The notes beneath the pieces were generated by a model, which had not been told where the DNA came from, made no database searches, and saw nothing but the letters and a program-made list of their open reading frames with translations. 64,000 nucleotides of DNA from Thermobifida alba (GTDB taxonomy: Bacteria > Actinomycetota > Actinomycetes > Streptosporangiales > Streptosporangiaceae). The stretch's first letter is position 1, and each line of letters opens with the position of its first letter. The position numbers and the translations under genes were made by a program. The stretch is from positions 1,860,001 through 1,924,000 of the forward strand of contig NZ_CP051627.1 in NCBI RefSeq assembly GCF_023208015.1, in the 5' to 3' direction. Of this stretch, positions 1-64,000 are shown in pieces.

Positions 1-2
1 CC

Positions 3-854
3 AGCGCGGCTCTGGCCGGTCGTCCGGGGGCGCGGGAGCTGCTGGACGCCGCCGCCGACGTGGTGGAGCGGCGTTTCTGGGACGAGGCGGCGGGCCGCTG
101 CCGGGAGAGTTGGGCGCCGGACTGGAGTGCGGACGAGCCCTACCGGGGCGCCAACAGCAACATGCACCTGGTGGAGGCGTTCCTGGCGGTCTTCGACGCC
201 ACCGGGGAGCGGGTGTGGGCCGAGCGGGCGCTGCGCATGGCCCGTTTCTTCGTGCACGAGGTGGCCGCGGCACGTGACTGGAGGCTGCCCGAGCACTTCG
301 ACGCCGACTGGCGGGTCCTGGCCGACTACAACACCGACGACCGCGCCCACCCGTTCCGCCCCTACGGTGTGACGGTCGGTCACGTGCTGGAGTGGGCGCG
401 TCTGCTGGTGCACCTGGAGGCGGCGCTGCCGGAGGCTCCGGCGTGGCTGCTGGCCGACGCCGAGGCGATGTTCGCCGCGGCGGTGGAGCGCGGCTGGTCG
501 GTGGACGGCTCCGCGGGCTTCGTCTACACCCTGGACTACGACGACACGCCCGTGGTGCGCGCCCGCATGCACTGGGTGGTGGCCGAGGCGGTCTCGGCCG
601 CGGCCGTGCTGGGGCGGCGCACCGGGGACGGCCGCTACGAGCGCTGGTACCGGACGTGGTGGGACCACGCCGCCGCGTATTTCGTGGACACCGTGCGCGG
701 CAGCTGGCACCACGAGCTGGATCCGGAGCTCACTCCTCCGGTGGGCGGCACCTGGAGTGGCAAACCGGACGTGTACCACGCCTACCAGGCGACCCGGCTG
801 CCGCTGCTGCCGGTCGCGCCCAGTCTGGCGGGGGCGTTGGCGGCGCGGGGCTGA
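3..854 (+). CDS. AGE-family sugar 2-epimerase, 3' part (5' end cut by window)
   Basis: The frame is open from the first bases, so the start lies upstream; 283 codons remain of a family usually near 400 residues. The protein belongs to the N-acylglucosamine 2-epimerase / cellobiose 2-epimerase / YihS superfamily, (alpha/alpha)6-barrel enzymes that isomerise sugars at C2 in the cytoplasm. Visible family marks are the YNTDD turn, the HPFRPYGVTVGHVLEWARLL block with its conserved His, and the C-terminal DVYHAYQATRLP block with the second conserved His. The exact sugar cannot be told from sequence. A strong hairpin follows the stop codon and separates it from the convergent cold-shock gene. Confidence 0.82.
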   Translation, partial: SAALAGRPGARELLDAAADVVERRFWDEAAGRCRESWAPDWSADEPYRGANSNMHLVEAFLAVFDATGERVWAERALRMARFFVHEVAAARDWRLPEHFDADWRVLADYNTDDRAHPFRPYGVTVGHVLEWARLLVHLEAALPEAPAWLLADAEAMFAAAVERGWSVDGSAGFVYTLDYDDTPVVRARMHWVVAEAVSAAAVLGRRTGDGRYERWYRTWWDHAAAYFVDTVRGSWHHELDPELTPPVGGTWSGKPDVYHAYQATRLPLLPVAPSLAGALAARG

Positions 855-881
855 GCGGCCGCGGCTTCTGCGTGGAACGCG

Positions 882-916
882 GGCGGGGCCGCCCGGTCGT
901 CCCGGGCGGCCCCGCC
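882..916. terminator. Bidirectional hairpin between epimerase and cold-shock genes
   Basis: Perfect 15-bp GC-rich inverted repeat (882-896 with 902-916, 5-nt loop) between two convergent genes. It has no strong T-run, which is common for actinomycete terminators. It probably ends both transcripts. Confidence 0.7.
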
Positions 917-928
917 GAAGTTCGGTGT

Positions 929-1132
929 CTAGAGAGCGCGGACGTTCTCGGCCTGCGGGCCCTTGGGGCCCTCAGTGACGTCGAACTCGACGCGCTGGTT
1001 CTCCTCAAGGTTGCGGAATCCGCGTCCCTCGATGTTGCTGTAGTGCACGAAGACGTCAGGCCCACCGGCGTCCTGGCTGATGAAGCCGTAGCCCTTCTCG
1101 CCGTTGAACCACTTGACGGTCCCCTGGATCAT
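929..1132 (-). CDS. Cold-shock protein, CspA family
   Basis: Complete 67-residue single cold-shock domain, the normal family length. It starts [10 protein letters not shown] and carries both RNA-binding motifs, KGYGFI (RNP1) and VFVHYS (RNP2). These are single-stranded nucleic-acid chaperones acting on mRNA in the cytoplasm. It has the Lys-Trp-Phe-Asn start and PQAENV-type C-terminal strand of actinobacterial CspA/ScoF-like proteins. It is monocistronic, with its promoter and 5' leader in the region 1133-1300. It sits convergent to the epimerase gene and divergent from the oxidoreductase gene. Confidence 0.95.
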
Positions 1133-1453
1133 GCGATCTTCCTTCTGTGAATCCGAATTCCAGGCCCGCGCTCCGCGGGTCTGCGGGTGCTGCGGAACCT
1201 TCTTCGGAAAGAAAAACGCCCGCCGGTCAACAACTCCGCGGGCGATCGCGAACGATCAGGAGAAATCAACACTGCAACCTGTGTGCCACGCTACCACACG
1301 CGTCGCGCCGCGGTGGCGGACCGACCGGATCCGCGTTTTCATCTTGGGGTTTTCGTTCTTCTCCCGGGTCGTGGTGCTGGGGGAGAATGGGGGCGCGGCC
1401 CGGGTCCGCCCCGGGCCGCGAGTGGACGATCTGAGACGGAAAAGAGCCCGACC
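1133..1453. other. Intergenic region between cspA-like gene and YdeP-like gene
   Basis: 321 bases lacking a convincing gene. They must hold the leftward promoter and leader of the cold-shock gene and the rightward promoter of the oxidoreductase. The frame of the oxidoreductase stays open into this region, but the extra N-terminal residues have no family similarity and the composition is less GC-rich near 1200-1300, so I place the start at 1454. I see no clear operator. Confidence 0.5.
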
Positions 1454-3772
1454 ATGTCACGCGCCCCGCAGGAGGACCCCCGTCAGGACACGCCCGCGAT
1501 CGGCGCTCCGGGCCGTTCGGCCGCGGGCCTTCCCGCCGTCGTCAACAGTCTGCGGGTGGTCGGCCGCCAGGCCGGTGCCGCCCGCGGGCTGGCGACGCTG
1601 CGCGACGTCAACCAGAAGGAGGGCTTCGACTGTCCGGGGTGCGCCTGGCCCGAGGGGGAGCGCCGCCACACCGCGGAGTTCTGTGAGAACGGTGCCAAGG
1701 CCGTGGCCGAGGAGGCCACGCGCCGTGCTGTCACCCCGGAGTTCTTCGCCCGCCACTCCGTCGCCGACCTGGCTGCCCGTTCCGGTTACTGGCTGGGCCA
1801 GCAGGGGCGGCTGACCCACCCCGTCTTCCTGGACGAGGGGGCCACCCACTACGTGCCGGTGTCCTGGGAGCGCGCCTTCGACCTGGTCGCCGAGGAGCTC
1901 GCCGCGCTGGACTCCCCGGACGGGGCGGTGTTCTACACGTCCGGCCGCACCAGCAACGAAGCGGCGTTCCTCTACCAGTTGTTCGCCCGCAGGTTCGGCA
2001 CCAACAACCTGCCCGACTGCTCCAACATGTGCCACGAGTCCTCCGGGGCGGCGCTCACCGAGACGCTCGGCGTGGGCAAGGGCAGCGTGCTGCTGGAGGA
2101 CCTGTACCGGGCCGACCTGATCATCGTGGCCGGGCAGAATCCGGGCACCAACCACCCGCGGATGCTCACCGCCCTGGAGCGGGCCAAACGCGGCGGCGCC
2201 CGCATCATCACGGTCAATCCGCTGCCCGAGGCGGGGCTGCTGCGGTTCCGGAACCCGCAGACGCCGCGCGGCCTGGTCGGGGGCGGTACCCGGCTCACCG
2301 ACCTGTTCCTGCAGATCCGCCTGGGCGGGGACCTCGCGCTGTTCCGCGCCTGGAACCGGATGCTGCTGGAGGCGGACCGGCTCTCCCCCGGTTCGGTGCT
2401 GGACCGTGACTTCATCGCCGAGCACACCCACGGTTTCGACGCCTTCGCCGAGGAGTTGTGCTCCGGTGACGACGACGCGTTCTGGGCGGACGTGGCCGCC
2501 GCCACCGGCCTGCCGCGCGACCGGATCGACGAGGCCCTGGCCATGATCCTGGCCAGCGAGCGGATCGTGGTGTGCTGGGCGATGGGGCTGACCCAGCACA
2601 GGCACTCGGTGCCCACCATCCGCGAGATCGTCAACTTCCTGCTGCTGCGCGGCAACGTGGGCCGCCCCGGCGCGGGCGTGTGCCCGGTGCGCGGGCACAG
2701 CAACGTGCAGGGCGACCGCACGATGGGCATCGTCGAACGGCCGGACGCGGCGTTCCTCGACGCGTTGGGCGCGGAGTTCGGCTTCGAACCGCCGCGCGAG
2801 CCCGGCCACGACACGGTCGACGCGATCCGCGCGATGCGTGACGGCCGGGTGGGGGTGTTCTTCGCGATGGGCGGCAACTTCGTGTCCGCCTCCCCCGACA
2901 CCCTGGTCACCGAGGACGCCATGCGGCGGTGCCGCCTGACGGTGCACGTGTCCACCAAGCTGAACCGGTCCCACGTGGTCACCGGTGCCCGCGCGCTCAT
3001 CCTGCCGGCGTTGGGCCGCACCGACCGCGACCTGTCCGGCGGTGTGGAGCAGTTCGTCACGGTGGAGGACTCGATGGGGATGGTGCACGCCTCGCGCGGG
3101 TCGGTGCGGCCGCTGTCGGACCAGATGCGTTCGGAGGTGGCGATCGTGGCGGGTCTGGCGCGGCGGGTGCTGGGCGGGGACGACCCGGTGCCGTGGGAGG
3201 AGTTCGCCCGCGACTACGACCTCGTCCGCGACCGCATCGAGCGGGTCGTCCCGGGATTCGACGACTTCAACGCGCGGGTGCGGCGTCCCGGCGGGTTCAC
3301 GCTGCCGCACGCGCCCCGCGACGACCGCCGCTTCCCCACCGCCACCGGCCGGGCGAACTTCACGGTCAACCCGATGGCCGTGCCCGAGGTGCCGGAGGGG
3401 CGGCTGCTGTTGCAGACGCTGCGTTCCCACGACCAGTACAACACGACGGTCTACGGTCTGGACGACCGGTACCGGGGGGTGCGCGGCGGACGGCGGGTGG
3501 TGCTGGTCAACCCCGACGACGCCGCGCGGCTGGGGTTGGCCGACGGCTCCTACACCGACATCGTCAGCGAGTGGCCCGACGGGGTGGAGCGGCGCGCCGC
3601 CCACTATCTGGTGGTGCACTATCCGACGGTGCCGGGGTGTGCTGCCGCCTACTACCCGGAGACCAACGTGCTGGTGCCGTTGGACTCCACCGCCGAGGTG
3701 TCCAACACGCCCACGTCGAAGTCGGTGGTGGTGCGGTTCGAACCGGACAGCGGCCCGCCCGCGCGGGTCTGA
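1454..3772 (+). CDS. FdhF/YdeP-family molybdopterin-dependent oxidoreductase
   Basis: A 772-residue protein, matching the ~760-residue YdeP family of molybdopterin oxidoreductases related to formate dehydrogenase alpha subunits. The ATG at 1454 is chosen because family similarity (VVNSLRVVGRQ, then NQKEGFDCPGCAWP) begins shortly after it. The CPGCAWPEG segment near residue 60 replaces the full 4Fe-4S cysteine set of classical FdhF. Molybdopterin-binding blocks follow (YTSGRTSNEAAFLYQ, CSNMCHESSG, GQNPGTNHPRM, RGHSNVQGDRTMG). The C-terminal molydop-binding domain contains LRSHDQYNTTVYGLDDRYRG. Substrate is unknown for most of the family; E. coli YdeP is linked to acid resistance. No electron-transfer partner gene is adjacent. 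Confidence 0.9.
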   Translation: MSRAPQEDPRQDTPAIGAPGRSAAGLPAVVNSLRVVGRQAGAARGLATLRDVNQKEGFDCPGCAWPEGERRHTAEFCENGAKAVAEEATRRAVTPEFFARHSVADLAARSGYWLGQQGRLTHPVFLDEGATHYVPVSWERAFDLVAEELAALDSPDGAVFYTSGRTSNEAAFLYQLFARRFGTNNLPDCSNMCHESSGAALTETLGVGKGSVLLEDLYRADLIIVAGQNPGTNHPRMLTALERAKRGGARIITVNPLPEAGLLRFRNPQTPRGLVGGGTRLTDLFLQIRLGGDLALFRAWNRMLLEADRLSPGSVLDRDFIAEHTHGFDAFAEELCSGDDDAFWADVAAATGLPRDRIDEALAMILASERIVVCWAMGLTQHRHSVPTIREIVNFLLLRGNVGRPGAGVCPVRGHSNVQGDRTMGIVERPDAAFLDALGAEFGFEPPREPGHDTVDAIRAMRDGRVGVFFAMGGNFVSASPDTLVTEDAMRRCRLTVHVSTKLNRSHVVTGARALILPALGRTDRDLSGGVEQFVTVEDSMGMVHASRGSVRPLSDQMRSEVAIVAGLARRVLGGDDPVPWEEFARDYDLVRDRIERVVPGFDDFNARVRRPGGFTLPHAPRDDRRFPTATGRANFTVNPMAVPEVPEGRLLLQTLRSHDQYNTTVYGLDDRYRGVRGGRRVVLVNPDDAARLGLADGSYTDIVSEWPDGVERRAAHYLVVHYPTVPGCAAAYYPETNVLVPLDSTAEVSNTPTSKSVVVRFEPDSGPPARV

Positions 3773-4242
3773 GCCGGGGCGGGCGGGGTTTTCCGCGGGC
3801 GTTGCCGGGTTCGAAGCGCGGCCTGCTGGGTAATCGCGAGGACGGGTGCCGCCGCATCGGTGCCGCGGGCGGCCGGATGCGGCCACCGGGCGTTTCCGGT
3901 GCGGTGCCCGTGTCACACCGGCCGGGGCGCCGCCGACGCCCGCCGCTCCACCAGGGGGGACAACGATGCCCATGACCGCTCCGCCGCCGTTTCGCCGCGG
4001 TGTCCCCGCGGCGGGGGCTGTCGCGCCGGTCGGTGTTTCCGGTGCCGCCGGGGTGCCGCGGGCCGTGGCCCGCGGCCGTGCCGCGCCCGTCCGCCCCGTC
4101 GACGCACCGCCGTGGACGCCGCCGGCCGTGTGAGGCGGCACGCGGTGGCCTCCTGATCAGGCCCTTCCCGGTGGATCTGCTCTGAACTGGGAAGTTCCCT
4201 TGGAAGCGGCGTGCTCGGCGATCGACGTCAGCGAGGTGAGGC
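3773..4242. other. 470-base spacer with a possible small ORF and a palindrome before the phosphatase gene
   Basis: No established gene. It contains the small ORF 3966-4133 (listed separately) and an 11-bp palindrome GGGAAGTTCCC at 4189-4199, about 45 bases before the start of the PP2C gene, which could be regulatory. The rest is GC-rich and featureless to my eye. Confidence 0.4.
3966..4133 (+). CDS. Possible 55-residue Pro/Ala/Arg-rich small protein
   Basis: ATG at 3966 is preceded at good distance by a purine-rich GGGGGGA element, and the frame runs 55 codons to TGA. The product (MPMTAPPPFRRG...) is low-complexity, rich in Pro, Ala, Val and Arg, with no recognisable domain. In DNA this GC-rich such ORFs arise by chance, so only the ribosome-binding site argues for it. 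It could equally be leader sequence of the downstream gene. Confidence 0.2.
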   Translation: MPMTAPPPFRRGVPAAGAVAPVGVSGAAGVPRAVARGRAAPVRPVDAPPWTPPAV

Positions 4243-6717
4243 ATGGACAGCGACAGCACCTTCGAGGGGACCTCCTACGGTCCGGTCCCCGGCGGGAGCA
4301 TGGCCTCGGCCACGGTCGACGTGCGCGGCACCGTGCTGGCGTGGAGCTGGGGGGCCCAGTGGCTGTTCGGTTACTCCCCTGCCGAGGCCGTGGGCCGTCC
4401 GATGGCCGAGGTGTTCGGTCTGGAGGAGTCCGCGCCGATCGACTTCGCCTCCTATCCGGCGGCGTGGGTCGGTGAGGTGTCGGCCCGCGACCACAACGGT
4501 GCGCCGCTGCCGCTGCAGTTGTACGCCCAGCCGCTCCACGACGCGCGGGGGCTCACCCAGTGGCATCTGGTCGTCCTCGGCCGGGTCGGTCCCCGCAAGC
4601 CGGGCCCTCCCGTGGGGGAGGTCGAACTCGCGCTGCTGCGGGAGTGGACCCTGGCCCAGTCGGCGCTGCCGGTGACGATCTTCGACCACAAGGGGAGGGT
4701 CGTGGAGATCAACCAGGCCATGGCCCGGCTCTCGGGCATCACCACCAAGCACGCGGTCGGGCTGCGGCCGCGGGAGCTCGCCCCGCTGCCCGTCTTCGCC
4801 GAACTCGACCGGCTGTTGGACCAGGCGCTGAACACCGGGAGGCTGGTGCGTCACGACCTCCACGGCCGGGTGGGCGAGGAGACCCAGGAACGCGTCTGGA
4901 CGGTGTTCTTCTCCCCGCTCAGGGATGACGACGGGCAGGTGCACGGTGCGTCCTGCACGGTGTTCGACAACTCCGAGCAGCACTGGGCGCGCCGCCGTCT
5001 GGCCGTGCTCGACGACGCCAGCACCCGTATCGGCACCACCCTGGGGGTGAACCGCACCGCCGAGGAGGCGGCGGAGGTGCTGGTCCCCCTGTTCGCCGAT
5101 TCGGTCATCGTGACACTTTTGGAGCCGGTCTACCGGGGCGCGGAGCCGACGTTCGCGCCGCTGCCCGATCCGGTCCCGTTGCGTTGTCTGGCCCGCCACT
5201 CGGCCCTGGGCGGGTGGGGCGAGGGGGTTCCCGAACCGGGTGCGCTGCTGCACTACCCGTTGGACTCTCCGGCGGGTGTCTGCCTGTCCGAGCGGCGTCC
5301 CCTGCGGTACCGGATCGACGACTCCTCCCTCGTCGAGTGGTTGGAGCAGTCGCCCGTCTTCGCGGAGGCCCTGCACGCCTACGGGGTGCGTTCGCTGATG
5401 CTGATTCCGCTGCTGGTGGGCGGCCGCCCCTTCGGGCTGGTGCTGCTGCTGCGGCACCGGCGCACCGCGCCGTTCACCGAGGACGACCTGTTGCTGGCCC
5501 AGGACGTCTCCACCAAGGCCGCGATGCGTATCGACAACGCGCGCCGCTACGCGCGGGAGCGCGACACCGCGTTGACGTTGCAGCGCAGCCTGCTGCCGCA
5601 GCGGCTGCCGCACAACTCCGCGGTGGAGGTCGCCACCCGCTACCTGCCCGCGGGTTTCCGGTTCGGTGTGGGCGGCGACTGGTACGACGTGATCCAGTTG
5701 TCGGGGGCGCGTGTCGCCCTGGTGGTGGGGGACGTCACCGGGCACGGTCTGCACGCCTCGGCCACGATGGGGCGGCTGCGCACGGCCGTGCGTGCCCTGT
5801 CGGACGTGGATCTGGCCCCGGATGAACTGCTCACCTACCTGGACGACCTGGTGGTGCACCTCAATGCCGAGGAGGAGGCCCAACCCGTTCCCGACTCCGT
5901 GGAGGAGGCGGGCCTCGACCTGATGTCCGAGATCGGCGCCACCTGCCTGTACGCGATCTACGACCCGGTGTCGCGCCGCTGTGTGGTGTCGCGGGCCGGG
6001 CATCCGCCGCCCGCCGTGGTCGGCCCGGACGGGTCGGTGGAGTTCGCGGAGGTGCCTGCGGGTCCGCCTCTGGGGGTGGGCAGGGTGCCGTTCGAGTCGG
6101 TGGAGTTCGAGGTGCCCCCGGACAGCCTGCTGGTGCTCTACACCGACGGCCTGGTGGAGTCGCGCAACCGGAGCCTGGAGCAGGGGCTCGACCTGTTGCG
6201 GGAGGTGTTGGCGGAGCCTGAGCGGTTGTTGGAGGCCGTGTGCGACTCGGTGGTGCGCGCCCTGCTTCCGGCGGGCGCCACCGACGACGCGGCGCTGCTG
6301 GTGGCCCGCACCCGCGGCCTGGACTCCCACAAGGTGGCCACCCGGGATCTGCCCGCCGATCCCGCGGTGGTCGGCGAGGTCCGTTCCTGGGCCACGCAGC
6401 GGCTCGCCGACTGGGGGTTGGAGGAGATGGCGTTCACCACCGAACTGGTCGTCAGTGAGCTGGTCACCAACGCCATCCGCTACGCCAGCGCTCCGATCCA
6501 GCTGCGGTTGATCCAGAACGGGACGCTGATCTGCGAGGTGTCCGACGCCAGCAACACCGCGCCGCACCTGCGCCGGGCGCGCACCTTCGACGAGGGGGGG
6601 CGCGGCCTGTTCCTGGTCGCCCAGCTCAGCCACCGCTGGGGGACGAGGCACCGCAGCAACGGCAAGACCATCTGGGCGGAGCAGGTGCTGCCCGACCGGC
6701 AGCCCGTCGCGGTGTGA
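4243..6717 (+). CDS. PAS-PAS-GAF-SpoIIE(PP2C)-HATPase regulatory phosphatase
   Basis: 824 residues, preceded by a GAGGTGAGG ribosome site. Order of parts: a PAS domain (about 15-120), a second PAS (about 135-245), a GAF domain (about 265-430), an RsbU/SpoIIE-type PP2C phosphatase (about 450-690, with metal-binding motifs GGDWYDVI near 477 and VGDVTGHG near 495), and a C-terminal RsbW-like GHKL ATPase (about 705-824, N-box ELVTNAIRYA near 738 and DEGGRGLFLV). This is the actinomycete layout in which an anti-sigma-like kinase and the opposing anti-anti-sigma phosphatase are fused behind sensory domains. The inferred role is partner-switch control of an alternative sigma factor. No cognate STAS or sigma gene is nearby. 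A paralogue without the PAS domains lies at 33631-35397. Confidence 0.9.
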   Translation: MDSDSTFEGTSYGPVPGGSMASATVDVRGTVLAWSWGAQWLFGYSPAEAVGRPMAEVFGLEESAPIDFASYPAAWVGEVSARDHNGAPLPLQLYAQPLHDARGLTQWHLVVLGRVGPRKPGPPVGEVELALLREWTLAQSALPVTIFDHKGRVVEINQAMARLSGITTKHAVGLRPRELAPLPVFAELDRLLDQALNTGRLVRHDLHGRVGEETQERVWTVFFSPLRDDDGQVHGASCTVFDNSEQHWARRRLAVLDDASTRIGTTLGVNRTAEEAAEVLVPLFADSVIVTLLEPVYRGAEPTFAPLPDPVPLRCLARHSALGGWGEGVPEPGALLHYPLDSPAGVCLSERRPLRYRIDDSSLVEWLEQSPVFAEALHAYGVRSLMLIPLLVGGRPFGLVLLLRHRRTAPFTEDDLLLAQDVSTKAAMRIDNARRYARERDTALTLQRSLLPQRLPHNSAVEVATRYLPAGFRFGVGGDWYDVIQLSGARVALVVGDVTGHGLHASATMGRLRTAVRALSDVDLAPDELLTYLDDLVVHLNAEEEAQPVPDSVEEAGLDLMSEIGATCLYAIYDPVSRRCVVSRAGHPPPAVVGPDGSVEFAEVPAGPPLGVGRVPFESVEFEVPPDSLLVLYTDGLVESRNRSLEQGLDLLREVLAEPERLLEAVCDSVVRALLPAGATDDAALLVARTRGLDSHKVATRDLPADPAVVGEVRSWATQRLADWGLEEMAFTTELVVSELVTNAIRYASAPIQLRLIQNGTLICEVSDASNTAPHLRRARTFDEGGRGLFLVAQLSHRWGTRHRSNGKTIWAEQVLPDRQPVAV

Positions 6718-6729
6718 GGCCGGGGCGGT

Positions 6730-7635
6730 TCAGTCCAGGGCGGTGCGGGCCGCCTCCCGCAGGGTGGCGACCATCGCGGACACCGGGCTGTGCAGGCGCG
6801 GCCGGTGCACCAGGAAGATCTGCCGGGCCAGGTCGGTGCCGTGCAGCCGGTGGGCGTTCCAGTCTTTTTCGACGTGGGAGCGGAGGATGGTGGCGGGGAC
6901 CAGTCCCACGCCCACGCCTGCGCGGATCAGGGCGAGGGTCACCTCGTAGTCGCGGGTCTCGTAGGTGACGGTCACGTCCACTCCGGCCGCGGCGGCGGCG
7001 GTTTCCAGCGCGATGCGGTTGTGGATGCCGGGCGCCCCGCAGATCCACTCTTCTTCGGCGAGGTCGGCCAGGGTGATGCGGGAGCGTTCGGTGGCGGGGT
7101 GGCCGTCGGGCAGGACCAGCAGCAGCGGGTCGGTGAGCAGCGGTTCGCGGTGCAGTCCGGGGGCGGGCGGCAGTTCGGTTCCGGGGTAGCGGTGGGTGAT
7201 GAGCAGGTCGAGGTCTCCGGAGGTGACCAGGCCGTAGCCGTCGGGGGGTTCCACGTCGCTGAGGGCCAGCCGCACGTGCGGGTGGGCGCGGCGGAAGTCG
7301 GCGAGGGCGCCGGGCAGCAGGGTCTTGCCCGCGCTGGCGAACGCGCCCAGGGCCAGGGTCGGCGGGTGTTGGCCGAGGGTGGCGCGGACCGCCCGTTCGG
7401 CGTCGCGGAGTTCTCCCAGGACGCGTTCGCCGTGGTCCACCAGTACTCGTCCGGCTTCGGTGAGGCGTACCCCGGTGCGGCCGCGTTCCAGCAGGACGCA
7501 GCCGAGTTCCCGTTCGAGTTTGGCGAGTTGTTGGGAGAGGGCCGGCGGGGTGAAGGACAGTCGTTCGGCGGCTGCTGTGATGGATCCCGCGCGTGCCACT
7601 TCCACCAGGACCCGCAGCCGGTTGGCGTCGAGCAC
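6730..7635 (-). CDS. LysR-family transcriptional regulator
   Basis: About 301 residues, typical for LysR. The N-terminal winged helix (LDANRLRVLVEVARAGSITA, then LSFTPPALSQQLAKLE) is followed by a type-2 periplasmic-binding-like effector domain. I choose GTG 7635 because a G-run lies just upstream and the sequence further upstream turns AT-rich and non-coding; an ATG at 7668 stays possible. It is divergent from the threonine-dehydratase-like gene with a short AT-rich gap, the classical LysR arrangement, so that gene is its probable target. It ends 12 bases from the convergent phosphatase gene. Confidence 0.9.
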   Translation of the reverse strand: MLDANRLRVLVEVARAGSITAAAERLSFTPPALSQQLAKLERELGCVLLERGRTGVRLTEAGRVLVDHGERVLGELRDAERAVRATLGQHPPTLALGAFASAGKTLLPGALADFRRAHPHVRLALSDVEPPDGYGLVTSGDLDLLITHRYPGTELPPAPGLHREPLLTDPLLLVLPDGHPATERSRITLADLAEEEWICGAPGIHNRIALETAAAAAGVDVTVTYETRDYEVTLALIRAGVGVGLVPATILRSHVEKDWNAHRLHGTDLARQIFLVHRPRLHSPVSAMVATLREAARTALD

Positions 7636-7719
7636 CACACCCCCAGGATGTAAGTAATGCTTAAACATCTTTAGAAGAACCAACTTTAACTTAACTTCCC
7701 TCGTGGGCAGAGTGGAACC
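7636..7719. promoter_or_regulatory. Divergent promoter region of LysR gene and PLP dehydratase gene
   Basis: 84 bases, strikingly AT-rich against the surroundings (for example TTTAACTTAACTT near 7683-7696). They lie between two divergent genes, where a LysR protein normally binds a T-N11-A type site and controls both. No single operator could be fixed by eye. Confidence 0.55.
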
Positions 7720-8652
7720 ATGACCTCAAGCATCACCGTTCCCCGTCCGACACCCACCGCCCTGGACGTGCGGCTGGCCGCCGAACGCATCGCGCCGCAC
7801 CTGCGCCGCACCCCGCTGCTGCGGGCGCGCCTGCGGGGGCGGCCGCTGCTGCTGAAGCTGGAGCACCTGCAGATCACCGGCGCGTTCAAGCTGCGGGGCG
7901 CGCTCAACGCGCTGCTGGCGGGCGACGTGGGCGGGCGGGTGGTGACCGCCTCGGGCGGCAACCACGGCCTGGGGGTGGCCACCGCGGCCCGGATGCTGGG
8001 CGTGTCGGCCACCGTGTACGTGCCCGAGACCGTTCCGGAGGTCAAGGAGCGGCGGCTGCGGGAGGCGGGGGCCGAGGTGGTGCGTGCGGGCGCGGAGTAC
8101 GCCGCGGCGGCGGCCGCGGCCCGGGCGCGCGCCGAGGCCGACGGTGTGCGCTACGTGCACGCCTACGACGACCCGGACGTGGTGGCGGGCCAGGGCACCC
8201 TCGGCTACGAGATCGCCGCTGATGCGCCCGACTGCGACGCGGTGGCGGTGGCCGTGGGCGGCGGCGGCCTGGTCGCCGGGGTGAGTCTGGGGATCGGGGA
8301 GGAGCGCGTCGCGGTGGCGGTGGAGCCGCACGGCTGCGCGAGCCTGCACGCCGCGTTCGCCGCGGGCGGGCCGGTGGACGTCCCCGTGGATTCGGTGGCG
8401 TCCTCCGCGTTGGGCGCGTCCCGTGTCGGCGACGTCCCGTTCCGGGTGCTGCGCGACCGCCGCGTGGTCTGCGCGCTGGTGTCGGACGCCGAGATCCTGG
8501 CCGCCCGCGACCTGCTGTGGGAGGAGTTCCGTATCGCGGCCGAACCCGCCGCCGCCGTGCCGTTGGCCGCCTGGCTGGCCGGGCGGGTTCCCGGGGAGTT
8601 GCCGTGCGTGGTGGTCTGCGGCGCCAACGCCGACTGGCGTCCCCTGGACTGA
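7720..8652 (+). CDS. Threonine/serine dehydratase-like PLP enzyme
   Basis: 310 residues of the fold-type II PLP family (IlvA/TdcB/serine racemase length class, without the IlvA regulatory domain). The PLP lysine lies in ITGAFKLRGA (about residue 52), the cofactor Asn loop in TASGGNHGLGVA, and the glycine-rich phosphate loop in VAVGGGGLVAGV. The likely reaction is deamination of L-threonine or L-serine to the 2-oxo acid. It is controlled in all likelihood by the divergent LysR protein. A hairpin at 8653-8691 follows the stop codon. Confidence 0.88.
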   Translation: MTSSITVPRPTPTALDVRLAAERIAPHLRRTPLLRARLRGRPLLLKLEHLQITGAFKLRGALNALLAGDVGGRVVTASGGNHGLGVATAARMLGVSATVYVPETVPEVKERRLREAGAEVVRAGAEYAAAAAAARARAEADGVRYVHAYDDPDVVAGQGTLGYEIAADAPDCDAVAVAVGGGGLVAGVSLGIGEERVAVAVEPHGCASLHAAFAAGGPVDVPVDSVASSALGASRVGDVPFRVLRDRRVVCALVSDAEILAARDLLWEEFRIAAEPAAAVPLAAWLAGRVPGELPCVVVCGANADWRPLD

Positions 8653-8691
8653 CCGCGCGCCCCAAGGGCAGCGGGCCGCCGGGGTGCGCGG
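8653..8691. terminator. Hairpin between dehydratase and glycosyltransferase genes
   Basis: Inverted repeat 8653-8663 / 8681-8691 (10 of 11 pairs) directly after the stop codon of a gene that converges with the next one. Probable shared terminator. Confidence 0.5.
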
Positions 8692-8714
8692 CGCGGCCGT
8701 CCACCGGACACGGG

Positions 8715-9557
8715 TCAGGGGATGGGCCGCGCCTCCTCCGGGGTGCGGGACAGCAGTCTGCGCAGCGACAGCCTGCCCTCGTCGGGGGTGTAGGCGCGCA
8801 GCATCAGCGAGACCGACGGGAACAGGAAGACCAGTCCGGCGAGCTTGAACGCCCGCGCGCCCACCGCGGCCCTGCGCTGGCCGTGCAGGGCGTAGGTGCG
8901 GTGCCAGGTCCGCAGGTAGCGGTGGAGGTCGCGCAGCGATCCGCCGATGCGGCGGGCCGAGACCGGGGCGCGCAGCCGGTCGCAGTAGCGCACCCTGCGG
9001 CCCAGCCGGTGCAGGTGGATGGCCAGGTCCAGGTCCTCGAAGATGTCGGGGCCGGGGCAGGCGTGGCCGCGCAGTTCCCGCCAGCACTCCTTGGTCAGCG
9101 CCATGTTGGAGCCCCACAGCATCGGGTGGCCCGACAGCATCCGGTTGACCCGGTGGCAGAACAGGCGCTGCGCGGCCAGGCCGGTGCGGTGCAGCGGCGC
9201 GTCGTAGAACCAGGAGGGGCCGGTGGCGGCCGAGACGGCCGGGTCGGCGAACGCTTCGGCGAGCCGCTGCGACCAGTCCGGTTCGACCAGGGTGTCGGCG
9301 TCGATGCGTCCCAGGATGTCGCCGGTGGCCTCGTCGAAGCCGCGGTTGCGCGCCGGGATGAGCCCCTGGACCGTCTCGTGGATCACCCGGACCCCGTGGT
9401 CGCGGTACTTCTCGGCGATCTCGACGGTACGGTCGGTGGAGTTGTTGTCGACGACCAGGATCTCGTCGACCGGCACGATCTGGTTGACCAGCGCGTCCAG
9501 GCAGCGCCCGATCACCGCTTCCTCGTTGTAGGCGGGCACCACCACCGAGATTTTCAT
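8715..9557 (-). CDS. Family 2 glycosyltransferase
   Basis: 280 residues starting MKISVVVPAYNEE, a GT-A (GT2) fold start, with ILVVDNNSTDRTVEIA and the metal-binding GRIDADTLVEPDW. GGGGAG ahead of the ATG serves as ribosome site. The C-terminal ~60 residues include an amphipathic/hydrophobic stretch (FKLAGLVFLFPSVSLML) that may attach it to the membrane. It likely transfers a sugar from a nucleotide-sugar to a lipid or wall acceptor. No other glycan genes are adjacent, so the acceptor is unknown. Confidence 0.87.
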   Translation of the reverse strand: MKISVVVPAYNEEAVIGRCLDALVNQIVPVDEILVVDNNSTDRTVEIAEKYRDHGVRVIHETVQGLIPARNRGFDEATGDILGRIDADTLVEPDWSQRLAEAFADPAVSAATGPSWFYDAPLHRTGLAAQRLFCHRVNRMLSGHPMLWGSNMALTKECWRELRGHACPGPDIFEDLDLAIHLHRLGRRVRYCDRLRAPVSARRIGGSLRDLHRYLRTWHRTYALHGQRRAAVGARAFKLAGLVFLFPSVSLMLRAYTPDEGRLSLRRLLSRTPEEARPIP

Positions 9558-9862
9558 CTTCTCCCCATCGTCCAGGTCGTTCGGATACCGAGGGCCGGTC
9601 GGCGGTGGCGTCCACGACGCTCCGCCCGGACCGACACCCTACGGGCCCTCGCACCGCGCCCGTTCGGGTCGGGATCCGCCGTGATCGGCTCCGGTTCCCG
9701 TCCGGAGCAGGAGATACCTATCGGACGAACCCGAACACTGTTTGGACCGCAGGTGAAGTCTTCGCCCGCCGACGCAAAAGTATCCCGGACGCGCCCGGTT
9801 CACGAGGCCCCGGCGCGGGGTCCGGGGTGTGATCGCGGGCGCGCCGGCGACGGATGCGGTGG
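9558..9862. other. 305-base intergenic region upstream of the GT2 gene
   Basis: It lies between two leftward genes and should carry the promoter of the glycosyltransferase gene and the end of the DUF952 transcript. A short CCCCGG/CCGGGG hairpin lies near 9810-9830. I see no gene and no clear operator. Confidence 0.4.
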
Positions 9863-10228
9863 TCAGCGGCGGGGCACGAGCGCGGTGTAGTGTCCGCGCT
9901 CGTCACGCTCCAGGTCGAGCAGCGCGACCACGGCGGAGCGGTCGATCGGCCCGTAGACGTGCCGGAACACCACTCCGTCGTCGAACCCCGGCGGGGTGGG
10001 GACGGCCTTCTCGTCGCGGACCTCCACCTCCTCTCCGAGTCCCGCCTCGTCGATCACCAGGGCGATCACCGGACTGGGCGGGTCGCGGAAGAAGGCGTTG
10101 GCCACCCGCAGGGTCATCTCCTCGTCGGCCACGCCGTGTACGAATCCGTCTCGCTGCAGCGAGGCGGGCGCATACGGGCGGTCAGGCTCGGACCGCCATC
10201 TCTCGATCGGTGCCACGTGATAGATCAC
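9863..10228 (-). CDS. DUF952 family protein
   Basis: 121 residues, complete for the DUF952 family. It starts MIYHVAPIERW, followed by YAPASLQRDGFVHG, the standard DUF952 start with its conserved Tyr, Ser-Leu and Gly-Phe-[IV]-His. Later it has the conserved VFRHVYGPI. The family is cytoplasmic, small, of unsolved function, and related in fold to ADP-ribosyl-processing proteins. The gene is alone on its strand, with an AT-rich promoter region at 10229-10430. Confidence 0.85.
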   Translation of the reverse strand: MIYHVAPIERWRSEPDRPYAPASLQRDGFVHGVADEEMTLRVANAFFRDPPSPVIALVIDEAGLGEEVEVRDEKAVPTPPGFDDGVVFRHVYGPIDRSAVVALLDLERDERGHYTALVPRR

Positions 10229-10435
10229 CGGATATTTCTATCGCGGTTTGAACCTTCTTCGGCACATTTTGCCGCGAGTCGGCGGCTCGTCACCAAGAAA
10301 GCACAGGGCAGACCGGTTGAGAGGTTTGTCTCTCGGTGGGTGGTGTCGACTTCCGGCGTGCTCATTCTGTGATTTCGGACTTGTCCGCATTACATAATCT
10401 TTTCCCGGTTGTCCCGTGAAATCCGCTGGAACACA

Positions 10436-10471
10436 CGTATGCGCCCCGGCGCGGACGCCGGGGCGCATACG
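10436..10471. terminator. Strong hairpin after the aminopeptidase gene
   Basis: Perfect 16-bp inverted repeat (10436-10451 with 10456-10471) around a 4-nt CGGA loop, just downstream of the leftward aminopeptidase gene. It is among the strongest hairpins in the window and very likely a factor-independent terminator or mRNA 3' stabiliser. Confidence 0.8.
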
Positions 10472-10491
10472 GAAACGGAGCGGAGGCGGGG

Positions 10492-12018
10492 TCAGGAGCG
10501 GGGCAGCAGTTCGGCCAGCCACGCCTCGACGTCGGCGGAGGTGCGCGGCAGCGCCGCCGACAGGTTCCGGTTGCCCTCGGGGGTGACGAGGATGTCGTCC
10601 TCGATGCGCACCCCGATGCCGCGCAGCTCCTCGGGCACGGTCAGGTCGTCGGGCTGGAAGTACAGGCCCGGCTCCACGGTGAGCACCATGCCGGGCTCCA
10701 GGGTGCCGTCCACGTAGGCCTCGGTGCGCGCCACCGCGCAGTCGTGCACGTCCAGGCCGAGCATGTGCCCGGTGCCGTGCAGGCTGTAGCGGCGCTGCAG
10801 GCCCAGTTCCAGGACGCGGTCGACCGACCCCTCCAGCAGCCCCCACTCGACCAGGCCCTCGGCGAGCACCCGCTGGGCGGCGTCGTGGTAGGCGCGGAAC
10901 GGGCGCCCGGGCCGCACCTCGGCGATGCCCGCCTCCTGGGCGGCGTACACCAGGTCGTAGACGCGCCGCTGCACGTCGCTGAAGCGGCCGCTGACTGGGA
11001 TGGTGCGGGTGACGTCGGCGGTGTAGAGGGTGGTGGTCTCCACGCCCGCGTCCAGCAGCAGCAGGTCGCCGGGGCGCACCGGGCCGTCGTTGCGGACCCA
11101 GTGCAGGGTGGTGGCGTTGGGGCCGGACGCGGCGATGGTGCCGTAGCCGACGTCGTTGCCCTCCACGCGGGCGCGCAGGAAGAACGTGCCCTCGATGTAG
11201 CGCTCCGAGGTGGCCTGGGCCTGCGGCAGCACGCGGACCACGTCCTCGAAGCCGCGCACGGTGGAGTCCACGGCCCGCTGCAGCTGGCCGATCTCCCACT
11301 CGTCCTTGACCAGGCGCGCATCGTGCAGGAACACCGCGAGCTCGGCGTCGCGCCGCGCGGCCTCCTCGGCGGTCCCGGCGTCCTCGGCGGAGCGGCGCAG
11401 GGTGAGCACGGCCTCCAGGGTGGCGTCGTGGCCGCGCACGATCCGGGTGGGCGCCTCGGGGGCTTGGCGCAGCACGTCGGGCAGGGTGCGCACGTCCCGG
11501 GTGGGCAGCCCGTACAGCGCGGCGGCCTCGGCGAGGCTGTTGCGGCGGCCCACCCACAGTTCGCCGTACCCGTCGAGCCAGAACTCGCCGTTCTCCCGGC
11601 TGGAGCGGGGCCGCAGGTACAGCGCGGCGTCGTGGCCGCCGCCGGCGCGCGGCTCCAGCACCAGGCAGCCGTCCTCGGACTGGTCGCCGGTCAGGTACAC
11701 GTAGTCGCTGGCCGCGCGGAACGGGTAGTCGGTGTCGTTGGAGCGGGTCTTCAGGTTGCCCGCGGGGATCACCAGCCGCTCCCCGGGGAAGCGGGCGCTG
11801 AGCGCGGCGCGCCGCTTGGCGGTGTAGGCGGCCTGCTCGATCGGCTCCAGGTCGCGCCGCTCGGTGTCGGCCCACCCGGTGCGCATCCACTCGGCGAGTT
11901 CCGGGGAGACGTCCTTGTAGGGGCCGTTCTTGCGTCCCTTGAACTGCGGTTCCGCGGTCCTGTCCCGCTCCTGTCCGTCGCGGACCCGCTGTCCCTCGGA
12001 GTACTGCTGCTCGGTCAC
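10492..12018 (-). CDS. pepP: Xaa-Pro aminopeptidase (peptidase M24B)
   Basis: 508 residues from GTG 12018, which has GAGGAGG eight bases upstream; an in-frame ATG at 12045 lacks one. An N-terminal creatinase-like domain (PFRAASDYVYLTGDQ) is followed by a pita-bread catalytic domain. The dinuclear metal ligands are in LLLDAGVETTTLY and ADVTRTIPVSG (Asp, Asp), GHMLGLDVHD (His), LTVEPGLYF (Glu) and GVRIEDDIL (Glu). It removes N-terminal residues preceding proline, in the cytoplasm. Length and motifs match actinobacterial PepP. A very strong hairpin closes the transcript. Confidence 0.93.
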   Translation of the reverse strand: MTEQQYSEGQRVRDGQERDRTAEPQFKGRKNGPYKDVSPELAEWMRTGWADTERRDLEPIEQAAYTAKRRAALSARFPGERLVIPAGNLKTRSNDTDYPFRAASDYVYLTGDQSEDGCLVLEPRAGGGHDAALYLRPRSSRENGEFWLDGYGELWVGRRNSLAEAAALYGLPTRDVRTLPDVLRQAPEAPTRIVRGHDATLEAVLTLRRSAEDAGTAEEAARRDAELAVFLHDARLVKDEWEIGQLQRAVDSTVRGFEDVVRVLPQAQATSERYIEGTFFLRARVEGNDVGYGTIAASGPNATTLHWVRNDGPVRPGDLLLLDAGVETTTLYTADVTRTIPVSGRFSDVQRRVYDLVYAAQEAGIAEVRPGRPFRAYHDAAQRVLAEGLVEWGLLEGSVDRVLELGLQRRYSLHGTGHMLGLDVHDCAVARTEAYVDGTLEPGMVLTVEPGLYFQPDDLTVPEELRGIGVRIEDDILVTPEGNRNLSAALPRTSADVEAWLAELLPRS

Positions 12019-12118
12019 GGCTGCCCTCCTCGTCACATGTCCCACCCGGTGTCAACCCCGGCGGGGGTGGTTCTGCTTCCCATGCTAGGAGCAGGGCGGG
12101 GCCGGGGGACTTTCCGAT

Positions 12119-12174
12119 GATCTTGACACCGGAGGGCGGTGTTCCGCGCCCCGCGCCCCCACAGCGTCAAGATC
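12119..12174. repeat. Inverted repeat GATCTTGAC / GTCAAGATC
   Basis: Perfect 9-bp arms 12119-12127 and 12166-12174 (11 of 12 pairs if extended outward), 38 bases apart, enclosing GC-rich sequence. It could be a binding site for a dimeric regulator or the end structure of the neighbouring element. Confidence 0.5.
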
Positions 12175-12211
12175 GTCGCGGGTCGCGGGTCTGCGACCGC
12201 CCGGCGGGGTG

Positions 12212-12414
12212 TGTTTCGGCCGCGAGGCGCGGCAGCCTTGAGGGAGCGCAGGTCCCGGAGGGACGTCAAAGGCCCTGCGCGCTCGGGGTGCCGTCCCTGG
12301 CCAGCAGGGGAAGCCCCTCCCCCACGCATCCGGCAAGCCGCCTCTGGTGGAAAGGAGAAAATCCCTCCCCCAGCCCTGAAAAGGCCGAGGCTGCCGGGCC
12401 TCGCGGCCGAAACA
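12212..12414. repeat. MITE-like element with 27-bp near-perfect terminal inverted repeats
   Basis: Arms 12212-12238 and 12388-12414 match at 26 of 27 positions (TGTTTCGGCCGCGAGGC... read inward) and enclose 149 bases without a gene. The size, symmetry and intergenic position resemble a non-autonomous mobile or repetitive extragenic element. I cannot see a target-site duplication. Confidence 0.5.
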
Positions 12415-12488
12415 CCCCCTTTCCGATGAAGGCCGACAGCACCACGGCCTTCTTCTGTAGCCCGCCCCGCAGGCAGCTCCCCTGCGGA

Positions 12489-12740
12489 TCAGAGGACGCC
12501 GCGGCGCGCGGCGGCGAGGAACGCCTCCCACTCAGCAGCCGGAAACGCGAGGTACCCGACATCAGGATGCTTGGAATCCCGGACCGCTGCGCCGGTGGAA
12601 GGTAGGGGGGCGACTTCGACGCAGTCCTGCCCTGCGCCGCTGTAGCTGCTCTTGCGGAAGTTGGAGGGGATGGGGGCCACCTCGACGCAGTTCTCGTCGT
12701 GGCCGCTGTAACTGCTCTTGCGGAACTGGAGTTCGTTCAC
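12489..12740 (-). CDS. DUF397 small protein with duplicated N-terminal motif
   Basis: 83 residues. The family normally has a single W/F-RKSSYS...CVEVA motif. Here it occurs twice in tandem (FRKSSYSGHDENCVEVA and FRKSSYSGAGQDCVEVA), followed by the standard VRDSKHPDVGYLAFP and W-x-x-F end. DUF397 proteins partner with DUF5753 helix-turn-helix regulators in Streptomyces development loci and TA-like systems. It starts 3 bases after the regulator gene stops, so the two are co-transcribed. Repeat units are also close at DNA level, so the duplication is recent. Confidence 0.88.
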   Translation of the reverse strand: MNELQFRKSSYSGHDENCVEVAPIPSNFRKSSYSGAGQDCVEVAPLPSTGAAVRDSKHPDVGYLAFPAAEWEAFLAAARRGVL

Positions 12741-12743
12741 TGG

Positions 12744-13601
12744 TCACTCTCTAAGGGATGCAGCTACATCCTTGATGAACTCGGCGGACTGCTTCGTGCT
12801 GAGTGCGGACCCCTGTAGGTCTCCAAATGTCACGTTATACCGTTCGATCTCTTCCGGCTGTTCGAAGAAGACCGACCCTGCCATCGTGCCCACCCACACG
12901 ATGGGGGTGTCCAGTGGCTCCGGGAATTCCAGAATCATGAAGGGTGCCGTAAGGCCTGCGTGTGAGCCAGCGGTGAACGGCACAACCTGGACGTCGATGT
13001 TCGGCATCTGAGCCATGTACAGCAGGTGTTCAAGCTGCTCCCGCATGATGCGCGGTCCGCCGATGGTGCGTCGTAGAGCGGCCTCGTCGAGCACCGCGCG
13101 CAGCCGAGCGGGAGAAAACCTGGTGAGGATCTCGCGTCGAGCCATCCGGTACTCGACACGGCGTTCGATCTCCTCTTCTGAGGTGTAGCGCCCACCTTCG
13201 AAGAGAGCCCTGGCGTACTCGGGTGTCTGCAGCAGGCCGGGGATGCAGAGCGCTTCAAAGGTCCGGATGGTTGACGCCTCCGCCTCGAAGTCTGCCAGCG
13301 CTCGGTCACCGAACAGCCCTTTGTACTTGGCCCACCAACCTCGCTCGCGTGCATCGCGAGCCAGTGCGTGCATGGCCTCCCGGGTCTCGGCGTCCTCTAT
13401 CTTGTAGAGCTTCATGAGTTTGTCGAGGTCAGCAGCACTGATGCGTTTGGTCTCGGTGGTTTCCATCTTGGAGACCTTGGGGGCACTCCAGCCGAGTTCC
13501 TTCGCGACCTGGGTGACCTTGTAGCCCGCCCTTTCGCGGGCTCGGCGGAGTTCGGTGGCGAGACGGCGGAGGCGGAGGGATGGACTGCGGGGCTCTCTCA
13601 T
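12744..13601 (-). CDS. XRE-family regulator with DUF5753 (WhiJ/Scr1-like)
   Basis: 285 residues. An N-terminal Cro/C1-type helix-turn-helix (LRRARERAGYKVTQVAKELG, then SKMETTE) is followed by a DUF5753 domain from about residue 95 to the end, with the family marks CIPGLLQTPEYA and VQVVPFTAGSHAG. The DUF397 gene lies downstream and a RsbW-like ATPase gene lies divergent upstream, which matches the three-gene WhiJ/AbaA-type loci of actinomycetes. It probably represses itself through the palindrome at 13650-13668. Confidence 0.9.
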   Translation of the reverse strand: MREPRSPSLRLRRLATELRRARERAGYKVTQVAKELGWSAPKVSKMETTETKRISAADLDKLMKLYKIEDAETREAMHALARDARERGWWAKYKGLFGDRALADFEAEASTIRTFEALCIPGLLQTPEYARALFEGGRYTSEEEIERRVEYRMARREILTRFSPARLRAVLDEAALRRTIGGPRIMREQLEHLLYMAQMPNIDVQVVPFTAGSHAGLTAPFMILEFPEPLDTPIVWVGTMAGSVFFEQPEEIERYNVTFGDLQGSALSTKQSAEFIKDVAASLRE

Positions 13602-13620
13602 GGCAGTAGCGTAACCAATC

Positions 13621-13668
13621 TTCGATTAATGTTCGAGGAGTCGATTGATAACTCGAATATTTCGAGTT
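13621..13668. promoter_or_regulatory. Operator candidate of the XRE regulator
   Basis: A perfect palindrome AACTCGAA-TAT-TTCGAGTT at 13650-13668, preceded by further TTCGA half-sites at 13621 and 13632. It lies in an AT-rich island 20-70 bases before the regulator start and between it and the divergent ATPase gene. It is well placed for autoregulation and co-control of both directions. Confidence 0.6.
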
Positions 13669-13889
13669 AGTGTGGGCATCAAGAAGGGCGCCCCCTCCAA
13701 GGCCGCCCTCTCTGACCGTCAACGCTATCGACCGCCCGCCGCCTGCGTCCGCACAACGGAGAAACCCGCGGGCTGCCCCTCGTGCCCCGTCCGCCGCACA
13801 CCGGCCGGGGCGGCGGACGGGTACCGGCCTGCCCGCCGGCTCCGTCCCTGCGCCCTCTTGTCCAGCCACGTCCATCCCGAGGAGTTCGC

Positions 13890-14435
13890 ATGCCGCTGCT
13901 CGCCCCTCCCCCGCTACCCTCCGTCACCGTCCCGTTGGGACTGGTCATCCCGCCCGGCAAAGAGCACTACTTCGACCCCACCGCCAAACCCGTCCCCTAC
14001 ACCCGCCGCTCCTTCGAGTTCCGCGGCGAACGCGCCTTCCTCCCCCTCGTCCACGCCTTCCTGGCCACGTGTACGGCCGGACGCGACCCCGACTACGCCT
14101 ACCTGTTCCGCCTACTCGGCGTGGAGCTGGCCACCAACGCCATCCGCCACACCAACTCCGGCCGTGCGGGCGGCACCTTCACCCTGCACGTGGTACGCAC
14201 CCCCACCCACATGAAACTCACCTGCTTCGACTCCGGCGACGGCCGCATCACCCCCATACGCGACCCCGAACACCTGGCCCCGCTCCCCCTCGACCCCGAG
14301 CGCGAGGGTGGCCGCGGCCTGGCCCTCCTCGACGCCCTGGCCACCACCTGGGGCGACGACGGCCGCCAAGCCTTCCGCCGCGTCTGGTTCACCCTCGACT
14401 ACGACCTGACCGCAAGCGCCTGGCCCACCCTCTGA
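13890..14435 (+). CDS. RsbW-like GHKL ATPase (anti-sigma type ATP-binding protein)
   Basis: 181 residues. ATG 13890 is chosen over earlier in-frame codons because GAGGAG stands nine bases upstream. It is a stand-alone HATPase_c_2 domain with N-box ELATNAIRHTNSG and G-box GGRGLALLDALA. Such proteins bind or phosphorylate sigma factors or antagonists. In WhiJ/AbaA-type loci one is encoded beside the XRE-DUF5753 and DUF397 proteins, as here, which suggests a regulatory partnership. A long hairpin follows the stop codon. Confidence 0.85.
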   Translation: MPLLAPPPLPSVTVPLGLVIPPGKEHYFDPTAKPVPYTRRSFEFRGERAFLPLVHAFLATCTAGRDPDYAYLFRLLGVELATNAIRHTNSGRAGGTFTLHVVRTPTHMKLTCFDSGDGRITPIRDPEHLAPLPLDPEREGGRGLALLDALATTWGDDGRQAFRRVWFTLDYDLTASAWPTL

Positions 14436-14442
14436 CCCCCGC

Positions 14443-14502
14443 CGCGACCATGCCCCCGGTGCCACGGTCGACCGCGGTTGTGGCACTGGGGGCATGATCG
14501 CG
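14443..14502. terminator. Long bidirectional hairpin
   Basis: Inverted repeat 14443-14465 / 14480-14502 (21 of 23 pairs; core CATGCCCCC...GGGGGCATG) between convergent genes. Probable terminator in both directions. Confidence 0.75.
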
Positions 14503-14514
14503 GGCGGGGGCCGG

Positions 14515-14784
14515 TCAGCGCGGCGCGTTCGGGCCGAACCTCGCGTCGTGGTCCTTCGGGTCGTCGGGGTCGGCGGAGTTGGCGATGATCACCGCCACCG
14601 GCGGGATGATCGCCGCCACCACGCACATCGCGACGCCCCAGTCCGCGCCGAACAGCATCCCCACCGGCGCCGAGAGCACGAACAGGACCAGGCAGACCGA
14701 CATCAGCTCCTCGTAGCGCCGCATGCGGCGCGGCTGGTTGCGCCAGCGCCGCAGCGCGGTGCCGCCCCAGCGGTGCACGACCAC
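14515..14784 (-). CDS. DUF3099 small membrane protein
   Basis: 89 residues with two membrane segments (MSVCLVLFVLSAPVGMLF and WGVAMCVVAAIIPPVAVIIA) ending in a polar tail. This is the DUF3099 pattern of actinobacteria, including the conserved PPxAVIIAN. GTG 14784 is preferred because AAGGAG stands nine bases before it; the ATG at 14793 directly abuts that element. Function unknown. It is in the same direction as, and downstream of, the phosphoribosyltransferase fusion gene. Confidence 0.75.
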   Translation of the reverse strand: MVVHRWGGTALRRWRNQPRRMRRYEELMSVCLVLFVLSAPVGMLFGADWGVAMCVVAAIIPPVAVIIANSADPDDPKDHDARFGPNAPR

Positions 14785-14812
14785 GGTTCTCATCTCCTTG
14801 CCTTCGGGCGGC

Positions 14813-16138
14813 TCAGCCCCGCACGGGTCGCGGGGCCGACGCCAGGTGGGTGGTGAACCAGTCGCGGGCCAGCTCCGCCACGGTGGTCAGCGCACCCGGT
14901 TCCTCGAACAGGTGGGTGGCGCCGGGGATGACGGTGAGCCGGTGCTCGCAGCGCAGCCGCGCCCGGGCCTGCCGGTTCAGGTCCAGTACGTGCGCGTCGT
15001 CGCCGCCGACGATGAGCAGGGTGGCGGCGCGCACCGACTCCAGGGCCTGTCCGGCCAGGTCGGGGCGGCCGCCCCGGGACACCACGGCCCGGGCGTCGCT
15101 GTGCGGTGCGGCGGCCGCGACCAGTGCGGCCGCGGCCCCGGTGCTCGCGCCGAAGTAGCCCATCGGCAGGTCCGCGGTCTCGGGGCGTTCGCGTACCCAC
15201 TCGGCGGCCACAGCGAGCCGCCCGGCCAGCAGGCCGATGTCGAACACGTTGTCCCGGTGCTCCGCCTCGGCTTCGCTGAGCAGGTCGAACAGCAGGGTGG
15301 CCAGTCCGCCCCGGTGCAGTTCCGCGGCGACCTCGCGGTTGCGCGGCGAGTGCCGTCCGCTGCCGCTGCCGTGCGCGAACACCACGACGCCCACGGCGCG
15401 CTCCGGCACGGTCAGGTGGCCGGGCAGCCGGATCGGGCCGGCCTGGATCTCCACCTCCTCGTCCACCCGGCCGCCCGTCGGCGCCTGTTCGGTACGGGGC
15501 CGGGCGGCGGCGCGTGCCAGCAGCGCGGTGACCTCCTCGTCGGCGGTCTGGGTGAAGTCGGTGTACCACTGGCCGATCGCGGAGAAGTCCTCGGGGACCA
15601 GGGGGCAGATCACCTCGTCGGCTTCCTCTTCCAGGCGGGCGACCGCGTCGGAGGCGCCCACCGGGGCGGCCACCACCACGCGGCCCGCCCCCAGGCGGCG
15701 GGCGACCCGGCAGGCGGCGAGCGCCGTGGAGCCGGTGGCGATGCCGTCGTCGACGACCACGGCGATGCGGCCGTGCAGCGGGATCCGCGGCCGCTCCCCC
15801 CGGAACCGGTGCACCCGGCGGCGCAGTTCCTCCCGTTCGCGTTCCTCCACGGCGGCGAAGTCCTGTTCGTCGGCGCCGGACATGGACATGACGCGCGTGT
15901 CGACGACGCGGGCCCCGTCCTCGCCGATCGCGCCCATCGCCAGTTCGGGTTGGAACGGCACGCCGATCTTGCGGACCACGATCACGTCCAGGGGTGCGGC
16001 GAGCGCGGTGGCGATCTCGAAGGCGACGGGGACGCCGCCGCGCGGCAGGCCGAGCACGACGGTGTCCTGGCCGCCCAGCCGCCGCGCCACCGCCGCGGCG
16101 AGCCGCCGTCCCGCGTCCGTCCGGTTGATGTACGACAT
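14813..16138 (-). CDS. Phosphoribosyltransferase - alpha/beta-hydrolase fusion
   Basis: 441 residues from ATG 16138 (GGGAGGA upstream). Residues 1-210 form a type I phosphoribosyltransferase with the PRPP motif VVVDDGIATGST at 127-138. Residues about 225-441 form a dienelactone-hydrolase-like alpha/beta hydrolase with nucleophile elbow GASTGA (Ser332), a GGDDAH segment carrying the acid and GATHLFEE carrying the catalytic His. Both halves also occur as separate proteins in other bacteria. The PRT half is of the ComF/'predicted PRTase' kind, with unknown base. The fusion implies linked reactions or shared stress function, but no substrate can be assigned. Confidence 0.85.
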   Translation of the reverse strand: MSYINRTDAGRRLAAAVARRLGGQDTVVLGLPRGGVPVAFEIATALAAPLDVIVVRKIGVPFQPELAMGAIGEDGARVVDTRVMSMSGADEQDFAAVEEREREELRRRVHRFRGERPRIPLHGRIAVVVDDGIATGSTALAACRVARRLGAGRVVVAAPVGASDAVARLEEEADEVICPLVPEDFSAIGQWYTDFTQTADEEVTALLARAAARPRTEQAPTGGRVDEEVEIQAGPIRLPGHLTVPERAVGVVVFAHGSGSGRHSPRNREVAAELHRGGLATLLFDLLSEAEAEHRDNVFDIGLLAGRLAVAAEWVRERPETADLPMGYFGASTGAAAALVAAAAPHSDARAVVSRGGRPDLAGQALESVRAATLLIVGGDDAHVLDLNRQARARLRCEHRLTVIPGATHLFEEPGALTTVAELARDWFTTHLASAPRPVRG

Positions 16139-16176
16139 CTCGGTCCTCCCCGGCGAGACTCCCCGTGTTGTGGGCA

Positions 16177-17241
16177 CTACCCGCGCGTCCCGTCCTGACT
16201 CGGGTCGGCGGCGACGGGTCGGGAGCCGGTCGGGGGCGTCCAGGCGGCGCGGACCTTCGCGGGCGGCCAGGACGCGGGGTCGCGCAGTCCGGGCAGGCCG
16301 CGGCTGACGTCGTATCCGGCGTCGGCGAGGCGGCGGTTGGCGGCTTCGGCGCGTGCGACGGTGGCCTCGTCGAAGACGAGGTTGTACACGGTGGTGGGCA
16401 GGGCGTTGAGTGCGGTGCGCAGCAGGCCCAGCGCGGTGGTGGCGGCCGTCTGCGTGCCGGGGGGTTCGGGCAGCAGCCGGTAGGCGCGGCGCGCCCAGTC
16501 GGGCAGCGTGTAGTAGGCGAGTGCGCCCACGGGCAGCCACAGCGGCCGCAGCGGGCGCAGCCAGGCGAGCCGGTCGGGCAGGGCGGGCCACAGCAGGTAG
16601 CGCACCACGGCGCGGGCTTCAGGGCCGGCGTGCAGGTGGGGGCGGACCGCGGTGAGGTAGCGGCGCATCTGCTCGACCGAGGCGGGCACCTGTGCGGGGT
16701 CGAGGCCGACGAGGGCGGCGGTGCGGGTCTGTTCGGCGATGTAGCGGTCGGCTTCGGCGCGGCTGAGCCGCAGTCCCGCGCGGGTCACCACCTCCAGGTA
16801 GGAGACGACTTCGGCGCAGTGCACCCACAGCAGCAGGTCGGCCTGGTCGACCCGGTGGCGGCGGCCGGTGGCCGGGTCGGTGAAGGACAGTGCGGCGTGC
16901 ACCCGCCGTACCCGGGCGGCGGCCTGTTCCACTTCCTCGGGGCTGCCGTAGGTGGTGACGGCGACGTAGTCGGCGGTGCGCAGCAGTCGGCCGGTGGGGT
17001 CGACGCGGAAGTCCGAACGCTGCCACACTCCCTGCAGGGCGAGGGGGTGCAGCGCCTGCAGCATGAGGGCGCGCACGCCCGCCACCCACATGGCGCGGTC
17101 GAGTTGCAGCCGCCAGGTGACGTCCTCGGGCAGGGCGAAGGTCGGTCTCGGCGGCGCGGCACCCGACTGGTCCTGGAGCCTCACGGATCCGATGGTATCG
17201 CCGCAAACCCTCCCCATCATGGGGATATCCGTCATGGGCAA
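16177..17241 (-). CDS. MpaB-like oxygenase (DUF2236)
   Basis: Up to 354 residues; family similarity begins near residue 35, so a start at ATG 17217 or GTG 17181 is equally possible. Marks of the MpaB/latex-clearing-protein superfamily are the MLQALHPLALQGVWQRSDF block with the His-Pro pair, RLLRTADYVAVTTYGS, and VDQADLLLWVHCAEV with its conserved His; these proteins usually hold a b-type heme. The neighbour pair of P450 genes is divergent, with about 93 bases between. Substrate unknown. Confidence 0.8.
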   Translation of the reverse strand: MPMTDIPMMGRVCGDTIGSVRLQDQSGAAPPRPTFALPEDVTWRLQLDRAMWVAGVRALMLQALHPLALQGVWQRSDFRVDPTGRLLRTADYVAVTTYGSPEEVEQAAARVRRVHAALSFTDPATGRRHRVDQADLLLWVHCAEVVSYLEVVTRAGLRLSRAEADRYIAEQTRTAALVGLDPAQVPASVEQMRRYLTAVRPHLHAGPEARAVVRYLLWPALPDRLAWLRPLRPLWLPVGALAYYTLPDWARRAYRLLPEPPGTQTAATTALGLLRTALNALPTTVYNLVFDEATVARAEAANRRLADAGYDVSRGLPGLRDPASWPPAKVRAAWTPPTGSRPVAADPSQDGTRG

Positions 17242-17334
17242 GACAACCGGACGGGAAGCTGTTCATGATCTTGGCATGAGCATGATCCCCTCTTCTTCCC
17301 TTCCGTGTCTTCTCCGTTGCCGAGGCGGTGGTTC

Positions 17335-18777
17335 GTGACCCGGCCGCTCTTCCCGGACGACGACCTCGACGGTTCCCACCGCCGGGCCGCGGGCCCGCCC
17401 GGCGGCTGCCCGGCCGAACTGTCCCACCCGGAGGCGCTGCACCGGCTGGCCGTCCCCGTGCACGGGGAGTTGGACGCCGACCTGCCCGACGTGTTGGAGC
17501 GGCTGCGGCAGCGGTTCGGTCCCCTGGCTCCCGTGGAGGTGGCGCCCGGGGTGGCCGTGTGGATCCTGCTGGGCTACGACGCCAACCGCCGCGTGCTGCA
17601 GGACCCCGCCGAGTTCGCCCGCGACCCGCGGCGCTGGCGGGAGGCCCGTGAGGGGCGTGCCACCCCGGAGAAGGTGCCGGGGCCGTTCTGGTACTTCCGC
17701 AACGCGCTGGCCTCCGACGAGCCCGACCACAGCCGCTACCGCGCGGTGATCGTGGACGCGCTGGGGGCGATCACCGCCGACGGCACCCGGTTGGCGGTCC
17801 GGCGGATCGCCACCGAACTGCTTGCTCCCGTGGCCCTCACCGGCCGGGCCGACCTGGTCGCCGACTTCGCGTTCCGTATCCCCCTGCTGGTCCTCAACCG
17901 CTACTTCGGCCTGTCCGCGCAGGAGGGCGCCGACCTGGTGGAGCTGATGCGGCAGGTGTGGGACGGCGGTGAGCGGGCCGAGGCCGCGCGGCTGGGCCTG
18001 TTCTCCTACGCCCAGTCCGTGACCGCCCGCAGACGCCAGCAGCCGGGCGGCGACGTCGTCTCCCGGATGGTCGCCCATCCCAACGCGCTGGACGACGAGG
18101 AGATCGCGCACCAGCTCATCCTGCTCATCTCGGCGGCGCACGACCCGCTGATGAACCTGATCGCCAACACCGTGCACACCCTGCTGACCGACCATCCGGT
18201 GCGCTACGACGTGGCCGGGGCGCACCTGCGGGTGGAGGAGGTCGTCGACACGGTGCTGTGGCGGTCCCCGCCGATCACGCTGCTGCCCGGACGCTACCCG
18301 GTGCGCGACACCGTGCTGGAGGGGGCGCAGCTGCGTGAAGGCGACTGCCTGGTCATCGGCTACGGTCCGGCGCACGCCGACCCGGTGGTGGCGCCGCGTA
18401 TCGACCCGCTCAACCCGTCGGGGATGCGCGGCCACCTGGCGTGGGGCACCGGTCCGCACGCGTGTCCGGCTCAGCGCACCGCCCACCAGATCGCGGTGGA
18501 CGCCGTGGGTGCGCTGCTGGACCTGCTGCCCGACGTGCGGCTGGCGGTGCCCGCCGGGACGCTGGAGCGGCGGCGTTCGCTGTTCGCGCACGGCCTGAAG
18601 TCCCTTCCCGTCACCTTCACCCCCGTCGACATCACCCCACCCGGAGAGTCGCCATGGCAGCAGTCCCCGAACCCGTCGTCCTCACCCCCGCCGACGCCCG
18701 AGAGCAGGCCCTCCGACTCCGTGCGGCGGGGCCCCTTGCCCGAGTGGTGGTCGAAGGTCTGGAGGTTTGGGCGCTGA
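17335..18777 (+). CDS. Cytochrome P450, CYP157-like, lacking ExxR
   Basis: 480 residues from GTG 17335 (GAGG upstream). Heme-binding loop GTGPHACPAQ with Cys377. The K-helix, where P450s have ExxR, reads DTVLWRSPP: Thr306 replaces Glu and Trp309 replaces Arg. CYP157 enzymes of Streptomyces are known to lack ExxR and often sit directly before a CYP154 gene, exactly as here. The I-helix (ISAAHDPLMN) also lacks the usual A/G-G-x-D/E-T-T. The last ~40 residues are Pro/Ser-rich and overlap the next gene by 124 bases in another frame. Catalytic competence is open. Confidence 0.88.
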   Translation: MTRPLFPDDDLDGSHRRAAGPPGGCPAELSHPEALHRLAVPVHGELDADLPDVLERLRQRFGPLAPVEVAPGVAVWILLGYDANRRVLQDPAEFARDPRRWREAREGRATPEKVPGPFWYFRNALASDEPDHSRYRAVIVDALGAITADGTRLAVRRIATELLAPVALTGRADLVADFAFRIPLLVLNRYFGLSAQEGADLVELMRQVWDGGERAEAARLGLFSYAQSVTARRRQQPGGDVVSRMVAHPNALDDEEIAHQLILLISAAHDPLMNLIANTVHTLLTDHPVRYDVAGAHLRVEEVVDTVLWRSPPITLLPGRYPVRDTVLEGAQLREGDCLVIGYGPAHADPVVAPRIDPLNPSGMRGHLAWGTGPHACPAQRTAHQIAVDAVGALLDLLPDVRLAVPAGTLERRRSLFAHGLKSLPVTFTPVDITPPGESPWQQSPNPSSSPPPTPESRPSDSVRRGPLPEWWSKVWRFGR

Positions 18778-19865
18778 CCCGCGACCGGGAGTTGCGTGAG
18801 GCGCTCACCGATCCCCGGTTCCGCCGCAACTGGCGTACCTGGCGTGCCCTGGCCGAGGGGGAGGTCGCCACCGACCACCCGGTGGCGGCGATGGTGTACC
18901 TGGACAACATGCTCACCGTGGACGGTGAGGCGCACCGGCGGATGCGCGGCCCGGTCGCCAGGGCGTTCACCCCGCGGCGGGTGGAGTCGCTGCGCCCGGC
19001 GGTCGGCGCGGTCGTGGACTCCCTGCTGGAGGAGCTGGCCGAGCGGGACGGCCCGGTCGACCTCAAGGCCGAGTTCGCCTATCCGCTGTCGATGCGGGTG
19101 TTCAGCGAGCTGTTCGGGATTCCCGAGCGCGACCACGACCGGATGCGGCAGATGGTGGCCACGGCGTTCTCGCCGTCCACGCCGGAGGAGGTGCGCGCCA
19201 TGCGTGAGCAGTTGGACGCGTTCCTCACCGAGCTGATCTCGGACAAGCGCAGCGAGCCGGGCGAGGACCTGACGTCGGCGCTGGTGTCGGCGACCGACGA
19301 GGAGCACCAGCTCAGCGACGCCGAGCTGCGTGACACGCTGTGGCTGCTGGTGACCGCCGGGTTCGAGACGACGTCGTCTGCGCTGGTCAACGGTGTGCAG
19401 GCGCTGCTGTCGCACCCGGAGCAGTTGGCGCTGCTGCGGTCGGGGTCGGCGGCGTGGACGGACGCGGTGGAGGAGGTGCTGCGGCAGGCGGGGAGCGTGG
19501 CGACGCTGCCGTTCCTGTTCGCCGCCGAGGACGTGGAGATCGGCGGGCGGACGGTGCGGGCCGGGGAGCCGGTGCTGCTCGCCTACCTGGCGGCCAACCT
19601 CGACACCGACCGCTACGGTGCGGATGCCGCGGAGTTCGACCTGACCCGGTCGCGTCCCCGGCACCTGGCCTTCGGGCACGGCCCGCACACCTGCCTGGGG
19701 GCGGCGCTGGCCCGCCTGGAGCTGGAGGTGGCCCTGAAGGCGCTGTTCATCCGGTTCCCGGAGGTCTCCCTGGTGGAGGGGGACGTGCCGCGGCTGGGGT
19801 CGGTGTTCATCAACTCCCCGGCGTCGCTGCCGGTGCGGTTGAGCGCACAGCGGGCCGCGGCGTGA
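18654..19865 (+). CDS. Cytochrome P450, CYP154-like
   Basis: 403 residues from ATG 18654 (GGAGAG upstream). All canonical motifs are present: I-helix AGFETTSS, K-helix EEVLR, and heme loop FGHGPHTCLG with Cys347. The N-terminal half (RLRAAGPLARVVVEG, DNMLTVDGEAHRRMR) fits the CYP154 family of actinomycete monooxygenases that hydroxylate steroids, macrolides or small aromatics. Its start is buried in the tail of the CYP157-like gene, so translation is probably coupled. No ferredoxin gene is adjacent. Confidence 0.92.
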   Translation: MAAVPEPVVLTPADAREQALRLRAAGPLARVVVEGLEVWALTRDRELREALTDPRFRRNWRTWRALAEGEVATDHPVAAMVYLDNMLTVDGEAHRRMRGPVARAFTPRRVESLRPAVGAVVDSLLEELAERDGPVDLKAEFAYPLSMRVFSELFGIPERDHDRMRQMVATAFSPSTPEEVRAMREQLDAFLTELISDKRSEPGEDLTSALVSATDEEHQLSDAELRDTLWLLVTAGFETTSSALVNGVQALLSHPEQLALLRSGSAAWTDAVEEVLRQAGSVATLPFLFAAEDVEIGGRTVRAGEPVLLAYLAANLDTDRYGADAAEFDLTRSRPRHLAFGHGPHTCLGAALARLELEVALKALFIRFPEVSLVEGDVPRLGSVFINSPASLPVRLSAQRAAA

Positions 19866-19884
19866 CGGTGCGGGTGTGAGGTCG

Positions 19885-19951
19885 GCCGACCGGCGGGCGG
19901 GTCCGGCGCGGGGCGGTGCCCCGGGGCCGGTCCGTCCGTCCGCCGGTCGGC
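19885..19951. terminator. Hairpin between CYP154-like and XRE genes
   Basis: Inverted repeat 19885-19900 / 19936-19951 (15 of 16 pairs) with a GC-rich 35-base loop, located between convergent genes. Probable terminator. Confidence 0.6.
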
Positions 19952-19968
19952 GGCGGGTCCGGGCGGTC

Positions 19969-20292
19969 TCAGGGGCGGGTGCTGCCGGCGGGGTCCTGCT
20001 GGTTCTCCCAGGGGCGGGGCAGCAGGCCGAGGAAGTGGCCGGGGATGCGCATGCCGTCGCAGATCTGGACGATCTTGTCGTAGGTGGTGATGGAGCCGGT
20101 GCCGCGGGCCAGCCGCCCTACCCGTTCGGGTTTGATGCCGCAGGAGGCGGCGATCTTGCTGTAGCTGATGCCCGCCCACTTCCGCGCGAGGTGGAAGAGC
20201 CGTCCGAAGTCCCTGCGGGCCAGGGCCTCCTGGACGTCGGCGCGCTGCAGGACGTGTTCCGGGAGAGCCGCAGGGGGGATGTAGTCGCTCAT
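19969..20292 (-). CDS. Small helix-turn-helix (XRE-like) DNA-binding protein
   Basis: 107 residues from ATG 20292. Central helix-turn-helix: FHLARKWAGISYSKIAASCG followed by KPERVGRLARG, then a region resembling other actinomycete XRE proteins (TYDKIVQICDGMRIPGHFLG). It has no effector domain. The palindrome at 20375-20389 upstream is a likely autoregulatory site. It stands between the P450 pair and the metal-responsive locus, and I cannot tell which it serves. Confidence 0.75.
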   Translation of the reverse strand: MSDYIPPAALPEHVLQRADVQEALARRDFGRLFHLARKWAGISYSKIAASCGIKPERVGRLARGTGSITTYDKIVQICDGMRIPGHFLGLLPRPWENQQDPAGSTRP

Positions 20293-20374
20293 CGGTTGTC
20301 TCGTAGGCACTGTCTGATCGTCGGCACGGGCTGTGACGCGTGTTGGTCCCCCGACGGGGACGGAGCGGGGGAGG

Positions 20375-20389
20375 AAAGATCCGATCTTT
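20375..20389. promoter_or_regulatory. Palindromic operator candidate upstream of the XRE gene
   Basis: AAAGATC-C-GATCTTT, a perfect 7+1+7 palindrome in a short AT-rich stretch about 85 bases before the start of the helix-turn-helix gene. Suits a dimeric repressor. Confidence 0.5.
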
Positions 20390-20524
20390 CGTTTTGCGAC
20401 GATAGTAGCGTGTGCCGGAAAGCTTCGGCCCCCTTCCGCCGCTCGGCCCTCCCGATCCGCGCGGGGGCGCGCTCCCGCGCCGCGTCCCCGGCGAACCGGC
20501 GGAGCGCTCCCGCCGTTCCCGCCG

Positions 20525-21778
20525 TCACTCCCGGGGACGGGGGGCGGGCGGGGTGCGGGAGAAGTCCCGGGAGCCGGGGACCAGGGCGGCGGCCGCGGGC
20601 GCCAGGAAGCACACGGCGGCGCAGGCCGCCAGGACCGCCGGGGCCCCCACCAGGTCGGCCGCGGGGGCGATGAGGGCCAGGCCCACCGGGGCGAGCCCGT
20701 AGGACAGCAGGAAGTCCAGTGAGGAGACGCGGGCGAGCCGCCCCGGGTCGATCTCGCGCTGCGCGGCGGTGAACCAGGGGACGTTGAACAGTTCGACGCC
20801 CACTCCCGCGAGGACGTAGGCGGCGACCACCGCCGCGGGGTGCACGGGGGCCAGCAGGCTCAGCGGGGCGAAGCCGTAGCAGGCGAGTCCGGCGAGCGCG
20901 GTCCACCCCTGGGCGCGGGGCCTCCAGCGCGCCATGAGCAGCGCCCCGGCGAGCGCTCCGGCGGTGTAGCCGGTCAGCGCCGCGGCCAGCACCGCCTCGG
21001 TTCCGTAGTGCCGTCCGCTGGCTTCGGGGAGCAGGACCCCGGTCGCCGAGTAGCCGGTGGTGATGACGGCGGCGAGCGCGCCCAGTCCGGCGAGGAACCA
21101 GGGGTGGCGGCGGGCCTCGCGCAGCCCGTCGAGGAACTCGGTGTGAAAGGGGTCCCGCCGGTGCGGCGGCGTCGGGGCGGCGGCCCCGCGCGGCGGCAGC
21201 AGTGCCGCGGCCAGCCAGAGCGCACCGGTGCCGACCACCAGGACCGCGGTCCCGGCGACGGTGGCCAGCAGCGCGGCCACTCCGGGGCCCAGCAGTGTGG
21301 TGACCCGCACGGCCAGCGTCATCGCGGCGTTGGCCTGCTGGCGCCGCGGCTCGTCGACGACCTCGCGGGTGAGGGCCTGGAAGGCGGGGCGGCAGGCCCC
21401 CTGCCCCATCCCCACCACGGCCGCGGCGGCGGCCGTGACGGCGGCGGAGCCGCCCAGGCCGAGCGCGAGGACCGGGGAGGCCAGCGCCGCCGCTCCCCCG
21501 GCCCAGGCCACGACCGCGCGGCGGGAGTAGCGGTCGGCCAGGACCCCGGCGACGGGGACGGCGGCGAGGAAGCCGGCGGTGCGGACGGCGAGCACCAGGC
21601 CGAGGCCCGCGGCGGTGAGGGAGCCTTCGAGCACGGCCAGGCCGAGGACAAACGGCAGCGCCCAGGTGGCCAGTCCCGAGGCGACCGTGCCCGCCCACAG
21701 GCGCAGGAAGGCGGCGTCGCGCAGCAGACCGGTCCGTTCCGCGGCGGGCGCGGCCGGGGGCGAGGGCGGGGAGGACAC
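20525..21778 (-). CDS. MFS transporter, probable metallophore exporter
   Basis: 417 residues with about 12 hydrophobic segments and the MFS motif GVLADRYSRRAV between helices 2 and 3. It resembles the EntS-like/DHA3 branch that exports siderophores. GTG 21778 has AAGGAG upstream. The role is inferred from context: a Fur-family box (21828-21842) lies 50 bases before the start, and the divergent operon encodes a small-molecule pathway under a matching box. It is therefore the best candidate to export the product. Confidence 0.8.
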   Translation of the reverse strand: MSSPPSPPAAPAAERTGLLRDAAFLRLWAGTVASGLATWALPFVLGLAVLEGSLTAAGLGLVLAVRTAGFLAAVPVAGVLADRYSRRAVVAWAGGAAALASPVLALGLGGSAAVTAAAAAVVGMGQGACRPAFQALTREVVDEPRRQQANAAMTLAVRVTTLLGPGVAALLATVAGTAVLVVGTGALWLAAALLPPRGAAAPTPPHRRDPFHTEFLDGLREARRHPWFLAGLGALAAVITTGYSATGVLLPEASGRHYGTEAVLAAALTGYTAGALAGALLMARWRPRAQGWTALAGLACYGFAPLSLLAPVHPAAVVAAYVLAGVGVELFNVPWFTAAQREIDPGRLARVSSLDFLLSYGLAPVGLALIAPAADLVGAPAVLAACAAVCFLAPAAAALVPGSRDFSRTPPAPRPRE

Positions 21779-21827
21779 GGATCATCATCTCCTTGAACGC
21801 GGAGGGAGGAACGGCCACCCACTGTAA

Positions 21828-21842
21828 TGAAAACGATTATCA
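21828..21842 (-). promoter_or_regulatory. Fur-family (Zur-like) box for the MFS exporter
   Basis: TGAAAACGATTATCA, an imperfect 15-bp palindrome close to the actinomycete Zur consensus TGAAAATGATTTTCA. It lies about 50 bases before the leftward MFS gene. Under metal sufficiency a Zur-type repressor would block transcription here. Confidence 0.7.
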
Positions 21843-21900
21843 GTCGCACCCCGAACTCCACCCGGCGAGACGGACGGGACTTCGCCGCCGGGACTAGGAA

Positions 21901-21915
21901 TGAAAATGATTTTCA
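21901..21915 (+). promoter_or_regulatory. Perfect Zur-like box for the biosynthetic operon
   Basis: TGAAAATGATTTTCA, a perfect 15-bp palindrome identical to the Zur consensus known from Streptomyces. It is followed by an AT-rich TTTATAGTG that may be the -10 region. It lies 130 bases before the methyltransferase start. Confidence 0.8.
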
Positions 21916-22045
21916 TTTATAGTGTGACCGCCTCCGGGCAAACCCGGACAGACGGCGCGTTCGGCGTCTCCCGTCGACCGCCCCGGAGGAGCATCGCGCC
22001 CGCCGACCCGCGGCCCCACGGGCCGCAGCACCGAAAGGACCCCGC

Positions 22046-22765
22046 GTGGACCACCCCCTGGTCGCACAACTACCCCCGCCCCTGCCCGCGGACCGCGTCG
22101 TCGCGATCAACCGGCCCAGGGGCGACCTGGGATCCCACCGCTCCTACACGTGGCACGGCTGGACCTTCGACGTGCCGCCCGGCGTCTTCCTGCCCGGCGC
22201 CACCAGCCGGATGATCCACCAGCGCGTCCTCGACGGCGACATCGACGTCCGCGGCCGGCGCTACGCCGCCATGGGGGTCGGCCTGGGCGTCGAGGCCGTG
22301 GCCGCCGGACTGCGCGGAGCCCGCGAGGTCTACGCTGTCGACGTGCACGCCGACAGCGTCGCCACGGCCGCGCGCCACTACGCCCGCATCGTCGGCGACC
22401 GACCCGCGACCAGGTTCGTCCCCGTCGTCGCCGACCTCTTCGACGGCTTCCCCGAGGGCGTCCGGCTGGACGTCGTCACCTTCAACCCGCCCGCCGTCAG
22501 CCAGCCCGTCAGCGACGACCCCGACGTGGTGCGCAACGTGTGCGTGGGAGCCGCACTGCTGGAGACGTTCTTCGCCCAACTCGCCGACCGGGACCTGCTG
22601 GCCCCCGGAGCGGAGGTGTTCGTCATCGTCTCCAACACCGCCGACCTGCGCCGCATCCTCCACGCCGCCCTCGACCGCGGCTTCACCCCGCACGTCCACC
22701 ACCGGCACGACTGGGGCGACGGCGTGGTGACCCTGCTGTTCCGCCTCACCCGGGAGGACGCGTGA
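22046..22765 (+). CDS. SAM-dependent methyltransferase of the metal-responsive operon
   Basis: 239 residues. Class I methyltransferase fold: SAM loop AMGVGLGVEAVAAGL near 75-90, acidic ribose ligand in VYAVDVHADSV, and FNPPAVSQP, an [N/F]PP-type catalytic loop as in amino- or amide-N-methyltransferases. First gene of a four-gene operon; its TGA overlaps the GTG of the next gene by 4 bases. A role in N- or O-methylating a small metal-binding product is inferred only from position. The start is the ATG-equivalent GTG at 22046 after GAAAGGA. Confidence 0.8.
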   Translation: MDHPLVAQLPPPLPADRVVAINRPRGDLGSHRSYTWHGWTFDVPPGVFLPGATSRMIHQRVLDGDIDVRGRRYAAMGVGLGVEAVAAGLRGAREVYAVDVHADSVATAARHYARIVGDRPATRFVPVVADLFDGFPEGVRLDVVTFNPPAVSQPVSDDPDVVRNVCVGAALLETFFAQLADRDLLAPGAEVFVIVSNTADLRRILHAALDRGFTPHVHHRHDWGDGVVTLLFRLTREDA

Positions 22766-23568
22766 ACACCGTCGCCGACCTGTTCGACCGCGTGCTCGCC
22801 GAGACGGCCCCCGCCCCGGCCGCACACACCGCCACCAGCGTGTTCTGGCTGCACCACGGAACCCGGCTGGCCGGCGGGGACACCACCTACCTCAACCACT
22901 ACGTCCTGGTCCGCTCGGGCGGCTCCTTCGGCGCGTGCGCCTTCGAACCCGGCGAGGTGGACCCGGCCGTGTGCGCCGAGGCGTCCGGCCGCCCCCTCGC
23001 CGACCTGATGCGCACCGGGCCGCTCCCGCTGCGCCTGGCCGCCCTCGACGCCTGCCTGGCCCGGTCCCTGCCCCACCGCGACGACCCCCGCGCCGAGGCG
23101 GTGCCGCTGCCCGCGGGCACCCCCGAGCGGCGCGCCCTGGCCCGCGACGCCGCCGTCGCCGGACTCCTCGACCTCGCACCGGGCGCGAAGGTGGCCCTGA
23201 TCGGCGTCGTCAACCCCCTGGTCGCGGCGATCCGCGACCGCGGCGGCGAGTGCCTGCCCTGCGACCGCAACCTGCGCGCCACCCGGTGGGGCGACCCCGT
23301 CACCCCCGACATGGACGAGGTCCTCGACGCCGCCGACGCCGTCGTCGCCACCGGCATGACCTTGGGCAACGGCACCTTCGACGAGATCCTGCGCCGCTGC
23401 CGCCGCCGCGGGACGCCGCTGGTGGTCTACGCCCAGAGCGGCGCCGCCGCGGCCCGCGAGTTCCTCGGTTCGGGCGTCACCGCCCTGTCCGCCGAACCCT
23501 TCCCCTTCTCCCAGTTCAGCGCGGAGCCCACGGTGCTCTACCGCTACCGGGCGGAGCAGGGGGCATGA
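22762..23568 (+). CDS. DUF4213/DUF364 protein (putative heavy-metal chelation family)
   Basis: 268 residues from GTG 22762, overlapping the previous stop. An N-terminal DUF4213-like region is followed by the Rossmann-like DUF364 domain (about 140-268) with ALIGVVNPLVAAI, DAVVATGMTLGNGTFDEIL and VVYAQSGAA, the latter matching the family's T-G-x-T-x-x-N-G-T and GPSA positions. DUF364 proteins are annotated as putative heavy-metal-chelating and their chemistry is unsettled. In this operon it could assemble, load or recycle the metal ligand. Its ATGA junction couples it to the kinase gene. Confidence 0.8.
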   Translation: MNTVADLFDRVLAETAPAPAAHTATSVFWLHHGTRLAGGDTTYLNHYVLVRSGGSFGACAFEPGEVDPAVCAEASGRPLADLMRTGPLPLRLAALDACLARSLPHRDDPRAEAVPLPAGTPERRALARDAAVAGLLDLAPGAKVALIGVVNPLVAAIRDRGGECLPCDRNLRATRWGDPVTPDMDEVLDAADAVVATGMTLGNGTFDEILRRCRRRGTPLVVYAQSGAAAAREFLGSGVTALSAEPFPFSQFSAEPTVLYRYRAEQGA

Positions 23569-24566
23569 CGCCCGGAAGCGGGCTGGCGCCCTGCCACCAC
23601 GGAGAGATCCTCCAGGGCGTCTTCGCCGACGGGGAGGGCAGGCCCTGCCGGGGCCTGGTCACCCTCCCCCTGGCCGAGCCCGTCACCCGCGCCGTGTTCG
23701 TCCCGCTGCCCGGCGCCCCCGCCCACCGGATCGCGGTCGCCCCCGCCGGGCGCGCCAAGGCCGCGCGGGCCGCCCGGCTGGCCGTCGCCGAGTGCGCCCG
23801 CCGCTCGGGGCTCGCGGCGTGCGGGGGGCGGCTGGGGCTGAGCGGCGGTGTGCCCGTCGGCCTGGGTATGGGCTCCTCCACCAGCGACGTCATCGCCACC
23901 GTCCGCGCGGTCGCGGCGAGTTTCGCCGTGGCGCTGTCCCCGCGGGAGGTGGCGCGGATCGCGGTGCGCGCCGAGACCGCCGCCGACCCGACCATGCTGG
24001 ACGCGCGGCCGGTGCTGTTCGCGCAGCGTGAGGGACGCGTCCTGGAGGACCTCGGTCCGGCCCTGCCCGCCTGCGTCGTCGTGGGCTGCCTGACCGGCGG
24101 CGGGCGCCCGGTCAGCACGCTCGCGCTGCCCGCGGTCCGCTACGGCGCGGCGGACCTGGCCGCCTTCGAGGAGCTGCGCGCGCTGCTGCGGCGGGCGGTC
24201 GCCGACGCCGACCCCGTGCTGCTGGGCCGCGTCAGCACCGAGAGCGCCCGCCGCAACCAGAGCGTGGTGCCCAAACCCGAGTTCGGCCTCCTGGAGGAGG
24301 CCGCCCGCCGCGGCGGCGGCGCCGGGGTGCAGGTCGCCCACAGCGGCAACGTCGCCGGTGTGCTCTTCGACGCCGCGGCCCCGGACCTGACCGAGCGCGT
24401 GCGCGACTGCGTGCGCCGCCTGCGGGACAGCGGCGTCCCCGTGACCCGGATCTTTCGGACCCCCTCTGGTGTGACGGAGCGTGAGTATGGACAACCACAT
24501 CTCCGAGGCGATCGGCAGACCGGACCTGGTGGACCTCGGCAACGGACTCGTCTGCCTGCGGTTTGA
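23565..24566 (+). CDS. GHMP-family kinase, PduX-like
   Basis: 333 residues from ATG 23565 (overlaps previous stop). N-terminal APCHHGEILQG corresponds to the C-G-E-[LI]-x-Q-G of PduX, the L-threonine kinase of cobalamin assembly. The GHMP ATP-binding loop is GGVPVGLGMGSSTSD (94-108), and the C-terminal GVQVAHSGNVAGVLFD is conserved. The inferred reaction is ATP-dependent phosphorylation of a hydroxy-amino acid (Thr, Ser or similar). No cobalamin genes are near, so the phospho-amino acid most likely feeds the PLP enzyme next door. The last ~35 residues overlap the next gene out of frame and look non-conserved. A broken second copy lies at 30034-30733. Confidence 0.82.
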   Translation: MTPGSGLAPCHHGEILQGVFADGEGRPCRGLVTLPLAEPVTRAVFVPLPGAPAHRIAVAPAGRAKAARAARLAVAECARRSGLAACGGRLGLSGGVPVGLGMGSSTSDVIATVRAVAASFAVALSPREVARIAVRAETAADPTMLDARPVLFAQREGRVLEDLGPALPACVVVGCLTGGGRPVSTLALPAVRYGAADLAAFEELRALLRRAVADADPVLLGRVSTESARRNQSVVPKPEFGLLEEAARRGGGAGVQVAHSGNVAGVLFDAAAPDLTERVRDCVRRLRDSGVPVTRIFRTPSGVTEREYGQPHLRGDRQTGPGGPRQRTRLPAV

Positions 24567-25539
24567 GACGATGAAGGCGCTGTCGGCGCTGGCCGCGGTG
24601 CGCCACCTGTGCGACACGGGTGCCGTGCGGCCCGGCGACACCCTGATCGACAGCTCCAGCGGCATCTACGCCTACGCCCTCGCCCTGGCCTGCCACCGGT
24701 ACGGGCTGCGCTGCCACATCGTCGGCTCCACGACCGTCGACCACACGCTCCGCGTCCAACTGGCCGTCCTGGGGGCGCACCTGGAGCAGATGGAGCCGTG
24801 CTCGGACCTGAAGCTGGACCAGAGCCGCCGGGTCCGCAGGATCAAGGAGATCCTCCGCGACCACCCCGACTACCACTGGATGCGCCAGTACCACGACCGC
24901 GTCCACTACCTGGGCTACCGCGCCGTCGCCGAGATGGTCGCCGAACAGCTCGGCGGCGCCCGGCTGACCGTCGTCGGCGGCGTCGGCTCGGGGTCGTCCA
25001 CCGGGGCGCTCGCCCACTACCTGCGCGGGCACGCCCCCGACACCGTCCTCGTCGGCGTGCAGCCGTTCGGCAGCGTCACCTTCGGCTGCGAGCACGTCGC
25101 CGACCCCGAGATCATCATCGCCGGGATCGGCAGCTCGATCCCCTTCGGCAACGTCGACCACACCCTCTACGACACCCTCCACTGGGTGGGGTTCGGGGCC
25201 GCCCTCGCCGGAAGCGTGGACCTGCTGCGGCGGCACGCGGTCTTCGCCGGGCTGTCCGCCGGGGCCGCCTACCTCGCCGCGCGCTGGGAGTCGCGGCGCG
25301 CCCCGGAGCGGACCGTGGTGTTCGTCGCGGCCGACACCGGGCACCGCTACGTGGACTCGGTGTTCGCCCGACACCGCGAGGCGGCCGACGTCGACTCGCT
25401 CGCACCCCACCGGGCGGCCGACCCGTCCCAGCTCGCGCTGCCGTGGTCGCGGATGGAGTGGGGCCGCGCCCCGGCTCCTGAGGCGGCGCGGTGGCCCGGC
25501 GACGCCGCCGAGGTGCCCGGGGCGGCGCCGGTCGCCTAG
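24487..25539 (+). CDS. Cysteine-synthase-like PLP enzyme (SbnA-type context)
   Basis: 350 residues from ATG 24487 (a GTG two codons earlier is possible). Fold-type II PLP enzyme: probable Schiff-base Lys30 in RFETMKALSA, substrate loop DSSSGIYAYA where cysteine synthases have TSGNTG, and phosphate loop VGGVGSGSSTGAL. The Asn of the substrate loop is replaced, so it is not an ordinary O-acetylserine sulfhydrylase. By analogy with SbnA of staphyloferrin B, which uses O-phosphoserine to build a diamino acid precursor, I infer beta-replacement on the kinase product. It overlaps the kinase gene by about 80 bases. Confidence 0.78.
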   Translation: MDNHISEAIGRPDLVDLGNGLVCLRFETMKALSALAAVRHLCDTGAVRPGDTLIDSSSGIYAYALALACHRYGLRCHIVGSTTVDHTLRVQLAVLGAHLEQMEPCSDLKLDQSRRVRRIKEILRDHPDYHWMRQYHDRVHYLGYRAVAEMVAEQLGGARLTVVGGVGSGSSTGALAHYLRGHAPDTVLVGVQPFGSVTFGCEHVADPEIIIAGIGSSIPFGNVDHTLYDTLHWVGFGAALAGSVDLLRRHAVFAGLSAGAAYLAARWESRRAPERTVVFVAADTGHRYVDSVFARHREAADVDSLAPHRAADPSQLALPWSRMEWGRAPAPEAARWPGDAAEVPGAAPVA

Positions 25540-25541
25540 GG

Positions 25542-25577
25542 GGCGGGGCGGTCCCGCGCGGGCGGGGCCGCCCCGCC
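25542..25577. terminator. Hairpin between the convergent biosynthesis and import operons
   Basis: Perfect 10-bp GC arms (25542-25551 / 25568-25577) directly after the PLP-enzyme stop and before the convergent binding-protein gene. Likely terminator for both operons. Confidence 0.65.
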
Positions 25578-25584
25578 GTCCTCC

Positions 25585-26601
25585 TCACTGCCCGTGCTGG
25601 CCGTGGAGGTCGCGCAGGTACTCGGCGAACTTCTCCAGGCCGTCGATGTTGCGCGGCCCGCTGATGCCCTCGTTGTAGTCCAGGACGAAGAAGGCGTCGT
25701 CGACCACCGCGGGCAGTTCCGCCGTGACCGGCGAGGACTTCAGGAACTCGATCTTGTCCTCGGCGGGCTGGTCCCCGTAGTCGAGGATGATGACCACCTC
25801 GGGGCGCGCCTCGACGACCGCCTCCCAGCTCGCCTGGAACCACCGCTCCTCGACGTCGCCGAAGATGTTCTCGCCGCCCGCGAAGCGGATGATGTCGTTG
25901 GGGGGCACCTGGCTTCCGGCGGTGAAGGGCTGGTCGGTGCCCGAGTCGTAGAGGAACACCGGGACCGGGTCGCCCTCGGGTGCCTGCTCGCGCACCGCCG
26001 CGACCCGCTCCCGGAAGTCGGCGACGACCTCGTCGGCCCGCTCCTCCACGCCGAAGATCGCGCCCAGGCGCTCCAGGTCGGTGTAGAGGGCCTCGAACGG
26101 CTCGACCCGCTCGGGGAAGCCCGGGTAGTTGTAGCAGGACTCGGTGTGCATGAAGCTCTGGATGCCGAGCCTGTCGAGGATCTCGGGGGTGATGCCGCGC
26201 TGGTCGCTGAAGCCGGAGTTCCATCCGGCCACGACGAAGTCGGCCTCGGCGTCCACCACCAGCTCGCGGTTGAGCAGGTCGTCGCTGAGGAACTCCACCG
26301 CGGCGTAATCCTCGGCCCACGGCGACTCCTCGACCGGCGGGTTGGCCGGGGGCATGACGTAGCCGAGCACGTGGTCGGTCAGGCCCAGGACGAACATCTT
26401 GTCGGCGCTGCCGCCCTCGTAGACGACCGCGCGCTGCGGCGTGGTGTACTCGACCTCCTCCCCGCACCGCCGCACGGTGACGGTGCGCACCTCGTCGGCG
26501 GCCTCGATGCGGGCGCCGCAGCCGCTCAGCAGCAGGACGCCGACGGCGGGGAGCAGCGCCGCCCGCAGCGGGCGCCGGTCCGTTCCCGGTGTCGCGGTCA
26601 T
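25585..26601 (-). CDS. ABC importer substrate-binding lipoprotein (FecB/BtuF type)
   Basis: 338 residues. Signal peptide with lipobox LLLSGC (Cys28), then a periplasmic-binding fold of the helical-backbone class III used for siderophores, heme and cobalamin (FVLGLTDHVLGYVMPP, FVVAGWNSGFSDQRG, ARPEVVIILDYGD). Last gene of the three-gene importer operon; its ATG overlaps the ATPase stop (ATGA). Its ligand is probably the metal complex of the molecule made by the convergent operon. The C-terminus HGQHGQ is His-containing. Confidence 0.87.
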   Translation of the reverse strand: MTATPGTDRRPLRAALLPAVGVLLLSGCGARIEAADEVRTVTVRRCGEEVEYTTPQRAVVYEGGSADKMFVLGLTDHVLGYVMPPANPPVEESPWAEDYAAVEFLSDDLLNRELVVDAEADFVVAGWNSGFSDQRGITPEILDRLGIQSFMHTESCYNYPGFPERVEPFEALYTDLERLGAIFGVEERADEVVADFRERVAAVREQAPEGDPVPVFLYDSGTDQPFTAGSQVPPNDIIRFAGGENIFGDVEERWFQASWEAVVEARPEVVIILDYGDQPAEDKIEFLKSSPVTAELPAVVDDAFFVLDYNEGISGPRNIDGLEKFAEYLRDLHGQHGQ

Positions 26602-27389
26602 GGGTTCCTCTTCTCAGTGTCGTCGGGCAGGAGCGTGTAGAGCAGTTGCGGGGCGCCGGTCAGCGGATGGGGGACCACCTCGGCCTCCACTCCGAAGACC
26701 TCGCGGACCAGCGGGGGCGTCAGGATCTCGCCGGGCGTGCCCGAGGCGACCAGGCGCCCCTCGGCGAGCACCCCGATCCGGTCGCAGGCCGCCGCGGCCA
26801 GGTTGAGGTCGTGCAGCACGACCAGGACGGTGGTCCCGGTGCGGCGCAGCAGCGACAGCAGGCCGACCTGGTGGCGGACGTCGAGGTGGTTGGTGGGCTC
26901 GTCCAGGACGAGCACCCCGGGCTCCTGGACGAGCGCGCGGGCCAGCAGCACCCGCTGGCGCTCCCCGCCGGACAGCTCCAGGACGCCGCGGCGGGCCAGG
27001 TGGGCCACGTCCATGCGTTCCATCGCCCACCGGCACAGCCGCCGTTCGCGCGCGTCGAGCGGCCGGTTGCCGCGCTGGTGGGGGGTGCGGCCCAGGGCGA
27101 CGACCTCCTCGACCGTGAAGTCGAGGTCGGTGCCGTTCTCCTGGGTCAGCGCGGCCACCTTCCGGGCGCTCTCCCGCAGCCTCAGGGAGGACAGGTCGGC
27201 GCCGTCCAGCCACACCGCTCCCCCGCTGGGCCGCAGCGCCCGGTAGACGCAGCGCAGCACCGTCGACTTGCCCGAGCCGTTGGGTCCCACCAGGCCGACC
27301 ACCTGACCCTCGGGCACGTCCAGCGACAGCTCGCGCACGATCCGCCTGCCGGCGACGTCCACGGAGACCCCGTCGATGCGCAGTTCCAC
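26598..27389 (-). CDS. ABC importer ATPase (FecE/FepC type)
   Basis: 263 residues from GTG 27389, which overlaps the permease stop by one base. Walker A GPNGSGKST, Q-loop LTQENGT, signature LSGGERQR, Walker B VLVLDEPTNHLD, and switch His in VVLHDLN are all intact. Energises the FecCD-type permease in the cytoplasm. The tight stop/start overlaps on both sides show translational coupling within the operon. Confidence 0.92.
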   Translation of the reverse strand: MELRIDGVSVDVAGRRIVRELSLDVPEGQVVGLVGPNGSGKSTVLRCVYRALRPSGGAVWLDGADLSSLRLRESARKVAALTQENGTDLDFTVEEVVALGRTPHQRGNRPLDARERRLCRWAMERMDVAHLARRGVLELSGGERQRVLLARALVQEPGVLVLDEPTNHLDVRHQVGLLSLLRRTGTTVLVVLHDLNLAAAACDRIGVLAEGRLVASGTPGEILTPPLVREVFGVEAEVVPHPLTGAPQLLYTLLPDDTEKRNP

Positions 27390-28522
27390 TACCGGCCTCC
27401 GAACAGGTAGGCCCTGCGGCGCATCAGCGCGACGAACACGGGAACGCCGACCAGCGCGGTGAGGACGCCGACGGGCAGTTCCCGGGGCGCGGCGAGCACC
27501 CGGGAGGCCAGGTCCACCCAGACCATGAGGACCGCGCCGACCAGCGGGGCGAGGGTGAGCACGCGCCGGTGCCCGGCCCCGGCGGTGATGCGCACGGCGT
27601 GCGGGACGACCAGTCCGACGAAGCCGATCACGCCGCTGACGGCGACCATCGCCCCGGTCATGGCCGCGGTGAGGACGAACAGGATCCGGCGCAGCCGGTC
27701 GGTGTCCACGCCCAGGCTCGCGGCGGTCTCGTCGCCCAGCGCCATGGCGTCGAGCGGGCGGCCGAGTCCGCGCAGGACGAGCACTCCGGCGACGACCACG
27801 GCCGTGACCGCGGGCAGCGCGCCCCAGGTGGCGGCCCCGAAGCCGCCCATCGTCCAGAACAGCACCGTGGCGGTGGCCTCGCTGTTGGGCGCGAGGTAGA
27901 CGATGACGCTCATGAGCGCCTGGAAGGCGAAGGACATCGCGACGCCGGTCAGCACCAGCCGCAGCGGACCCACCCCGGTCCGCGTGCGGGCGACGAGGTA
28001 GACCAGCAGCGTCGCCGCCGCCGCGCCGAGGAAGGCGCCCACCGAGACCGCATGGATCCCGAAGGCCGCGAGTCCCCCGGTGACGGTGACGGCGACCGCG
28101 CCCACGGAGGCGCCGGAGGAGACGCCGAGGACGAAGGGGTCGGCGACCGCGTTGCGGACCATCGCCTGCACGGCCACGCCCGCCGCGCCGAGTCCGGCGC
28201 CGACGACGGCGGCGAGCAGGACGCGGGGGGTGCGGATCTGCCAGACGATCTGGTAGCGCGGGACCTCGTCGGCTCCGATCGCTCCGCCGCTGAGCGCCGC
28301 CCACAGGTAGCGGGCCGTGTCCTCGGGCGGGACGACCGCCGCGCCCAGTCCGATCGCCGCGAGCACCGAGACCGCCAGGACGGCGGTGAGGACGGCGGCC
28401 GCGGCGGCGGTCTTGCACGCCGTCGTCGCGCGCCCGGGGGCGGGGCGGTGGGCCGGGTCGTCCGCGCGGTCGCGGTCCGGTGCGGGGGGAAGCGTCCCGG
28501 GCGGGGGGTTGGCGTGGCGCAC
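27389..28522 (-). CDS. ABC importer permease (FecCD/BtuC family)
   Basis: 377 residues, about ten membrane segments, with the FecCD marks IRTPRVLLAAVVGAGLGAAGVAVQ (in part), RNAVADPFVLGVSSGASVGA, LGVDTDRLRR and GVIGFVGLVVPHAVR. First gene of the importer operon; the third Zur-like box (28556-28570) lies about 35 bases before its start. It forms the homodimeric membrane channel with the ATPase and binding protein downstream. Substrate class: metal-ligand complexes. Confidence 0.92.
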   Translation of the reverse strand: MRHANPPPGTLPPAPDRDRADDPAHRPAPGRATTACKTAAAAAVLTAVLAVSVLAAIGLGAAVVPPEDTARYLWAALSGGAIGADEVPRYQIVWQIRTPRVLLAAVVGAGLGAAGVAVQAMVRNAVADPFVLGVSSGASVGAVAVTVTGGLAAFGIHAVSVGAFLGAAAATLLVYLVARTRTGVGPLRLVLTGVAMSFAFQALMSVIVYLAPNSEATATVLFWTMGGFGAATWGALPAVTAVVVAGVLVLRGLGRPLDAMALGDETAASLGVDTDRLRRILFVLTAAMTGAMVAVSGVIGFVGLVVPHAVRITAGAGHRRVLTLAPLVGAVLMVWVDLASRVLAAPRELPVGVLTALVGVPVFVALMRRRAYLFGGR

Positions 28523-28555
28523 TCCCGGTGCCTTTCCGTTGCGTACTTACGACAA

Positions 28556-28570
28556 TGGATATCGTTTTCA
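28556..28570 (-). promoter_or_regulatory. Zur-like box for the importer operon
   Basis: TGGATATCGTTTTCA (read on the other strand TGAAAACGATATCCA), one half-site intact and one with two changes relative to TGAAAATGATTTTCA. It sits in a short AT-rich stretch about 35 bases before the permease start, so the importer should respond to the same repressor as the exporter and biosynthesis genes. Confidence 0.65.
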
Positions 28571-28739
28571 AAATACCCTGCCGGACGGTTCCCCACAAAA
28601 CGGACCACGGTCGCGGGGCGTGGCCTGCGACGGAGGCGCGCCGACTCCGAGCGCGACGGGCCCCGGACGCACCGGCGGCCCCGTGGAGGTCACGGGGGCC
28701 GTCGGTGCGGGGCCGGTGGGCCGGGCGCGGGGCGGCGCG

Positions 28740-29994
28740 GACGCGCCGCGCCCGCCCGGTCGCGCGCACCGGCACCCGGGCGAAGGGCGCGGCGAGCGCG
28801 ACGAGCGCGGGCAGGACTGCCAGGGCGAGCACCGCGGGCAGGTAGGAGTCGGCCAGGTCCCGGCCGAGCGAGAGCAGCAGCGGCGCCACCGCGGTGGAGG
28901 CCGCCGCCACCGCCTGGGGCAGCCCGCGCAGCGACCCGATCACGCCGGTGCCGTAGTAGTGCGGGAACGCGACGGCCCCGACCGCCTTGGCACCGGAGGC
29001 GGCCGCGCCCAGCGTGACGCCGTAGAGCACCGCGGTGACCCCCGGCGACACCAGCGGCAGCATGGCCAGCGCCCCCGCCTGCAGCGCCATGGAGACGAAC
29101 AGGAGCAGCCTGGGGGAGAACCGGTCGGCGGCGGCGCTGAACAGGAACGACGCGGCGAGCCCGGCGACGGTCTGCGGCAGGAAGCCGACGGCCGCCTGCG
29201 CGGTGCTCAGCCCGCTCCCCCAGCAGCGCGATCTGGTGGAAGTACACCGCCGTGCTCACCAGTCCGCTGCAGGCGACCGCGCCGGTGACGACCCAGAACA
29301 TCGAAGTGCGCACGACGACGCGCAGCGGCCGCGTGGACCGCTCGGGCGACTCCCCCGCCGCGCCCCGACCGGCCCCCTCCCGCGCGGGGCGCACGCCGCG
29401 CAGTCCCCACAGGGCGACGGGCAGCACGACCGCCCAGACCAGTGCCGCCTCGGCGAGCACGGTCCAGCGCCATCCGTACTCCGCGACGACCCGCTCGCCT
29501 AGCAGGGGGACCAGCGAGATCCCGGCCGTCCCCACCGCGGTGGTCACCCCCAGCGCGGCGCCGCCCCCCGGACCACCGCCACGGCCACGGCGGTGGTGGC
29601 CACCAGCGCCATCCCGCCCTGGCCCATCGCGCGCACACCGACGAACGCCGCGGTCAGGCCGACCAGCTCCTGGACCGCGGCCAGCAGGGTCAAGAACGCG
29701 CCGAAGGCCACGGCGACCAGCGCCAGGACGGGGCGGACGCCGAACCGGTCGACCGCCCGGCCCAGCCAGGGCAGGACCAGCGCGCCGCTGAGCGTGCCGA
29801 CCAGGTAGGCGGTGGAGACCGCGGAGCGGCTGACGTCGAGGTCGGCGATGAGGTGGTCGATGAGGATCGAGATCCCGGCCGTCTGCCCGGGGCCGCTCAA
29901 CGCCAGGACGGCGGCGCACACGGCGACGACGGCGGCGCGGGGCGGCGGGCGGGGCGGAGGCGGGCTGCGCTTCGGTGTCGGCGCGCGGGGTCAG
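28740..29994 (-). pseudogene. Broken MFS transporter gene (MCT-like)
   Basis: MFS sequence is readable in pieces in different frames: ISILIDHLIADLDVSRSAVS and WLGRAVDRFGVRP (29544-29921), GVTTAVGTAGISLVPLL and VYFHQIALLGE (to about 29220), then LSTAQAAVGFLPQ and AFPHYYGTGVIGSLRG (to about 28740). The joins are a C6 run at 29564-29569 (one base short) and a position near 29205-29222. A good AAGGAGG lies at 30000-30006 but the codon after it is CTG, and a further frame change is needed before helix 1. No stop codon closes the last frame where the family ends. It is either decayed or sequenced with homopolymer errors. Confidence 0.75.
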
Positions 29995-30033
29995 GGGGAC
30001 CTCCTTCGTCGGGGCGGGCACGTGGACGGGCGC

Positions 30034-30733
30034 GGCGGCGCGCCGGTGGGCCTGGGCATGGGTTCTTCCACCAGTGACGTCATCGCGGCCGTGCGCGCGG
30101 TGGCGGCGTGCTTCGCCGTGGAGCTGTCCGCGCGGGAGGTGGCGCGGATCGCGGTGCGCGCCGAGACCGCGGCCGACCCGACCATGCTCGGGGAGCGTCC
30201 GGTGCTGTTCGCGCAGCGCGAGGGGCGCGTCCTGGAGGAGTTCGGCGCGGCCCTGCCCGCGAGCGTGGTGGTGGGCTGTCTGACCGGCGGGGGGGCGTGC
30301 GGTGGACACGCTGCGGCTGGCGCCCGTCCGCTACGGGGCGGCGGACCTGGCGGCGTTCGAGGAGCTGCGCGCGCTGCTGCGGCGGGCGGTGGCCGAGGCC
30401 GGCCCGGTGCTGCTGGGCCGGGTCGCCACCGAGAGTGCCCGGCGCAACCAGCGCGCCGTGCCCAAGCCGGAGCTGCCCGCGGTGGAGGAGGCGGCCCGCG
30501 GCAGCGGCGGCACGGGGGTGCAGGTCGCGCACAGCGGCAACGTGGCGGGTGTGCTCTTCGACGCCGCGGTGCCGGACCTGGCCGAGCGGGTGCGGGCGTG
30601 TGTGCGCCTGCTGCGGGGCCGCGGTGTGCCGGTGACCCGGGTCTTTCGGGTGCCCTCTCCTGCGGTGCCCGTCGGGCGGGGGTGTGCGGCGTCGGGGGTG
30701 CGTGGTCGGGCGGTGTCGGACGGGGCGCGGTGA
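30034..30733 (+). pseudogene. Truncated, frameshifted second copy of the PduX-like GHMP kinase gene
   Basis: Corresponds to residues ~95-end of the kinase at 23565-24566, with long stretches of near-identical DNA (for example the GGAGGTGGCGCGGATCGCGG block). It starts at GAPVGLGMGSSTSD; the N-terminal ~95 residues are missing, replaced by the 5' region of the opposing MFS gene. At 30289-30295 a run of seven G (six needed) shifts the frame; thereafter VDTLRLAPVRYGAADLA to VTRVFRVPS follows in the new frame. Recent duplication followed by truncation is the simplest reading. Confidence 0.85.
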
Positions 30734-31217
30734 GGCGCGGGCCGGGCGGTGCGGGGCCGAACGGCCCGCCGGTTAAGGGACGTCTGGAACTACGGGATCC
30801 GGTCGGTGCCGGTATCGGCCTGTCGGTGGCGGTGTTCTGGCGTCTTTTGCGGCTTTCCTCCGCTTGTGGTACGCGGCGACGGCGGTGACCTGCGGTTGGA
30901 GCCCACGCCCGGACAAACCGCACTTTACCGGCGGACGTGACGCGAGACACATTCGACCAGGAGGCTCGGTTCCGCGCGGGAAGCGCGGAACCATAACGGA
31001 AACGGGTCCGCACACGAGGCTCGGGCGTCGGCGCAAAGGCGCGCAGAAAACCTGTTTCGGGGCAGCCCGGCATTCGCCAGAAGGATGGCTCTTCCCTGAC
31101 CGTGGCTGTAACATTTTATTAACACGCTCGTTGCTCCTCTCCCGCACCCGCAACAGGCGCGAGCATCGGACCGAACCCGTCTCTACCCGGCAGCACCTCG
31201 TCCCTTTGGAGACTTCC
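30734..31217. other. 484-base region before the GH63 gene
   Basis: No credible gene: the GH63 frame is open upstream but shows no family similarity before 31218. It contains a perfect 10-bp hairpin (30968-30977 / 30983-30992) and an AT-rich ATTTTATTAA at 31112-31121 that may be a promoter element, leaving a ~90-base leader before the start codon. Confidence 0.5.
30968..30992. promoter_or_regulatory. Hairpin in the leader region of the GH63 gene
   Basis: GGTTCCGCGC and GCGCGGAACC form a perfect 10-bp stem with a GGGAA loop, 225 bases before the start codon. It could terminate the upstream transcript or be a regulator site. Confidence 0.4.
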
Positions 31218-32597
31218 ATGACCACGGGCCCCATCGGCCTGTTCGCACCCCAACCCCAGCGCCCCCGTCTGGGGACCGTCGCGCTCGCCTCGGGGGCGGC
31301 CTGGGTCCTGGCGGGAAACGACACCGGGGTCATGGTGACGGCCTCGCCGCGCCTGTACCCGCACATGTGGAGCTGGGACGCCGCGTTCATCATGGTGGGC
31401 CTGGCCCAGTTGGACGTGGACCGTGCCGCCCGGGAGATGGAGACCCTGCTGAGCGGCCAGTGGGCCGACGGCATGATCCCGCACATCGTGTTCAGTGAGG
31501 AGAACGGCTACTTTCCCGGTCCCGACCGCTGGCAGACGGCGGTGGTGTGCGAGCACGCGCCCGCCCGGCCGCACACCTCCGGCATCTGCCAGCCGCCGGT
31601 GCACGCCATCGCGCTGCGCAAGATCGTGGACGCCGGGCGGCGGCGTTCCGGTGCGGACCGTCGCCGCGCCGAGTCGCTGCTGCGCACCAGTTGGCCGCGG
31701 CTGTTCGCCTGGCAGCGGTGGCTGGCCACCTACCGCGACCCGCTGGGCACGGGCCTGATCGCGGTCACCCACGGCTGGGAGTCCGGCATGGACAACTCCC
31801 CCCGGTGGGACTCCGCCTACGCGGCGGTGCGGCCCGGCAGCAACCTGCCCCCGTACGTGCGCGAGGACCTGGACAAGGTGGGCGACGAGGGGGAGCGTCC
31901 CACCGACGCCGAGTACGACCGCTACCTCTGGCTGATCGAGGAGATGCGCCGGGTCGGCTACCGTGCCGACGAGATCGTGCGCACCGGCAGCTTCCTGGTC
32001 GGCGACGTGTTCCTGACCGCGTTGTTCGTGCTCTCCTGCGAGGTGCTGGCCGAACTCGGCGAGGAGGCGAACCAGCCCGAGGAGCAGATCGCGCTGTTGC
32101 GCCACTGGGCCGCGCGGTCGCGCGCCGCGGTGCTGGACACCCGTGATCCGGTCACCGGTATGGCCCGCGACTACGACGTGCGCGCCGGGAAGTGGGTGTC
32201 GGTTCCCAGCATCGCCGGGTTCGCTCCGCTGCTGTGCGGGGGGCTGGATCCGCGCCAGCAGGCGGAGATGGTCGCCGTCCTGGAGGGCCCCGACTGGATG
32301 GGCCACCCCGACCTGGTGGCCGCCACCCCGCCCACGGTCTCCCCCTCCTCTCCCCAGTTCATGCCCAAGCAGTACTGGCGGGGACCGCAGTGGCCGGTCA
32401 TCAGCTGGCTGTTCAGTTGGGCGATGCGCCGCGGCGGCCTGGACGACACCGCCGCCGGTATCCGCGCCGAGACGCTGCGGCTGGCCTCCGACGGCACCTT
32501 CGCCGAGTACTACCACCCGCTCACCGGGGCCCCGCTGGGCAGTCTCAGCCAGTCCTGGACCGCCGCGGTCGTGCTGGACTGGCTCTACGAGGGCTGA
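31218..32597 (+). CDS. GH63 mannosylglycerate / glucosylglycerate hydrolase
   Basis: 459 residues from ATG 31218 (TTGGAGA upstream). An (alpha/alpha)6-barrel hydrolase: MWSWDAAFIMVGLAQLD, ADGMIPHIVFS, THGWESGMDNSPRWD, and PKQYWRGPQWPVISWL are the signature blocks of Thermus MgH and Mycobacterium hassiacum GgH, which are about this long. It hydrolyses the compatible solutes mannosylglycerate or glucosylglycerate, probably when osmotic or nitrogen stress ends. In actinobacteria glucosylglycerate is the likelier substrate. The synthesis genes are not in the window. Confidence 0.85.
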   Translation: MTTGPIGLFAPQPQRPRLGTVALASGAAWVLAGNDTGVMVTASPRLYPHMWSWDAAFIMVGLAQLDVDRAAREMETLLSGQWADGMIPHIVFSEENGYFPGPDRWQTAVVCEHAPARPHTSGICQPPVHAIALRKIVDAGRRRSGADRRRAESLLRTSWPRLFAWQRWLATYRDPLGTGLIAVTHGWESGMDNSPRWDSAYAAVRPGSNLPPYVREDLDKVGDEGERPTDAEYDRYLWLIEEMRRVGYRADEIVRTGSFLVGDVFLTALFVLSCEVLAELGEEANQPEEQIALLRHWAARSRAAVLDTRDPVTGMARDYDVRAGKWVSVPSIAGFAPLLCGGLDPRQQAEMVAVLEGPDWMGHPDLVAATPPTVSPSSPQFMPKQYWRGPQWPVISWLFSWAMRRGGLDDTAAGIRAETLRLASDGTFAEYYHPLTGAPLGSLSQSWTAAVVLDWLYEG

Positions 32598-32835
32598 CCC
32601 GCCGACCGGGTCCGCGGCCCGGCGCCGCGTCCCGGGTGCTCCGCCGGACGCCGGCCGCAGCGGGGCTGGTGCTCCCGATGGCAACGGTCGACCCGTTATG
32701 CGGACCTTTGACATCCGTTTCCTCCGCGCACGTGGCCCCATGATCACAGACGGGATAGGATCGCATCCCATTTCCGGGAACCGTACTGTCCAGCCAGCCA
32801 GAAAAACCGGCGAAAGCAAAAGGGGCGAAACCACC

Positions 32836-33504
32836 ATGACCGGCGAAGCACAGGACAGCACCCGCGTCGAGGGGTGGCAGGATCGGGCGGCGAGCCTGGC
32901 GGCGGCGTTCGACAACATCGGGCAGGACTACGACGAGGCCTTCCCGCACAAAGAGGGGCAGATCGAGTGCGTGCAGCGGCTCGCCGGCCGTCTGCCGGAG
33001 GGCGCCCGCGTGCTGGACCTCGGCTGCGGCACCGGGATGCCCACCAGCCGCCAACTCGTCGACGCCGGGTTCCGGGTGACCGGCACCGACATCTCCCCGA
33101 CCATGGTGGAACTGGCCCGCCGCAACGTCCCCGAGGCCGAGTTCGCCGTCGCCGACATCCTCGACCTGTCCGAGGAGCGGGCCTACGACGCCGTGATCGC
33201 TTTCTTCTCCCTGCTGGTCCTGCCCCGCGCACGCATCCCCGAGGCGTTGGCGGCGATCCACCGCGCCCTGGTGCCCGGCGGCCTGTTCTGCCTGTCGATG
33301 GTCGAGGCCGACATCGACGACGTGCCCATCCAGTTCCTCGGCAACCAGGTGCGCGTGAGCGGCTACCTGCGGGACGAGCTGCGCGCCGTGGTCGAGAACG
33401 CGGGCTTCTCCGTCGAGGACGAGACCGCCTTCTCCTACGCCCCCGCCAGTTCCCAGGCCTACCCGGAAGTCCAGCTCTTCCTCACCTGCCGCCGCGTCGA
33501 CTGA
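32836..33504 (+). CDS. Class I SAM-dependent methyltransferase
   Basis: 222 residues from ATG 32836 (AGGGGCGA upstream). SAM motif I VLDLGCGTGMPTS (about 60-72), motif II VTGTDISPTMVE, and post-I AVADILDL. The layout is that of UbiE/MerR-like small-molecule methyltransferases. A 238-base spacer separates it from the GH63 gene, and a short IR GGGAT/ATCCC (32753-32771) lies in its leader. No pathway neighbour identifies the acceptor. Confidence 0.85.
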   Translation: MTGEAQDSTRVEGWQDRAASLAAAFDNIGQDYDEAFPHKEGQIECVQRLAGRLPEGARVLDLGCGTGMPTSRQLVDAGFRVTGTDISPTMVELARRNVPEAEFAVADILDLSEERAYDAVIAFFSLLVLPRARIPEALAAIHRALVPGGLFCLSMVEADIDDVPIQFLGNQVRVSGYLRDELRAVVENAGFSVEDETAFSYAPASSQAYPEVQLFLTCRRVD

Positions 33505-33630
33505 TCTGTTTGTCCTGGTCACAACGGTGGAAAGCGGGCAGACTTGCTAGTGGGGCACGCTGTGCCGCTTTCCCCGTCCCCGACCCGCACGTCCCAGGCC
33601 CCGTTCGCCGAACGCGGAGAACCCACACCG

Positions 33631-35397
33631 ATGGAACCGAGACGCCAGCGCACCACCTCCCATGCCCTTCCCGGTACTCCCGCAGGGGGCGGCCGTGCCG
33701 TGCTGTCGGACGGCCAGCGGGCCCTGCTCCGGGAACGCCTGGGTTTCCTCAACGACGCCACGATGGCGATCGGCGCCAGCCTCGATCCGGAGAAGACCGC
33801 CTGGGGGCTGGCCGACGCGCTGGTGCCGACCCTGGCGGACTTCGCCGCGGTGCACCTGGTCGACACCCTGCGCCTGCCCCACCGCCTGGAGGTCGGCCCT
33901 CCCGAACCCGCCGCCCCGTCGTCGCGGTCCCTGTGGCAGACCTCCGTCACGCACGACGGCCACTCCCGCTGGCGGTCCCTGACCCCCGTGGACGACACCT
34001 GGACTCCCGGCCCCGACCATCCGGTGTACCAGGCGATGGCCGGCGGACGTCCCGTCGTCTCCAGCGTGGACGCCGGCACCGCCGCCGTCCTGGACGACGG
34101 GGCGGGCCGCGATCTGGTGGGCTGCTCCCTGCTCGTCATCCCGCTGATGGTACGGGGCCGGAAACTGGGCGCCGCCGTCCTGGCCCGCCATCCCCACCGC
34201 TCCGGTTTCGACGAGACCGACGTGCTCACCGCGCGCCAGCTCACCGCCCAGGCCAGTCTCGGCGTCGACAACGGCTACCTGTACCAGGCCCGGGCCAGCG
34301 TCGGCGACTCCCTGCAGCACAGCATGCTGCCGACCCTGCCGTCCCGCCTGTCCAGCGTGGACATCGCCTACCGGTACGTCAGCAGCAGCCACACCGCGCA
34401 GGTCGGCGGCGACTGGTTCGACGCGATCCCGCTGCCCGGCAGCCGGGTGGCGCTCGTCGTGGGCGACGTCATGGGGCACGGGCTGCGGTCGGCCGCGGTC
34501 ATGGGCCAGTTCCGCACCGCCGTGCAGACCCTGGCCGCCATGGACCTGCCGCCCGACCACGTGCTGCGCCACCTGGACGACCTGGCCCACCAGCTCGGCG
34601 ACGGCTACCTGGCCACCTGCCTGTACGCGGTCTACGACCCGGTCATCCACCGCTGCACGATCGCCAGCGCCGGGCACGTCCCCCCGGTCCTGCTGCGCGG
34701 TGACGGCACCACCGAGATCCTGCGGCCGCCCACGGGGGCGCCGATCGGCCTGGGCGGGGTGGCCTTCGAGTCGTTCGAGTTCAGCGTCGCCGACGGCGAC
34801 GTGCTGGTGCTGTGCACCGACGGGCTGGTGGAGACGCGCGGCCGGGACGTGGAGTCCGGGCTGGAGGAGCTGCGCGCCCACCTCACCGATCCCGCCCGGT
34901 CCCTGGACGAGCAGTGCCAGACGCTGCTGCAGGCGTTGGGCACCTCCGAGCAGGAGGACGACGTGGCGCTGCTGCTGGCCCGGCTGCGCGGCATCCCCAG
35001 CCGCGACTTCGCGCAGTGGATGCTGCAGCCGCGGCCCACCACGCCCGCGCTGGCCCGCCGCCTGCTGCGCACCACGCTCACCGAGTGGGGCCTGTCCTCC
35101 CTGGTCGACCTGGTCGAGCTGCTGGCGACCGAGGTGATCACCAACGCCGTGCGCTACGCGTCCCGGCCGATCGACCTGCGGCTGCTGCGCACCGACATCC
35201 TGCTGTGCGAGGTCACCGACGACGACCAGCACCGCCCGGTGCTGCGCCAGGCGTCCACCACCGACGAGGGGGGACGCGGTCTGCAGCTGGTCAGCCACCT
35301 GTCCCGCCGGTGGGGCGCCAGCGCCAAGACGACCGGGAAGGTGGTCTGGTTCGAAGTGGACCTGCCTCCTGACGCTCCCCGCGCGGAGAAGGACTGA
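33631..35397 (+). CDS. GAF-SpoIIE(PP2C)-HATPase regulatory phosphatase
   Basis: 588 residues from ATG 33631. A GAF domain (about 35-215) is followed by a PP2C/RsbU phosphatase (about 225-455; GGDWFDAI near 259 and VGDVMGHG near 277 carry the metal-binding Asp residues) and an RsbW-like ATPase (about 465-588; N-box TEVITNAVRYA and DEGGRGLQLVSHLSRRWG). It is the same phosphatase-kinase fusion as the protein at 4243-6717 but without its two PAS domains, so the pair likely senses different inputs for a related switch. It ends exactly where the convergent recD2 gene ends. Confidence 0.9.
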   Translation: MEPRRQRTTSHALPGTPAGGGRAVLSDGQRALLRERLGFLNDATMAIGASLDPEKTAWGLADALVPTLADFAAVHLVDTLRLPHRLEVGPPEPAAPSSRSLWQTSVTHDGHSRWRSLTPVDDTWTPGPDHPVYQAMAGGRPVVSSVDAGTAAVLDDGAGRDLVGCSLLVIPLMVRGRKLGAAVLARHPHRSGFDETDVLTARQLTAQASLGVDNGYLYQARASVGDSLQHSMLPTLPSRLSSVDIAYRYVSSSHTAQVGGDWFDAIPLPGSRVALVVGDVMGHGLRSAAVMGQFRTAVQTLAAMDLPPDHVLRHLDDLAHQLGDGYLATCLYAVYDPVIHRCTIASAGHVPPVLLRGDGTTEILRPPTGAPIGLGGVAFESFEFSVADGDVLVLCTDGLVETRGRDVESGLEELRAHLTDPARSLDEQCQTLLQALGTSEQEDDVALLLARLRGIPSRDFAQWMLQPRPTTPALARRLLRTTLTEWGLSSLVDLVELLATEVITNAVRYASRPIDLRLLRTDILLCEVTDDDQHRPVLRQASTTDEGGRGLQLVSHLSRRWGASAKTTGKVVWFEVDLPPDAPRAEKD

Positions 35398-37608
35398 TCA
35401 GCGGCCCAGCCGGTGGTCCAGTGCGGTGTGGCGGCGCCCGGAGGCGGTGTTGCGCACCGCCTGGGCGATGGCCCGCCGCGACCCCACCAGGACCACCAGT
35501 TTCTTGGCGCGGGTGATGGCCGTGTACAGCAGGTTGCGTTGCAGCATCATCCAGGCGCTGGTGGTCACCGGCACCACCACGCACGGGTACTCGCTGCCCT
35601 GGGAGCGGTGCACGGTCAACGCGTAGGCGTGGGTCAGCTCGTCGAGTTCCGCGAAGTCGTAGTCGACCTCCTCGTTCTCGTCGGTGACGACCGTCAGTGT
35701 CTGTTCGACCGGGTCGATGGCGGTGACGTTGCCGAGGGTGCCGTTGAACACCCCGTTGGCGCCCTTGTCGTAGTTGTTGCGGATCTGCACGACCTTGTCG
35801 CCGACCCGGAAGACCCGGCCGCCCACGCGTCGTTCGGCCGTCCCCGGGCGGGCCGGGGTGAGCGCCTCCTGCAGGAGCGTGTTGAGGTTGCCCGCGCCTG
35901 CCGGGCCGCGGTGCATGGGGGCGAGTACCTGGACGTCGCGGCGCGGGTCCAGGCCGAAGCGCCGCGGGATGCGGCGGGCGACGACGTCCACGGTCAGTTC
36001 GGCGGCGGCCTCGGCGTCCTCGCAGGGGAAGAGGAAGAAGTCGGACATGCCGTCCAGGTGGATGGGGCGTCCGGTGTTGACGCGGTGCGCGTTGGTGACC
36101 ACACCGGACTGGGCGGCCTGGCGGAACACCTGGGTGAGGCGGACGCTGGGTACGGGCGAGTCCTCCGCCAGCAGGTCGCGCAGGACCTGTCCGGCGCCCA
36201 CCGACGGCAGCTGGTCGACGTCGCCGACGAGGAGCAGGTGCGCGCCGGGTGGGACGGCCTTGGCCAGTTTGTTGGCGAGCAGCAGGTCGAGCATGGATGC
36301 CTCGTCGACGACGAGCAGGTCGCAGTCGAGGGGGTTGTCGCGGTCGTAGGAGGCGTCGCCGCCGGGTTTGAGCTCCAGCAGCCGGTGCACGGTGGACGCC
36401 TCGTGTCCGGTGAGTTCGGTGAGGCGTTTGGCGGCGCGTCCGGTGGGGGCGGCCAGCACGATCCTGGCGCGTTTGGCGGCGGCCAGGGCGATGATGGACG
36501 CCACGGTGAAGGACTTGCCGCAGCCGGGTCCGCCGGTGAGGACCGCGACCTTGCTGGTCAGCGCGAGTTTGACCGCTTTTTCCTGTTCCGGGGCCAGTTC
36601 GGTGCCGGTGCGGCTGTGCAGCCAGGACAGTGCCCGCTCCCAGTCCACGTCGGCGAAGGCGGCCAACCGGTCCTGTTCGGCGTTGAGCAGTGTGCGCAGT
36701 TGGGCGGCCAGCGAGGTCTCGGCGCGGTGGAAGGGGACCAGGTAGACGCCCATCACGGTCTCGCCGTCGCGGTCGGGCAGCTTCTCGCGTACCACCCCCT
36801 CCTCGGCGACGAGTTCGGCCAGGCAGTCGATGACCAGGGCCGAGTCCACCTGGAGGATCTTGACCGCCTCGTTGATGAGCGTCTCCTCCGGCAGGTAGCA
36901 GTGGCCGTCGCCGGTGGATTCCGACAGGGTGAACTGGATGCCGGCCTTGACCCGCTGCGGGCTGTCGTGGGGGATGCCGACCGCCTGGGCGATGGCGTCG
37001 GCGGTCTTGAAGCCGATGCCCCACACGTCGGCGGCCAGCGAGTAGGGTTCCTCGCGCACCACCCGGATCGAGTCGTCGCCGTACTTCTTGTAGATGCGCA
37101 CCGCCAGGGAGGTGGAGACCCGGACGGTCTGCAGGAACACCATCACCTCCTTGATGGCCTTCTGCTCCTCCCAGGCCTCGGTGATGATCTTGGTGCGTTT
37201 GGGGCCGAGCCGGGGCACCTCCATGAGCCGTTCGGGGGTGTGTTCGATGACGTCGAGCGCCTTGTCGCCGAAGTGGTTGACGATGTGTTCGGCCAGCCGC
37301 GGCCCCACGCCCTTGACCAGTCCGGAGCCCAGGTAGCGGCGGATGCCCTGCACGGTGGCGGGCAGCACCGTGGTGTAGTTCTCCACCTGGAACTGCCGTC
37401 CGTACTGGGGGTGGGAGGTCCAGCGGCCCTCCATGCGCAGCGACTCGCCGGGGTGGGCGCCCAGCAGGGCGCCGACCACGGTCACCAGGTCCGCGCCGCG
37501 CCCGGTGTCGATGCGGGCCACGGTGTAGCCGGTCTCCTCGTTGACGTAGGTGATGCGTTCCAGCACCCCTTCCAGGACCGACGGGCGGAACGGTTCACCG
37601 GACGCCAT
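35398..37608 (-). CDS. recD2: RecD2-type ATP-dependent DNA helicase
   Basis: 736 residues from ATG 37608 (GGGAGG upstream), the size of RecD2 (not the RecBCD subunit). N-terminal OB/helix-hairpin-helix region (GIRRYLGSGLVKGVGPRLAE, VPRLGPKRTKII), Walker A GGPGCGKS at 359-366, Walker B LLVVDEASMLD, GDVDQLPSVGAG, and the C-terminal UvrD-like TVHRSQGSEYP and LLYTAITRAKK. A 5'-3' superfamily 1B helicase for replication-fork and repair work in bacteria without RecBC. Convergent with the phosphatase gene. Confidence 0.95.
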   Translation of the reverse strand: MASGEPFRPSVLEGVLERITYVNEETGYTVARIDTGRGADLVTVVGALLGAHPGESLRMEGRWTSHPQYGRQFQVENYTTVLPATVQGIRRYLGSGLVKGVGPRLAEHIVNHFGDKALDVIEHTPERLMEVPRLGPKRTKIITEAWEEQKAIKEVMVFLQTVRVSTSLAVRIYKKYGDDSIRVVREEPYSLAADVWGIGFKTADAIAQAVGIPHDSPQRVKAGIQFTLSESTGDGHCYLPEETLINEAVKILQVDSALVIDCLAELVAEEGVVREKLPDRDGETVMGVYLVPFHRAETSLAAQLRTLLNAEQDRLAAFADVDWERALSWLHSRTGTELAPEQEKAVKLALTSKVAVLTGGPGCGKSFTVASIIALAAAKRARIVLAAPTGRAAKRLTELTGHEASTVHRLLELKPGGDASYDRDNPLDCDLLVVDEASMLDLLLANKLAKAVPPGAHLLLVGDVDQLPSVGAGQVLRDLLAEDSPVPSVRLTQVFRQAAQSGVVTNAHRVNTGRPIHLDGMSDFFLFPCEDAEAAAELTVDVVARRIPRRFGLDPRRDVQVLAPMHRGPAGAGNLNTLLQEALTPARPGTAERRVGGRVFRVGDKVVQIRNNYDKGANGVFNGTLGNVTAIDPVEQTLTVVTDENEEVDYDFAELDELTHAYALTVHRSQGSEYPCVVVPVTTSAWMMLQRNLLYTAITRAKKLVVLVGSRRAIAQAVRNTASGRRHTALDHRLGR

Positions 37609-37744
37609 CGGGGCACCTCCCGGGCGGTGTGGGCGGACAGCGGGGACACCGCCGACCGTACCCAACTCCGGTGACGTCCGCCGTGGCGGGGCGCGGCGCC
37701 CCGGGCGCGGGCCGCGTCCGGGGCGTGCGGTCCTTCCCCGGGGG

Positions 37745-38095
37745 TCAGGTCCGCCGGCCGGTGCCGGTCCCGCCCGGCCGGGAGGGCCGGGCGGGTGGCG
37801 GAACGTCGGCGCTGCCTCCGCCCGCGGTGTTCGCCGGGGAGTCGCCCGCCGCGGGCGGAGGTGTCTCGGGGGCGGCCGCCCGCCGTCCCGGTGAGGACCG
37901 CGCCCTCTCCTCCAGTTCCCTGATCCGCTGGTGCATCAGCTCCAGTACCCGGGCGCGTTGGGCGTGCGCCTCCTCGTAGGCGATGAGTTCGCGCACCTGT
38001 TCCCGGGTCAGTGAGCGGATGCGGTACTGCAGGGTGTCCAGCGGCAGGTGCTCGTAGTCGGGGATGGCCAGGGTGTCGCGGTGGACTCGCGCCAT
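37745..38095 (-). CDS. DUF8129-like small actinobacterial protein
   Basis: 116 residues from ATG 38095 (GAGGAGG upstream). The conserved part is residues 12-65: IPDYEHLPLDTLQYRIRSL, then REQVRELIAYEEAHAQRARVL, a helical pair seen in small actinobacterial proteins linked to lipid droplets or envelope. The C-terminal half is Pro/Gly/Ala-rich and probably disordered. It lies directly downstream of the dehydrogenase gene on the same strand (34-base gap) and is probably co-transcribed. Function unknown. Confidence 0.7.
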   Translation of the reverse strand: MARVHRDTLAIPDYEHLPLDTLQYRIRSLTREQVRELIAYEEAHAQRARVLELMHQRIRELEERARSSPGRRAAAPETPPPAAGDSPANTAGGGSADVPPPARPSRPGGTGTGRRT

Positions 38096-38129
38096 CGGTC
38101 CTCCTCGTCGTCGGTGCGGCCCGCCGGGG

Positions 38130-39338
38130 TCACACGGTGGTGAGCGCCACCTTGGTCCAGCCCGGCTCGTGCCGGTCGAACGCCTCGTAGGCGCGCAGGA
38201 CGTCGCCGGTGATGGGCTCCTCCTGGGTGAGCACCGAGGTGATGTCGATCTGCTGTGAGGCGACCATGTCCAGCAGCGTGGGGATGTACTTGCGGTGGTT
38301 GCAGCTGCCCGCGTTGAGGGTCAGGTTCTTGGTCACGGCCATGCCGATCGGGAAGGCGTCGGCGTTCGGCGGGTAGTTCCCGACGACCGCCACCGTCCCG
38401 GCCTTGGCCACCGCGTCCACGGCCCACCGCAGGGCCTGGGCTCCCCCGCCGCCGACGGTCTGCTCGTCGCCGGTGCGGGCGCTGGGCACCGTGGCCGCGT
38501 GCTCCTTCTCCAGGCGGTGCACGTCGGTCTCGGAGGCGGCCGCGGTGCCGCGGTCGGGCTGCTGCGCGTCCACGCCCACCGCGTCGATCACCCGGTCGGG
38601 GCCGATGCCGCCGGTCAGTTCCACCAGGGTGGCCACCGGGTCCTCGGAGTTGTAGTCGATGACCTCGGCGTGCAGGCTGCGTGCCTGCTCCAGGCGGCTG
38701 GGCACTCCGTCGACGGCCAGCACGCGGCCCGCGCCCTGCTGCCAGGCGCTCAGGATCGTGAACAGGCCCACCGGTCCGCAGCCGAAGACCGCCACGGTGT
38801 CGCCGCTGGTGATCTCGGCGAGTCGGGCGCCGAACCAGCCGGTGGGGAACATGTCGGACAGCAGGATGCCCTCCTCGTCGCTGACCCGGTCGGGCAGCCC
38901 CACCAGGCCCACGTTGGCGTAGGGCACCCGGACGCGTTCGGCCTGCATCCCCTGGAAGGCGCCCGTCGACCGGGGGCCGCCGAAGAACGCTGTTCCGGCG
39001 CGGCGGCCGCCCGGGTTGGCGTTGTCGCACTGGGCGAAGTAGCCGGCGCGGCAGTAGCTGCACACCCCGCAGCCGATCGTGGAGGGGACCACCACCCGGT
39101 CGCCGGGGCGGAAGTTGCGTACCCCGGGGCCGACCTCGGTGACCACCCCCACCCCCTCGTGGCCCATGATCGTGCCCGGTTCCATGCCCGGCATCGTGCC
39201 GCGCAGCAGGTGCAGGTCGGTGCCGCAGATCGCGCTGGTGGTGATCTGGACGATCGCGTCCTGGGGGTCCTGGATGGTCGGTTCAGCGACGTCCTCCACC
39301 CGGATGTCCCCCACTCCGTGCCACACCACGGCTCTCAT
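38130..39338 (-). CDS. Zinc-dependent dehydrogenase, formaldehyde-dehydrogenase-like
   Basis: 402 residues from ATG 39338 with GAGGAGG upstream. Medium-chain alcohol dehydrogenase: catalytic zinc ligands in SAICGTDLHLLRG and GHEGVGVV, structural zinc cysteines in GCGVCSYCRAGYFAQC, and NAD loop AVFGCGPVGLF. The long insertion after VIDAVGVDAQQ and the overall length match glutathione-independent formaldehyde/dismutating dehydrogenases. Oxidises an alcohol or aldehyde with NAD+. Divergent from a WYL regulator gene that may control it. Confidence 0.88.
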   Translation of the reverse strand: MRAVVWHGVGDIRVEDVAEPTIQDPQDAIVQITTSAICGTDLHLLRGTMPGMEPGTIMGHEGVGVVTEVGPGVRNFRPGDRVVVPSTIGCGVCSYCRAGYFAQCDNANPGGRRAGTAFFGGPRSTGAFQGMQAERVRVPYANVGLVGLPDRVSDEEGILLSDMFPTGWFGARLAEITSGDTVAVFGCGPVGLFTILSAWQQGAGRVLAVDGVPSRLEQARSLHAEVIDYNSEDPVATLVELTGGIGPDRVIDAVGVDAQQPDRGTAAASETDVHRLEKEHAATVPSARTGDEQTVGGGGAQALRWAVDAVAKAGTVAVVGNYPPNADAFPIGMAVTKNLTLNAGSCNHRKYIPTLLDMVASQQIDITSVLTQEEPITGDVLRAYEAFDRHEPGWTKVALTTV

Positions 39339-39535
39339 GTCGCCTCCTCCTCGCGTCGGCGCGGAACCGCTCGGCGGCGCGGCCCCGCGTCAGGCGCGTC
39401 CTGCGCTGTGGTCTTGTCGCGGGTCTCAGGACGCGTGGGCCCTCTATCCGAGGCCGCCGCTTCCAACCCCCGGTCAGGGAGAAAACGGGCCCGGCGTGGT
39501 GCCGCACCGGTCGTAGGGGGCGGAAGAATGGGGGT

Positions 39536-40516
39536 ATGCGCGCCAGTCGCCTGCTCTCCCTGCTCCTGCTGCTGCAGAACCGCGGCCGGTTGACGGCCGC
39601 CCAGCTCGCCGCCGAACTGGAGGTCTCCGAACGCACCGTCTACCGTGACGTGGAGTCGCTCAGCGCCGCGGGCATCCCCGTCTACGCCGAGCGCGGGGCG
39701 GGCGGCGGCTATCGGCTGGTGGACGGCTACCGCACCCGGCTCACCGGGCTCAGCGGCGGCGAGGCCGACTCGGTGTTCCTGGCCACGGTGCCGCAGGCCG
39801 CCGCGGAGCTGGGGCTGGGCGCGGAGATGGCCGCCGCCCACCGCAAGATCCTGGCGGCCCTGCCCGAGGGGGTGCGGGAACGCGCCCAGCGGGTCCGGGA
39901 CCGGTTCCACCTGGACGCGCCCGCCTGGTTCCGCGAGCCCGACCGGGTCCCGCACCTGGCCGCGATCGCCTCGGCGGTGTGGGAGCAGCGCGTCGTCGAG
40001 GTCCGCTACCGCAGGTGGCGCTCCGAACCGGTGGACCGGGTCCTCGCTCCGCTGGGCGTGGTCCTCAAGAGCGGGCTGTGGTACTTCGTGGCCCTGCCGT
40101 ATCCCGCCGCCCCCGGGTGCGAGCCCCGCACTTTCCGCGCCGCGCGGGTGGACGGGCTCACCGACACCGGGGAGCGCTTCGCCCGTCCCGACGGTTTCGA
40201 CCTGGCCGCCTACTGGGAGCGGTGGTCCCGCGAGTTCGAGGCGAGCCGCTACACGGGTACCGCGCGGGTGCTGCTCACTCCCAGGGGCCGGGACCTGCTG
40301 CGTGTCGTGCTGCCGCCGGTGCTGCACGGGGCGTTGGAGGCGGCCGAGCCGCAGCCCGACGGCCGGCTGTGCGCGCACGTCCCGTTCGAGTCCGTGGAGC
40401 AGGCCGTGGCGCAGTTCATCCAGTGCGGCCCCGACGCCGAGGTGGTGGAGCCGGTGGAGTTGCGGGAGGGGGTGCTGGCGCAGGCGCGCGCCACGGTCCG
40501 CCGCTACGCGGACTGA
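39536..40516 (+). CDS. HTH-WYL transcriptional regulator (YafY-like)
   Basis: 326 residues. N-terminal winged helix (LLLLLQNRGRLTAAQLAAEL, then SERTVYRDVESLS), a linker, and a WYL domain with VVEVRYRRW and GLWYFVALPY, then a WCX C-terminal extension. WYL proteins sense small ligands or nucleic acids and regulate adjacent genes. The divergent dehydrogenase gene is the obvious candidate target. Its stop overlaps the convergent DUF817 gene by 13 bases. Confidence 0.9.
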   Translation: MRASRLLSLLLLLQNRGRLTAAQLAAELEVSERTVYRDVESLSAAGIPVYAERGAGGGYRLVDGYRTRLTGLSGGEADSVFLATVPQAAAELGLGAEMAAAHRKILAALPEGVRERAQRVRDRFHLDAPAWFREPDRVPHLAAIASAVWEQRVVEVRYRRWRSEPVDRVLAPLGVVLKSGLWYFVALPYPAAPGCEPRTFRAARVDGLTDTGERFARPDGFDLAAYWERWSREFEASRYTGTARVLLTPRGRDLLRVVLPPVLHGALEAAEPQPDGRLCAHVPFESVEQAVAQFIQCGPDAEVVEPVELREGVLAQARATVRRYAD

Positions 40517-41349
40517 CCGGCCGGGGCGTCCTCGACCAGCGCGTGCCGTCGTTTCCAGGCGACCACCAGCACGAACGACACGGTCACCAGCAGCGTCCAG
40601 GAGCCGAACTTGCTGAGTGAGACCATCGTCCAGGTCTCGGCCTGGTCGGGGTAGCGCCAGGCGCCCAGCAGGGTGGCGAGGTTCTCGGCGAGCCACAGGA
40701 AGAACCCGATGAGCACGAACGACAGCGCCAGCGGCATCCGGTAGCGGGTCCGTCCCACCGTGAAGTACACCCACGTGCCCCAGGTCACCGCGAGCACCGC
40801 CACCGCGAGCAGGGCGCGCAGGTCCGGCAGCCAGTGGTGGGCGAAGAAGTTGAGGTAGACGACGGCGGCCACGACCGCTGTCGCGGCACGCCGGTAGCCG
40901 GTGAGCCGCAGGTCGAGCAGCCGCCAGGCGCGGGTCACGTAGCTGCCGACCGCCGCGTACATGAACCCGCTGTACAGCGGGACACCGCCGATCTTGGTGA
41001 GGGCGGGCTCGGGGTAGGCCCAGGAGCCCATCTGCACCTTGAACAGTTCGAAGGCGAGCCCGACCGCGTGGAAGCCGAGGATCGCCAGCAGTTCCCGGCC
41101 GCTTTCCAGGCGCAGTGCCCAGAACACGGCGGTCACCGCGGCCAGATAGACCAGCAGTGCGTCGTAGCGAGCGAGCGGCAGCGGCAGCACCGTGGACAGG
41201 CCCAGTCCGAGGAAGACGCATCCCGCGAACGCGCACGCCCCCGCCTGGGCCAGGCCGAAACGGGTGAACTGCGCGAGGAGCCGTCCGGCCCGGCCGCGTG
41301 CCTCGACCCGCTCCAGCACCGTCTCCAGCGGTTGCCACCGTGGTGCCAC
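40504..41349 (-). CDS. DUF817 integral membrane protein
   Basis: 281 residues from GTG 41349 (GAGGAGG upstream). About eight membrane segments with DUF817 marks: FTRFGLAQAGACAFAG, LELFKVQMGSWAYPE-like block (FELFKVQMGSWAYPEP), YSGFMYAAVGSY, NFFAHHWLPDLR and WLAENLATLLGAWRYP. Family function unknown; the invariant His pair and Glu/Trp in membrane segments suggest cofactor or metal binding. Overlaps the end of the WYL gene. Confidence 0.87.
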   Translation of the reverse strand: MAPRWQPLETVLERVEARGRAGRLLAQFTRFGLAQAGACAFAGCVFLGLGLSTVLPLPLARYDALLVYLAAVTAVFWALRLESGRELLAILGFHAVGLAFELFKVQMGSWAYPEPALTKIGGVPLYSGFMYAAVGSYVTRAWRLLDLRLTGYRRAATAVVAAVVYLNFFAHHWLPDLRALLAVAVLAVTWGTWVYFTVGRTRYRMPLALSFVLIGFFLWLAENLATLLGAWRYPDQAETWTMVSLSKFGSWTLLVTVSFVLVVAWKRRHALVEDAPAGQSA

Positions 41350-41443
41350 CGGGCCTCCTCCGCCGTGTCGGGCAGCGTCGGGGCAGCACCCTAGCGGAGC
41401 GGTCCTCCCGCACCGGGGTTCTGGCCTGTTGCGGCCAGTGCGC

Positions 41444-41532
41444 GGCCCCGCTCCGGGGGCGGGGGCTGCCCTCCGCGCGCGGCGGGCGGTGGCCGGCGGC
41501 GGTCGGCCCCGCTCCGGGGGCGGGGGCTGCCC
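41444..41532. repeat. Two identical 28-bp direct repeats, each able to form a hairpin
   Basis: The same 28 bases occur at 41444-41471 and 41505-41532 (start GGCCCCGCTCCGGGGGC), 61 bases apart. Each holds a GCCCC/GGGGC hairpin. They lie just after the kinase stop codon, so they may be a duplicated terminator. Confidence 0.6.
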
Positions 41533-41534
41533 GG

Positions 41535-43316
41535 TCAGCCGAAGAACCCGAAGTACCACAGTGCGCAGTTGGTGCCCAGGATGGCGGCCGCGGCCAGCAT
41601 CACTCCGGTCACGAAGCCCGTGCGCAGGCAGCGGACCAGGTACTCCGCCGACACGACGTTGTTGAGCAGGAAGTAGCCGAGGTACAGCGCCTGGAAGAAC
41701 CCGTCCATGGTCAGCAGTCCCGGGTAGTACCAGCCGTTGCCGGTGTAGAACTCGGTGGTGGCGAACCACTCCCAGGCGATCGAGGCGCCCCAGCCCAGCG
41801 GGATCTGGATGATCGGGATGATCAGCAGCGGGAGCAGTTTCACGAAGCTCCACAGGCTCGGCTGGTCGGCGACCCGGGAGGGGCGGTGGGCGCGGCGGGC
41901 GTACTCGCGTTCGGCGCGCAGCCGTTCCCGGTGGGCCAGTTCGGCTTCGCGGCGGCGCTGCTCCTCGTAGCGCTGCCGCTCCAGTTCCTCGGCGCGGCGG
42001 CGCTCCTCCTCCTGCTGGCGCATCAGTGCTTCGCGGCGGCGCAGTTCCTCGCGTTCGCGGCGGCGCTGCTCGTCGGCGGGGGAGCCGCGGTACAGGTCGG
42101 CGTAGGCGTCGTCGCGGGACGGCGGGGTCGCGGGCGGCATCGCCGCGGTCGGCGGCGCCTGGTGGCCCTGTCCGTAGACAGCGGTGGGCGGGGTCTGCGC
42201 CCCGGTCTGCTGGCCGTGGACGGCGGTCGGCGGCAGCCCGTCGACCGGTCCGGGGGCCGCTCCCAGCACCGAGGTGCGCTGCTGCGGGTCGACGCCGTCG
42301 CCGTGGGGGACGGCCCGGGTGGGCTGGTCGTCGCCCAGCACCTCCGTCGCGGAGTATCCGGCGCTCTGCGATCCCAGCACGGCGGTCGCGCCGCCGTCGG
42401 CGGTGGGCGACGCCCCGCTCAGCGCCGCGTTGACCTGGGCGACCCGCTCCTGGATGCCGCGCATGAACACCGGCGGCAGCCAGGAGGATCCCGCGGGCAC
42501 GTCCCCGAGCGCGTCCAGCACCTCGCCGGGCCCCGGACGGTTCCGCTCGTCCTTGGCCAGGCAGGCCGCCACCAGTCCGCGCAGCGTCGCCGGCACCGAC
42601 GACAGGTCCGGTTCGTGCTGCAGGACCCGCATGACCATGGTGGGCATCGCGCCCTCGCCGAACGGCCCGACCCCGCCGGCCGCGTACACCAGCACCGCCC
42701 CGTAGGCGAACATGTCGCTCTTGGGGGTGAGCGGGGCGCCCTGGATCTGCTCGGGCGACATGAACCCGGGGGTCCCGATGATCGACTGGGTGGCGGCGGT
42801 GCCCTCGGTGGCGCGGGCGATCCCGAAGTCGATGACCCGCGGCCCGTCCTCGGCCAGCAGCACGTTGCCGGGCTTGAGGTCGCGGTGGATCAACCCCACC
42901 CGGTGGATCTCGGTGAGCGCCTCGGCCAGGCTCGCGGCCAGCACCCGCAGGCTCGGCTCCGGCAGCGGGCCGTGGTCGCGCACCGCCTGGTCCAGCGGCA
43001 GCGACGGGACGTAGGAGGTGACCAGCCACGGCACCTCGCCGTCGGGGTCGGCGTCGATCACCGGGGCGGTGAACGCGCCGCTGACCCGGCGGGCCGCGGT
43101 GACCTCGCGGGCGAACCGCTCCCGGAACGACTGGTCGGCGGCCATGTGCGGGTGGATCCGCTTGACGGCCACCGGCCTGCCGGCCGCAGAGCGGCCGAAG
43201 TACACCTGGCCCATGCCTCCGGCGCCCAGTCGTCCGATCAGCCGATAGCGGCCGATCCGTTCCGGATCGCCGTTCTCCAAGGGGCCCACGTTGACCTCCG
43301 CTGTGCGCCGTGCCAT
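41535..43316 (-). CDS. Serine/threonine protein kinase with C-terminal membrane domain
   Basis: 593 residues from ATG 43316. Hanks-type kinase domain 20-285: RLGAGGMGQVYFG, Lys52, catalytic HRDLKPGN (Asp146), DFGIA (Asp163), and GTPGFMSPEQI. A Pro/Gln/Thr-rich linker (about 310-410) precedes an Arg/Glu-rich coiled coil (about 415-470) and three hydrophobic segments to the C-terminus (LLPLLIIPIIQIPLG, FFQALYLGYFLLNN, TGVMLAAAAILGTNCALWYF). There is no PASTA or other extracellular sensor. Phosphorylates cytoplasmic targets from a membrane-bound position; targets unknown. Confidence 0.9.
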   Translation of the reverse strand: MARRTAEVNVGPLENGDPERIGRYRLIGRLGAGGMGQVYFGRSAAGRPVAVKRIHPHMAADQSFRERFAREVTAARRVSGAFTAPVIDADPDGEVPWLVTSYVPSLPLDQAVRDHGPLPEPSLRVLAASLAEALTEIHRVGLIHRDLKPGNVLLAEDGPRVIDFGIARATEGTAATQSIIGTPGFMSPEQIQGAPLTPKSDMFAYGAVLVYAAGGVGPFGEGAMPTMVMRVLQHEPDLSSVPATLRGLVAACLAKDERNRPGPGEVLDALGDVPAGSSWLPPVFMRGIQERVAQVNAALSGASPTADGGATAVLGSQSAGYSATEVLGDDQPTRAVPHGDGVDPQQRTSVLGAAPGPVDGLPPTAVHGQQTGAQTPPTAVYGQGHQAPPTAAMPPATPPSRDDAYADLYRGSPADEQRRREREELRRREALMRQQEEERRRAEELERQRYEEQRRREAELAHRERLRAEREYARRAHRPSRVADQPSLWSFVKLLPLLIIPIIQIPLGWGASIAWEWFATTEFYTGNGWYYPGLLTMDGFFQALYLGYFLLNNVVSAEYLVRCLRTGFVTGVMLAAAAILGTNCALWYFGFFG

Positions 43317-43356
43317 CCCAACGTCTGCGATAGTAACGAAACCGGCGGCCTGCTCC

Positions 43357-43420
43357 GGGCGGGTCCGGGCGCGGCCCCCGCCGGCGGACACCGCCGCGGC
43401 GGCCGTGCCCGGACCCGCCC
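43357..43420. terminator. Long hairpin between Rv3235-like and kinase genes
   Basis: Perfect 14-bp inverted repeat (43357-43370 / 43407-43420) enclosing a 36-base loop with its own GCCGGCGG/CCGCCG pairing. It lies between two genes of the same strand and likely ends the upstream transcript. Confidence 0.5.
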
Positions 43421-43429
43421 CGCACGGCC

Positions 43430-43816
43430 CTACCGCACGTCGGTCTCGATGTGCGTGCACAACCAACGGTATTCGGCGTAGACCACCCGCAGCGCCAGCG
43501 CGCGGTGCCGCTCACCGTAGCCGACGACGCCGCTCACCTCCGCGACCCCCGGTTGGGAGCCGTCCAGCCACACCGCGCGCAGCCGGGGCCGCTGCCGCGT
43601 CGCGTAGCAGCCGGCCCGCAGCAGCAGGCTCCGGTGGGCGCCCTCCGACAGCCACGGGCGCAGCTGTTCGGGGTCGCGCTGGCCGGCCAGCACCTCGGCG
43701 ACGAGCTGGGTGAAGCGCGGCAGGTCCCGCTCGGGGCGGACACGGCGGCGGGCGGGACAGGCGGGGACGCGCCGTTTCCGGCGCCCGTGGCGGTGGTCGT
43801 CCGCGGTGATCGTCAT
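43430..43816 (-). CDS. Rv3235 family protein
   Basis: 128 residues from ATG 43816, chosen for the AAGGAGG directly before it. The C-terminal ~90 residues show the Rv3235 pattern: LPRFTQLVAEVLAGQRDPEQLRPWL (in part), VAEVSGVVGYGERHRALALRV, and a final W-x-C-T. In many actinobacteria the gene stands near secA or prfB, which are not seen here. The N-terminus is short and basic. Function unknown. Confidence 0.75.
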   Translation of the reverse strand: MTITADDHRHGRRKRRVPACPARRRVRPERDLPRFTQLVAEVLAGQRDPEQLRPWLSEGAHRSLLLRAGCYATRQRPRLRAVWLDGSQPGVAEVSGVVGYGERHRALALRVVYAEYRWLCTHIETDVR

Positions 43817-44003
43817 AACGCCTCCTTCGGATCGGCACCGGATCTCAGGGGGATCCGTCATCTGTTCCAGAGTCGCCACCCGCCCCGTTCGACCATCCGA
43901 ATCTGGTTTTCCCGCTCCTGCGGCCCGGCCGCGGCGGCCACCGCTTCCCGATCTGTCCTCTTCCGTACCCCCGCCGTTATCCCGGCCTCGTCATACTGGT
44001 CGG

Positions 44004-44813
44004 GTGAGTGACGCCTATCTCGCTTCCCCCGTCCCCATCGGCCTGGCCCACCGGGGCGGCTGGCCCACCGATCCGAGCGGGCGGGTCCGCACCGACCTGG
44101 AGAACACCGCGCTGGCCTTCGAGCACGCGGTGCGCCTGGGCTACCGCTATCTGGAGACGGACGCGCGCGCCACCGCCGACGGGGTGCTGCTGGCCTTCCA
44201 CGACCCTGTCCTGGACCGCGTCACCGACCGCACGGGCACCGTCGCCGAGCTGCCCTACGCGCAGGTGGCCCGGGCCCGGGTCGGCGGCAGCGAGCCGATA
44301 CCGCTGCTGGAGGACCTGCTGGGTTCGCTGCCCGAGGCGCGTTTCAACATCGACGTCAAGGACGACTCCGCGGTCGAGCCGCTGCGCCGGGTGCTGCGCC
44401 GCACCAACGCCTGGCACCGGGTGTGTGTCGGCTCCTTCAGCCAGGCCCGCCTGGAACGGGTACGCCGCACCTTCGACCGCCCGGTGGCCCTGTCCAGCGG
44501 TCCGGTGGACGTGCTGCGGCTGCGGGCCGCCTCCCTCGTCCCGCTGCTGCTGCCGCTGGCCCGCCGCGACGTCTCCTGCGTGCAGATCCCGTTGCGGCAC
44601 CGGGGGTTCCCCCTGGTCTCCCGGGACCTGGTGGCGGCCGCGCACCGTCTGGGCCTGCAGGTGCACGTGTGGACCGTCAACGACCCCGCGCTGATGGAAC
44701 GCCTGCTGGACGTGGGGGTGGACGGCATCGTCACCGACGACGTGGCCGCCCTGCGCCGCGTCCTGGCCGACCGGGGGCTGTGGCCCGCCTCCCCCACCTC
44801 CTTCCCGCAGTAG
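44004..44813 (+). CDS. Glycerophosphodiester phosphodiesterase
   Basis: 269 residues from GTG 44004. TIM-barrel GDPD family: LAHRGG (catalytic His, Arg), ENTALAFEHAV (Glu), LETDARATADGVLLAFHD (Glu, Asp, second catalytic His), FNIDVKD, and C-terminal VHVWTVNDPA with VDGIVTDD. No signal peptide, so probably cytoplasmic, hydrolysing glycerophosphodiesters to sn-glycerol 3-phosphate plus alcohol. Start upstream of the transporter gene by 51 bases of spacer after its stop, same direction; a joint transcript is likely. Confidence 0.92.
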   Translation: MSDAYLASPVPIGLAHRGGWPTDPSGRVRTDLENTALAFEHAVRLGYRYLETDARATADGVLLAFHDPVLDRVTDRTGTVAELPYAQVARARVGGSEPIPLLEDLLGSLPEARFNIDVKDDSAVEPLRRVLRRTNAWHRVCVGSFSQARLERVRRTFDRPVALSSGPVDVLRLRAASLVPLLLPLARRDVSCVQIPLRHRGFPLVSRDLVAAAHRLGLQVHVWTVNDPALMERLLDVGVDGIVTDDVAALRRVLADRGLWPASPTSFPQ

Positions 44814-44864
44814 CAGCCCACCTCCCCGCAGAGTCCGTTCACCCCACACGAGAGAAGCACCGCG

Positions 44865-46238
44865 TTGTCCACCTCCACCCCGGCCTCCGTGCCCACCCCT
44901 TCCGACGAGGCGCGCACCCGCCGTTCCGAGCGGCGCGCCTGGTACATGTACGACTGGGCGCAGTCGGTCTTCACCACCTCCGTGATCACGGTCTTCCTCG
45001 GCCCCTACCTGACCGCGCTCGCCGAGGGCGGCGCCGGGGCCGACGGCCGGATCAGCGTGTTCGGCTGGATGATCACGCCCGCCTCGCTCTACCCCTACGC
45101 CACGTCCCTGTCGGTGCTGCTCCAGCTGGTGCTGCTGCCCGCGCTCGGGGCCGTCGCCGACACCAGCGGACGCAAGCGGGAACTGCTCGGGGTGACCGCC
45201 TACCTCGGCGCGTTCTCCACCATGGGCCTGTACTTCGTGCACGGGGACCGCTACCTGCTCGGCGCGGGCCTGTTCGTCGTCGCCAACGTCGCGTTCGGCG
45301 CCTCCATCGTGGTCGCCAACTCGTTCCTGCCCGACCTGGCCTCCGAGGACGAACGCGACGCGGTGTCCTCCCGCGGGTGGGCGATGGGCTACCTGGGCGG
45401 CGCCCTGCTGCTCACCCTCAACCTGGTGCTGTTCCTCGGGCACGAGAGCCTCGGCCTGGAGGAGGGGCACGCGGTGCGTATCTGCATGGTGTCGGCGGGC
45501 GTGTGGTGGGCGGTCTTCACCGTGATCCCGCTGGCCCGGCTGCGCAACCGGCGCGAGGGGTCGCTGGACGCCCCGGTGCGGAGGATCTCCGTGGGCCGCA
45601 GCTTCACGCAGCTGTGGCAGACCGTGAAGAGCCTGCGCGCCTACCCTCGCACCCTGCTGTTCCTGGTCGCCTACGTCCTGTTCAACGACGGCATCCAGAC
45701 CGTCATCGGGTTCTCCGCGACCTTCGCCGACCAGGCTCTGGGGCTGGACCAGTCCGTGCAGATCGGCACCATTCTCATGGTGCAGTTCGTGGCGTTCGGC
45801 GGGGCGCTGCTGCTCGGCGCGATCGCCCGGCGCTTCGGTGCGAAGAAGACCATTCTGGGCAGTCTCGTGGTGTGGACCGCGGTGGTGGCGGTGGCGCCGG
45901 TGCTGCAGGAGGGCGCGGCCGCGCAGTTCTTCGCGTTGGGTTTCTTCATCGCGATCGTGCTGGGCGGCACGCAGGCGCTGTCGCGTTCGCTGTTCTCGCA
46001 CCTCATCCCGAAGGGCAAGGAGGCGGAGTACTTCGGGTTGTACGAGATCAGCGACAAGGGGTCGGCCTTCCTGGGGGCGCTCGTGCTGGGTGTGGTGCTG
46101 GACGCCACCGGCGGCGACTACCGGCTGGCGATCCTGTCGATGGTCGTGTTCTTCGTCCTCGGTTTCGTCCTGCTGCTGGTCATCGACATTCCCGCGGCGA
46201 TCCGCGCCGCGGGCAACCGGGTGCCCGAGAAGCTCTGA
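44865..46238 (+). CDS. UMF1/Atg22-like MFS transporter
   Basis: 457 residues from TTG 44865 (GAGAGAAG upstream). The RRAWYMYDWAQSVFTTSVIT start, the VANSFLPDLASEDERDAVSSRGWAMGY region (in part) and about 12 membrane segments match the UMF1/vacuole-effluxer (Atg22) branch of MFS. A role in amino acid or nucleotide efflux is known only for eukaryotic relatives. Follows the phosphodiesterase gene closely. Confidence 0.88.
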   Translation: MSTSTPASVPTPSDEARTRRSERRAWYMYDWAQSVFTTSVITVFLGPYLTALAEGGAGADGRISVFGWMITPASLYPYATSLSVLLQLVLLPALGAVADTSGRKRELLGVTAYLGAFSTMGLYFVHGDRYLLGAGLFVVANVAFGASIVVANSFLPDLASEDERDAVSSRGWAMGYLGGALLLTLNLVLFLGHESLGLEEGHAVRICMVSAGVWWAVFTVIPLARLRNRREGSLDAPVRRISVGRSFTQLWQTVKSLRAYPRTLLFLVAYVLFNDGIQTVIGFSATFADQALGLDQSVQIGTILMVQFVAFGGALLLGAIARRFGAKKTILGSLVVWTAVVAVAPVLQEGAAAQFFALGFFIAIVLGGTQALSRSLFSHLIPKGKEAEYFGLYEISDKGSAFLGALVLGVVLDATGGDYRLAILSMVVFFVLGFVLLLVIDIPAAIRAAGNRVPEKL

Positions 46239-46274
46239 GGGGCCGGGCCGCGGGTTCTTCCCCGGTCCGGCCGC

Positions 46275-47753
46275 TCACGTCCAGCGGGCGAGCAGTCCCT
46301 CCAGGGGGTCGGGGCGCCTCTCCTGCCGGGCGGGGACGTGGTAGCGCACGCCGGCCGTCCGGGGTGCGGGGGCGCCGACGCGGGCGCGGCGGACAGCGGC
46401 CGTCGGAGCGGGGGCCTCGTCGGCGGCCTCGGGGGCGCCGTAGCGGGCGCCCCGGGCCCGAGGGCGGCCGGTCCGCACCGGCGGCGGTCGCCGCCCGGCG
46501 CGGGAGGGGGGCGGCTCCGGTGCGGAGGGGGCCGGTTCGGCGGAGAAGCGCACCGGCAGCGCCGCCGGTGCGTGTACCGCCGGCGGGGCGTGCCGGCGCA
46601 GGCTGTGCGGCGGATCGTCCAGGACCGGGCCGAGGCGGTCGACGACGGTGTCGACGGCGGTGACGGCGATCCCGGAGGCCAGCTCCTGGGCGGGGCAGCG
46701 GTGCGGTCCGGCCCCCCACATCAGGTGGGCGCGGTTTCCGGCGAGGTCGTCGAGGGTGCGGCCGCGGCGGACCGTCGGGTCGGCGTGGGCGGGGGCGAAC
46801 CCCAGCACCAGCGGCTCGCCTTTTCTGATGTCGACGCCGCCGATACGCACGTCGCGGGTGGGGCAGCGGGCCTGGAGGGTCTGCAGCGGCGGGTCGACCC
46901 ACATCACGTAGTCGAGGAAGTCGGTGCAGGGCAGTGCCCCGCACCGGTGGGCCGCGGCGATCTCGGGCCGGGTGAGCAGCAGCCGCAGCGCGTTGCCGAC
47001 GAGGTGCGCGGTGGGGGCCACCCCGGTCCGCACCAGCGTGTCCAGTGCGGCGGCGGCCTCGGCGTCGGTGAGTCCGACGGGGTGGCGCAGCAGTTGGGAG
47101 ACGAGGTCGTCGCCGGGGTCGGCGCGGCGGCGTGCCACCAGCGCGGTGGTGTAGCGGTGGAGGTCGGCGGTGGCGCGCGCGGCCGTGGCGGGGTCTTCTC
47201 CGTCGCGTGCGGCGCACAGCCGGGCCAGCAGGTCGCCGTACCGTTCGTCCAGTCCGAACAGGGAGTTCAGCACCATCGCGGGCAGCGGCACGGCGTAGTC
47301 GGCGACGAGGTCGGCCCGGCCCCGGGGCGCGAAACGGTCGACGAGTGAGGTCGCCAGCGTCCTGGCGGTCTCGGTGAGGCGGCGTCCGCCGACGGCCCGC
47401 AGTCCTTCGACGACGGGGGCGCGCATCCGGTGGTGGCGTTCGCCCTCCGCCGCCGGGGCGGAGCCGTTCTCCTCTTCCCGTGGTTGCTGCGGGGCCGTGG
47501 TCCACCGGTCGGGGGTGGCGGCGAAGCGGTCGAAGTCGCGGAGCGCGTCCAGGTTCTCGTGGTAGCCGAGCAGCAGCCAGCCGGGCACGCCCGGGGTGAT
47601 CTCCACGGGGGCCACCGCGCCGAAGCGGGCGCGCAGCTCCTCCCACGGCAGTGGGTGGTCAGGGCGGCGGGTGCCCGTGTGGAGGGGGACGGCCCGGGCG
47701 CGGAGGGGGCGGGGTGCGGGCGTGGGGCGGGGGCGGCTGGTACCGGTGCTCAT
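46275..47753 (-). CDS. Second CYP157-like P450 lacking ExxR, with C-terminal tail
   Basis: 492 residues from ATG 47753 (GAGGAGCG upstream). Heme loop WGAGPHRCPAQ with Cys353. K-helix FLDYVMWVDPP carries Tyr282 and Trp285 instead of Glu and Arg, as in the protein at 17335-18777 and the published CYP157 family. I-helix TGVAPTAHLVG is also atypical. After the P450 fold ends (ALPVRFSAEP, near 400) an Arg/Pro/Ala-rich tail of ~90 residues follows, which is probably disordered. No CYP154 partner or conservon gene is adjacent. Confidence 0.85.
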   Translation of the reverse strand: MSTGTSRPRPTPAPRPLRARAVPLHTGTRRPDHPLPWEELRARFGAVAPVEITPGVPGWLLLGYHENLDALRDFDRFAATPDRWTTAPQQPREEENGSAPAAEGERHHRMRAPVVEGLRAVGGRRLTETARTLATSLVDRFAPRGRADLVADYAVPLPAMVLNSLFGLDERYGDLLARLCAARDGEDPATAARATADLHRYTTALVARRRADPGDDLVSQLLRHPVGLTDAEAAAALDTLVRTGVAPTAHLVGNALRLLLTRPEIAAAHRCGALPCTDFLDYVMWVDPPLQTLQARCPTRDVRIGGVDIRKGEPLVLGFAPAHADPTVRRGRTLDDLAGNRAHLMWGAGPHRCPAQELASGIAVTAVDTVVDRLGPVLDDPPHSLRRHAPPAVHAPAALPVRFSAEPAPSAPEPPPSRAGRRPPPVRTGRPRARGARYGAPEAADEAPAPTAAVRRARVGAPAPRTAGVRYHVPARQERRPDPLEGLLARWT

Positions 47754-48086
47754 GGCGGCGCTCCTCGGGAGAGTCGGCTTCCCGGACTGTAGGCGCCGAA
47801 TGTTTCCGGTGTGCTTCCTCGTCGCAACAGGCGGGGTTTTCGGCGCTGCGCCGCGTGGCGCGGGCATTGCGCAAAGTTTCTGCCAAGCTGTTCCGAACTG
47901 CGAAGATTCGCTTTCGGTGCGGCGGGTGGGATGGCCCACAATCCTGGGAGCGGCGGGACCGGTGAGGGGACCGGTGTGAAACGGGGCGTCGGCGCACGGT
48001 TGGGCTCTCACGGTCCGGGGAATCTTGAGACCGACCGCCGCGTTGATACCCACGAGACCGCAAGAGCGCCTGGAGGCACCCACACG
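47754..48086. other. 333-base divergent region of CYP157-like gene and rbpA
   Basis: Gene-free. The right third holds the sigma-R promoter of rbpA (48019-48044). The left part must carry the leftward promoter of the P450 gene; no motif was clear. Confidence 0.5.
48019..48044 (+). promoter_or_regulatory. Sigma-R type promoter of rbpA
   Basis: GGAAT (48019-48023), 18 bases, then GTT (48042-48044), exactly the GGAAT-N18-GTT consensus of the thiol-oxidative-stress sigma factor SigR/SigH. rbpA is a known SigR target in Streptomyces. Predicted transcription start about 48051, giving a ~35-base leader. Confidence 0.8.
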
Positions 48087-48470
48087 ATGGCCGAGCGAGC
48101 ACTTCGCGGAACCCGACTCGGGGCGACCAGTTACGAGAACGACCGCAACACCGACCTGGCTCCGCGCCAGGAGGTCACCTACGACTGTCCTCGGGGCCAT
48201 CGCTTCGCCGTCACCTTCGCCTCGGAAGCGGAGATCCCCGCGACCTGGGAGTGTCGTTTCTGCGGGGAGAGTGCGCTGATGGTCGACGGCAAGCAACCGG
48301 AGGAGAAGAAGACCAAGCCGACGCGCACCCACTGGGACATGCTGCTGGAGCGTCGCAGCATGGAGGACCTGGAGGAGGTTCTGGCCGAGCGGCTGGAACT
48401 GCTGCGCGCCCGGCGCCGCGAGGAGCAGAAGCACATGCGCTCCCTGTCCTCGGAGCGGCGCAGCGCCTGA
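48087..48470 (+). CDS. rbpA: RNA polymerase-binding protein RbpA
   Basis: 127 residues from ATG 48087 (GGAGG upstream). N-terminal tail (ALRGTRLGATSYE), core domain with CPRGHRFAVTFASEAEIP and CRFCG zinc-type cysteines, a basic linker (EEKKTKPTRTHWDM), and the C-terminal sigma-interacting domain (LLERRSMEDLEEVLAERL). RbpA binds RNA polymerase and the primary sigma factor and stabilises the open complex, and is specific to actinobacteria. A SigR-type promoter precedes it and a perfect 13-bp hairpin follows. Confidence 0.96.
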   Translation: MAERALRGTRLGATSYENDRNTDLAPRQEVTYDCPRGHRFAVTFASEAEIPATWECRFCGESALMVDGKQPEEKKTKPTRTHWDMLLERRSMEDLEEVLAERLELLRARRREEQKHMRSLSSERRSA

Positions 48471-48486
48471 GTCGTCCGCGGAGACG

Positions 48487-48516
48487 GTGCGGGGGCGGTA
48501 CCGACCGCCCCCGCAC
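48487..48516. terminator. Hairpin between rbpA and HAD phosphatase genes
   Basis: Perfect 13-bp inverted repeat (48487-48499 / 48504-48516) with an ACCG loop, extendable outward by further pairs, between convergent genes. Strong terminator candidate. Confidence 0.8.
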
Positions 48517-48547
48517 TGTCGTCTCCGGGGGTCCTGCCCGCCGCGGC

Positions 48548-49354
48548 TCAGGCGGTGGGGGGCTGCGCGGTGAAGGGGTCGTGGCTGTGTCCGACCAGGT
48601 CGGCCACTGATCCGTAGACGGCGGTGGGCCGGTAGGGGAAGAGTTCCGCGGTGGTGGAGTCGGAGATCCCGCTCAGCACCAGGATGGTCTGCATGCCCGC
48701 CTCCAGCCCGGAGCGCACGTCGGTGTCCATGCGGTCGCCGATCATCACGGTGTTCTCCGAGTGGGTGCCCAGGGTGCGCAGCGCCGAACGCATCATCAGC
48801 GGGTTGGGTTTGCCCACGTAGTAGGGGGCGCGTCCGGTGGCCCTCTCGATGAGGGCGGCGACCGCCCCGGTCGCCGGGAGCGACCCCTCGCGGCTGGGTC
48901 CCTTCTCGTCGGGGTTGGTGGCGATGAACCGGGCGCCGCTCTCCACCAGCCGGATGGCGCGGGTGATCGCCTCGAAGCTGTAGGTGCGGGTCTCCCCCAG
49001 CACCACGTAGTCGGGGTCGCGTTCGGTCAGGATGTACCCGGCGTTGTGCAGCGCGGTGGTCAGTCCCGACTCCCCGATGACGTAGGCCGACCCGCCGGGC
49101 CGCTGTTCCTGGAGGAAGCGTGCGGTGGCCAGCGCCGAGGTCCAGATGGACTCCTCGGGGATGTCCAGTCCGCTGCGCAGCAGCCGGGCGCGCAGGTCCC
49201 GCGGCGTGTAGATGGAGTTGTTGGTCAGCACCATGAAGCGGGTGCCGTTGGCGCGCAGTTCCGCGACGAACTGGTCGGCCCCGGGGACGAGGTGCTCCTC
49301 CCACACGAGCACGCCGTCCATGTCCATCAGGTAGTTGTAACCGGATTCTTGCAT
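48548..49354 (-). CDS. nagD: HAD-IIA family phosphatase (NagD-like)
   Basis: 268 residues from ATG 49354. Catalytic LMDMDGVLV (DxD), motif II FMVLTNNS, substrate-lid region, Lys in GKPNPLMM, and motif IV VMIGDRMDTDV. Length and order match NagD/4-nitrophenylphosphatase-type HAD-IIA enzymes that dephosphorylate nucleotides, sugar or glycerol phosphates in the cytoplasm. The NagD name marks family resemblance, not proven substrate. Convergent with rbpA. Confidence 0.88.
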   Translation of the reverse strand: MQESGYNYLMDMDGVLVWEEHLVPGADQFVAELRANGTRFMVLTNNSIYTPRDLRARLLRSGLDIPEESIWTSALATARFLQEQRPGGSAYVIGESGLTTALHNAGYILTERDPDYVVLGETRTYSFEAITRAIRLVESGARFIATNPDEKGPSREGSLPATGAVAALIERATGRAPYYVGKPNPLMMRSALRTLGTHSENTVMIGDRMDTDVRSGLEAGMQTILVLSGISDSTTAELFPYRPTAVYGSVADLVGHSHDPFTAQPPTA

Positions 49355-49427
49355 CACGTGCTGATTGTCCCATCACTGTCCACGGGGGTGCGCCGTGCCA
49401 CGCGGCGGCCCCGGCGGGCGCCGCCGT

Positions 49428-49649
49428 TCACCCGTTCGCAGTGTTCTCGGGCTCCCAGCGCAGCAGGTCCCCCGGCTGGCACCGGAGGGCCTCGCACAGC
49501 GCGGCGAGCGTGGTGAAGCGCACCGCCTTGGCGCGGCCGTTCTTGAGCACCGCCAGGTTGGCGGGGGTGATCCCGACACGGTCGGCGAGTTCGCCCACGG
49601 ACATCTTCCGTTTGGCCAGCATCACGTCGATGTCGACGACGATCGGCAT
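49428..49649 (-). CDS. Small XRE-type regulator (YozG-like)
   Basis: 73 residues, essentially one helix-turn-helix domain: MLAKRKMSVGELADRVGITPANLAVLKNGR, in part matching the YozG/YdaS-like proteins that are always short. The ATG overlaps the TGA of the DUF2975 gene by one base, so the membrane protein and regulator are translated together. Such DUF2975-HTH pairs are widespread in bacteria. It likely binds the palindrome at 50176-50192. Confidence 0.88.
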   Translation of the reverse strand: MPIVVDIDVMLAKRKMSVGELADRVGITPANLAVLKNGRAKAVRFTTLAALCEALRCQPGDLLRWEPENTANG

Positions 49650-50143
49650 CAGATCACCTCCGCCAGCTCGGCCCGCATCCGCTCCGCCTCGGCGTCGCGT
49701 GCGATGGCCTGGGCGAGCAGTGCGCGCAGCACGAGCACGACGAGTGCGACCCCCACGATCGCCGTGCCGGCCCCGCCCAGCAGCAGGACGATCCCCGGGG
49801 GCACGGCCTCGCCCGGCGCCAGGAGGAGTCCGAGGGCGAACACCAGCAGGGCGGCCGCGGTGACCGCGCCGACCACGACGTGCACGTAGCGGAAGGCGGC
49901 GGGGGAGAACACGGTTCCGCGCCGCGCCATCGTCAGCAGCCGCCACACGCAGACCAGGACGACCTGGACCGCCACGATGCCCAGGACCGTGATCGCGAGG
50001 AGCGGGACGCGCAGCGCGGGGGCCGCGCCGGCCTCCTCCAGGTCGACGGCCAGCAGCGGCACCATCACCGTCTGCACGAACACCGAACCGGCGAGCAGCA
50101 TCGCGAGCACGGTGCGCAGCGCGAGCACCGTCAGCCTCCCCAT
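49649..50143 (-). CDS. DUF2975 membrane protein
   Basis: 164 residues from ATG 50143 (AAGGAGG upstream). Four hydrophobic segments (ALRTVLAMLLAGSVFVQTV, LAITVLGIVAVQVVLVCVW, HVVVGAVTAAALLVFALGLLL and GIVLLLGGAGTAIVGVALVV, each given in part), with the RRGTVFSPAAFRYV loop typical of DUF2975. Partner of the overlapping small regulator; the pair may act as a membrane-tethered sensor, though function is unproven. Confidence 0.85.
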   Translation of the reverse strand: MGRLTVLALRTVLAMLLAGSVFVQTVMVPLLAVDLEEAGAAPALRVPLLAITVLGIVAVQVVLVCVWRLLTMARRGTVFSPAAFRYVHVVVGAVTAAALLVFALGLLLAPGEAVPPGIVLLLGGAGTAIVGVALVVLVLRALLAQAIARDAEAERMRAELAEVI

Positions 50144-50175
50144 CACCCCTCCTTCATCGAACAACGATGGAAATC

Positions 50176-50192
50176 TATCGATATTCGATAGG
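50176..50192. promoter_or_regulatory. Palindromic operator of the DUF2975-HTH operon
   Basis: CTATCGA-TAT-TCGATAG, a perfect 7+3+7 palindrome in an AT-rich spot about 33 bases before the operon start, overlapping where the promoter should be. The small regulator encoded downstream is the likely binder. Confidence 0.65.
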
Positions 50193-50323
50193 TACGGCAA
50201 GGGGTGCCCCGTGTCGACCGGCACGGCCGCGCCGCAACGCCCTCCCCTACGGCGAACCGCCGCCTCCCGGGAGGCGGCGGTCACCGTTCCTGTGCCCCGG
50301 GCGGCCCCGGGGCGGGACCGTCC

Positions 50324-50512
50324 CTAGAGCTGACCGGTCTTGAGCGCACGGAGCAGCCCGGCCCACTCCCGGTGCCGGAACTCCAGATGCCCCAGTTCCC
50401 GGTGTCGGGTGTCGCGGACCAGCGCCCCGGAGGCCGTCTCGGCGACCTCCACGCACGCGCCCCCGTTGCCCGCGCTGTAACTGGACTTACGCCACTGCTT
50501 CCGGAGTTCCAC
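50324..50512 (-). CDS. DUF397 small protein
   Basis: 62 residues with one standard DUF397 unit: WRKSSYSAGNGGACVEVAE, VRDTRHRELGHLEFRHREW and a hydrophobic end. It overlaps the end of the DUF5753 regulator gene by 26 bases and is translationally coupled to it. Compare the duplicated version at 12489-12740. Confidence 0.88.
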   Translation of the reverse strand: MELRKQWRKSSYSAGNGGACVEVAETASGALVRDTRHRELGHLEFRHREWAGLLRALKTGQL

Positions 50513-51323
50513 GGAACTGCCTCCTGATCTCGTTCAGCCGGCTCAGCGACCGTTCGGGGGAGAGCGCGACCGCCTGCAGGTCCCCGAACAGCATCGACAT
50601 GCGCTGCACCTGGGCGGGCTCGTGGATCATGGTCCCCGACACGGCGCTCTCCACGTACAGGACATCCGCTCTGTCCCGGATCGACAGCAGGATGAACATT
50701 CCCGCCAACCCCGGGTGCAGCCGGGTGTCCGCCGGTACCACCTGCAACCGGATTCTATGCTTCTCCACCTGGCTGATCAGGTGATCTAGCTGGGAGTTCA
50801 TAACGACTGGGCCACCGATGGGACTCGTGAGCACCGATTCGGCGATCACGGTCATCATCACCGGGGGCTCGGCGGCCTCCCAGATCCGCTGCCGGCGCAT
50901 GCGGCCGGCCACCAGTTCGTCGATCTGCCGCGGGGTGGCCAAGGAGTTGGCCGCCTCGATCACCGTCCTCGCGTACTCCTCCGTCTGCAGCAGCCCCGGA
51001 ACGGCCAGGGGCGCGTAGTCGCGGATCAGCGTGGCCTGGGGTTCGGCCTCCACCAGTTCGCCCAGCCAGTCGGGGTAGGCCTGCCGGTTGCTCAGTTCCA
51101 CCCACAGCCGCACCAGCTGCCCGGACGCCCTGGTGGTCCGGTCCAGGGCCTCGACCACGTCCCGCCTGGGCCAGTGCGTCCCCCGTTCGAAACAGCTCAC
51201 CAGCGAGGTGGAGACGTTCACCGCCCGGGCCAGCTGCCCCTGGGTGAGACCGGCGTTGAGCCGGATCCTCCTCAGCTCTGTCCCGAACCTGATCCCCTCA
51301 GCGCGGATCTTCCTCTTCACCAC
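50487..51323 (-). CDS. XRE-family regulator with DUF5753
   Basis: About 278 residues from GTG 51323 (or 51320); the open frame begins at 51362 without a ribosome site. Helix-turn-helix at the start (ELRRIRLNAGLTQGQLARAV, then SLVSCFERGTHWP), then DUF5753 with AVPGLLQTEEYARTVI and RLQVVPADTRLHPGL. Second DUF5753/DUF397 pair of the window, here without an ATPase gene. Regulatory target unknown; likely to include its own promoter. Confidence 0.88.
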   Translation of the reverse strand: MVKRKIRAEGIRFGTELRRIRLNAGLTQGQLARAVNVSTSLVSCFERGTHWPRRDVVEALDRTTRASGQLVRLWVELSNRQAYPDWLGELVEAEPQATLIRDYAPLAVPGLLQTEEYARTVIEAANSLATPRQIDELVAGRMRRQRIWEAAEPPVMMTVIAESVLTSPIGGPVVMNSQLDHLISQVEKHRIRLQVVPADTRLHPGLAGMFILLSIRDRADVLYVESAVSGTMIHEPAQVQRMSMLFGDLQAVALSPERSLSRLNEIRRQFRGTPEAVA

Positions 51324-51513
51324 GGTTCCACCACTCTCCACCCCGATTTCACCGCCGACCACCCGCCGCGAAGGGAATGGGCAGACCGGTCGGCTCCGCC
51401 CCCTCCTGACGTTTGTAACGCGACAGTGGACGTCGGAGAGGGGATTTCGGGATTTCGGCCGCTACCGGCCGGGCCCCGGAGTCGACGCCGACGACCGACA
51501 GGGGGGCGAGAGG

Positions 51514-51801
51514 ATGAGCGAACGCAGGGAGGCCGCCAGGCGGCTGTGCCTGGAGTTGGACCGGCTGGGGGTGCGCCCCGTCCCCGACGGGCCGACCATG
51601 ACCGTCACCGGGGTCATGGACGGCAGGACCCAGACGGTGGCCCTGCGGCCGTTCGACGCCCGGGGACTCATGTGGTGCTTCGTGTGGCCGGGAGTGGAGT
51701 CCACCGTCGACCCGGTGCTGCCGGTGGGTGAGGAGCCCGCCCTGGCCCGACGGGTCCACGCGGTGCTGTCCCTGCCGGAGCTGGCCGACTCCGAGCTGTG
51801 A
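51514..51801 (+). CDS. Hypothetical small protein
   Basis: 95 residues from ATG 51514, directly after a GGGGGGCGAGAGG ribosome-type element. Starts with a helix (REAARRLCLELDRLG) followed by alternating polar/hydrophobic strands (TMTVTGVMDGRTQTVALRPF, WCFVWPG). It resembles short actinomycete proteins encoded beside DUF397/XRE genes, and lies divergent from the XRE-DUF5753 gene. Possibly the third member of that regulatory locus. No named domain recognised. Confidence 0.65.
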   Translation: MSERREAARRLCLELDRLGVRPVPDGPTMTVTGVMDGRTQTVALRPFDARGLMWCFVWPGVESTVDPVLPVGEEPALARRVHAVLSLPELADSEL

Positions 51802-51838
51802 GCGCGCCCCGCACTGCGTGTTCGGCGGCGGGGGCGGC

Positions 51839-52366
51839 TCAGCCGCGGGTGGCCGGCGGGCTGCTTGCCTCCGGACCGTTCTGCTCGGGTTCGTCGTGGA
51901 TGATGCGGCCCTGCACGACGCGGCCCGCACCGGGCCGCGGGTCGCCGCCGGAAGCGTAGTCGTGCAGGGTGAGCAGGTCGGCCTCCATCTGGGCGCGCAT
52001 GCGGTCCAGGCGCCGCCGGAACCAGCCGCTGACCACCCAGCGCAGTGCGGGACGGGTGAGGGGCAGCGCCATCAACGCGCCCAGCAGGGCGGTGAGGAAC
52101 CCGGGGACGGCCAGCAGGACGCCGCCCGCCAGCAGCATCAGCGTGTCCAGCAGGTCGGCGCGCGGTTCGGCGCCGGTCCGCAGCGACCGCTGGGCGTCGG
52201 CGTAGGCGCCGCGCCCGGCCCGGCGCACCACCAGCACACCGGTGACGCTCAACGCGCACAGCGCCACGATCGTCCAGGTGACACCGATCTGCCCGGCCAC
52301 CAGGATCATCAGCCAGATCTCCAGGAACGGCAGCGCCATCAGCGCGATCACGGTCAACAGCGGCAT
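51839..52366 (-). CDS. fxsA: FxsA family membrane protein
   Basis: 175 residues from ATG 52366 (an ORF start at 52408 is possible). FxsA core: MPLLTVIALMALPFLEIWL, IVALCALSVTGVLVVRRAGR, LLDTLMLLAGGVLLAVPGFL, LGALMALPLTRPALR, that is three to four membrane segments with the conserved Glu in the first and the PGF motif. E. coli FxsA affects phage T7 exclusion when overproduced; its physiological role is unclear. The long polar tail is cytoplasmic. Confidence 0.85.
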   Translation of the reverse strand: MPLLTVIALMALPFLEIWLMILVAGQIGVTWTIVALCALSVTGVLVVRRAGRGAYADAQRSLRTGAEPRADLLDTLMLLAGGVLLAVPGFLTALLGALMALPLTRPALRWVVSGWFRRRLDRMRAQMEADLLTLHDYASGGDPRPGAGRVVQGRIIHDEPEQNGPEASSPPATRG

Positions 52367-52482
52367 GGTGCCCCATCCAACGGCCGGGAACGACTCTCCT
52401 CCTGACAACGCGGCACGCGCCTTCCGCGTTCCCGCCGCGGCCGACGGGTCCCGCGCGAAATGACGGTCCTGTCACGGCATCG

Positions 52483-53276
52483 GTGCGATACCGCCGTCTC
52501 GGCGGCTCCGAGGAGGTCTTCGGCGAGGTGCTGCGGGGGCGCCGCGCCGAGTTCGTGCTCGCCGCCGAGTTCGGCAGCGGCCTCGGCGGGGCCGACGGCC
52601 CGGACCGGGGGGACGCGCGGCTCCCGCCGCTCCGTCCGCGGAGCCGTGGAGCGGTCCCTGCGCCGTCTGCGCACCGACCACAGCGACCTGCACCGAGTTG
52701 CACCGCCCCGACCCGTTCACCCCGATCGAGGAGGCCCTGGAGGCCCGCACCGACCCGGTGGTGCGCGAGGGCAGGGTCCGCCACGTCGGCTCCTCCGGCC
52801 TCGCCGCCCGGCAGGTCGCCGACGCCGCGTGGCCCGCCCGGTCCCGGGGACCGGTGCCCTTCGTCGGCGCGCAGCACGAGTACGGCCTGCTCGACCGGCG
52901 GGTGGAGACCGAGCTGCGGTGCGCCGCCGAGCGTTTCGGGGTGGGCCTGCTGCCGTACTTCCCGTTGGCCGGCGGGCTGCCCACGGGCGAGTACCGGCGC
53001 GGCACCCCGCGCCCGCCGACAGCCGGTACGCGGCCTGGGGGATCGGCGACCGGCTCACCGACGCCCGGTTCGACGCGGTGGAGCGGCTCACCCGCCCACG
53101 CCGCGGAGCGTTCGCTGAGCCTGCGGGACGTGGCGGTCTCCGCGCTGCTCGCGCGGCCCGCGGTGGGGTCGGTCATCGCCGGGGTCACCAGCGCCGCCGC
53201 AGCGCACCGGGAGCCCACCGCCGGGGAGCCGGCCGCCCTGGGCGAGAGCGTGCCGCCCGGCCTCCGGGGGCCCTGA
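52483..53276 (+). pseudogene. Decayed aldo/keto reductase gene
   Basis: Aldo/keto reductase segments appear in three frames: MRYRRLGGSEEVFGEVL (52483-), VERSLRRLRTDHSDLH (about 52650-52695), LHRPDPFTPIEEALEA to GLLPYFPLAGGLPTGEY (52696-53010), SRYAAWGIGDRLTDARF (about 53020-53095), and SLRDVAVSALLARPAVGSVI (53110-53276). At least three frame changes are needed. Between RRLGGS and EEVFG the whole first strand/helix with the catalytic Asp and Tyr is missing. It cannot give an active enzyme. Confidence 0.85.
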
Positions 53277-53311
53277 CGGCGTGTCCGGCCCGGTGCCGGG
53301 GCCGACGGGGC

Positions 53312-54895
53312 TCAGCCGGCGGGGGCCGCCTCGGTGCCGTGGTGCGCCTCCTGCTCCGCCGGCCGTGTGCCGTCCCGGCCGCGGCGGGCGCGCACCAGCG
53401 CGGCGGCGACCGCGCCCAGGCCCAGCAGGGTCAGCGCGGTCTCGGGCAGCGCGCCGAGCCGGGTGGCCGGGGTCAGGCCGCGCATCGCGGGGACCTCGGC
53501 GACGTGCACGGCCGCCTCCGCCTCCGGGGAGCGGTAGCGGACCCGTCCGTGTTCGTCGACCACGGCGCTGATGCCGCTGGTGGAGGCCACCACGGCGGGC
53601 CTGCCGTGCTCCACGGCGCGCAGCTGGGTGATGGCCAGCTGCTGGGCGGACTGGCCGGTGAAGTTGTAGTTGGCGTTGTTGGTGGGCACCACGATGACCT
53701 GTCCGCCCGCGGCCACCGACTCGCGTACCGGCAGGTCGAAGGCGACGTCGAAGCAGATGACGGCGGCCACGGTGGTGCCGTTGAGGTCCAGTGCCCCGGG
53801 TTCGGTGCCGGGCACGGCGTCGCTGCCGATCTGCTGCAGGCGGGTGACGACGGTGGCGAACACGTCCCGGAAGGGCACGTACTCGCCGAAGGGCACCAGG
53901 TAGCGCTTGGTGTAGTAGTCGCCCGGCCCGCTCCCGGGATGCCACACCACGCTGCGGATCTCCCGTTGGCTGCCGTCGGGGCTGTAGCGGGTGATGCCGA
54001 ACAGCAGCGGCACCCCGATGTCGTCGGCCGCGGCGGAGATGAGGGCGGCCGCCTGCGGGTCGGCGTAGGCGTCGATGTCGCTGGCGTTCTCCGGCAGCAC
54101 CACCAGGTCGGGTTGGGCGACCTCGCCCGCGCGCACCAGGCGCGCCAGTTCGTGGACGCCCTCGACGTGGTTGCGCAGCACCTGCATGCGTTCGCCCAGG
54201 ATGTCCATCTCGCCCACGTTGGGCACGTTGCCCTGGACGAGGGCGACGGTGGCGGTGTGGTCCTCCTGCAGTGCGGTCGCGCGCAGTGCCAGGGAGCCGC
54301 CGAGCGGGACGAGCACGGCCGCGGCCAGGCCGGCCAGGAGCGGGAGCAGCAGGCGGCGTGCTGTCGCGCCGGTCCGCGCCGACCACAGCGCGCGGGCCGC
54401 GGCCACCAGGGCTGCTCCGGTCAGCGCGACCATGAAGGTGACCAGCGCGGAGGAGCCGAGCGCGGCGTAGCCGGCGAAGGGCGTGTCGGGTTGGCTGAAG
54501 GCCAGTTTGCCCCACGGGAAGCCGCCGAGGGGGAAGCGGGCGCGGCAGAACTCCTGGGCCACCCACAGCGCCGCGGTCCACAGCGGCCAGCCCGGCAGCC
54601 GGGCGGCCAGGGCGAGGCCCGCGGCCATGGGGACGAAGTAGACGGTTTCGGCCGCGGCGATGACCAGCCACACGTCGAGGCCGAAGACCTTCTGCCAGTG
54701 GATGAGCGGAACCATCAGGGAGGCTCCGGAGACCGCGCCGAGCCAGGCGGCCCTGCGGGGGCGCACGCCGTGGACCGCGGCCAGCAGCAGGGCCGGGCCC
54801 AGGACGGCCAGCGGCCACAGTCCGTACGGTTCCAGGGCGGCGAGTTGGGCCAGTCCCGACAGTGCGGCGGCCAGCACGCGGAGAAGCAGGGTCAC
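53312..54895 (-). CDS. lnt: Apolipoprotein N-acyltransferase
   Basis: 527 residues from GTG 54895. Six or so N-terminal membrane segments, then a nitrilase-like domain facing outward with the triad Glu269 (VLPENASD), Lys in YTKRYLVPFGEYVP and Cys in VICFDVAFD. Transfers an acyl chain to the N-terminal Cys of diacylated lipoproteins, as shown for mycobacterial and Streptomyces Lnt. The C-terminus ends in one further membrane segment and a polar tail. It stands alone; no ppm1 (mannosyltransferase) gene follows as in mycobacteria. Confidence 0.93.
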   Translation of the reverse strand: MTLLLRVLAAALSGLAQLAALEPYGLWPLAVLGPALLLAAVHGVRPRRAAWLGAVSGASLMVPLIHWQKVFGLDVWLVIAAAETVYFVPMAAGLALAARLPGWPLWTAALWVAQEFCRARFPLGGFPWGKLAFSQPDTPFAGYAALGSSALVTFMVALTGAALVAAARALWSARTGATARRLLLPLLAGLAAAVLVPLGGSLALRATALQEDHTATVALVQGNVPNVGEMDILGERMQVLRNHVEGVHELARLVRAGEVAQPDLVVLPENASDIDAYADPQAAALISAAADDIGVPLLFGITRYSPDGSQREIRSVVWHPGSGPGDYYTKRYLVPFGEYVPFRDVFATVVTRLQQIGSDAVPGTEPGALDLNGTTVAAVICFDVAFDLPVRESVAAGGQVIVVPTNNANYNFTGQSAQQLAITQLRAVEHGRPAVVASTSGISAVVDEHGRVRYRSPEAEAAVHVAEVPAMRGLTPATRLGALPETALTLLGLGAVAAALVRARRGRDGTRPAEQEAHHGTEAAPAG

Positions 54896-55142
54896 GCGGA
54901 AAGCCTACGGGGTGGCGGAGGGGTCGGGGAATGCGCGGGAGTGCGGGGAGCGCGGAGAAAGGCCCGGACACCCTTCGGACCGGTTCCGTCCCGTAGGCGG
55001 CGAGCTCGGAGACCGTTGTCTACTGGATGTTCGGGCCTTTTCCGGGTCCAACCCCCCGCCCGGCCGCGGTGTACTGGCCCTCCCACGCCGTGCGCCGAAC
55101 CTGGTGCGTGGCGCGGCGTCCGACGCGCGAGTCTCCAGGCCG

Positions 55143-55167
55143 CGGACCGGTCCGTCCAGCGCTGGAC
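55143..55167. promoter_or_regulatory. Two abutting perfect palindromes
   Basis: CGGACCGGTCCG and GTCCAGCGCTGGAC share one base and form two fully symmetric sites in tandem, a layout suited to a LacI/TetR-type dimer pair. They lie ~300 bases before msiK and ~250 before lnt. Confidence 0.4.
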
Positions 55168-55337
55168 TGGCCGTCAGCCTACCCAGACTCACACACTCGT
55201 CCACCACCGTGCGTGCTCGTGTGTCGGCTCGCGGTGGCGTGGACGGTGTACGGCTGTCGCAGCCGCCGGTCCGGGTTGACGGCGCGTGCCAGGCTAACGC
55301 AACGCCGCCGATGACGCCAGTCCTTGTCGATTCGAAA

Positions 55338-55415
55338 AAATCGATCATTTCGATCAGCAAATCGATCAGATTTTACAGACGGGTAGACAAATCGATCAGC
55401 CTGGTGTTCGATTTG
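55338..55415. repeat. ATCGATCAG-type direct repeats upstream of msiK
   Basis: AAATCGATCA (55338), TTCGATCAGC (55349), AAATCGATCAG (55359) and AAATCGATCAG (55389) in the same orientation, plus GTTCGATTTG (55406) reversed, in an AT-rich island 50-125 bases before the msiK start. Spacing of 10-11 bases between the first three puts them on one face of the helix, as expected of a cooperative activator or repressor. Confidence 0.6.
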
Positions 55416-55464
55416 AGAGACACACCGATCCACCATCGGTCAGCCACGAAGGAGCTGTGCACTC

Positions 55465-56700
55465 ATGGCCGAGATCGTCCTCAGCGGCGTCGACAAGATC
55501 TACAGTGGCGGCGTCAAAGCCGTGGACAACCTCAACCTGGAGATCAAGGACGGCGAGTTCATGGTGCTCGTCGGCCCGTCCGGCTGCGGCAAGTCGACCG
55601 CGCTGCGGATGATCGCGGGTCTGGAGGAGATCAGCGCGGGCACCCTCAGCATCGGCGGCAAGATCGTCAACGACCTGCCCCCCAAGAGCCGCGACATCGC
55701 CATGGTCTTCCAGAACTACGCCCTCTACCCGCACATGACGGTGGAGCAGAACCTGGCGTTCGGCCTGAAGCTGCGCAAGACCCCCAAGGCCGAGATCGAA
55801 CGCCGGGTCAAGGAGGCCGCGGCCATGCTCGGCCTGGAGCCCTACCTCAAGCGCAAGCCCGCCGCCCTCTCCGGCGGTCAGCGCCAGCGTGTGGCGATGG
55901 GACGCGCGATCGTCCGCGAACCGCAGGCCTTCCTCATGGACGAGCCGCTGTCCAACCTGGACGCCAAGCTGCGCGTGCAGATGCGCGCCTCCCTGCACCA
56001 GCTGCACGAGCGGCTGGGCGTGACCACCATCTACGTCACCCACGACCAGGTCGAGGCGATGACCCTGGGCGACCGCGTGGCGGTCCTCAAGGACGGCAAG
56101 CTGCAGCAGGTCGACACCCCCAAGAACCTCTTCGACCACCCGGTCAACCTGTTCGTCGCCGGCTTCATCGGCTCGCCCGCCATGAACTTCGTCAACGCCC
56201 GCATCGAGGCCGAGAACGGCGGCGCGGTGCTGCGCTTCGCCGACCACGTCCTGCACGTCAGCACCGAGAGCGTGCGCGAGCACCCCGGCCTGGAGGAGTA
56301 CTTCGGCCGCGAGATCATCCTGGGCGTCCGCCCCTCCGACTTCGACGACGCCGCGTTCGCCTCGCACAAGGGCAGCACGATGGACGTCGTCGCCGACGTC
56401 ACCGAGGAGCTGGGCACCGAGATCAACGTGATCTTCGGCGTGGACGCCCCGCCGGTGCAGCACGAGGCCACCGCCGCACTCGCCGCCGACGCAGCCGGAG
56501 GCGAGGAGGACGGCGAGGACACGGCGCTGGCCCTGTCGGGTGGGAACAAGACCTTCTTCACCGCCCGGGTGAACCCGCGCAGCTCGGTCCGTCCCGGCCA
56601 GCCGGTCTCGCTGACCGTCGACACCCGCCGCCTGCACTACTTCGACCCCTCCAGCGGCCTGGCCATCGGCCACCCCGCCAACGTCAAGGCCGCCGTCTAG
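55465..56700 (+). CDS. msiK: MsiK-type multiple-sugar ABC transporter ATPase
   Basis: 411 residues from ATG 55465 (AAGGAG upstream). CUT1-family ATPase: Walker A GPSGCGKST, Q-loop VFQNYALYPHMTV, signature LSGGQRQRVAMGRA, Walker B AFLMDEPLSNLD, H-loop YVTHDQVEAMTLGD, then a C-terminal TOBE/MOP regulatory domain. MsiK energises several sugar importers in streptomycetes (cellobiose, maltose and others), so it is encoded alone, as here. It is ~35 residues longer than usual owing to an acidic Ala/Glu/Asp-rich insert near residues 335-360. A perfect hairpin follows the stop codon. Confidence 0.92.
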   Translation: MAEIVLSGVDKIYSGGVKAVDNLNLEIKDGEFMVLVGPSGCGKSTALRMIAGLEEISAGTLSIGGKIVNDLPPKSRDIAMVFQNYALYPHMTVEQNLAFGLKLRKTPKAEIERRVKEAAAMLGLEPYLKRKPAALSGGQRQRVAMGRAIVREPQAFLMDEPLSNLDAKLRVQMRASLHQLHERLGVTTIYVTHDQVEAMTLGDRVAVLKDGKLQQVDTPKNLFDHPVNLFVAGFIGSPAMNFVNARIEAENGGAVLRFADHVLHVSTESVREHPGLEEYFGREIILGVRPSDFDDAAFASHKGSTMDVVADVTEELGTEINVIFGVDAPPVQHEATAALAADAAGGEEDGEDTALALSGGNKTFFTARVNPRSSVRPGQPVSLTVDTRRLHYFDPSSGLAIGHPANVKAAV

Positions 56701-56722
56701 CAGCCGGCCGGCTCCGACCCCC

Positions 56723-56751
56723 GGGGCGCCCCGCACCACGCGGGGCGCCCC
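56723..56751. terminator. Hairpin after msiK
   Basis: Perfect 12-bp GC stem (56723-56734 / 56740-56751) with a 5-nt loop between the convergent msiK and glycosyltransferase genes. Strong terminator candidate. Confidence 0.8.
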
Positions 56752-56782
56752 GCAGCGTCTTGACCGCCCCCGCGCCCGCCGC

Positions 56783-57913
56783 TCAGTCCAGCAGCGTGAA
56801 CAGCCGCTCCGCCGACCGCTTCCACGTCCACTCGGCCAGCACCCACTCCCGGCCCCGCGCCCCCAGCTGCCGTGCCCGCCGCGGATCGGCGAGCAGCTCC
56901 ACCAGCCGTGCGGCGACCGCGCCGGGATCGCGGCCGTCCACCACGAAACCGGTGCGGCCGTGTTGCACCGCGTCGGGTGCTCCCCCCGAGTCCCCGACGA
57001 GCACCGGACGTCCGCTGGCGGCCGCCTCCAGGTAGACGATGCCCAGCCCTTCGGCCTCCAGCCCGAACCGGCGGGTCCGCGAGGGCATCGCGAACACGTC
57101 GGCGGCCGCGAAGAAGGCGGGCAGCTCCGAATGCGGGTGCCCGCCCGCGAACACGACCTGGCCGGCCGCCCCGACCCGCCCGGCCAGAGCGCGCAGCCGC
57201 CGCTCGTCCGGCCCCTCCCCCACCACCAGCAGCCGCGCCCCCGCCACCCGCTCCCGCACCCGGGGCAGCGCCCGGACCAGCGTGTCCACCCCCTTGCGCG
57301 GCACCAGACGCGCCGCGCACAGCACCACCGGCGCCTCCCCCAGCCCGTAGCGCTCCCGCACCGCCGAGCCGTCCACGTCGGGATGGAACACGTCGGGGTC
57401 CACCCCCGGCGCGAGCCGGACCAGTTTGCCCCGGTCGGCGGGGGCCAGGGCGCGCTCCAGCTCCGAACGGGTGAAAGCGCCCAGGTGGGTGAGCACGTCG
57501 ACGTCGCGGCCGATCCGGCGCAGCAGCGCGCGGGAACCGGGCAGCCGTGCCCACCACACCTCGTGCCCGTGCGTGACGGCCACGATCCGGCGCGCCCCCG
57601 CCGCACGCAGCCGCCGCGCCGCCAACCCCAGCGGAGCGGCGGCCCCGAACAGCACCCGGTCGCAGGCGTGCTCCCGCAGCAGCGCGGCGGCCCGGTCGGC
57701 CACCCGCCGCGTGGGCAGCAGCGTGGCGGTGCGGTCCCGCACCACCGGGAAGTCCAGGCCCGCGTCGAACTCCCGGTCCCCCGGCGAGGCGGAGGTGTAG
57801 ACGACCACACCGCCGTGGCGGGCCAGCCGGACGGCCAACTCGTGGCAGAACGTCTCGATCCCGCCGCGGCGCGGCGGGAAGTCGTTGGTCACCAGCAGTG
57901 TCCGCCCAGGCAT
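56783..57913 (-). CDS. GT4 glycosyltransferase, PimB-like
   Basis: 376 residues from ATG 57913. GT-B fold: TLLVTNDFPPRRGGIETFCHELA at the start (in part; typical of mycobacterial PimB'/PimC mannosyltransferases), VTHGHEVWW, LAPGVDPDVFHP, ARLVPRKGVDTLV, VVGEGPD, and EAEGLGIVYLEAAASGRPVL with the catalytic-type Glu pair. Likely a GDP-mannose-dependent alpha-mannosyltransferase acting on phosphatidylinositol mannosides or a related lipid glycan on the inner membrane face. Divergent from the glucosidase gene. Confidence 0.87.
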   Translation of the reverse strand: MPGRTLLVTNDFPPRRGGIETFCHELAVRLARHGGVVVYTSASPGDREFDAGLDFPVVRDRTATLLPTRRVADRAAALLREHACDRVLFGAAAPLGLAARRLRAAGARRIVAVTHGHEVWWARLPGSRALLRRIGRDVDVLTHLGAFTRSELERALAPADRGKLVRLAPGVDPDVFHPDVDGSAVRERYGLGEAPVVLCAARLVPRKGVDTLVRALPRVRERVAGARLLVVGEGPDERRLRALAGRVGAAGQVVFAGGHPHSELPAFFAAADVFAMPSRTRRFGLEAEGLGIVYLEAAASGRPVLVGDSGGAPDAVQHGRTGFVVDGRDPGAVAARLVELLADPRRARQLGARGREWVLAEWTWKRSAERLFTLLD

Positions 57914-58164
57914 CGGCACGGGCCCCCGTTCTCTCGCTTCCGTCCCCCGCCTGCCGCCCCGCGCCTGCGCGGGCCTGTGGAGCCGGCAGCGGAGCCCCGC
58001 CGGACTGTCCCGGCGTTTTCGGGAAACACCGTCAGTGTCGCCCCGGGCGGCGCCGTGGTCCAACCCGAACGCCGACGGGCCCCGGCACGGCCCGACCGGC
58101 TACGGACAGCAGACAGCAGACTACCCCGCGCTTCCTCTTCGGCGCCCGACGCGACAGGAGACCC

Positions 58165-59799
58165 ATGTCCCCGAACTGGTGGCACGACGCGGTCATCTAC
58201 CAGGTCTATCCACGCAGTTTCGCCGACTCCGACGGCGACGGCCTCGGCGACCTGCCCGGCCTCGTCCACCGCCTGCACCACCTCGCCGACCTGGGGGTGG
58301 ACGCGCTGTGGCTCTCCCCGTTCTACCCCTCCCCGCTCGCCGACGGCGGCTACGACGTCGCCGACTTCTGCCAGGTGGACCCGCGCCTGGGCACCCTGGC
58401 CGACTTCGACGCCCTGGTGGAGCGCGCACACCGGCTGGGCCTGCGCGTCATCGTGGACATCGTCCCCAACCACACCTCCGACCGGCACGAGTGGTTCCGG
58501 CAGGCGCTGGCCGCCCCGCCCGGCTCGGCGGAGCGGGACCGCTACGTCTTCCGCGACGGCCTCGACCCCGACGGGTCGCGGCCGCCCAGCAACTGGCAGT
58601 CGATGTTCGGCGGCCCCGCCTGGACCCGGGTCGCCGACGGCCAGTGGTACCTGCACCTGTTCGCCCGCGAGCAGCCCGACCTGAACTGGTTCGACCCCCG
58701 GGTGCGCGCGGAGTTCCGCGACATCCTGCGTTTCTGGTGCCGCCGCGGCGTGGACGGGTTCCGCATCGACGTGGCCAACGCGCTCGTCAAGGACCTGTCC
58801 GAGCCGCTGCGCGAGGTGCTGCCGCACCACGACCCCACCGGGGTGGACCCCTTCACCACCAACCCCGACCACCCGCACTGGGACCGGCCCGAGGTCCACG
58901 AGATCTACCGGGAGTGGCGGCGTGTCCTCGACGAGTTCGACCCGCCGCGGATGGCCGTGGCCGAGGCGTGGCTGCCCAGTGAGCGCCTGGCCCGCTACCT
59001 GCGCCCCGACGAGCTGCACCAGGCGTTCAACTTCGGTTTCCTGCGCTGCCCGTGGGACGCGGCCGCCTACCGCCGCGTCATCTCGGCCAGTCTCGCCGAC
59101 GCGGCGGCCGTGGGGTCCCGGGCGACCTGGGTGCTGTCCAACCACGACGTGGTGCGTCCGGTGTCGGTGCTGGGGCTGCCCGGGGGCGTCGACCTGGACG
59201 CCTGGCTGCTCAGCGACGGTGCCGATCCCAAGGCCGACCTGGCCCTGGGGCGGCGGCGGGCCCGCGCGGCGGCGCTGCTGGAACTCGCGCTGCCCGGCTC
59301 CGCCTACCTCTACCAGGGCGAGGAACTGGGCCTGCCCGAGGTCGCGGACCTGCCCGCCGACGTGCTGCAGGACCCCACCTGGGAGCGCAGCGGCCGCACC
59401 GTCAAGGGCCGTGACGGCTGCCGGGTGCCGATCCCCTGGGAGCGGACCGGGCCGTCCTTCGGTTTCGGCGCGGCGCCGGGCTGGCTGCCGCAGCCGGACG
59501 ACTGGGGGGAGCTGTCGGTGCGGGCGCAGTGGGACGACCCGGGCTCGTTCCTGACGCTGTACCGCAGGGCGCTGCGGCTGCGCCGCGGCTTCCGGTCCGA
59601 CCCCGCCTTCTCCTGGGACGGGCGCTGCGACGGGGGTGATGTGCTGGCCTTCCGGCGCGGCGCGGACCTGTTGGTGGCGGTCAACACCGGCTTCGAGCCG
59701 GTGGCGGTGCCGCCCGGGGAGGTGCTGCTGGCCAGCGCGGAGGTGGAACCGGGGGTCCTGCCGGGGAACACAGCGGTGTGGCTGCGGGTCGCGGACTGA
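58165..59799 (+). CDS. GH13 alpha-glucosidase / oligo-1,6-glucosidase type
   Basis: 544 residues from ATG 58165 (AGGAGA upstream). Intracellular TIM-barrel hydrolase with the alpha-amylase family regions: DIVPNHTSD (region I), GFRIDVANAL with nucleophile Asp202, MAVAEAWL with acid/base Glu267, and LSNHDVVR with Asp328. YQVYPRSFADSDGDGLGDL at the N-terminus is typical of alpha-glucosidases and trehalose-modifying relatives, not secreted amylases; there is no signal peptide. It probably hydrolyses maltose, isomaltose or short dextrins. The MsiK gene 1.5 kb away fits a sugar-use neighbourhood. Confidence 0.92.
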   Translation: MSPNWWHDAVIYQVYPRSFADSDGDGLGDLPGLVHRLHHLADLGVDALWLSPFYPSPLADGGYDVADFCQVDPRLGTLADFDALVERAHRLGLRVIVDIVPNHTSDRHEWFRQALAAPPGSAERDRYVFRDGLDPDGSRPPSNWQSMFGGPAWTRVADGQWYLHLFAREQPDLNWFDPRVRAEFRDILRFWCRRGVDGFRIDVANALVKDLSEPLREVLPHHDPTGVDPFTTNPDHPHWDRPEVHEIYREWRRVLDEFDPPRMAVAEAWLPSERLARYLRPDELHQAFNFGFLRCPWDAAAYRRVISASLADAAAVGSRATWVLSNHDVVRPVSVLGLPGGVDLDAWLLSDGADPKADLALGRRRARAAALLELALPGSAYLYQGEELGLPEVADLPADVLQDPTWERSGRTVKGRDGCRVPIPWERTGPSFGFGAAPGWLPQPDDWGELSVRAQWDDPGSFLTLYRRALRLRRGFRSDPAFSWDGRCDGGDVLAFRRGADLLVAVNTGFEPVAVPPGEVLLASAEVEPGVLPGNTAVWLRVAD

Positions 59800-59931
59800 C
59801 CGGCCGCGGGTGGCGGGGGTCCCGCGCGGTACCGGGAGGAGTGCGACCGAGGCCCTTCTTTACGTTGTAGATTCAGTGACTGGTGCGGGACGGCGCTCCG
59901 GCGGCCGCCCACACGGGGTGGGCTGGGCGGC

Positions 59932-60537
59932 TCAGATCCAGCCCCGCCGCTCCGCAATCGCCACCGCCTCCAGCCTGTTGCGCGCCCCCGTCTTGCCGAT
60001 CGCCGCGGACAGGTGGTTGCGCACCGTGCCCTCCGCCAGGTGCAGGCGGGCCGCGATCTCCGCCGCGCTCGCCCCCCACCGGGCCGCGGCCAGCACCTCG
60101 CTCTCCCGCCCGGTCAGCGGGCTGGCGCCGTGCGTCAGCGACTCCGCGGCCAGGTCCGGGTCGACCACGCGCAGCCCCCGGTGCACCCGCCGCACCGCGT
60201 CCACCAGGTACTCCGGGGTGGCGTCCTTGACCACGAACCCGCTGGCTCCCGCCGCCAGGGCACGTGCCAGATACCCGGGGCGGTCGAAGGTGGTGCACAT
60301 GAGCACCCGGCAGGACGGAAGCGCCCGCACCAGGTCGGCCGCCGCGGTCAGCCCGTCCACCCCTGGCATCCGCACGTCGATGAGCGCCACGTCGGGGCGG
60401 GTGCGCCGGGCCTCGGCGACCACCTGCGCGCCGTCGCCGACCCGGGCCACCACCTCCAGGTCGGGCTCCAGGTCGAGCATGGCGGCCAGGGCCCCGAGCA
60501 CCAGCGCCTGGTCGTCGGCCACCAGGATCCGGATCAC
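59932..60537 (-). CDS. NarL/LuxR-type response regulator
   Basis: 201 residues from GTG 60537, overlapping the kinase stop by 4 bases (GTGA). Receiver domain with ILVADDQALV (acidic pocket), phospho-acceptor Asp in VALIDVRMPGVDG, Thr in LMCTTFD and Lys in FVVKDAT. LuxR-type helix-turn-helix LTGRESEVLAAARWG, then SAAEIAARLHLAEGTVRNHL. Partner of the adjacent DesK-like kinase. The divergent ABC exporter is the probable target. Confidence 0.92.
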   Translation of the reverse strand: MIRILVADDQALVLGALAAMLDLEPDLEVVARVGDGAQVVAEARRTRPDVALIDVRMPGVDGLTAAADLVRALPSCRVLMCTTFDRPGYLARALAAGASGFVVKDATPEYLVDAVRRVHRGLRVVDPDLAAESLTHGASPLTGRESEVLAAARWGASAAEIAARLHLAEGTVRNHLSAAIGKTGARNRLEAVAIAERRGWI

Positions 60538-61649
60538 CGCCGCTCCCCCTCCTCCGGCACGTACGCGAACACCCGGAGCCCGCCGCCCTCGCGCAGCCCC
60601 ACCTCCAGGACGCCGCCCGCCTCCCGCATCCGCTCCGCCAGTCCGTACAGTCCGCTGCCCGGCCGCACCGCGGCCGCGGCCTGCCCGTCGTCGGCGACCT
60701 CCACGGACCGGCGGCCCAGGCGCACCCGCACCGTGCTCGCCCGCGAGTGCCGCACCGCGTTGGTGACGGCCTCCCGTACCACGTACCCGAAAACCGTGCG
60801 CAGCCGCGGGTCGACGTCGTCGACGGTGCCCGGCAGGTCGGCGGCGATCCCGGCGGCGGCCAGCGCCGAGGCCGCGGCGGCCAGCTCGCCGGCGAGCGTC
60901 ACCGTGCGGTAGTCGGCGACCGTGGCGCGCACGTCCGCCAGCGCGGCGCGGGCCAGCTCCTCCACCTCGGCGAGCTCCGCCGCGGCGCGTCCGGTGTCGC
61001 CGGTCGTCTCCAGGACCCGCCGGGCCACGCCCGCCTTGAGCAGGACGGTGGTGAGGCTGTGCCCGAGGATGTCGTGCAGGTCCCGTGCCACGCGGTGGCG
61101 TTCGCGTTCGGCGGCCAGCACGGCGATCTCGTCGCGGGCCGTCCGCAGCGCGGCGTTGGCCTCCACCACGGCGCGCAGCAGCGCGACCGCGGCCGTGGAG
61201 GTGGTCAGCACCAGCAGGGTGGCGACCGCGCTCCGGCCGCCGCCCGCCACCAGTTCCCCCACCGAGGCGGCGGCGACCACCGGCACGGCCGCGGCGGCCA
61301 GCGGACCCGCCGGCAGCAGGGCCGCAGCCACCGCCAGCGCGAACAGCAGCACCCAGGAGGCGTCCGGCCCCAGCGCGGCGGCCAGGACCGCGCCCAGGCC
61401 GAGGGCGCCCAGGCACACCGCCAGGCGTACCGCGAAGCGCGCCCCGGACGCCAGCGGAACCGCGGACACGCACACCAGGGCGTACAGCGCCGCCGTGCCC
61501 GCCACCGCCGCGCGCGTGCGCGGATCGGGCAGGGCGGCGACCGCCGCGGCCCACTCGGGCAGGGTCAGCAGGGCGATCACCGCGCCCGCCGCCGAGGACA
61601 GCACCCGGCCGCGCACCGAGGAGGCGCCGGGTCCGGTACCGGTACGCAC
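60534..61649 (-). CDS. DesK/NarX-like sensor histidine kinase
   Basis: 371 residues from GTG 61649. Four to six N-terminal membrane segments without an extracellular loop of note (intramembrane-sensing type), HisKA_3 dimerisation domain with the phospho-acceptor His in RHRVARDLHDILGHSLT, and a C-terminal ATPase with the N-box REAVTNAVRHSRAS and GSGLYGLAERM. Intramembrane-sensing kinases next to ABC exporters often detect membrane stress or antibiotics. Overlaps the regulator gene, so both are made together. Confidence 0.92.
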   Translation of the reverse strand: MRTGTGPGASSVRGRVLSSAAGAVIALLTLPEWAAAVAALPDPRTRAAVAGTAALYALVCVSAVPLASGARFAVRLAVCLGALGLGAVLAAALGPDASWVLLFALAVAAALLPAGPLAAAAVPVVAAASVGELVAGGGRSAVATLLVLTTSTAAVALLRAVVEANAALRTARDEIAVLAAERERHRVARDLHDILGHSLTTVLLKAGVARRVLETTGDTGRAAAELAEVEELARAALADVRATVADYRTVTLAGELAAAASALAAAGIAADLPGTVDDVDPRLRTVFGYVVREAVTNAVRHSRASTVRVRLGRRSVEVADDGQAAAAVRPGSGLYGLAERMREAGGVLEVGLREGGGLRVFAYVPEEGERR

Positions 61650-61777
61650 GCTCGCATCGTAGGCAGCGGCGGCGCGGCGTACCCGTGACAGCGGTCACGG
61701 TCAGGTCATGACAGCGCCATCAGGCGTCCCGCCGCGTCCCGGCGCACAGTGGAGACGTGACCGGGAGGTGCACGGCG

Positions 61778-62701
61778 ATGATCGAGGTACGGAACCTGAC
61801 CAAGAGCTACGGGCGGCGGACGGTGGTCGAGGACCTGACGTTCACGGTGCCGCCCGGACGGGTGACCGGTTTCCTGGGTCCCAACGGGGCGGGCAAGAGC
61901 ACCACCCTGCGGATGATCCTGGGCCTGGACGCCCCGGACTCGGGTGCCGCACTGGTCAACGGGGTGCCGTACGCCGCGCTGGCCGCTCCGCTGCGTGCGG
62001 TGGGCGCACTGCTGGACGCGGGTGCGGCGCATCCGGGCCGCAGCGCCCGCGCCCACCTGTCCTGGCTGGCCCGCGCGGGCCGGATCGCCCCCGCCCGCGT
62101 CGCCGAGGTGCTGGACCTGGTCGGCCTGGGCGGGGAGGGGCACCGCAGGATCGCGGAGTTCTCCCTGGGCATGCGGCAGCGCCTGGGCGTGGCGGCCGCG
62201 CTGCTGGGCGACCCCGGGGTGCTGCTGCTCGACGAGCCCCTCAACGGGCTGGACGCCGAAGGCATCGTGTGGCTGCGCGTGCTCCTGCGGGACCTGGCCG
62301 CGCGGGGACGCACCGTGTTCGTCTCCAGCCACCTGATGAACGAGATGGAGGCCACCGCCGACCACGTCCTGGTGATCGACTCGGGCCGGCTCGTCGCCGA
62401 CGTGGGGGTGGGCGAGCTGACCCGGCGGGCGGCGGGAGGGCGCGTCACCGTGGCCACGCCGCGCTGGGCCGAGTTGGCGGCGGCGCTGCCGGACGGCAGC
62501 GTCCGGGCGGACGGCGCCGGCAGGCTCACCGTGACCGGCCTGGACGCCGCGGAGGTCGGGGAGGTGGCGGCGCGGCACGGGATCGCCCTGCACGAACTGG
62601 TGCCCCACCGGTCCCGGCTGGAGGACGCCTTCCTGGACCTCACCCGCGACCTGGACAGTCCCCGCGTGTACGCGGCGGCCGACCGTGAGGAGGAGCGATG
62701 A
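61778..62701 (+). CDS. ABC-2 exporter ATPase (DrrA-like)
   Basis: 307 residues from ATG 61778, which has GGGAGG eight bases upstream (an in-frame GTG at 61757 does not). Walker A GPNGAGKST, signature FSLGMRQRLG, Walker B VLLLDEPLNGLD, switch His in VSSHLMNEME. The C-terminal ~90 residues are typical of CcmA/DrrA proteins. Divergent from the two-component system and coupled (ATGA) to the permease gene. Likely exports a lipid or antibiotic, or confers resistance. Confidence 0.92.
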   Translation: MIEVRNLTKSYGRRTVVEDLTFTVPPGRVTGFLGPNGAGKSTTLRMILGLDAPDSGAALVNGVPYAALAAPLRAVGALLDAGAAHPGRSARAHLSWLARAGRIAPARVAEVLDLVGLGGEGHRRIAEFSLGMRQRLGVAAALLGDPGVLLLDEPLNGLDAEGIVWLRVLLRDLAARGRTVFVSSHLMNEMEATADHVLVIDSGRLVADVGVGELTRRAAGGRVTVATPRWAELAAALPDGSVRADGAGRLTVTGLDAAEVGEVAARHGIALHELVPHRSRLEDAFLDLTRDLDSPRVYAAADREEER

Positions 62702-63492
62702 CCACGACCGGGGGTACACCGGTGACGGCGGCGGTGGCCGCCGAGGTGTCCAAGCTGTGGAGCCTGCGCGCCCACCGGAGGGCGGTCCTGGCCGCGCCGG
62801 TGGTGGGCGCGGCCGTGGCCGTGCTGCTGTGCGCGACCGTGCCGGCCACCACCGGCAGGGCGCTGGCCGAGCACTCCCCTGCCGACCTGGTGGCCACCAG
62901 TCTGCTGGGGGTCGACGCCGCGGCCGTGGTGCTGCTGGTGGTGGGCGCGGCCACGGTCGGCGTCGAGTACTCCACCGGGATGATCCGCGCGACGTTGACC
63001 GCGCTGCCGCGCCGGGGCCGCTTCCTGGCGGCCCGGGCCGCGGCGGTCGGCGCGGCGGCGCTGGGCGCGGGCCTGCTCTCCGCGGCGGCGGCGTTCGCCG
63101 CCGGGCAACTGGTGCTGGCGGCGGCCGGCCTGCCCGCGGTGTCGCCGCTGGAGCCCTGGGTGCTGCGGGCGCTGGGCGGCACGGCGCTGACGGTCCCGTT
63201 CCTCGCGCTGGCCGCGGTGTTCCTGGCGGTGGTCCTGCGCGGCACCACCGGAGGGGTGGTGGGCGCGCTGGTCCTGTTGGCCCTGCCGGCCCCGGTGCGC
63301 TGGGGTCCGGACGCCTGGCAGGGCGTCGTCCTGGGGGTGCTGCCGAGCGAGGCGCTGCACTCCCTGGCCGGGCTGACCGCCGCGGACGCGCCGTTCCGTC
63401 TGCCCGCGGCGGCGGCCGCGGCGGTGCTGCTCGGCTGGCTCGTGCCGCTGTACGGCGCGGCCCGGGCCGCGCTGTCCCGCCGGGACGCCTGA
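62698..63492 (+). CDS. ABC-2 exporter permease
   Basis: 264 residues; ATG overlaps the ATPase stop by 4 bases. About six membrane segments of the ABC-2/NatB-like type, with a conserved GVEYSTGMIRATLTALPRRGRFLAARA cytoplasmic coupling region (in part) after helix 2. Works with the ATPase encoded upstream; expression is probably controlled by the divergent kinase/regulator pair. Confidence 0.88.
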   Translation: MTTTGGTPVTAAVAAEVSKLWSLRAHRRAVLAAPVVGAAVAVLLCATVPATTGRALAEHSPADLVATSLLGVDAAAVVLLVVGAATVGVEYSTGMIRATLTALPRRGRFLAARAAAVGAAALGAGLLSAAAAFAAGQLVLAAAGLPAVSPLEPWVLRALGGTALTVPFLALAAVFLAVVLRGTTGGVVGALVLLALPAPVRWGPDAWQGVVLGVLPSEALHSLAGLTAADAPFRLPAAAAAAVLLGWLVPLYGAARAALSRRDA

Positions 63493-63591
63493 GCGGGCCC
63501 GCCCCGCGGCGGCCGCGGTCCGCGGCCGCCGCGGGGCTGTCGTCCGGGGAGTGCGGAAACGTCCCTGGCTGCGCCGCCGCGGCCCCGGGGC

Positions 63592-64000
63592 TCAGCCCAC
63601 CGAGGAGTAGGCGACCACGCCGCGCAGCAGCACGTCGGCGGCCTGGCGGGCCGTGGTGCGCACCCCGCTGTCGGCGGGCGCGGCCTGGGCGATCTGCCCG
63701 AGCAGGTCGATGAGCTGCTTGGTGGAGCGCACGAAGTCGCCCGCGGGCATGCCCGCCTCGTTGAGGATGAGGTCCAGCCGGTCGCCGCGCGCCCACCGGT
63801 AGGTGGGCCACACGAACCCCAGGTCCGGTTCCCGCAGGAACGACACGCGGTGCCGGTGCTCGATGTCGTGCAGCTCGCCCCACAGTCGCACCATGACGCT
63901 CAGCCCCTCCTCGACCGGGCCGGGCGGCACCCGGGGGAAGACGTCGTCGGACCGCCGCGACTCGTACACCAGCGCGGACACGCACGCGGCCAGCTCCTCC
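63592..64000 (-). CDS. DSHCT-domain helicase (HelY/Mtr4-like), C-terminal end only
   Basis: The frame runs off the right edge, so only the last 136 codons are visible. They match the DSHCT domain that ends Ski2/Mtr4-like helicases and mycobacterial HelY: SALVYESRRSDD, WGELHDIEHRHRVSFLREPD, GFVWPTYRWARGDRL, AGDFVRSTKQLIDLLGQIA and the terminal RGVVAYSSVG. In actinobacteria this ~900-residue DEAD/DEAH-type RNA helicase gene commonly lies near tat genes, which are outside the window. Confidence 0.92.
   Translation of the reverse strand, partial: EELAACVSALVYESRRSDDVFPRVPPGPVEEGLSVMVRLWGELHDIEHRHRVSFLREPDLGFVWPTYRWARGDRLDLILNEAGMPAGDFVRSTKQLIDLLGQIAQAAPADSGVRTTARQAADVLLRGVVAYSSVG

Follow-up and report, generated by a model that had tools for sequence, protein, structure and literature searches.

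The intergenic block of 203 bp with inverted ends that had been recognized in a 64,000-nucleotide stretch of the Thermobifida alba chromosome (the window) is probably an old copy from a family of intergenic, REP/REPIN-like repeats that is specific to Thermobifida and would have spread in trans; the copy at this site is decaying. The family, here called B, consists of inverted pairs of hairpin half-sites that are dispersed in three species and have grown in number also by local tandem duplication.

RESULTS

Element B at the Window Locus

The near-perfect inverted repeat of the original prediction (27 bp, 26 of 27 matching) is real and slightly longer, with arms of 32 nt that match at 30 of 32 positions (94% complementary), enclose a spacer of 149 nt, and contain the arms first described (Table 1). 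The best ungapped inverted match within 12000–12600 has a score of 24 (+1/−3), compared with a mean of 10.9 and a maximum of 16 for 40 dinucleotide shuffles. The 217-nt element is predicted to fold at −137.7 kcal/mol on the plus strand and −143.7 kcal/mol on the minus strand (z scores of −7.1 and −6.7, respectively), values equaled by none of 200 shuffles. In the right core of the window copy a C..C mismatch breaks the hairpin, the sole such arm in the set of 25 exact cores that the genome contains, and the predicted fold of this hairpin (−4.6 kcal/mol) is no better than that of shuffles.

That the block holds no gene is borne out by the Pfam search, which up to an E value of 0.01 gave nothing for the five ORFs (96–162 aa) crossing element B. 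No Rfam family was found for the element, the top match having an E value of 0.033 and a score of 23 versus a gathering score of 90. A CRISPR remnant inside the element was considered and rejected, there being none at ≤7 mismatches to the repeat consensus (single matches were reported only at ≤5 mismatches, or as groups). A short perfect stem, GAAGGCCG...CGGCCTTC, is present at 12427–12450, between element B and the DUF397 gene, and is perhaps the terminator of that gene.

Table 1. Features of the window locus and sites of a third palindrome; L numbers are followed by positions within the locus
Feature	Position	Strand	Description
Whole element B	12207..12419	.	Two inverted half-sites with a variable interior between them
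Left half-site	12207..12238	+	Covariance model, 61.6 bits
Left hairpin core	12216-12236		TCGGCCGCGAGGCGCGGCAGC; self-complementary, C-G type; folds at −8.1 kcal/mol
Right half-site	12388..12419	-	Core 12390-12410; covariance model, 58.5 bits
Interior	12239..12387	.	As a block, without counterpart in any other copy of the T. alba genome
Xaa-Pro aminopeptidase (aminopeptidase P; AMP_N + Peptidase_M24)	10492..12045	-	Element B is upstream of the gene start
DUF397 protein gene	12489..12740	-	Element B is downstream of the gene end
HTH/DUF5753 regulator	12744..13601	-	Upstream partner of the DUF397 gene
Palindrome A	12116..12177	.	62 bp, GATGATCTTGACACC...GTCAAGATCRTC; second dispersed repeat family
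Third palindrome sites	L033 ~4420; L036 ~13600; L037 ~6195; L104 ~4310; L123 ~7310; L124 ~4465

The 9-bp inverted repeat that had been predicted outside the block likewise proved real and larger, with 22-nt arms (12115–12136 and 12157–12178, 77%), and is a copy of a second repeat, palindrome A (GATGATCTTGACACC...GTCAAGATCATC). Palindrome A has 16 matches in the T. alba genome and 17 two-armed copies in the loci examined, one of which is probably due to chance. It is often located 20–60 bp from B and also occurs alone (L034, L037, L093, L111, L120–L124), and at L121 (3078–3293; T. alba, near 337 kb) it abuts three decayed CRISPR repeats. A third palindrome of ~55 bp, GTCCCCAGGGCC...GGCCCTGGGGAC, was seen by eye near several B loci.

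Copy Number and Distribution of the Half-sites

A search of the T. alba genome (4.90 Mb, one contig) with the window element gave 48 matches, of which those other than the element itself are to arms, over up to ~66 nt; the arm core, TCGGCCGNGAGGCNCGGCAGC, has 25 exact matches and 8 with one mismatch. The comparison set consisted of T. alba (G000), T. cellulosilytica TB100 (G001), putative T. fusca (G002), and G003, which fits T. halotolerans, with one genome per species. In this order, the core occurs at ≤1 mismatch 33, 60, 0, and 16 times (0 for reversed-pattern controls), and a covariance model of 59 positions, made from 78 half-sites (the alignment used 78 of 92 non-redundant references), detects 33, 64, 0, and 20 half-sites. 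The exact core is present in 4 of 297 genomes of the family, three being from the genus Thermobifida and the other having a lone match. Together with the 33 half-sites of T. alba, this agrees with the original prediction of a repetitive extragenic element that is specific to the lineage. A scan of a contig database, from which the T. alba genome was possibly excluded, gave 19 stretches, 15 of them from T. cellulosilytica TB100 and 4 being single matches in unrelated metagenome-assembled genomes. It should be noted that the set of 113 half-sites includes a few probable chance matches inside genes (L105, L109, L102:10634, and L119:5486).

Near-identical tandem units are present at L093 and L034, and regularly spaced tandem arrays at L093, L096, and L034. 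Clusters of half-sites show a preference for convergent over divergent gene pairs, lying near convergent, divergent, and tandem pairs in 18, 6, and 29 cases, respectively (n = 53), compared with a background of 20, 30, and 66, as determined with a home-made ORF caller and with weak half-sites included. Ten of 12 loci are located in the half of the chromosome centered on coordinate 1 (P = 0.02); a motif search of the first 6 kb did not locate dnaA, and therefore no claim regarding the origin is made from this bias. Two distant T. alba loci, L032 (10715–13451) and L038 (5984–8565), have a common duplicated stretch that is 86–97% identical and contains tandem, GC-rich units internal to its B elements.

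Anatomy and Pairing of the Half-sites

The half-site consensus, TTCG-GCCGSG-AGG-CSCGGC-AGCC, contains a hairpin of 6 bp closed by an AGG triloop, and this hairpin lies within a conserved arm of greater length; in 94 half-sites, conservation is strong from about −7, weak from about −34 to about +50, and at background beyond. Neighboring half-sites less than 600 bp apart are oriented +− (inward) in 39 cases, −+ in 18, ++ in 1, and −− in none, and the inward pairs are 126–512 bp in length with variable interiors. Of the 113 half-sites, 103 have C-G or G-C at stem position 5, and 10 do not. With respect to this position, the 39 inward pairs comprise 26 heterodimers, 9 homodimers, and 4 with a non-standard arm, an excess of heterodimers (26/35) for which the binomial P is 0.003, although the copies are not independent.

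The hairpin positions pair in 98.3% of 468 cells versus 90.9% in shuffles, and slid versions are 24–56% paired; L103:4177–4205, which had been mis-chosen and is not a hairpin, was left out of the hairpin-fold test. The covariation score was reached by none of 500 shuffles, and one of the six pairs covaries strongly, but neither the count of pairs with a change nor that of pair types exceeds the shuffles, so that the covarying pair may represent one ancient change that was spread by copying.

The Same Locus in Four Species

At the aminopeptidase P locus of T. cellulosilytica the left arm is decayed (4/18 mismatched) and the right arm intact, and at that of G003 an intact left arm is followed by an A palindrome. 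The putative T. fusca locus contains relics of both arms, in order, with 1/18 and 1/16 positions mismatched (0/2000 shuffles for each), and no half-site is recognizable elsewhere in that genome. An arm or relic is thus found at the locus in all four species, from which it follows that the window copy predates their split, and the broken right hairpin together with the arms decaying across species mark it as an ancestral relic in decay as opposed to a fresh insertion. A single-copy block conserved in place had been expected to favor an RNA structure or a regulator site; the block is conserved in place and is not single copy, and a regulatory RNA was rejected as the first choice for this locus because of the same decay of the arms and the broken right hairpin.

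Mobility is not established, because neither a target duplication nor a clean empty site was found: ~650 bp of B-A-B-A at L034 are absent from T. cellulosilytica, but the junction is ragged and lacks a target duplication, and an empty-site search at three loci (window, L034, and L031) gave no clean junction. The copies that had been expected of a mobile element are found for the arms, which are multicopy, but not for the full length, which matches only itself, and no flanking duplication was seen at the one presence/absence locus examined. A tRNA-like sequence immediately precedes the B/A array at L034 (L034, about 5840–5910; L253), and a CRISPR array occupies the same place in putative T. fusca.

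CRISPR Arrays and Defense Genes

The half-sites of T. cellulosilytica flank CRISPR arrays with the repeat GTGCTCCCCACGCACGTGGGGATGGTCC, which on our reading of the repeat would belong to subtype I-E. A query with the leader gave 10 matches in this species, nine leaders and one 28-bp stretch, and all nine leaders have a half-site 190–194 bp upstream of the first repeat (two at only 2 and 3 mismatches). A further half-site follows the last repeat at a distance of 27–91 bp in five of these nine arrays, with L106 and L095 each counted as one interrupted array. The leader homology between L100 and L103 begins at the first repeat, includes B, and ends ~10 bp beyond the outer hairpin, and relic CRISPR repeats are present beyond some B elements (L094, L095, L103, and L106), which fits tandem leader-array-trailer-B modules; the homology between L095 and L100 reaches further out, into the trailer. 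Leader-side B elements were found at none of the four arrays in T. alba, the five in G003, and the one in putative T. fusca, and a trailer-side B in T. alba is present at one array only, L035. The interruption of the T. cellulosilytica array at L095 (5786–7550) is ~1.8 kb in length and contains copies of GTCGTCCTCGCGCTCGGGGAAGTCCC, a CRISPR-like repeat of another kind, together with an HTH gene.

A defense-family gene is present at 6 of 10 B loci in T. alba versus 0 of 12 random loci (Fisher P = 0.003), but these loci are not all independent in view of the stretch duplicated between L032 and L038. The rule applied was a PADLOC match among the two largest called genes within 4 kb, with a scan cut-off of 1e-10 for some test proteins and 1e-20 for the rest, all counted matches being below 1e-50; the L119 half-site was omitted, the three B sites of L036 were taken as one locus, and the two L032 clusters as two. 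The matches are to a type IIG/ISP enzyme, a GmrSD-like candidate, PglX, a DrmMI/IIG-like protein, a type I methylase, and DrmD/LmuB. Under this rule the window locus has no defense gene. Similar defense genes adjoin B in T. cellulosilytica, as seen with chosen genes and without a control. At L096 (4476–5564) of the loci inspected, a nuclease-domain gene (MTES_1575/DUF559, with a weak AbiEi match) has B arrays within 65 bp on both sides.

DISCUSSION

The B family resembles the REP/REPIN systems (GTAG superfamily, RAYT/TnpA-REP) in consisting of short hairpin units that form inverted dimers and are dispersed and extragenic. A further likeness is the preference for heterodimers in the arm pairs of B, since heterodimers are preferred over homodimers in most of the CGTC and GTAG REP families described in PMC3733652. 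The dimers of B escape full complementarity between their arms, each hairpin remaining intact, which is a rule that PMC3733652 gives for REPs. B is unlike these systems in its modest copy number and its longer conserved arm (about 60–100 nt), and the GTAG/CGTC foot is absent, the conserved foot in the alignment of 78 half-sites being TTCG. The CGTC-tagged REPs are described as lacking a dedicated transposase and forming mainly head-to-head dimers (PMC3733652); the pairs of B are also mainly head-to-head, and no dedicated enzyme was found for them in the Y1 family, but the tag of B is not CGTC.

Genes for Y1 transposases (PF01797) number 0 in T. alba, T. cellulosilytica, and putative T. fusca, and 2 in G003; the latter were rejected as donors, their loci having no B half-site (best 5–6 mismatches). 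A transposase with matching ends, which had been suggested as a means of identifying the donor, was sought in the Y1 family only, and no Y1 gene has such ends; the genes scanned beside B elements include no transposase. Among the Actinobacteridae sampled in PMC6006769, only the IS200-like subclass 1.1 of the REP-transposase enzymes is reported, and in the main text of PMC3733652 there is no occurrence of Actinobacter-, Streptomyces, or Thermobifida. None of the papers listed for REPIN/RAYT/REP sequences mentions Actinobacteria, no publication was found that joins Thermobifida with repetitive extragenic palindromic sequences, and listings for Streptomyces MITEs, Thermobifida CRISPR or inverted repeats, CRISPR with REP, and duplicated arrays contained nothing on B. 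As the tag is missing, and the transposase family is missing in three of the four species, B is not filed as REP/RAYT.

In the mechanism that we propose, the half-sites would be recognized in the form of single-strand hairpins, in the way that TnpA-REP recognizes REPs, and this recognition would keep each hairpin self-complementary while the two arms of a pair differ. The enzyme responsible for their spread would act in trans; it was not found in these genomes and may have been lost. The long hairpin of the window copy is probably little more than a marker or a weak terminator where the DUF397 transcription unit ends.

Alternatively, the half-sites could delimit a cassette that moves or recombines and whose border B elements multiply and shuffle CRISPR arrays and defense genes, lone B elements having lost their cargo, a reading that we consider unlikely. 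The half-sites at every T. cellulosilytica leader and at the trailers of 5/9 arrays, the L100/L103 homology that ends near B, the relic repeats beyond several B elements, and the defense loci of T. alba (6/10 versus 0/12) are in its favor. However, leader-side B is absent from the arrays of T. alba, G003, and putative T. fusca, no recombinase was identified, and many repeats concentrate in defense islands; moreover, the L095/L100 homology extends further out into the trailer, so that B is just as likely to be a passenger in tandem array duplication. A related proposal, in which hairpin-tipped borders multiply whole CRISPR arrays and other defense modules and exchange them between chromosomal sites through a non-REP hairpin-recognizing enzyme, and in which the window copy is an emptied border, appears similarly unlikely. 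The data fit copying by borders and passive carriage of B in array duplications equally well, and many B copies may owe their spread to segmental duplications that included CRISPR arrays and not to independent movement.

Retention of the long hairpin as a bidirectional terminator or insulator, both at the ends of genes and flanking CRISPR arrays, is less probable again: the deep fold on both strands, the depletion between divergent genes, and a location after the DUF397 gene and ahead of the next start are what such a function would predict, but a run of T residues is lacking behind the main hairpin, the site scan lists small sites only, 6 of the 53 clusters are divergent, and the window copy and its orthologues are decaying and not constrained.

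MITEs of the Correia/NEMIS type have terminal inverted repeats of ~26 bp, are 100–200 bp in length and intergenic, and have a conserved interior and a target duplication. B is similar in its terminal repeats, size, and intergenic location, but the conserved interior and target duplication are not seen. The reading of the block as a MITE, one of the two originally offered and here taken as moved by a DDE transposase, is accordingly the least probable of the readings weighed here and does not hold up well, since the 32-bp terminal inverted repeats, the absence of a gene, and the multicopy arms are outweighed by an interior and length (126–512 bp) that are not conserved, by the tandem alternating arrays, by the failure to find a second full-length 203-bp copy or to see a target duplication, and by the presence of the element or a relic of it at the same site in each of the four species.

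Read as an old REP/REPIN-like family, B represents REP-like repeats in high-GC Gram-positive bacteria that have no REP tag and, in three of the four species, no REP transposase. The family therefore provides a natural test of how REP-like repeats spread and persist once the presumed enzyme is missing. In addition, the fixed place of B at every recognized T. cellulosilytica leader, together with its bias toward defense islands, suggests a testable route by which CRISPR arrays may be copied around the chromosome.

Follow-up and report, generated by a model that had tools for sequence, protein, structure and literature searches.

What does the locus at positions 20525-28570 of the window (the whole stretch of 64,000 nucleotides of Thermobifida alba DNA analysed here) make, and which metal does it serve? 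An earlier note on this DNA had read it as a Zur-boxed set of genes for making, exporting and re-importing an NRPS-free metallophore. All eight genes of that reading were found where the note had placed them, namely an exporter gene, a four-gene biosynthetic operon and a three-gene importer operon (Table 1). The biosynthetic genes overlap, as had been claimed, by 4, 4 and 86 bases in gene order, and the importer genes by 4 and 1 bases. Pfam searches of the eight proteins confirm MFS_1, DUF364, GHMP_kinases_N, PALP, Peripla_BP_2, ABC_tran and FecCD, and the domain search of the same eight proteins found no NRPS or NIS-synthetase domain, in agreement with the proposed NRPS-free nature. No promoter emerged from a scan with the sigma-70 consensus, as is to be expected in a high-GC actinomycete. 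Taken together with the evidence below, we consider it quite probable that this is a Zur-controlled metallophore locus. The best explanation of its gene content is a complete, NRPS-independent system for an aminopolycarboxylate-type zincophore under Zur repression, in which the product, the metal and the chemistry of DUF364 are put forward as predictions.

Table 1 Genes and predicted regulatory boxes of the candidate metallophore locus (window coordinates)
Feature	Position	Strand	Evidence
MFS exporter, candidate metallophore efflux pump	20525..21778	-	MFS_1 1.1e-31
Zur-type box TGAAAACGATTATCA upstream of MFS gene	21828..21842	+	exact consensus
Zur-type box TGAAAATGATTTTCA upstream of biosynthetic operon	21901..21915	+	exact consensus
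Class I SAM methyltransferase, NPP motif, HemK/PrmA fold	22046..22765	+	Foldseek matches
DUF364 protein, enolase-N-like and Rossmann domains	22762..23568	+	PF04016 47.8 bits
GHMP kinase, L-threonine-kinase (PduX) branch	23565..24566	+	PF00288, hhalign
SbnA-like fold-type-II PLP enzyme, predicted C-N bond-forming beta-substitution	24481..25539	+	PALP 1.4e-32
Importer substrate-binding protein (SBP)	25585..26601	-	Peripla_BP_2 2.3e-20
Importer ATPase, FecE/BtuD type	26598..27389	-	ABC_tran
Importer permease, FecCD type	27389..28522	-	FecCD 7.3e-87
Weak Zur-type box TGAAAACGATATCCA upstream of importer operon	28556..28570	-	2 mismatches

The promoter regions point to control by Zur. The Fur-family boxes before the exporter gene and the biosynthetic operon match TGANAANNNTTNTCA exactly, and matches with at most one mismatch number two in the window against 0.01 expected from shuffles. 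At up to two mismatches there are 4 matches against 1.58 expected, and the third box is not significant alone; it is supported by its position, 34 bp upstream of the permease gene, and by clear boxes upstream of the orthologous permease gene in three related loci (L031, L033 and L042). The claim of a box at each of three promoters thus stands for the two exact boxes and is likely for the third. A 7-1-7 box like TGaNAANNNTTNtCA also precedes znuA and znuC-znuB-zur in the same genome, which identifies the cluster boxes as Zur-type, and the motif agrees with published Streptomyces and actinobacterial Zur motifs (PMC5472717). Further Fur-type box matches in the genome (75726, 1022109, 1027405 and 2772738) were set aside, as they do not clearly precede zinc genes. 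Boxes are present in 13 of the 14 related genome-contig loci that hold a promoter, the box before the biosynthetic operon is conserved at orthologous promoters, and exact boxes occur 17 times in 265 kb and never in shuffles. In the Nocardiopsis locus L033, the cluster encloses a Zur-boxed operon encoding a CobW-like (CobW_C) protein with S18, L28 and S14. These observations support the prediction, made from motif identity, that the cluster is under Zur control, as the earlier note had proposed.

The gene set behaves as a movable unit whose parts are conserved together. The eight genes recur in rearranged order in Nocardiopsis, Streptomyces, Amycolatopsis, Actinorugispora and Actinopolyspora and nearly always carry Zur boxes there, and exporter, biosynthesis and importer genes are kept together at 53-84% identity across five genera and one plasmid; the neighbourhood survey thus found the set conserved with its transporter genes included. 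Among 395 genomes of the class, a close DUF364 occurs in 21, all of which also have the PLP enzyme, and in a second DUF364 clade a PLP enzyme is adjacent in 8/8 inspected loci, with a box in seven of them. Variant clusters have lost the kinase or the methyltransferase, or have swapped the importer type, while DUF364 and the PLP enzyme are kept. The methyltransferase is missing from some close loci (L038, L060 and L110) and is therefore not essential to the core. Importers alternate across loci between FecCD and SBP_bac_5/Dpp types, the two types found in known zincophore clusters (PMC7438024). Kinase and PLP pairs also occur in places that have neither metal transporters nor DUF364, in one case next to an NRPS, so the pair alone does not mean a metallophore.

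Of the transporters in the window, the MFS protein matches the EntS model weakly and has an orthologue at 61-76% in 12 of 15 related loci, a lipobox (LLLSGC) is visible in the substrate-binding protein, and the importer ATPase matches FecE and F420-0 ABC models. No Pfam family matches the methyltransferase above its cut-off, although the protein carries an invariant FNPPAVS motif and its AlphaFold model (pLDDT 85.7) matches the folds of HemK2/N6AMT1 (HEMK2), PrmA and the carbamoyl N-methyltransferase 9l4q in Foldseek, which bears out its earlier assignment. The DUF364 protein exceeds the PF04016 gathering score (cut-off 23), has the enolase-N/Rossmann architecture and finds the DUF364 structures 3l5o and 3npg as its top Foldseek matches.

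The kinase family aligns over the kinase core with an annotated L-threonine kinase (hhalign probability 98.4, E 4.8e-15, 29% identity) and with a BluB-neighbour kinase (E 1.2e-17). The description as PduX-like is thereby upheld at the level of sequence homology, from which L-threonine kinase activity is tentatively predicted. The best NCBIfam match of the PLP enzyme is SbnA (TIGR03945, 3e-39), but its 134.9 bits against a cut-off of 349.95 make it a relative and not a member. Its PLP lysine K32 (SbnA K47) is conserved, and the invariant R117 and Y137 align with SbnA R132 and Y152, which together with S185 have been named for O-phosphoserine recognition or binding (PMC12414870). The residue alignment places SbnA S185 at a Gly169 that is invariant in the PLP enzyme family, a point against the proposed function, and T186 at Ser170; the idea that Ser170 corresponds to the O-phosphoserine residue of SbnA was therefore abandoned.

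Residue 170, in a loop of the PLP enzyme, is Ser in 36/36 kinase-linked loci and Thr in 24/24 kinase-less loci, several of the latter being called from only about 1.5 kb of flank. It is the sole column of 429 that matches kinase presence in all 60 loci. Both traits show 6 changes on the tree, and in an independent-pair test 5 pairs were supported, every one of them concordant (p 0.0625), with 6 pairs on the best tree. A Streptomyces plasmid locus (L150), which carries the kinase, an argininosuccinate lyase and an NRPS, again has Ser170 and is a 61st concordant locus. Thr occupies the equivalent position in SbnA (T186), OASS and CBS, enzymes that act on serine derivatives.

The pathway suggested by these features would begin with zinc shortage, when Zur would leave its boxes. 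The kinase would transfer phosphate to the hydroxyl group in the side chain of a hydroxy-amino acid, with L-threonine more likely than L-serine, and our confidence in threonine as the donor falls just short of even. By analogy with SbnA and with aspergillomarasmine A (AMA) synthase, the SbnA-like enzyme would eliminate the phosphate and add an amine as the nucleophile, for which aspartate, glutamate or another amino acid is the probable choice, to give an N-substituted 2,3-diaminobutyrate (or 2,3-diaminopropionate) that would already be an aminopolycarboxylate chelator. The methyltransferase would probably N-methylate this product, and DUF364, acting in the same substrate line, may either tailor it or process the returned metal complex. 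The MFS protein would export the chelator and the SBP/FecCD/ATPase importer would retrieve its zinc complex. We tentatively propose that DUF364 and the SbnA-like PLP enzyme mark an unnamed class of zincophore pathway under Zur, in which a PduX-type kinase would supply O-phospho-L-threonine, the Thr-to-Ser change would admit its methyl group and the product would be a threonine-derived, beta-methylated and N-methylated aminopolycarboxylate, with the kinase-less form giving a serine-derived analogue.

A zincophore built on 2,3-diaminopropionate is a serious but lesser possibility: the kinase would supply O-phospho-L-serine, as SbnI does, and Ser170 would tune the enzyme between phosphate and acetyl leaving groups rather than make room for a methyl. 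SbnA, the best-scoring characterised relative, indeed uses O-phospho-L-serine, for which S. aureus maintains a serine kinase of its own even though the phosphorylated pathway also supplies the compound (PMC12414870), and the kinase-less loci share their Thr with the loop of OASS, which uses OAS. SbnA, however, does so with Thr, not Ser, at the position-170 equivalent, and the kinase here has its relatives in the L-threonine kinase family. A kinase for O-phosphoserine, a normal metabolite, would also be redundant. DUF364, too, could plausibly lie outside biosynthesis, unloading or degrading the metal complex after its import into the cell, with kinase, PLP enzyme and methyltransferase sufficing for the chelator; we give this a minority weight. 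DUF364 genes elsewhere are widely linked to ABC importers (PMC2954201), and in the Tsukamurella locus L060 DUF364 directly follows the importer genes, whereas here it sits inside the overlapping biosynthetic operon and in the second clade directly beside the PLP gene.

That the metallophore serves Fe, Co, Ni, Cu or a broad spectrum of metals, and merely happens to be Zur-controlled, is unlikely. FecCD importers are mostly for iron siderophores, corrinoids or haem, and DUF364 genes elsewhere adjoin Fe, Mo, W or V transport genes (PMC2954201), but the boxes are shared with znuA and znuCB-zur, the Nocardiopsis cluster encloses the CobW-like/ribosomal zinc-sparing operon, and no DtxR/IdeR-type iron box was found in the window. 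We regard as very improbable that there is no metallophore at all and that an operon for an antibiotic precursor (2,3-diaminobutyrate) or for cobalamin salvage lies beside an unrelated importer. Such an arrangement is suggested by the plasmid locus L150, where kinase, PLP enzyme and argininosuccinate lyase adjoin an NRPS, by the role of PduX in cobalamin assembly and by the likeness of the importer to F420-0/B12-type ABC models. Yet the domain search of the eight proteins revealed nothing that belongs to a lyase, an NRPS or a cobalamin pathway, the genes for import, export and biosynthesis travel as a group across genera, Zur boxes are present, and the F420-0 importer models TIGR03868, 03873 and 03869 score below cut-off (174.2/392.4, 281.5/372.4 and 257.7/437.35 bits).

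To our knowledge, few bacterial zincophore pathways have been described. Searching the literature for DUF364 together with metallophore yielded no paper, and none describing this locus was found for DUF364, Zur, SbnA and zincophore combined. The locus may represent a compact and widely distributed zincophore route in actinomycetes with an undescribed enzyme combination. An enzymatic partner would be defined for DUF364, which is uncharacterised and has been suspected in metal chelation since 2010, and the choice of Ser or Thr at position 170 would be a one-residue rule predicting the activated substrate. Zinc-selective aminopolycarboxylates also attract applied interest, both for inhibiting metallo-beta-lactamases and as chelators that are biodegradable.

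Among known systems, [S,S]-EDDS synthesis needs a decarboxylation, for which this cluster holds no candidate. The EDDS of Amycolatopsis japonicum is nevertheless alike by description, being a Zur-controlled, NRPS-free actinobacterial zinc chelator (PMC6103462). The opine-like zincophores staphylopine and pseudopaline, the latter under Zur control, are likewise small and amino-acid-derived, with a dedicated exporter and a FecCD or Dpp-type importer (PMC7438024; PMC6103462); no opine dehydrogenase (CntM) or nicotianamine-synthase-like (CntL) domain was detected in the eight proteins. Staphyloferrin B (Staphylococcus aureus SbnA, SbnB and SbnI) also has a dedicated amino-acid kinase feeding an SbnA-like PLP enzyme, metal-starvation control, export and ABC re-import. 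It differs in its iron rather than zinc (Zur) control and its SbnI-type rather than GHMP/PduX-type kinase, and the eight genes here include no SbnB homologue or NIS synthetase but have DUF364 and a methyltransferase in addition, so that the earlier comparison holds for the SbnA-like step and is limited to it. AMA synthase, a single enzyme, joins O-phospho-L-Ser and L-Asp into a Zn2+-selective, Zn2+-sequestering aminopolycarboxylate (PMC8319579); its product is fungal, and the published description mentions neither a linked kinase, DUF364 or methyltransferase nor control by Zur. The 2,3-diamino-acid sets of peptide antibiotics share the kinase and PLP pair with Ser170 (plasmid locus L150), and in a gausemycin cluster a cysteine synthase and a lyase accompany a product that contains 2,3-diaminobutyrate (PMC12471526). 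Judged from the gausemycin cluster and from L150, the route here may parallel 2,3-diaminobutyrate biosynthesis. The lyase that would release the free diamino acid in those sets is missing here, which suggests that the adduct may itself be the chelator.

The proposal, first made from sequence alone, of an NRPS-free, Zur-controlled metallophore locus with its own exporter and importer is supported by the promoter boxes, by their linkage to the znu and zur genes and by conservation as a unit; product, metal and reactions are predicted. The eight genes described in the earlier note are all in place at 20525-28522 and form three transcription units (see table), with consecutive overlaps of 4, 4 and 86 bases in the plus-strand biosynthetic operon. 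The window also holds a broken second kinase copy (frame change near 30285; 80-82% identical in amino acids to residues 87-301 of the kinase), which is a duplication remnant of this cluster, and an MFS-type gene apparently broken by frame changes, with DNA 87% identical to that of a same-genus genome.

Coordinates of the locus, of boxes outside it and of further features (L, comparison loci or contig pieces; G000, source-genome coordinates)
Feature	Sequence	Position	Strand	Remark
MFS gene	window	20525-21778	minus	own unit
Operon: methyltransferase, DUF364, GHMP kinase, PLP enzyme	window	22046-25539	plus	
Importer operon: permease, ATPase, binding protein	window	28522-25585	minus	
MFS-type gene, broken	window	28690-30309	minus	matches L111 15097-16490
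Kinase copy, broken	window	30013-30658	plus	
Box upstream of znuC-znuB-zur	G000	198735		TGAAAACGATTGTCA
Box upstream of znuA	G000	2637321		TGACAATGATTTTCA
Fur-type box, NucS-like gene	L054	2739-2856 (G000 2772738)		TGAAAACGATTTTCA
Fur-type box, methyltransferase gene	L053	3110-3922 (G000 1022109)		
Fur-type box, methyltransferase gene	L029	13688-14483		

Two 15-bp boxes at the locus are exact copies of the actinobacterial Zur motif (2 found versus 0.01 expected), while the third, before the importer operon, carries two mismatches and is not significant on its own, so that the earlier claim of a box at all three promoters holds firmly for two of them. The same motif lies upstream of the znuC-znuB-zur operon, which is closed by one of the genes for the two FUR proteins encoded in the genome, and directly upstream of one of the two znuA genes; it fits both the Streptomyces coelicolor Zur motif and a motif from actinobacterial znuA genes (PMC5472717). 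A search of the 64-kb window for iron boxes gave no hit. These shared boxes, the published motif and the lack of an iron box make Zur the likely, sequence-predicted regulator. Elsewhere in the genome, a perfect Fur-type box lies about 100 bp upstream of a gene that by eye resembles the endonuclease NucS, and in two genera similar class I methyltransferase genes have Fur-type boxes 30-80 bp upstream, possibly marking a further Zur-regulated gene.

With the PLP enzyme as query against 84,980 species genomes, 15 loci were found in Nocardiopsis, Streptomyces, Amycolatopsis, Actinopolyspora and Actinorugispora. Seven hold the complete eight-gene set, as does a Streptomyces plasmid, three miss only the kinase or the methyltransferase, and the remainder lie at contig ends or have no importer nearby. 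The set thus stays together across five genera and one plasmid, at 53-84% identity and in several gene orders, and this constant membership despite changing order points to a functional unit. Of the 14 loci that include a promoter, 13 have Zur-type boxes ahead of their operons, with 17 exact boxes in 265 kb and none in shuffles. In Nocardiopsis flavescens, the cluster and a Zur-boxed operon are interleaved; this operon encodes ribosomal proteins S18, L28 and S14 (L28 and S14 assigned by eye from translation) together with a CobW_C protein, a kind of gene that appears in the S. coelicolor Zur regulon (PMC6103462).

Profile searches indicate that DUF364 and the PLP enzyme form the constant core. 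Of 395 genomes in the class, 21 have a close DUF364, and every one of these also has the PLP enzyme. In a second DUF364 clade (L100-L106 and L117), a more distant PLP enzyme adjoins DUF364 in 8/8 inspected loci, seven with a Zur-type box. L100, the one fully annotated, also encodes a LAL_C2 ATP-grasp enzyme (L-amino-acid-ligase type), an enolase-superfamily protein, an MFS protein, a methyltransferase and a Dpp-type importer including its binding protein; these clusters probably represent another metallophore pathway. Other variants have lost the kinase or methyltransferase or gained a PhyH dioxygenase, and some carry a Dpp-type importer in place of FecCD, FecCD and oligopeptide-type importers being the two reported for opine-like zincophore clusters (PMC7438024).

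The PLP enzyme is related to the SbnA family of staphyloferrin B synthesis but falls outside it. Its PLP lysine K32 is invariant, as are R117 and Y137, which align with two of the three SbnA residues named for O-phosphoserine binding; at the third, SbnA S185, it has glycine. At the next position, residue 170 (SbnA T186), the 36 loci with an adjacent kinase all have Ser and the 24 that lack one all have Thr; this is the only one of 429 alignment columns to separate them fully, and on the tree residue and kinase each change six times, always together. SbnA, OASS and CBS, which use serine derivatives, have Thr here; Ser170, lacking the side-chain methyl, would leave space for the additional methyl that O-phosphothreonine carries. 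O-Phosphoserine and O-acetylserine come from primary metabolism, which is not known to supply O-phosphothreonine outside cobalamin assembly; this would account for the need of a kinase in exactly the Ser170 enzymes.

Profile comparison links the GHMP kinase to L-threonine kinase (hhalign probability 98.4, E 4.8e-15) and to a BluB-neighbour kinase (E 1.2e-17). Locus L150 on a Streptomyces plasmid pairs the same kinase and PLP enzyme (Ser170) with an argininosuccinate lyase, adjoining an NRPS, the arrangement to be expected for 2,3-diamino acid supply. Such kinase/SbnA-like pairs without DUF364 occur there and on alphaproteobacterial plasmids (L062, L063, L064 and L065), several of them rhizobial, beside ATP-grasp, argininosuccinate-lyase-type or NRPS genes. 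Related GHMP kinases on Sinorhizobium (L151) and Roseibium (L152) plasmids neighbour nucleotidyltransferase, CDP-alcohol phosphatidyltransferase and asparagine-synthase-like genes, in what looks like an unrelated pathway.

An NPP motif is invariant in the methyltransferase, whose fold is HemK/PrmA-like and finds a carbamoyl N-methyltransferase among its top matches, so N-methylation is the likely predicted role. The DUF364 model (pLDDT 88) first matches the two DUF364 crystal structures, and a part in making metal chelators was proposed on the basis of genome context by Miller and colleagues (PMC2954201); the protein may either tailor the chelator or process the metal complex on its return.

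Our analysis adds the direct link between these boxes and znu and zur, the conservation of the locus as a unit, a DUF364-PLP core in several architectures, and the residue-170 rule tying kinase to PLP enzyme. Since the locus lacks an argininosuccinate lyase, the N-substituted adduct of the PLP enzyme is probably retained as the product. The same adduct type, made by aspergillomarasmine A synthase from O-phosphoserine and aspartate, was shown to be a Zn2+-selective chelator (PMC8319579). The locus would take its place among the aminopolycarboxylate-like zincophores, an already known kind.
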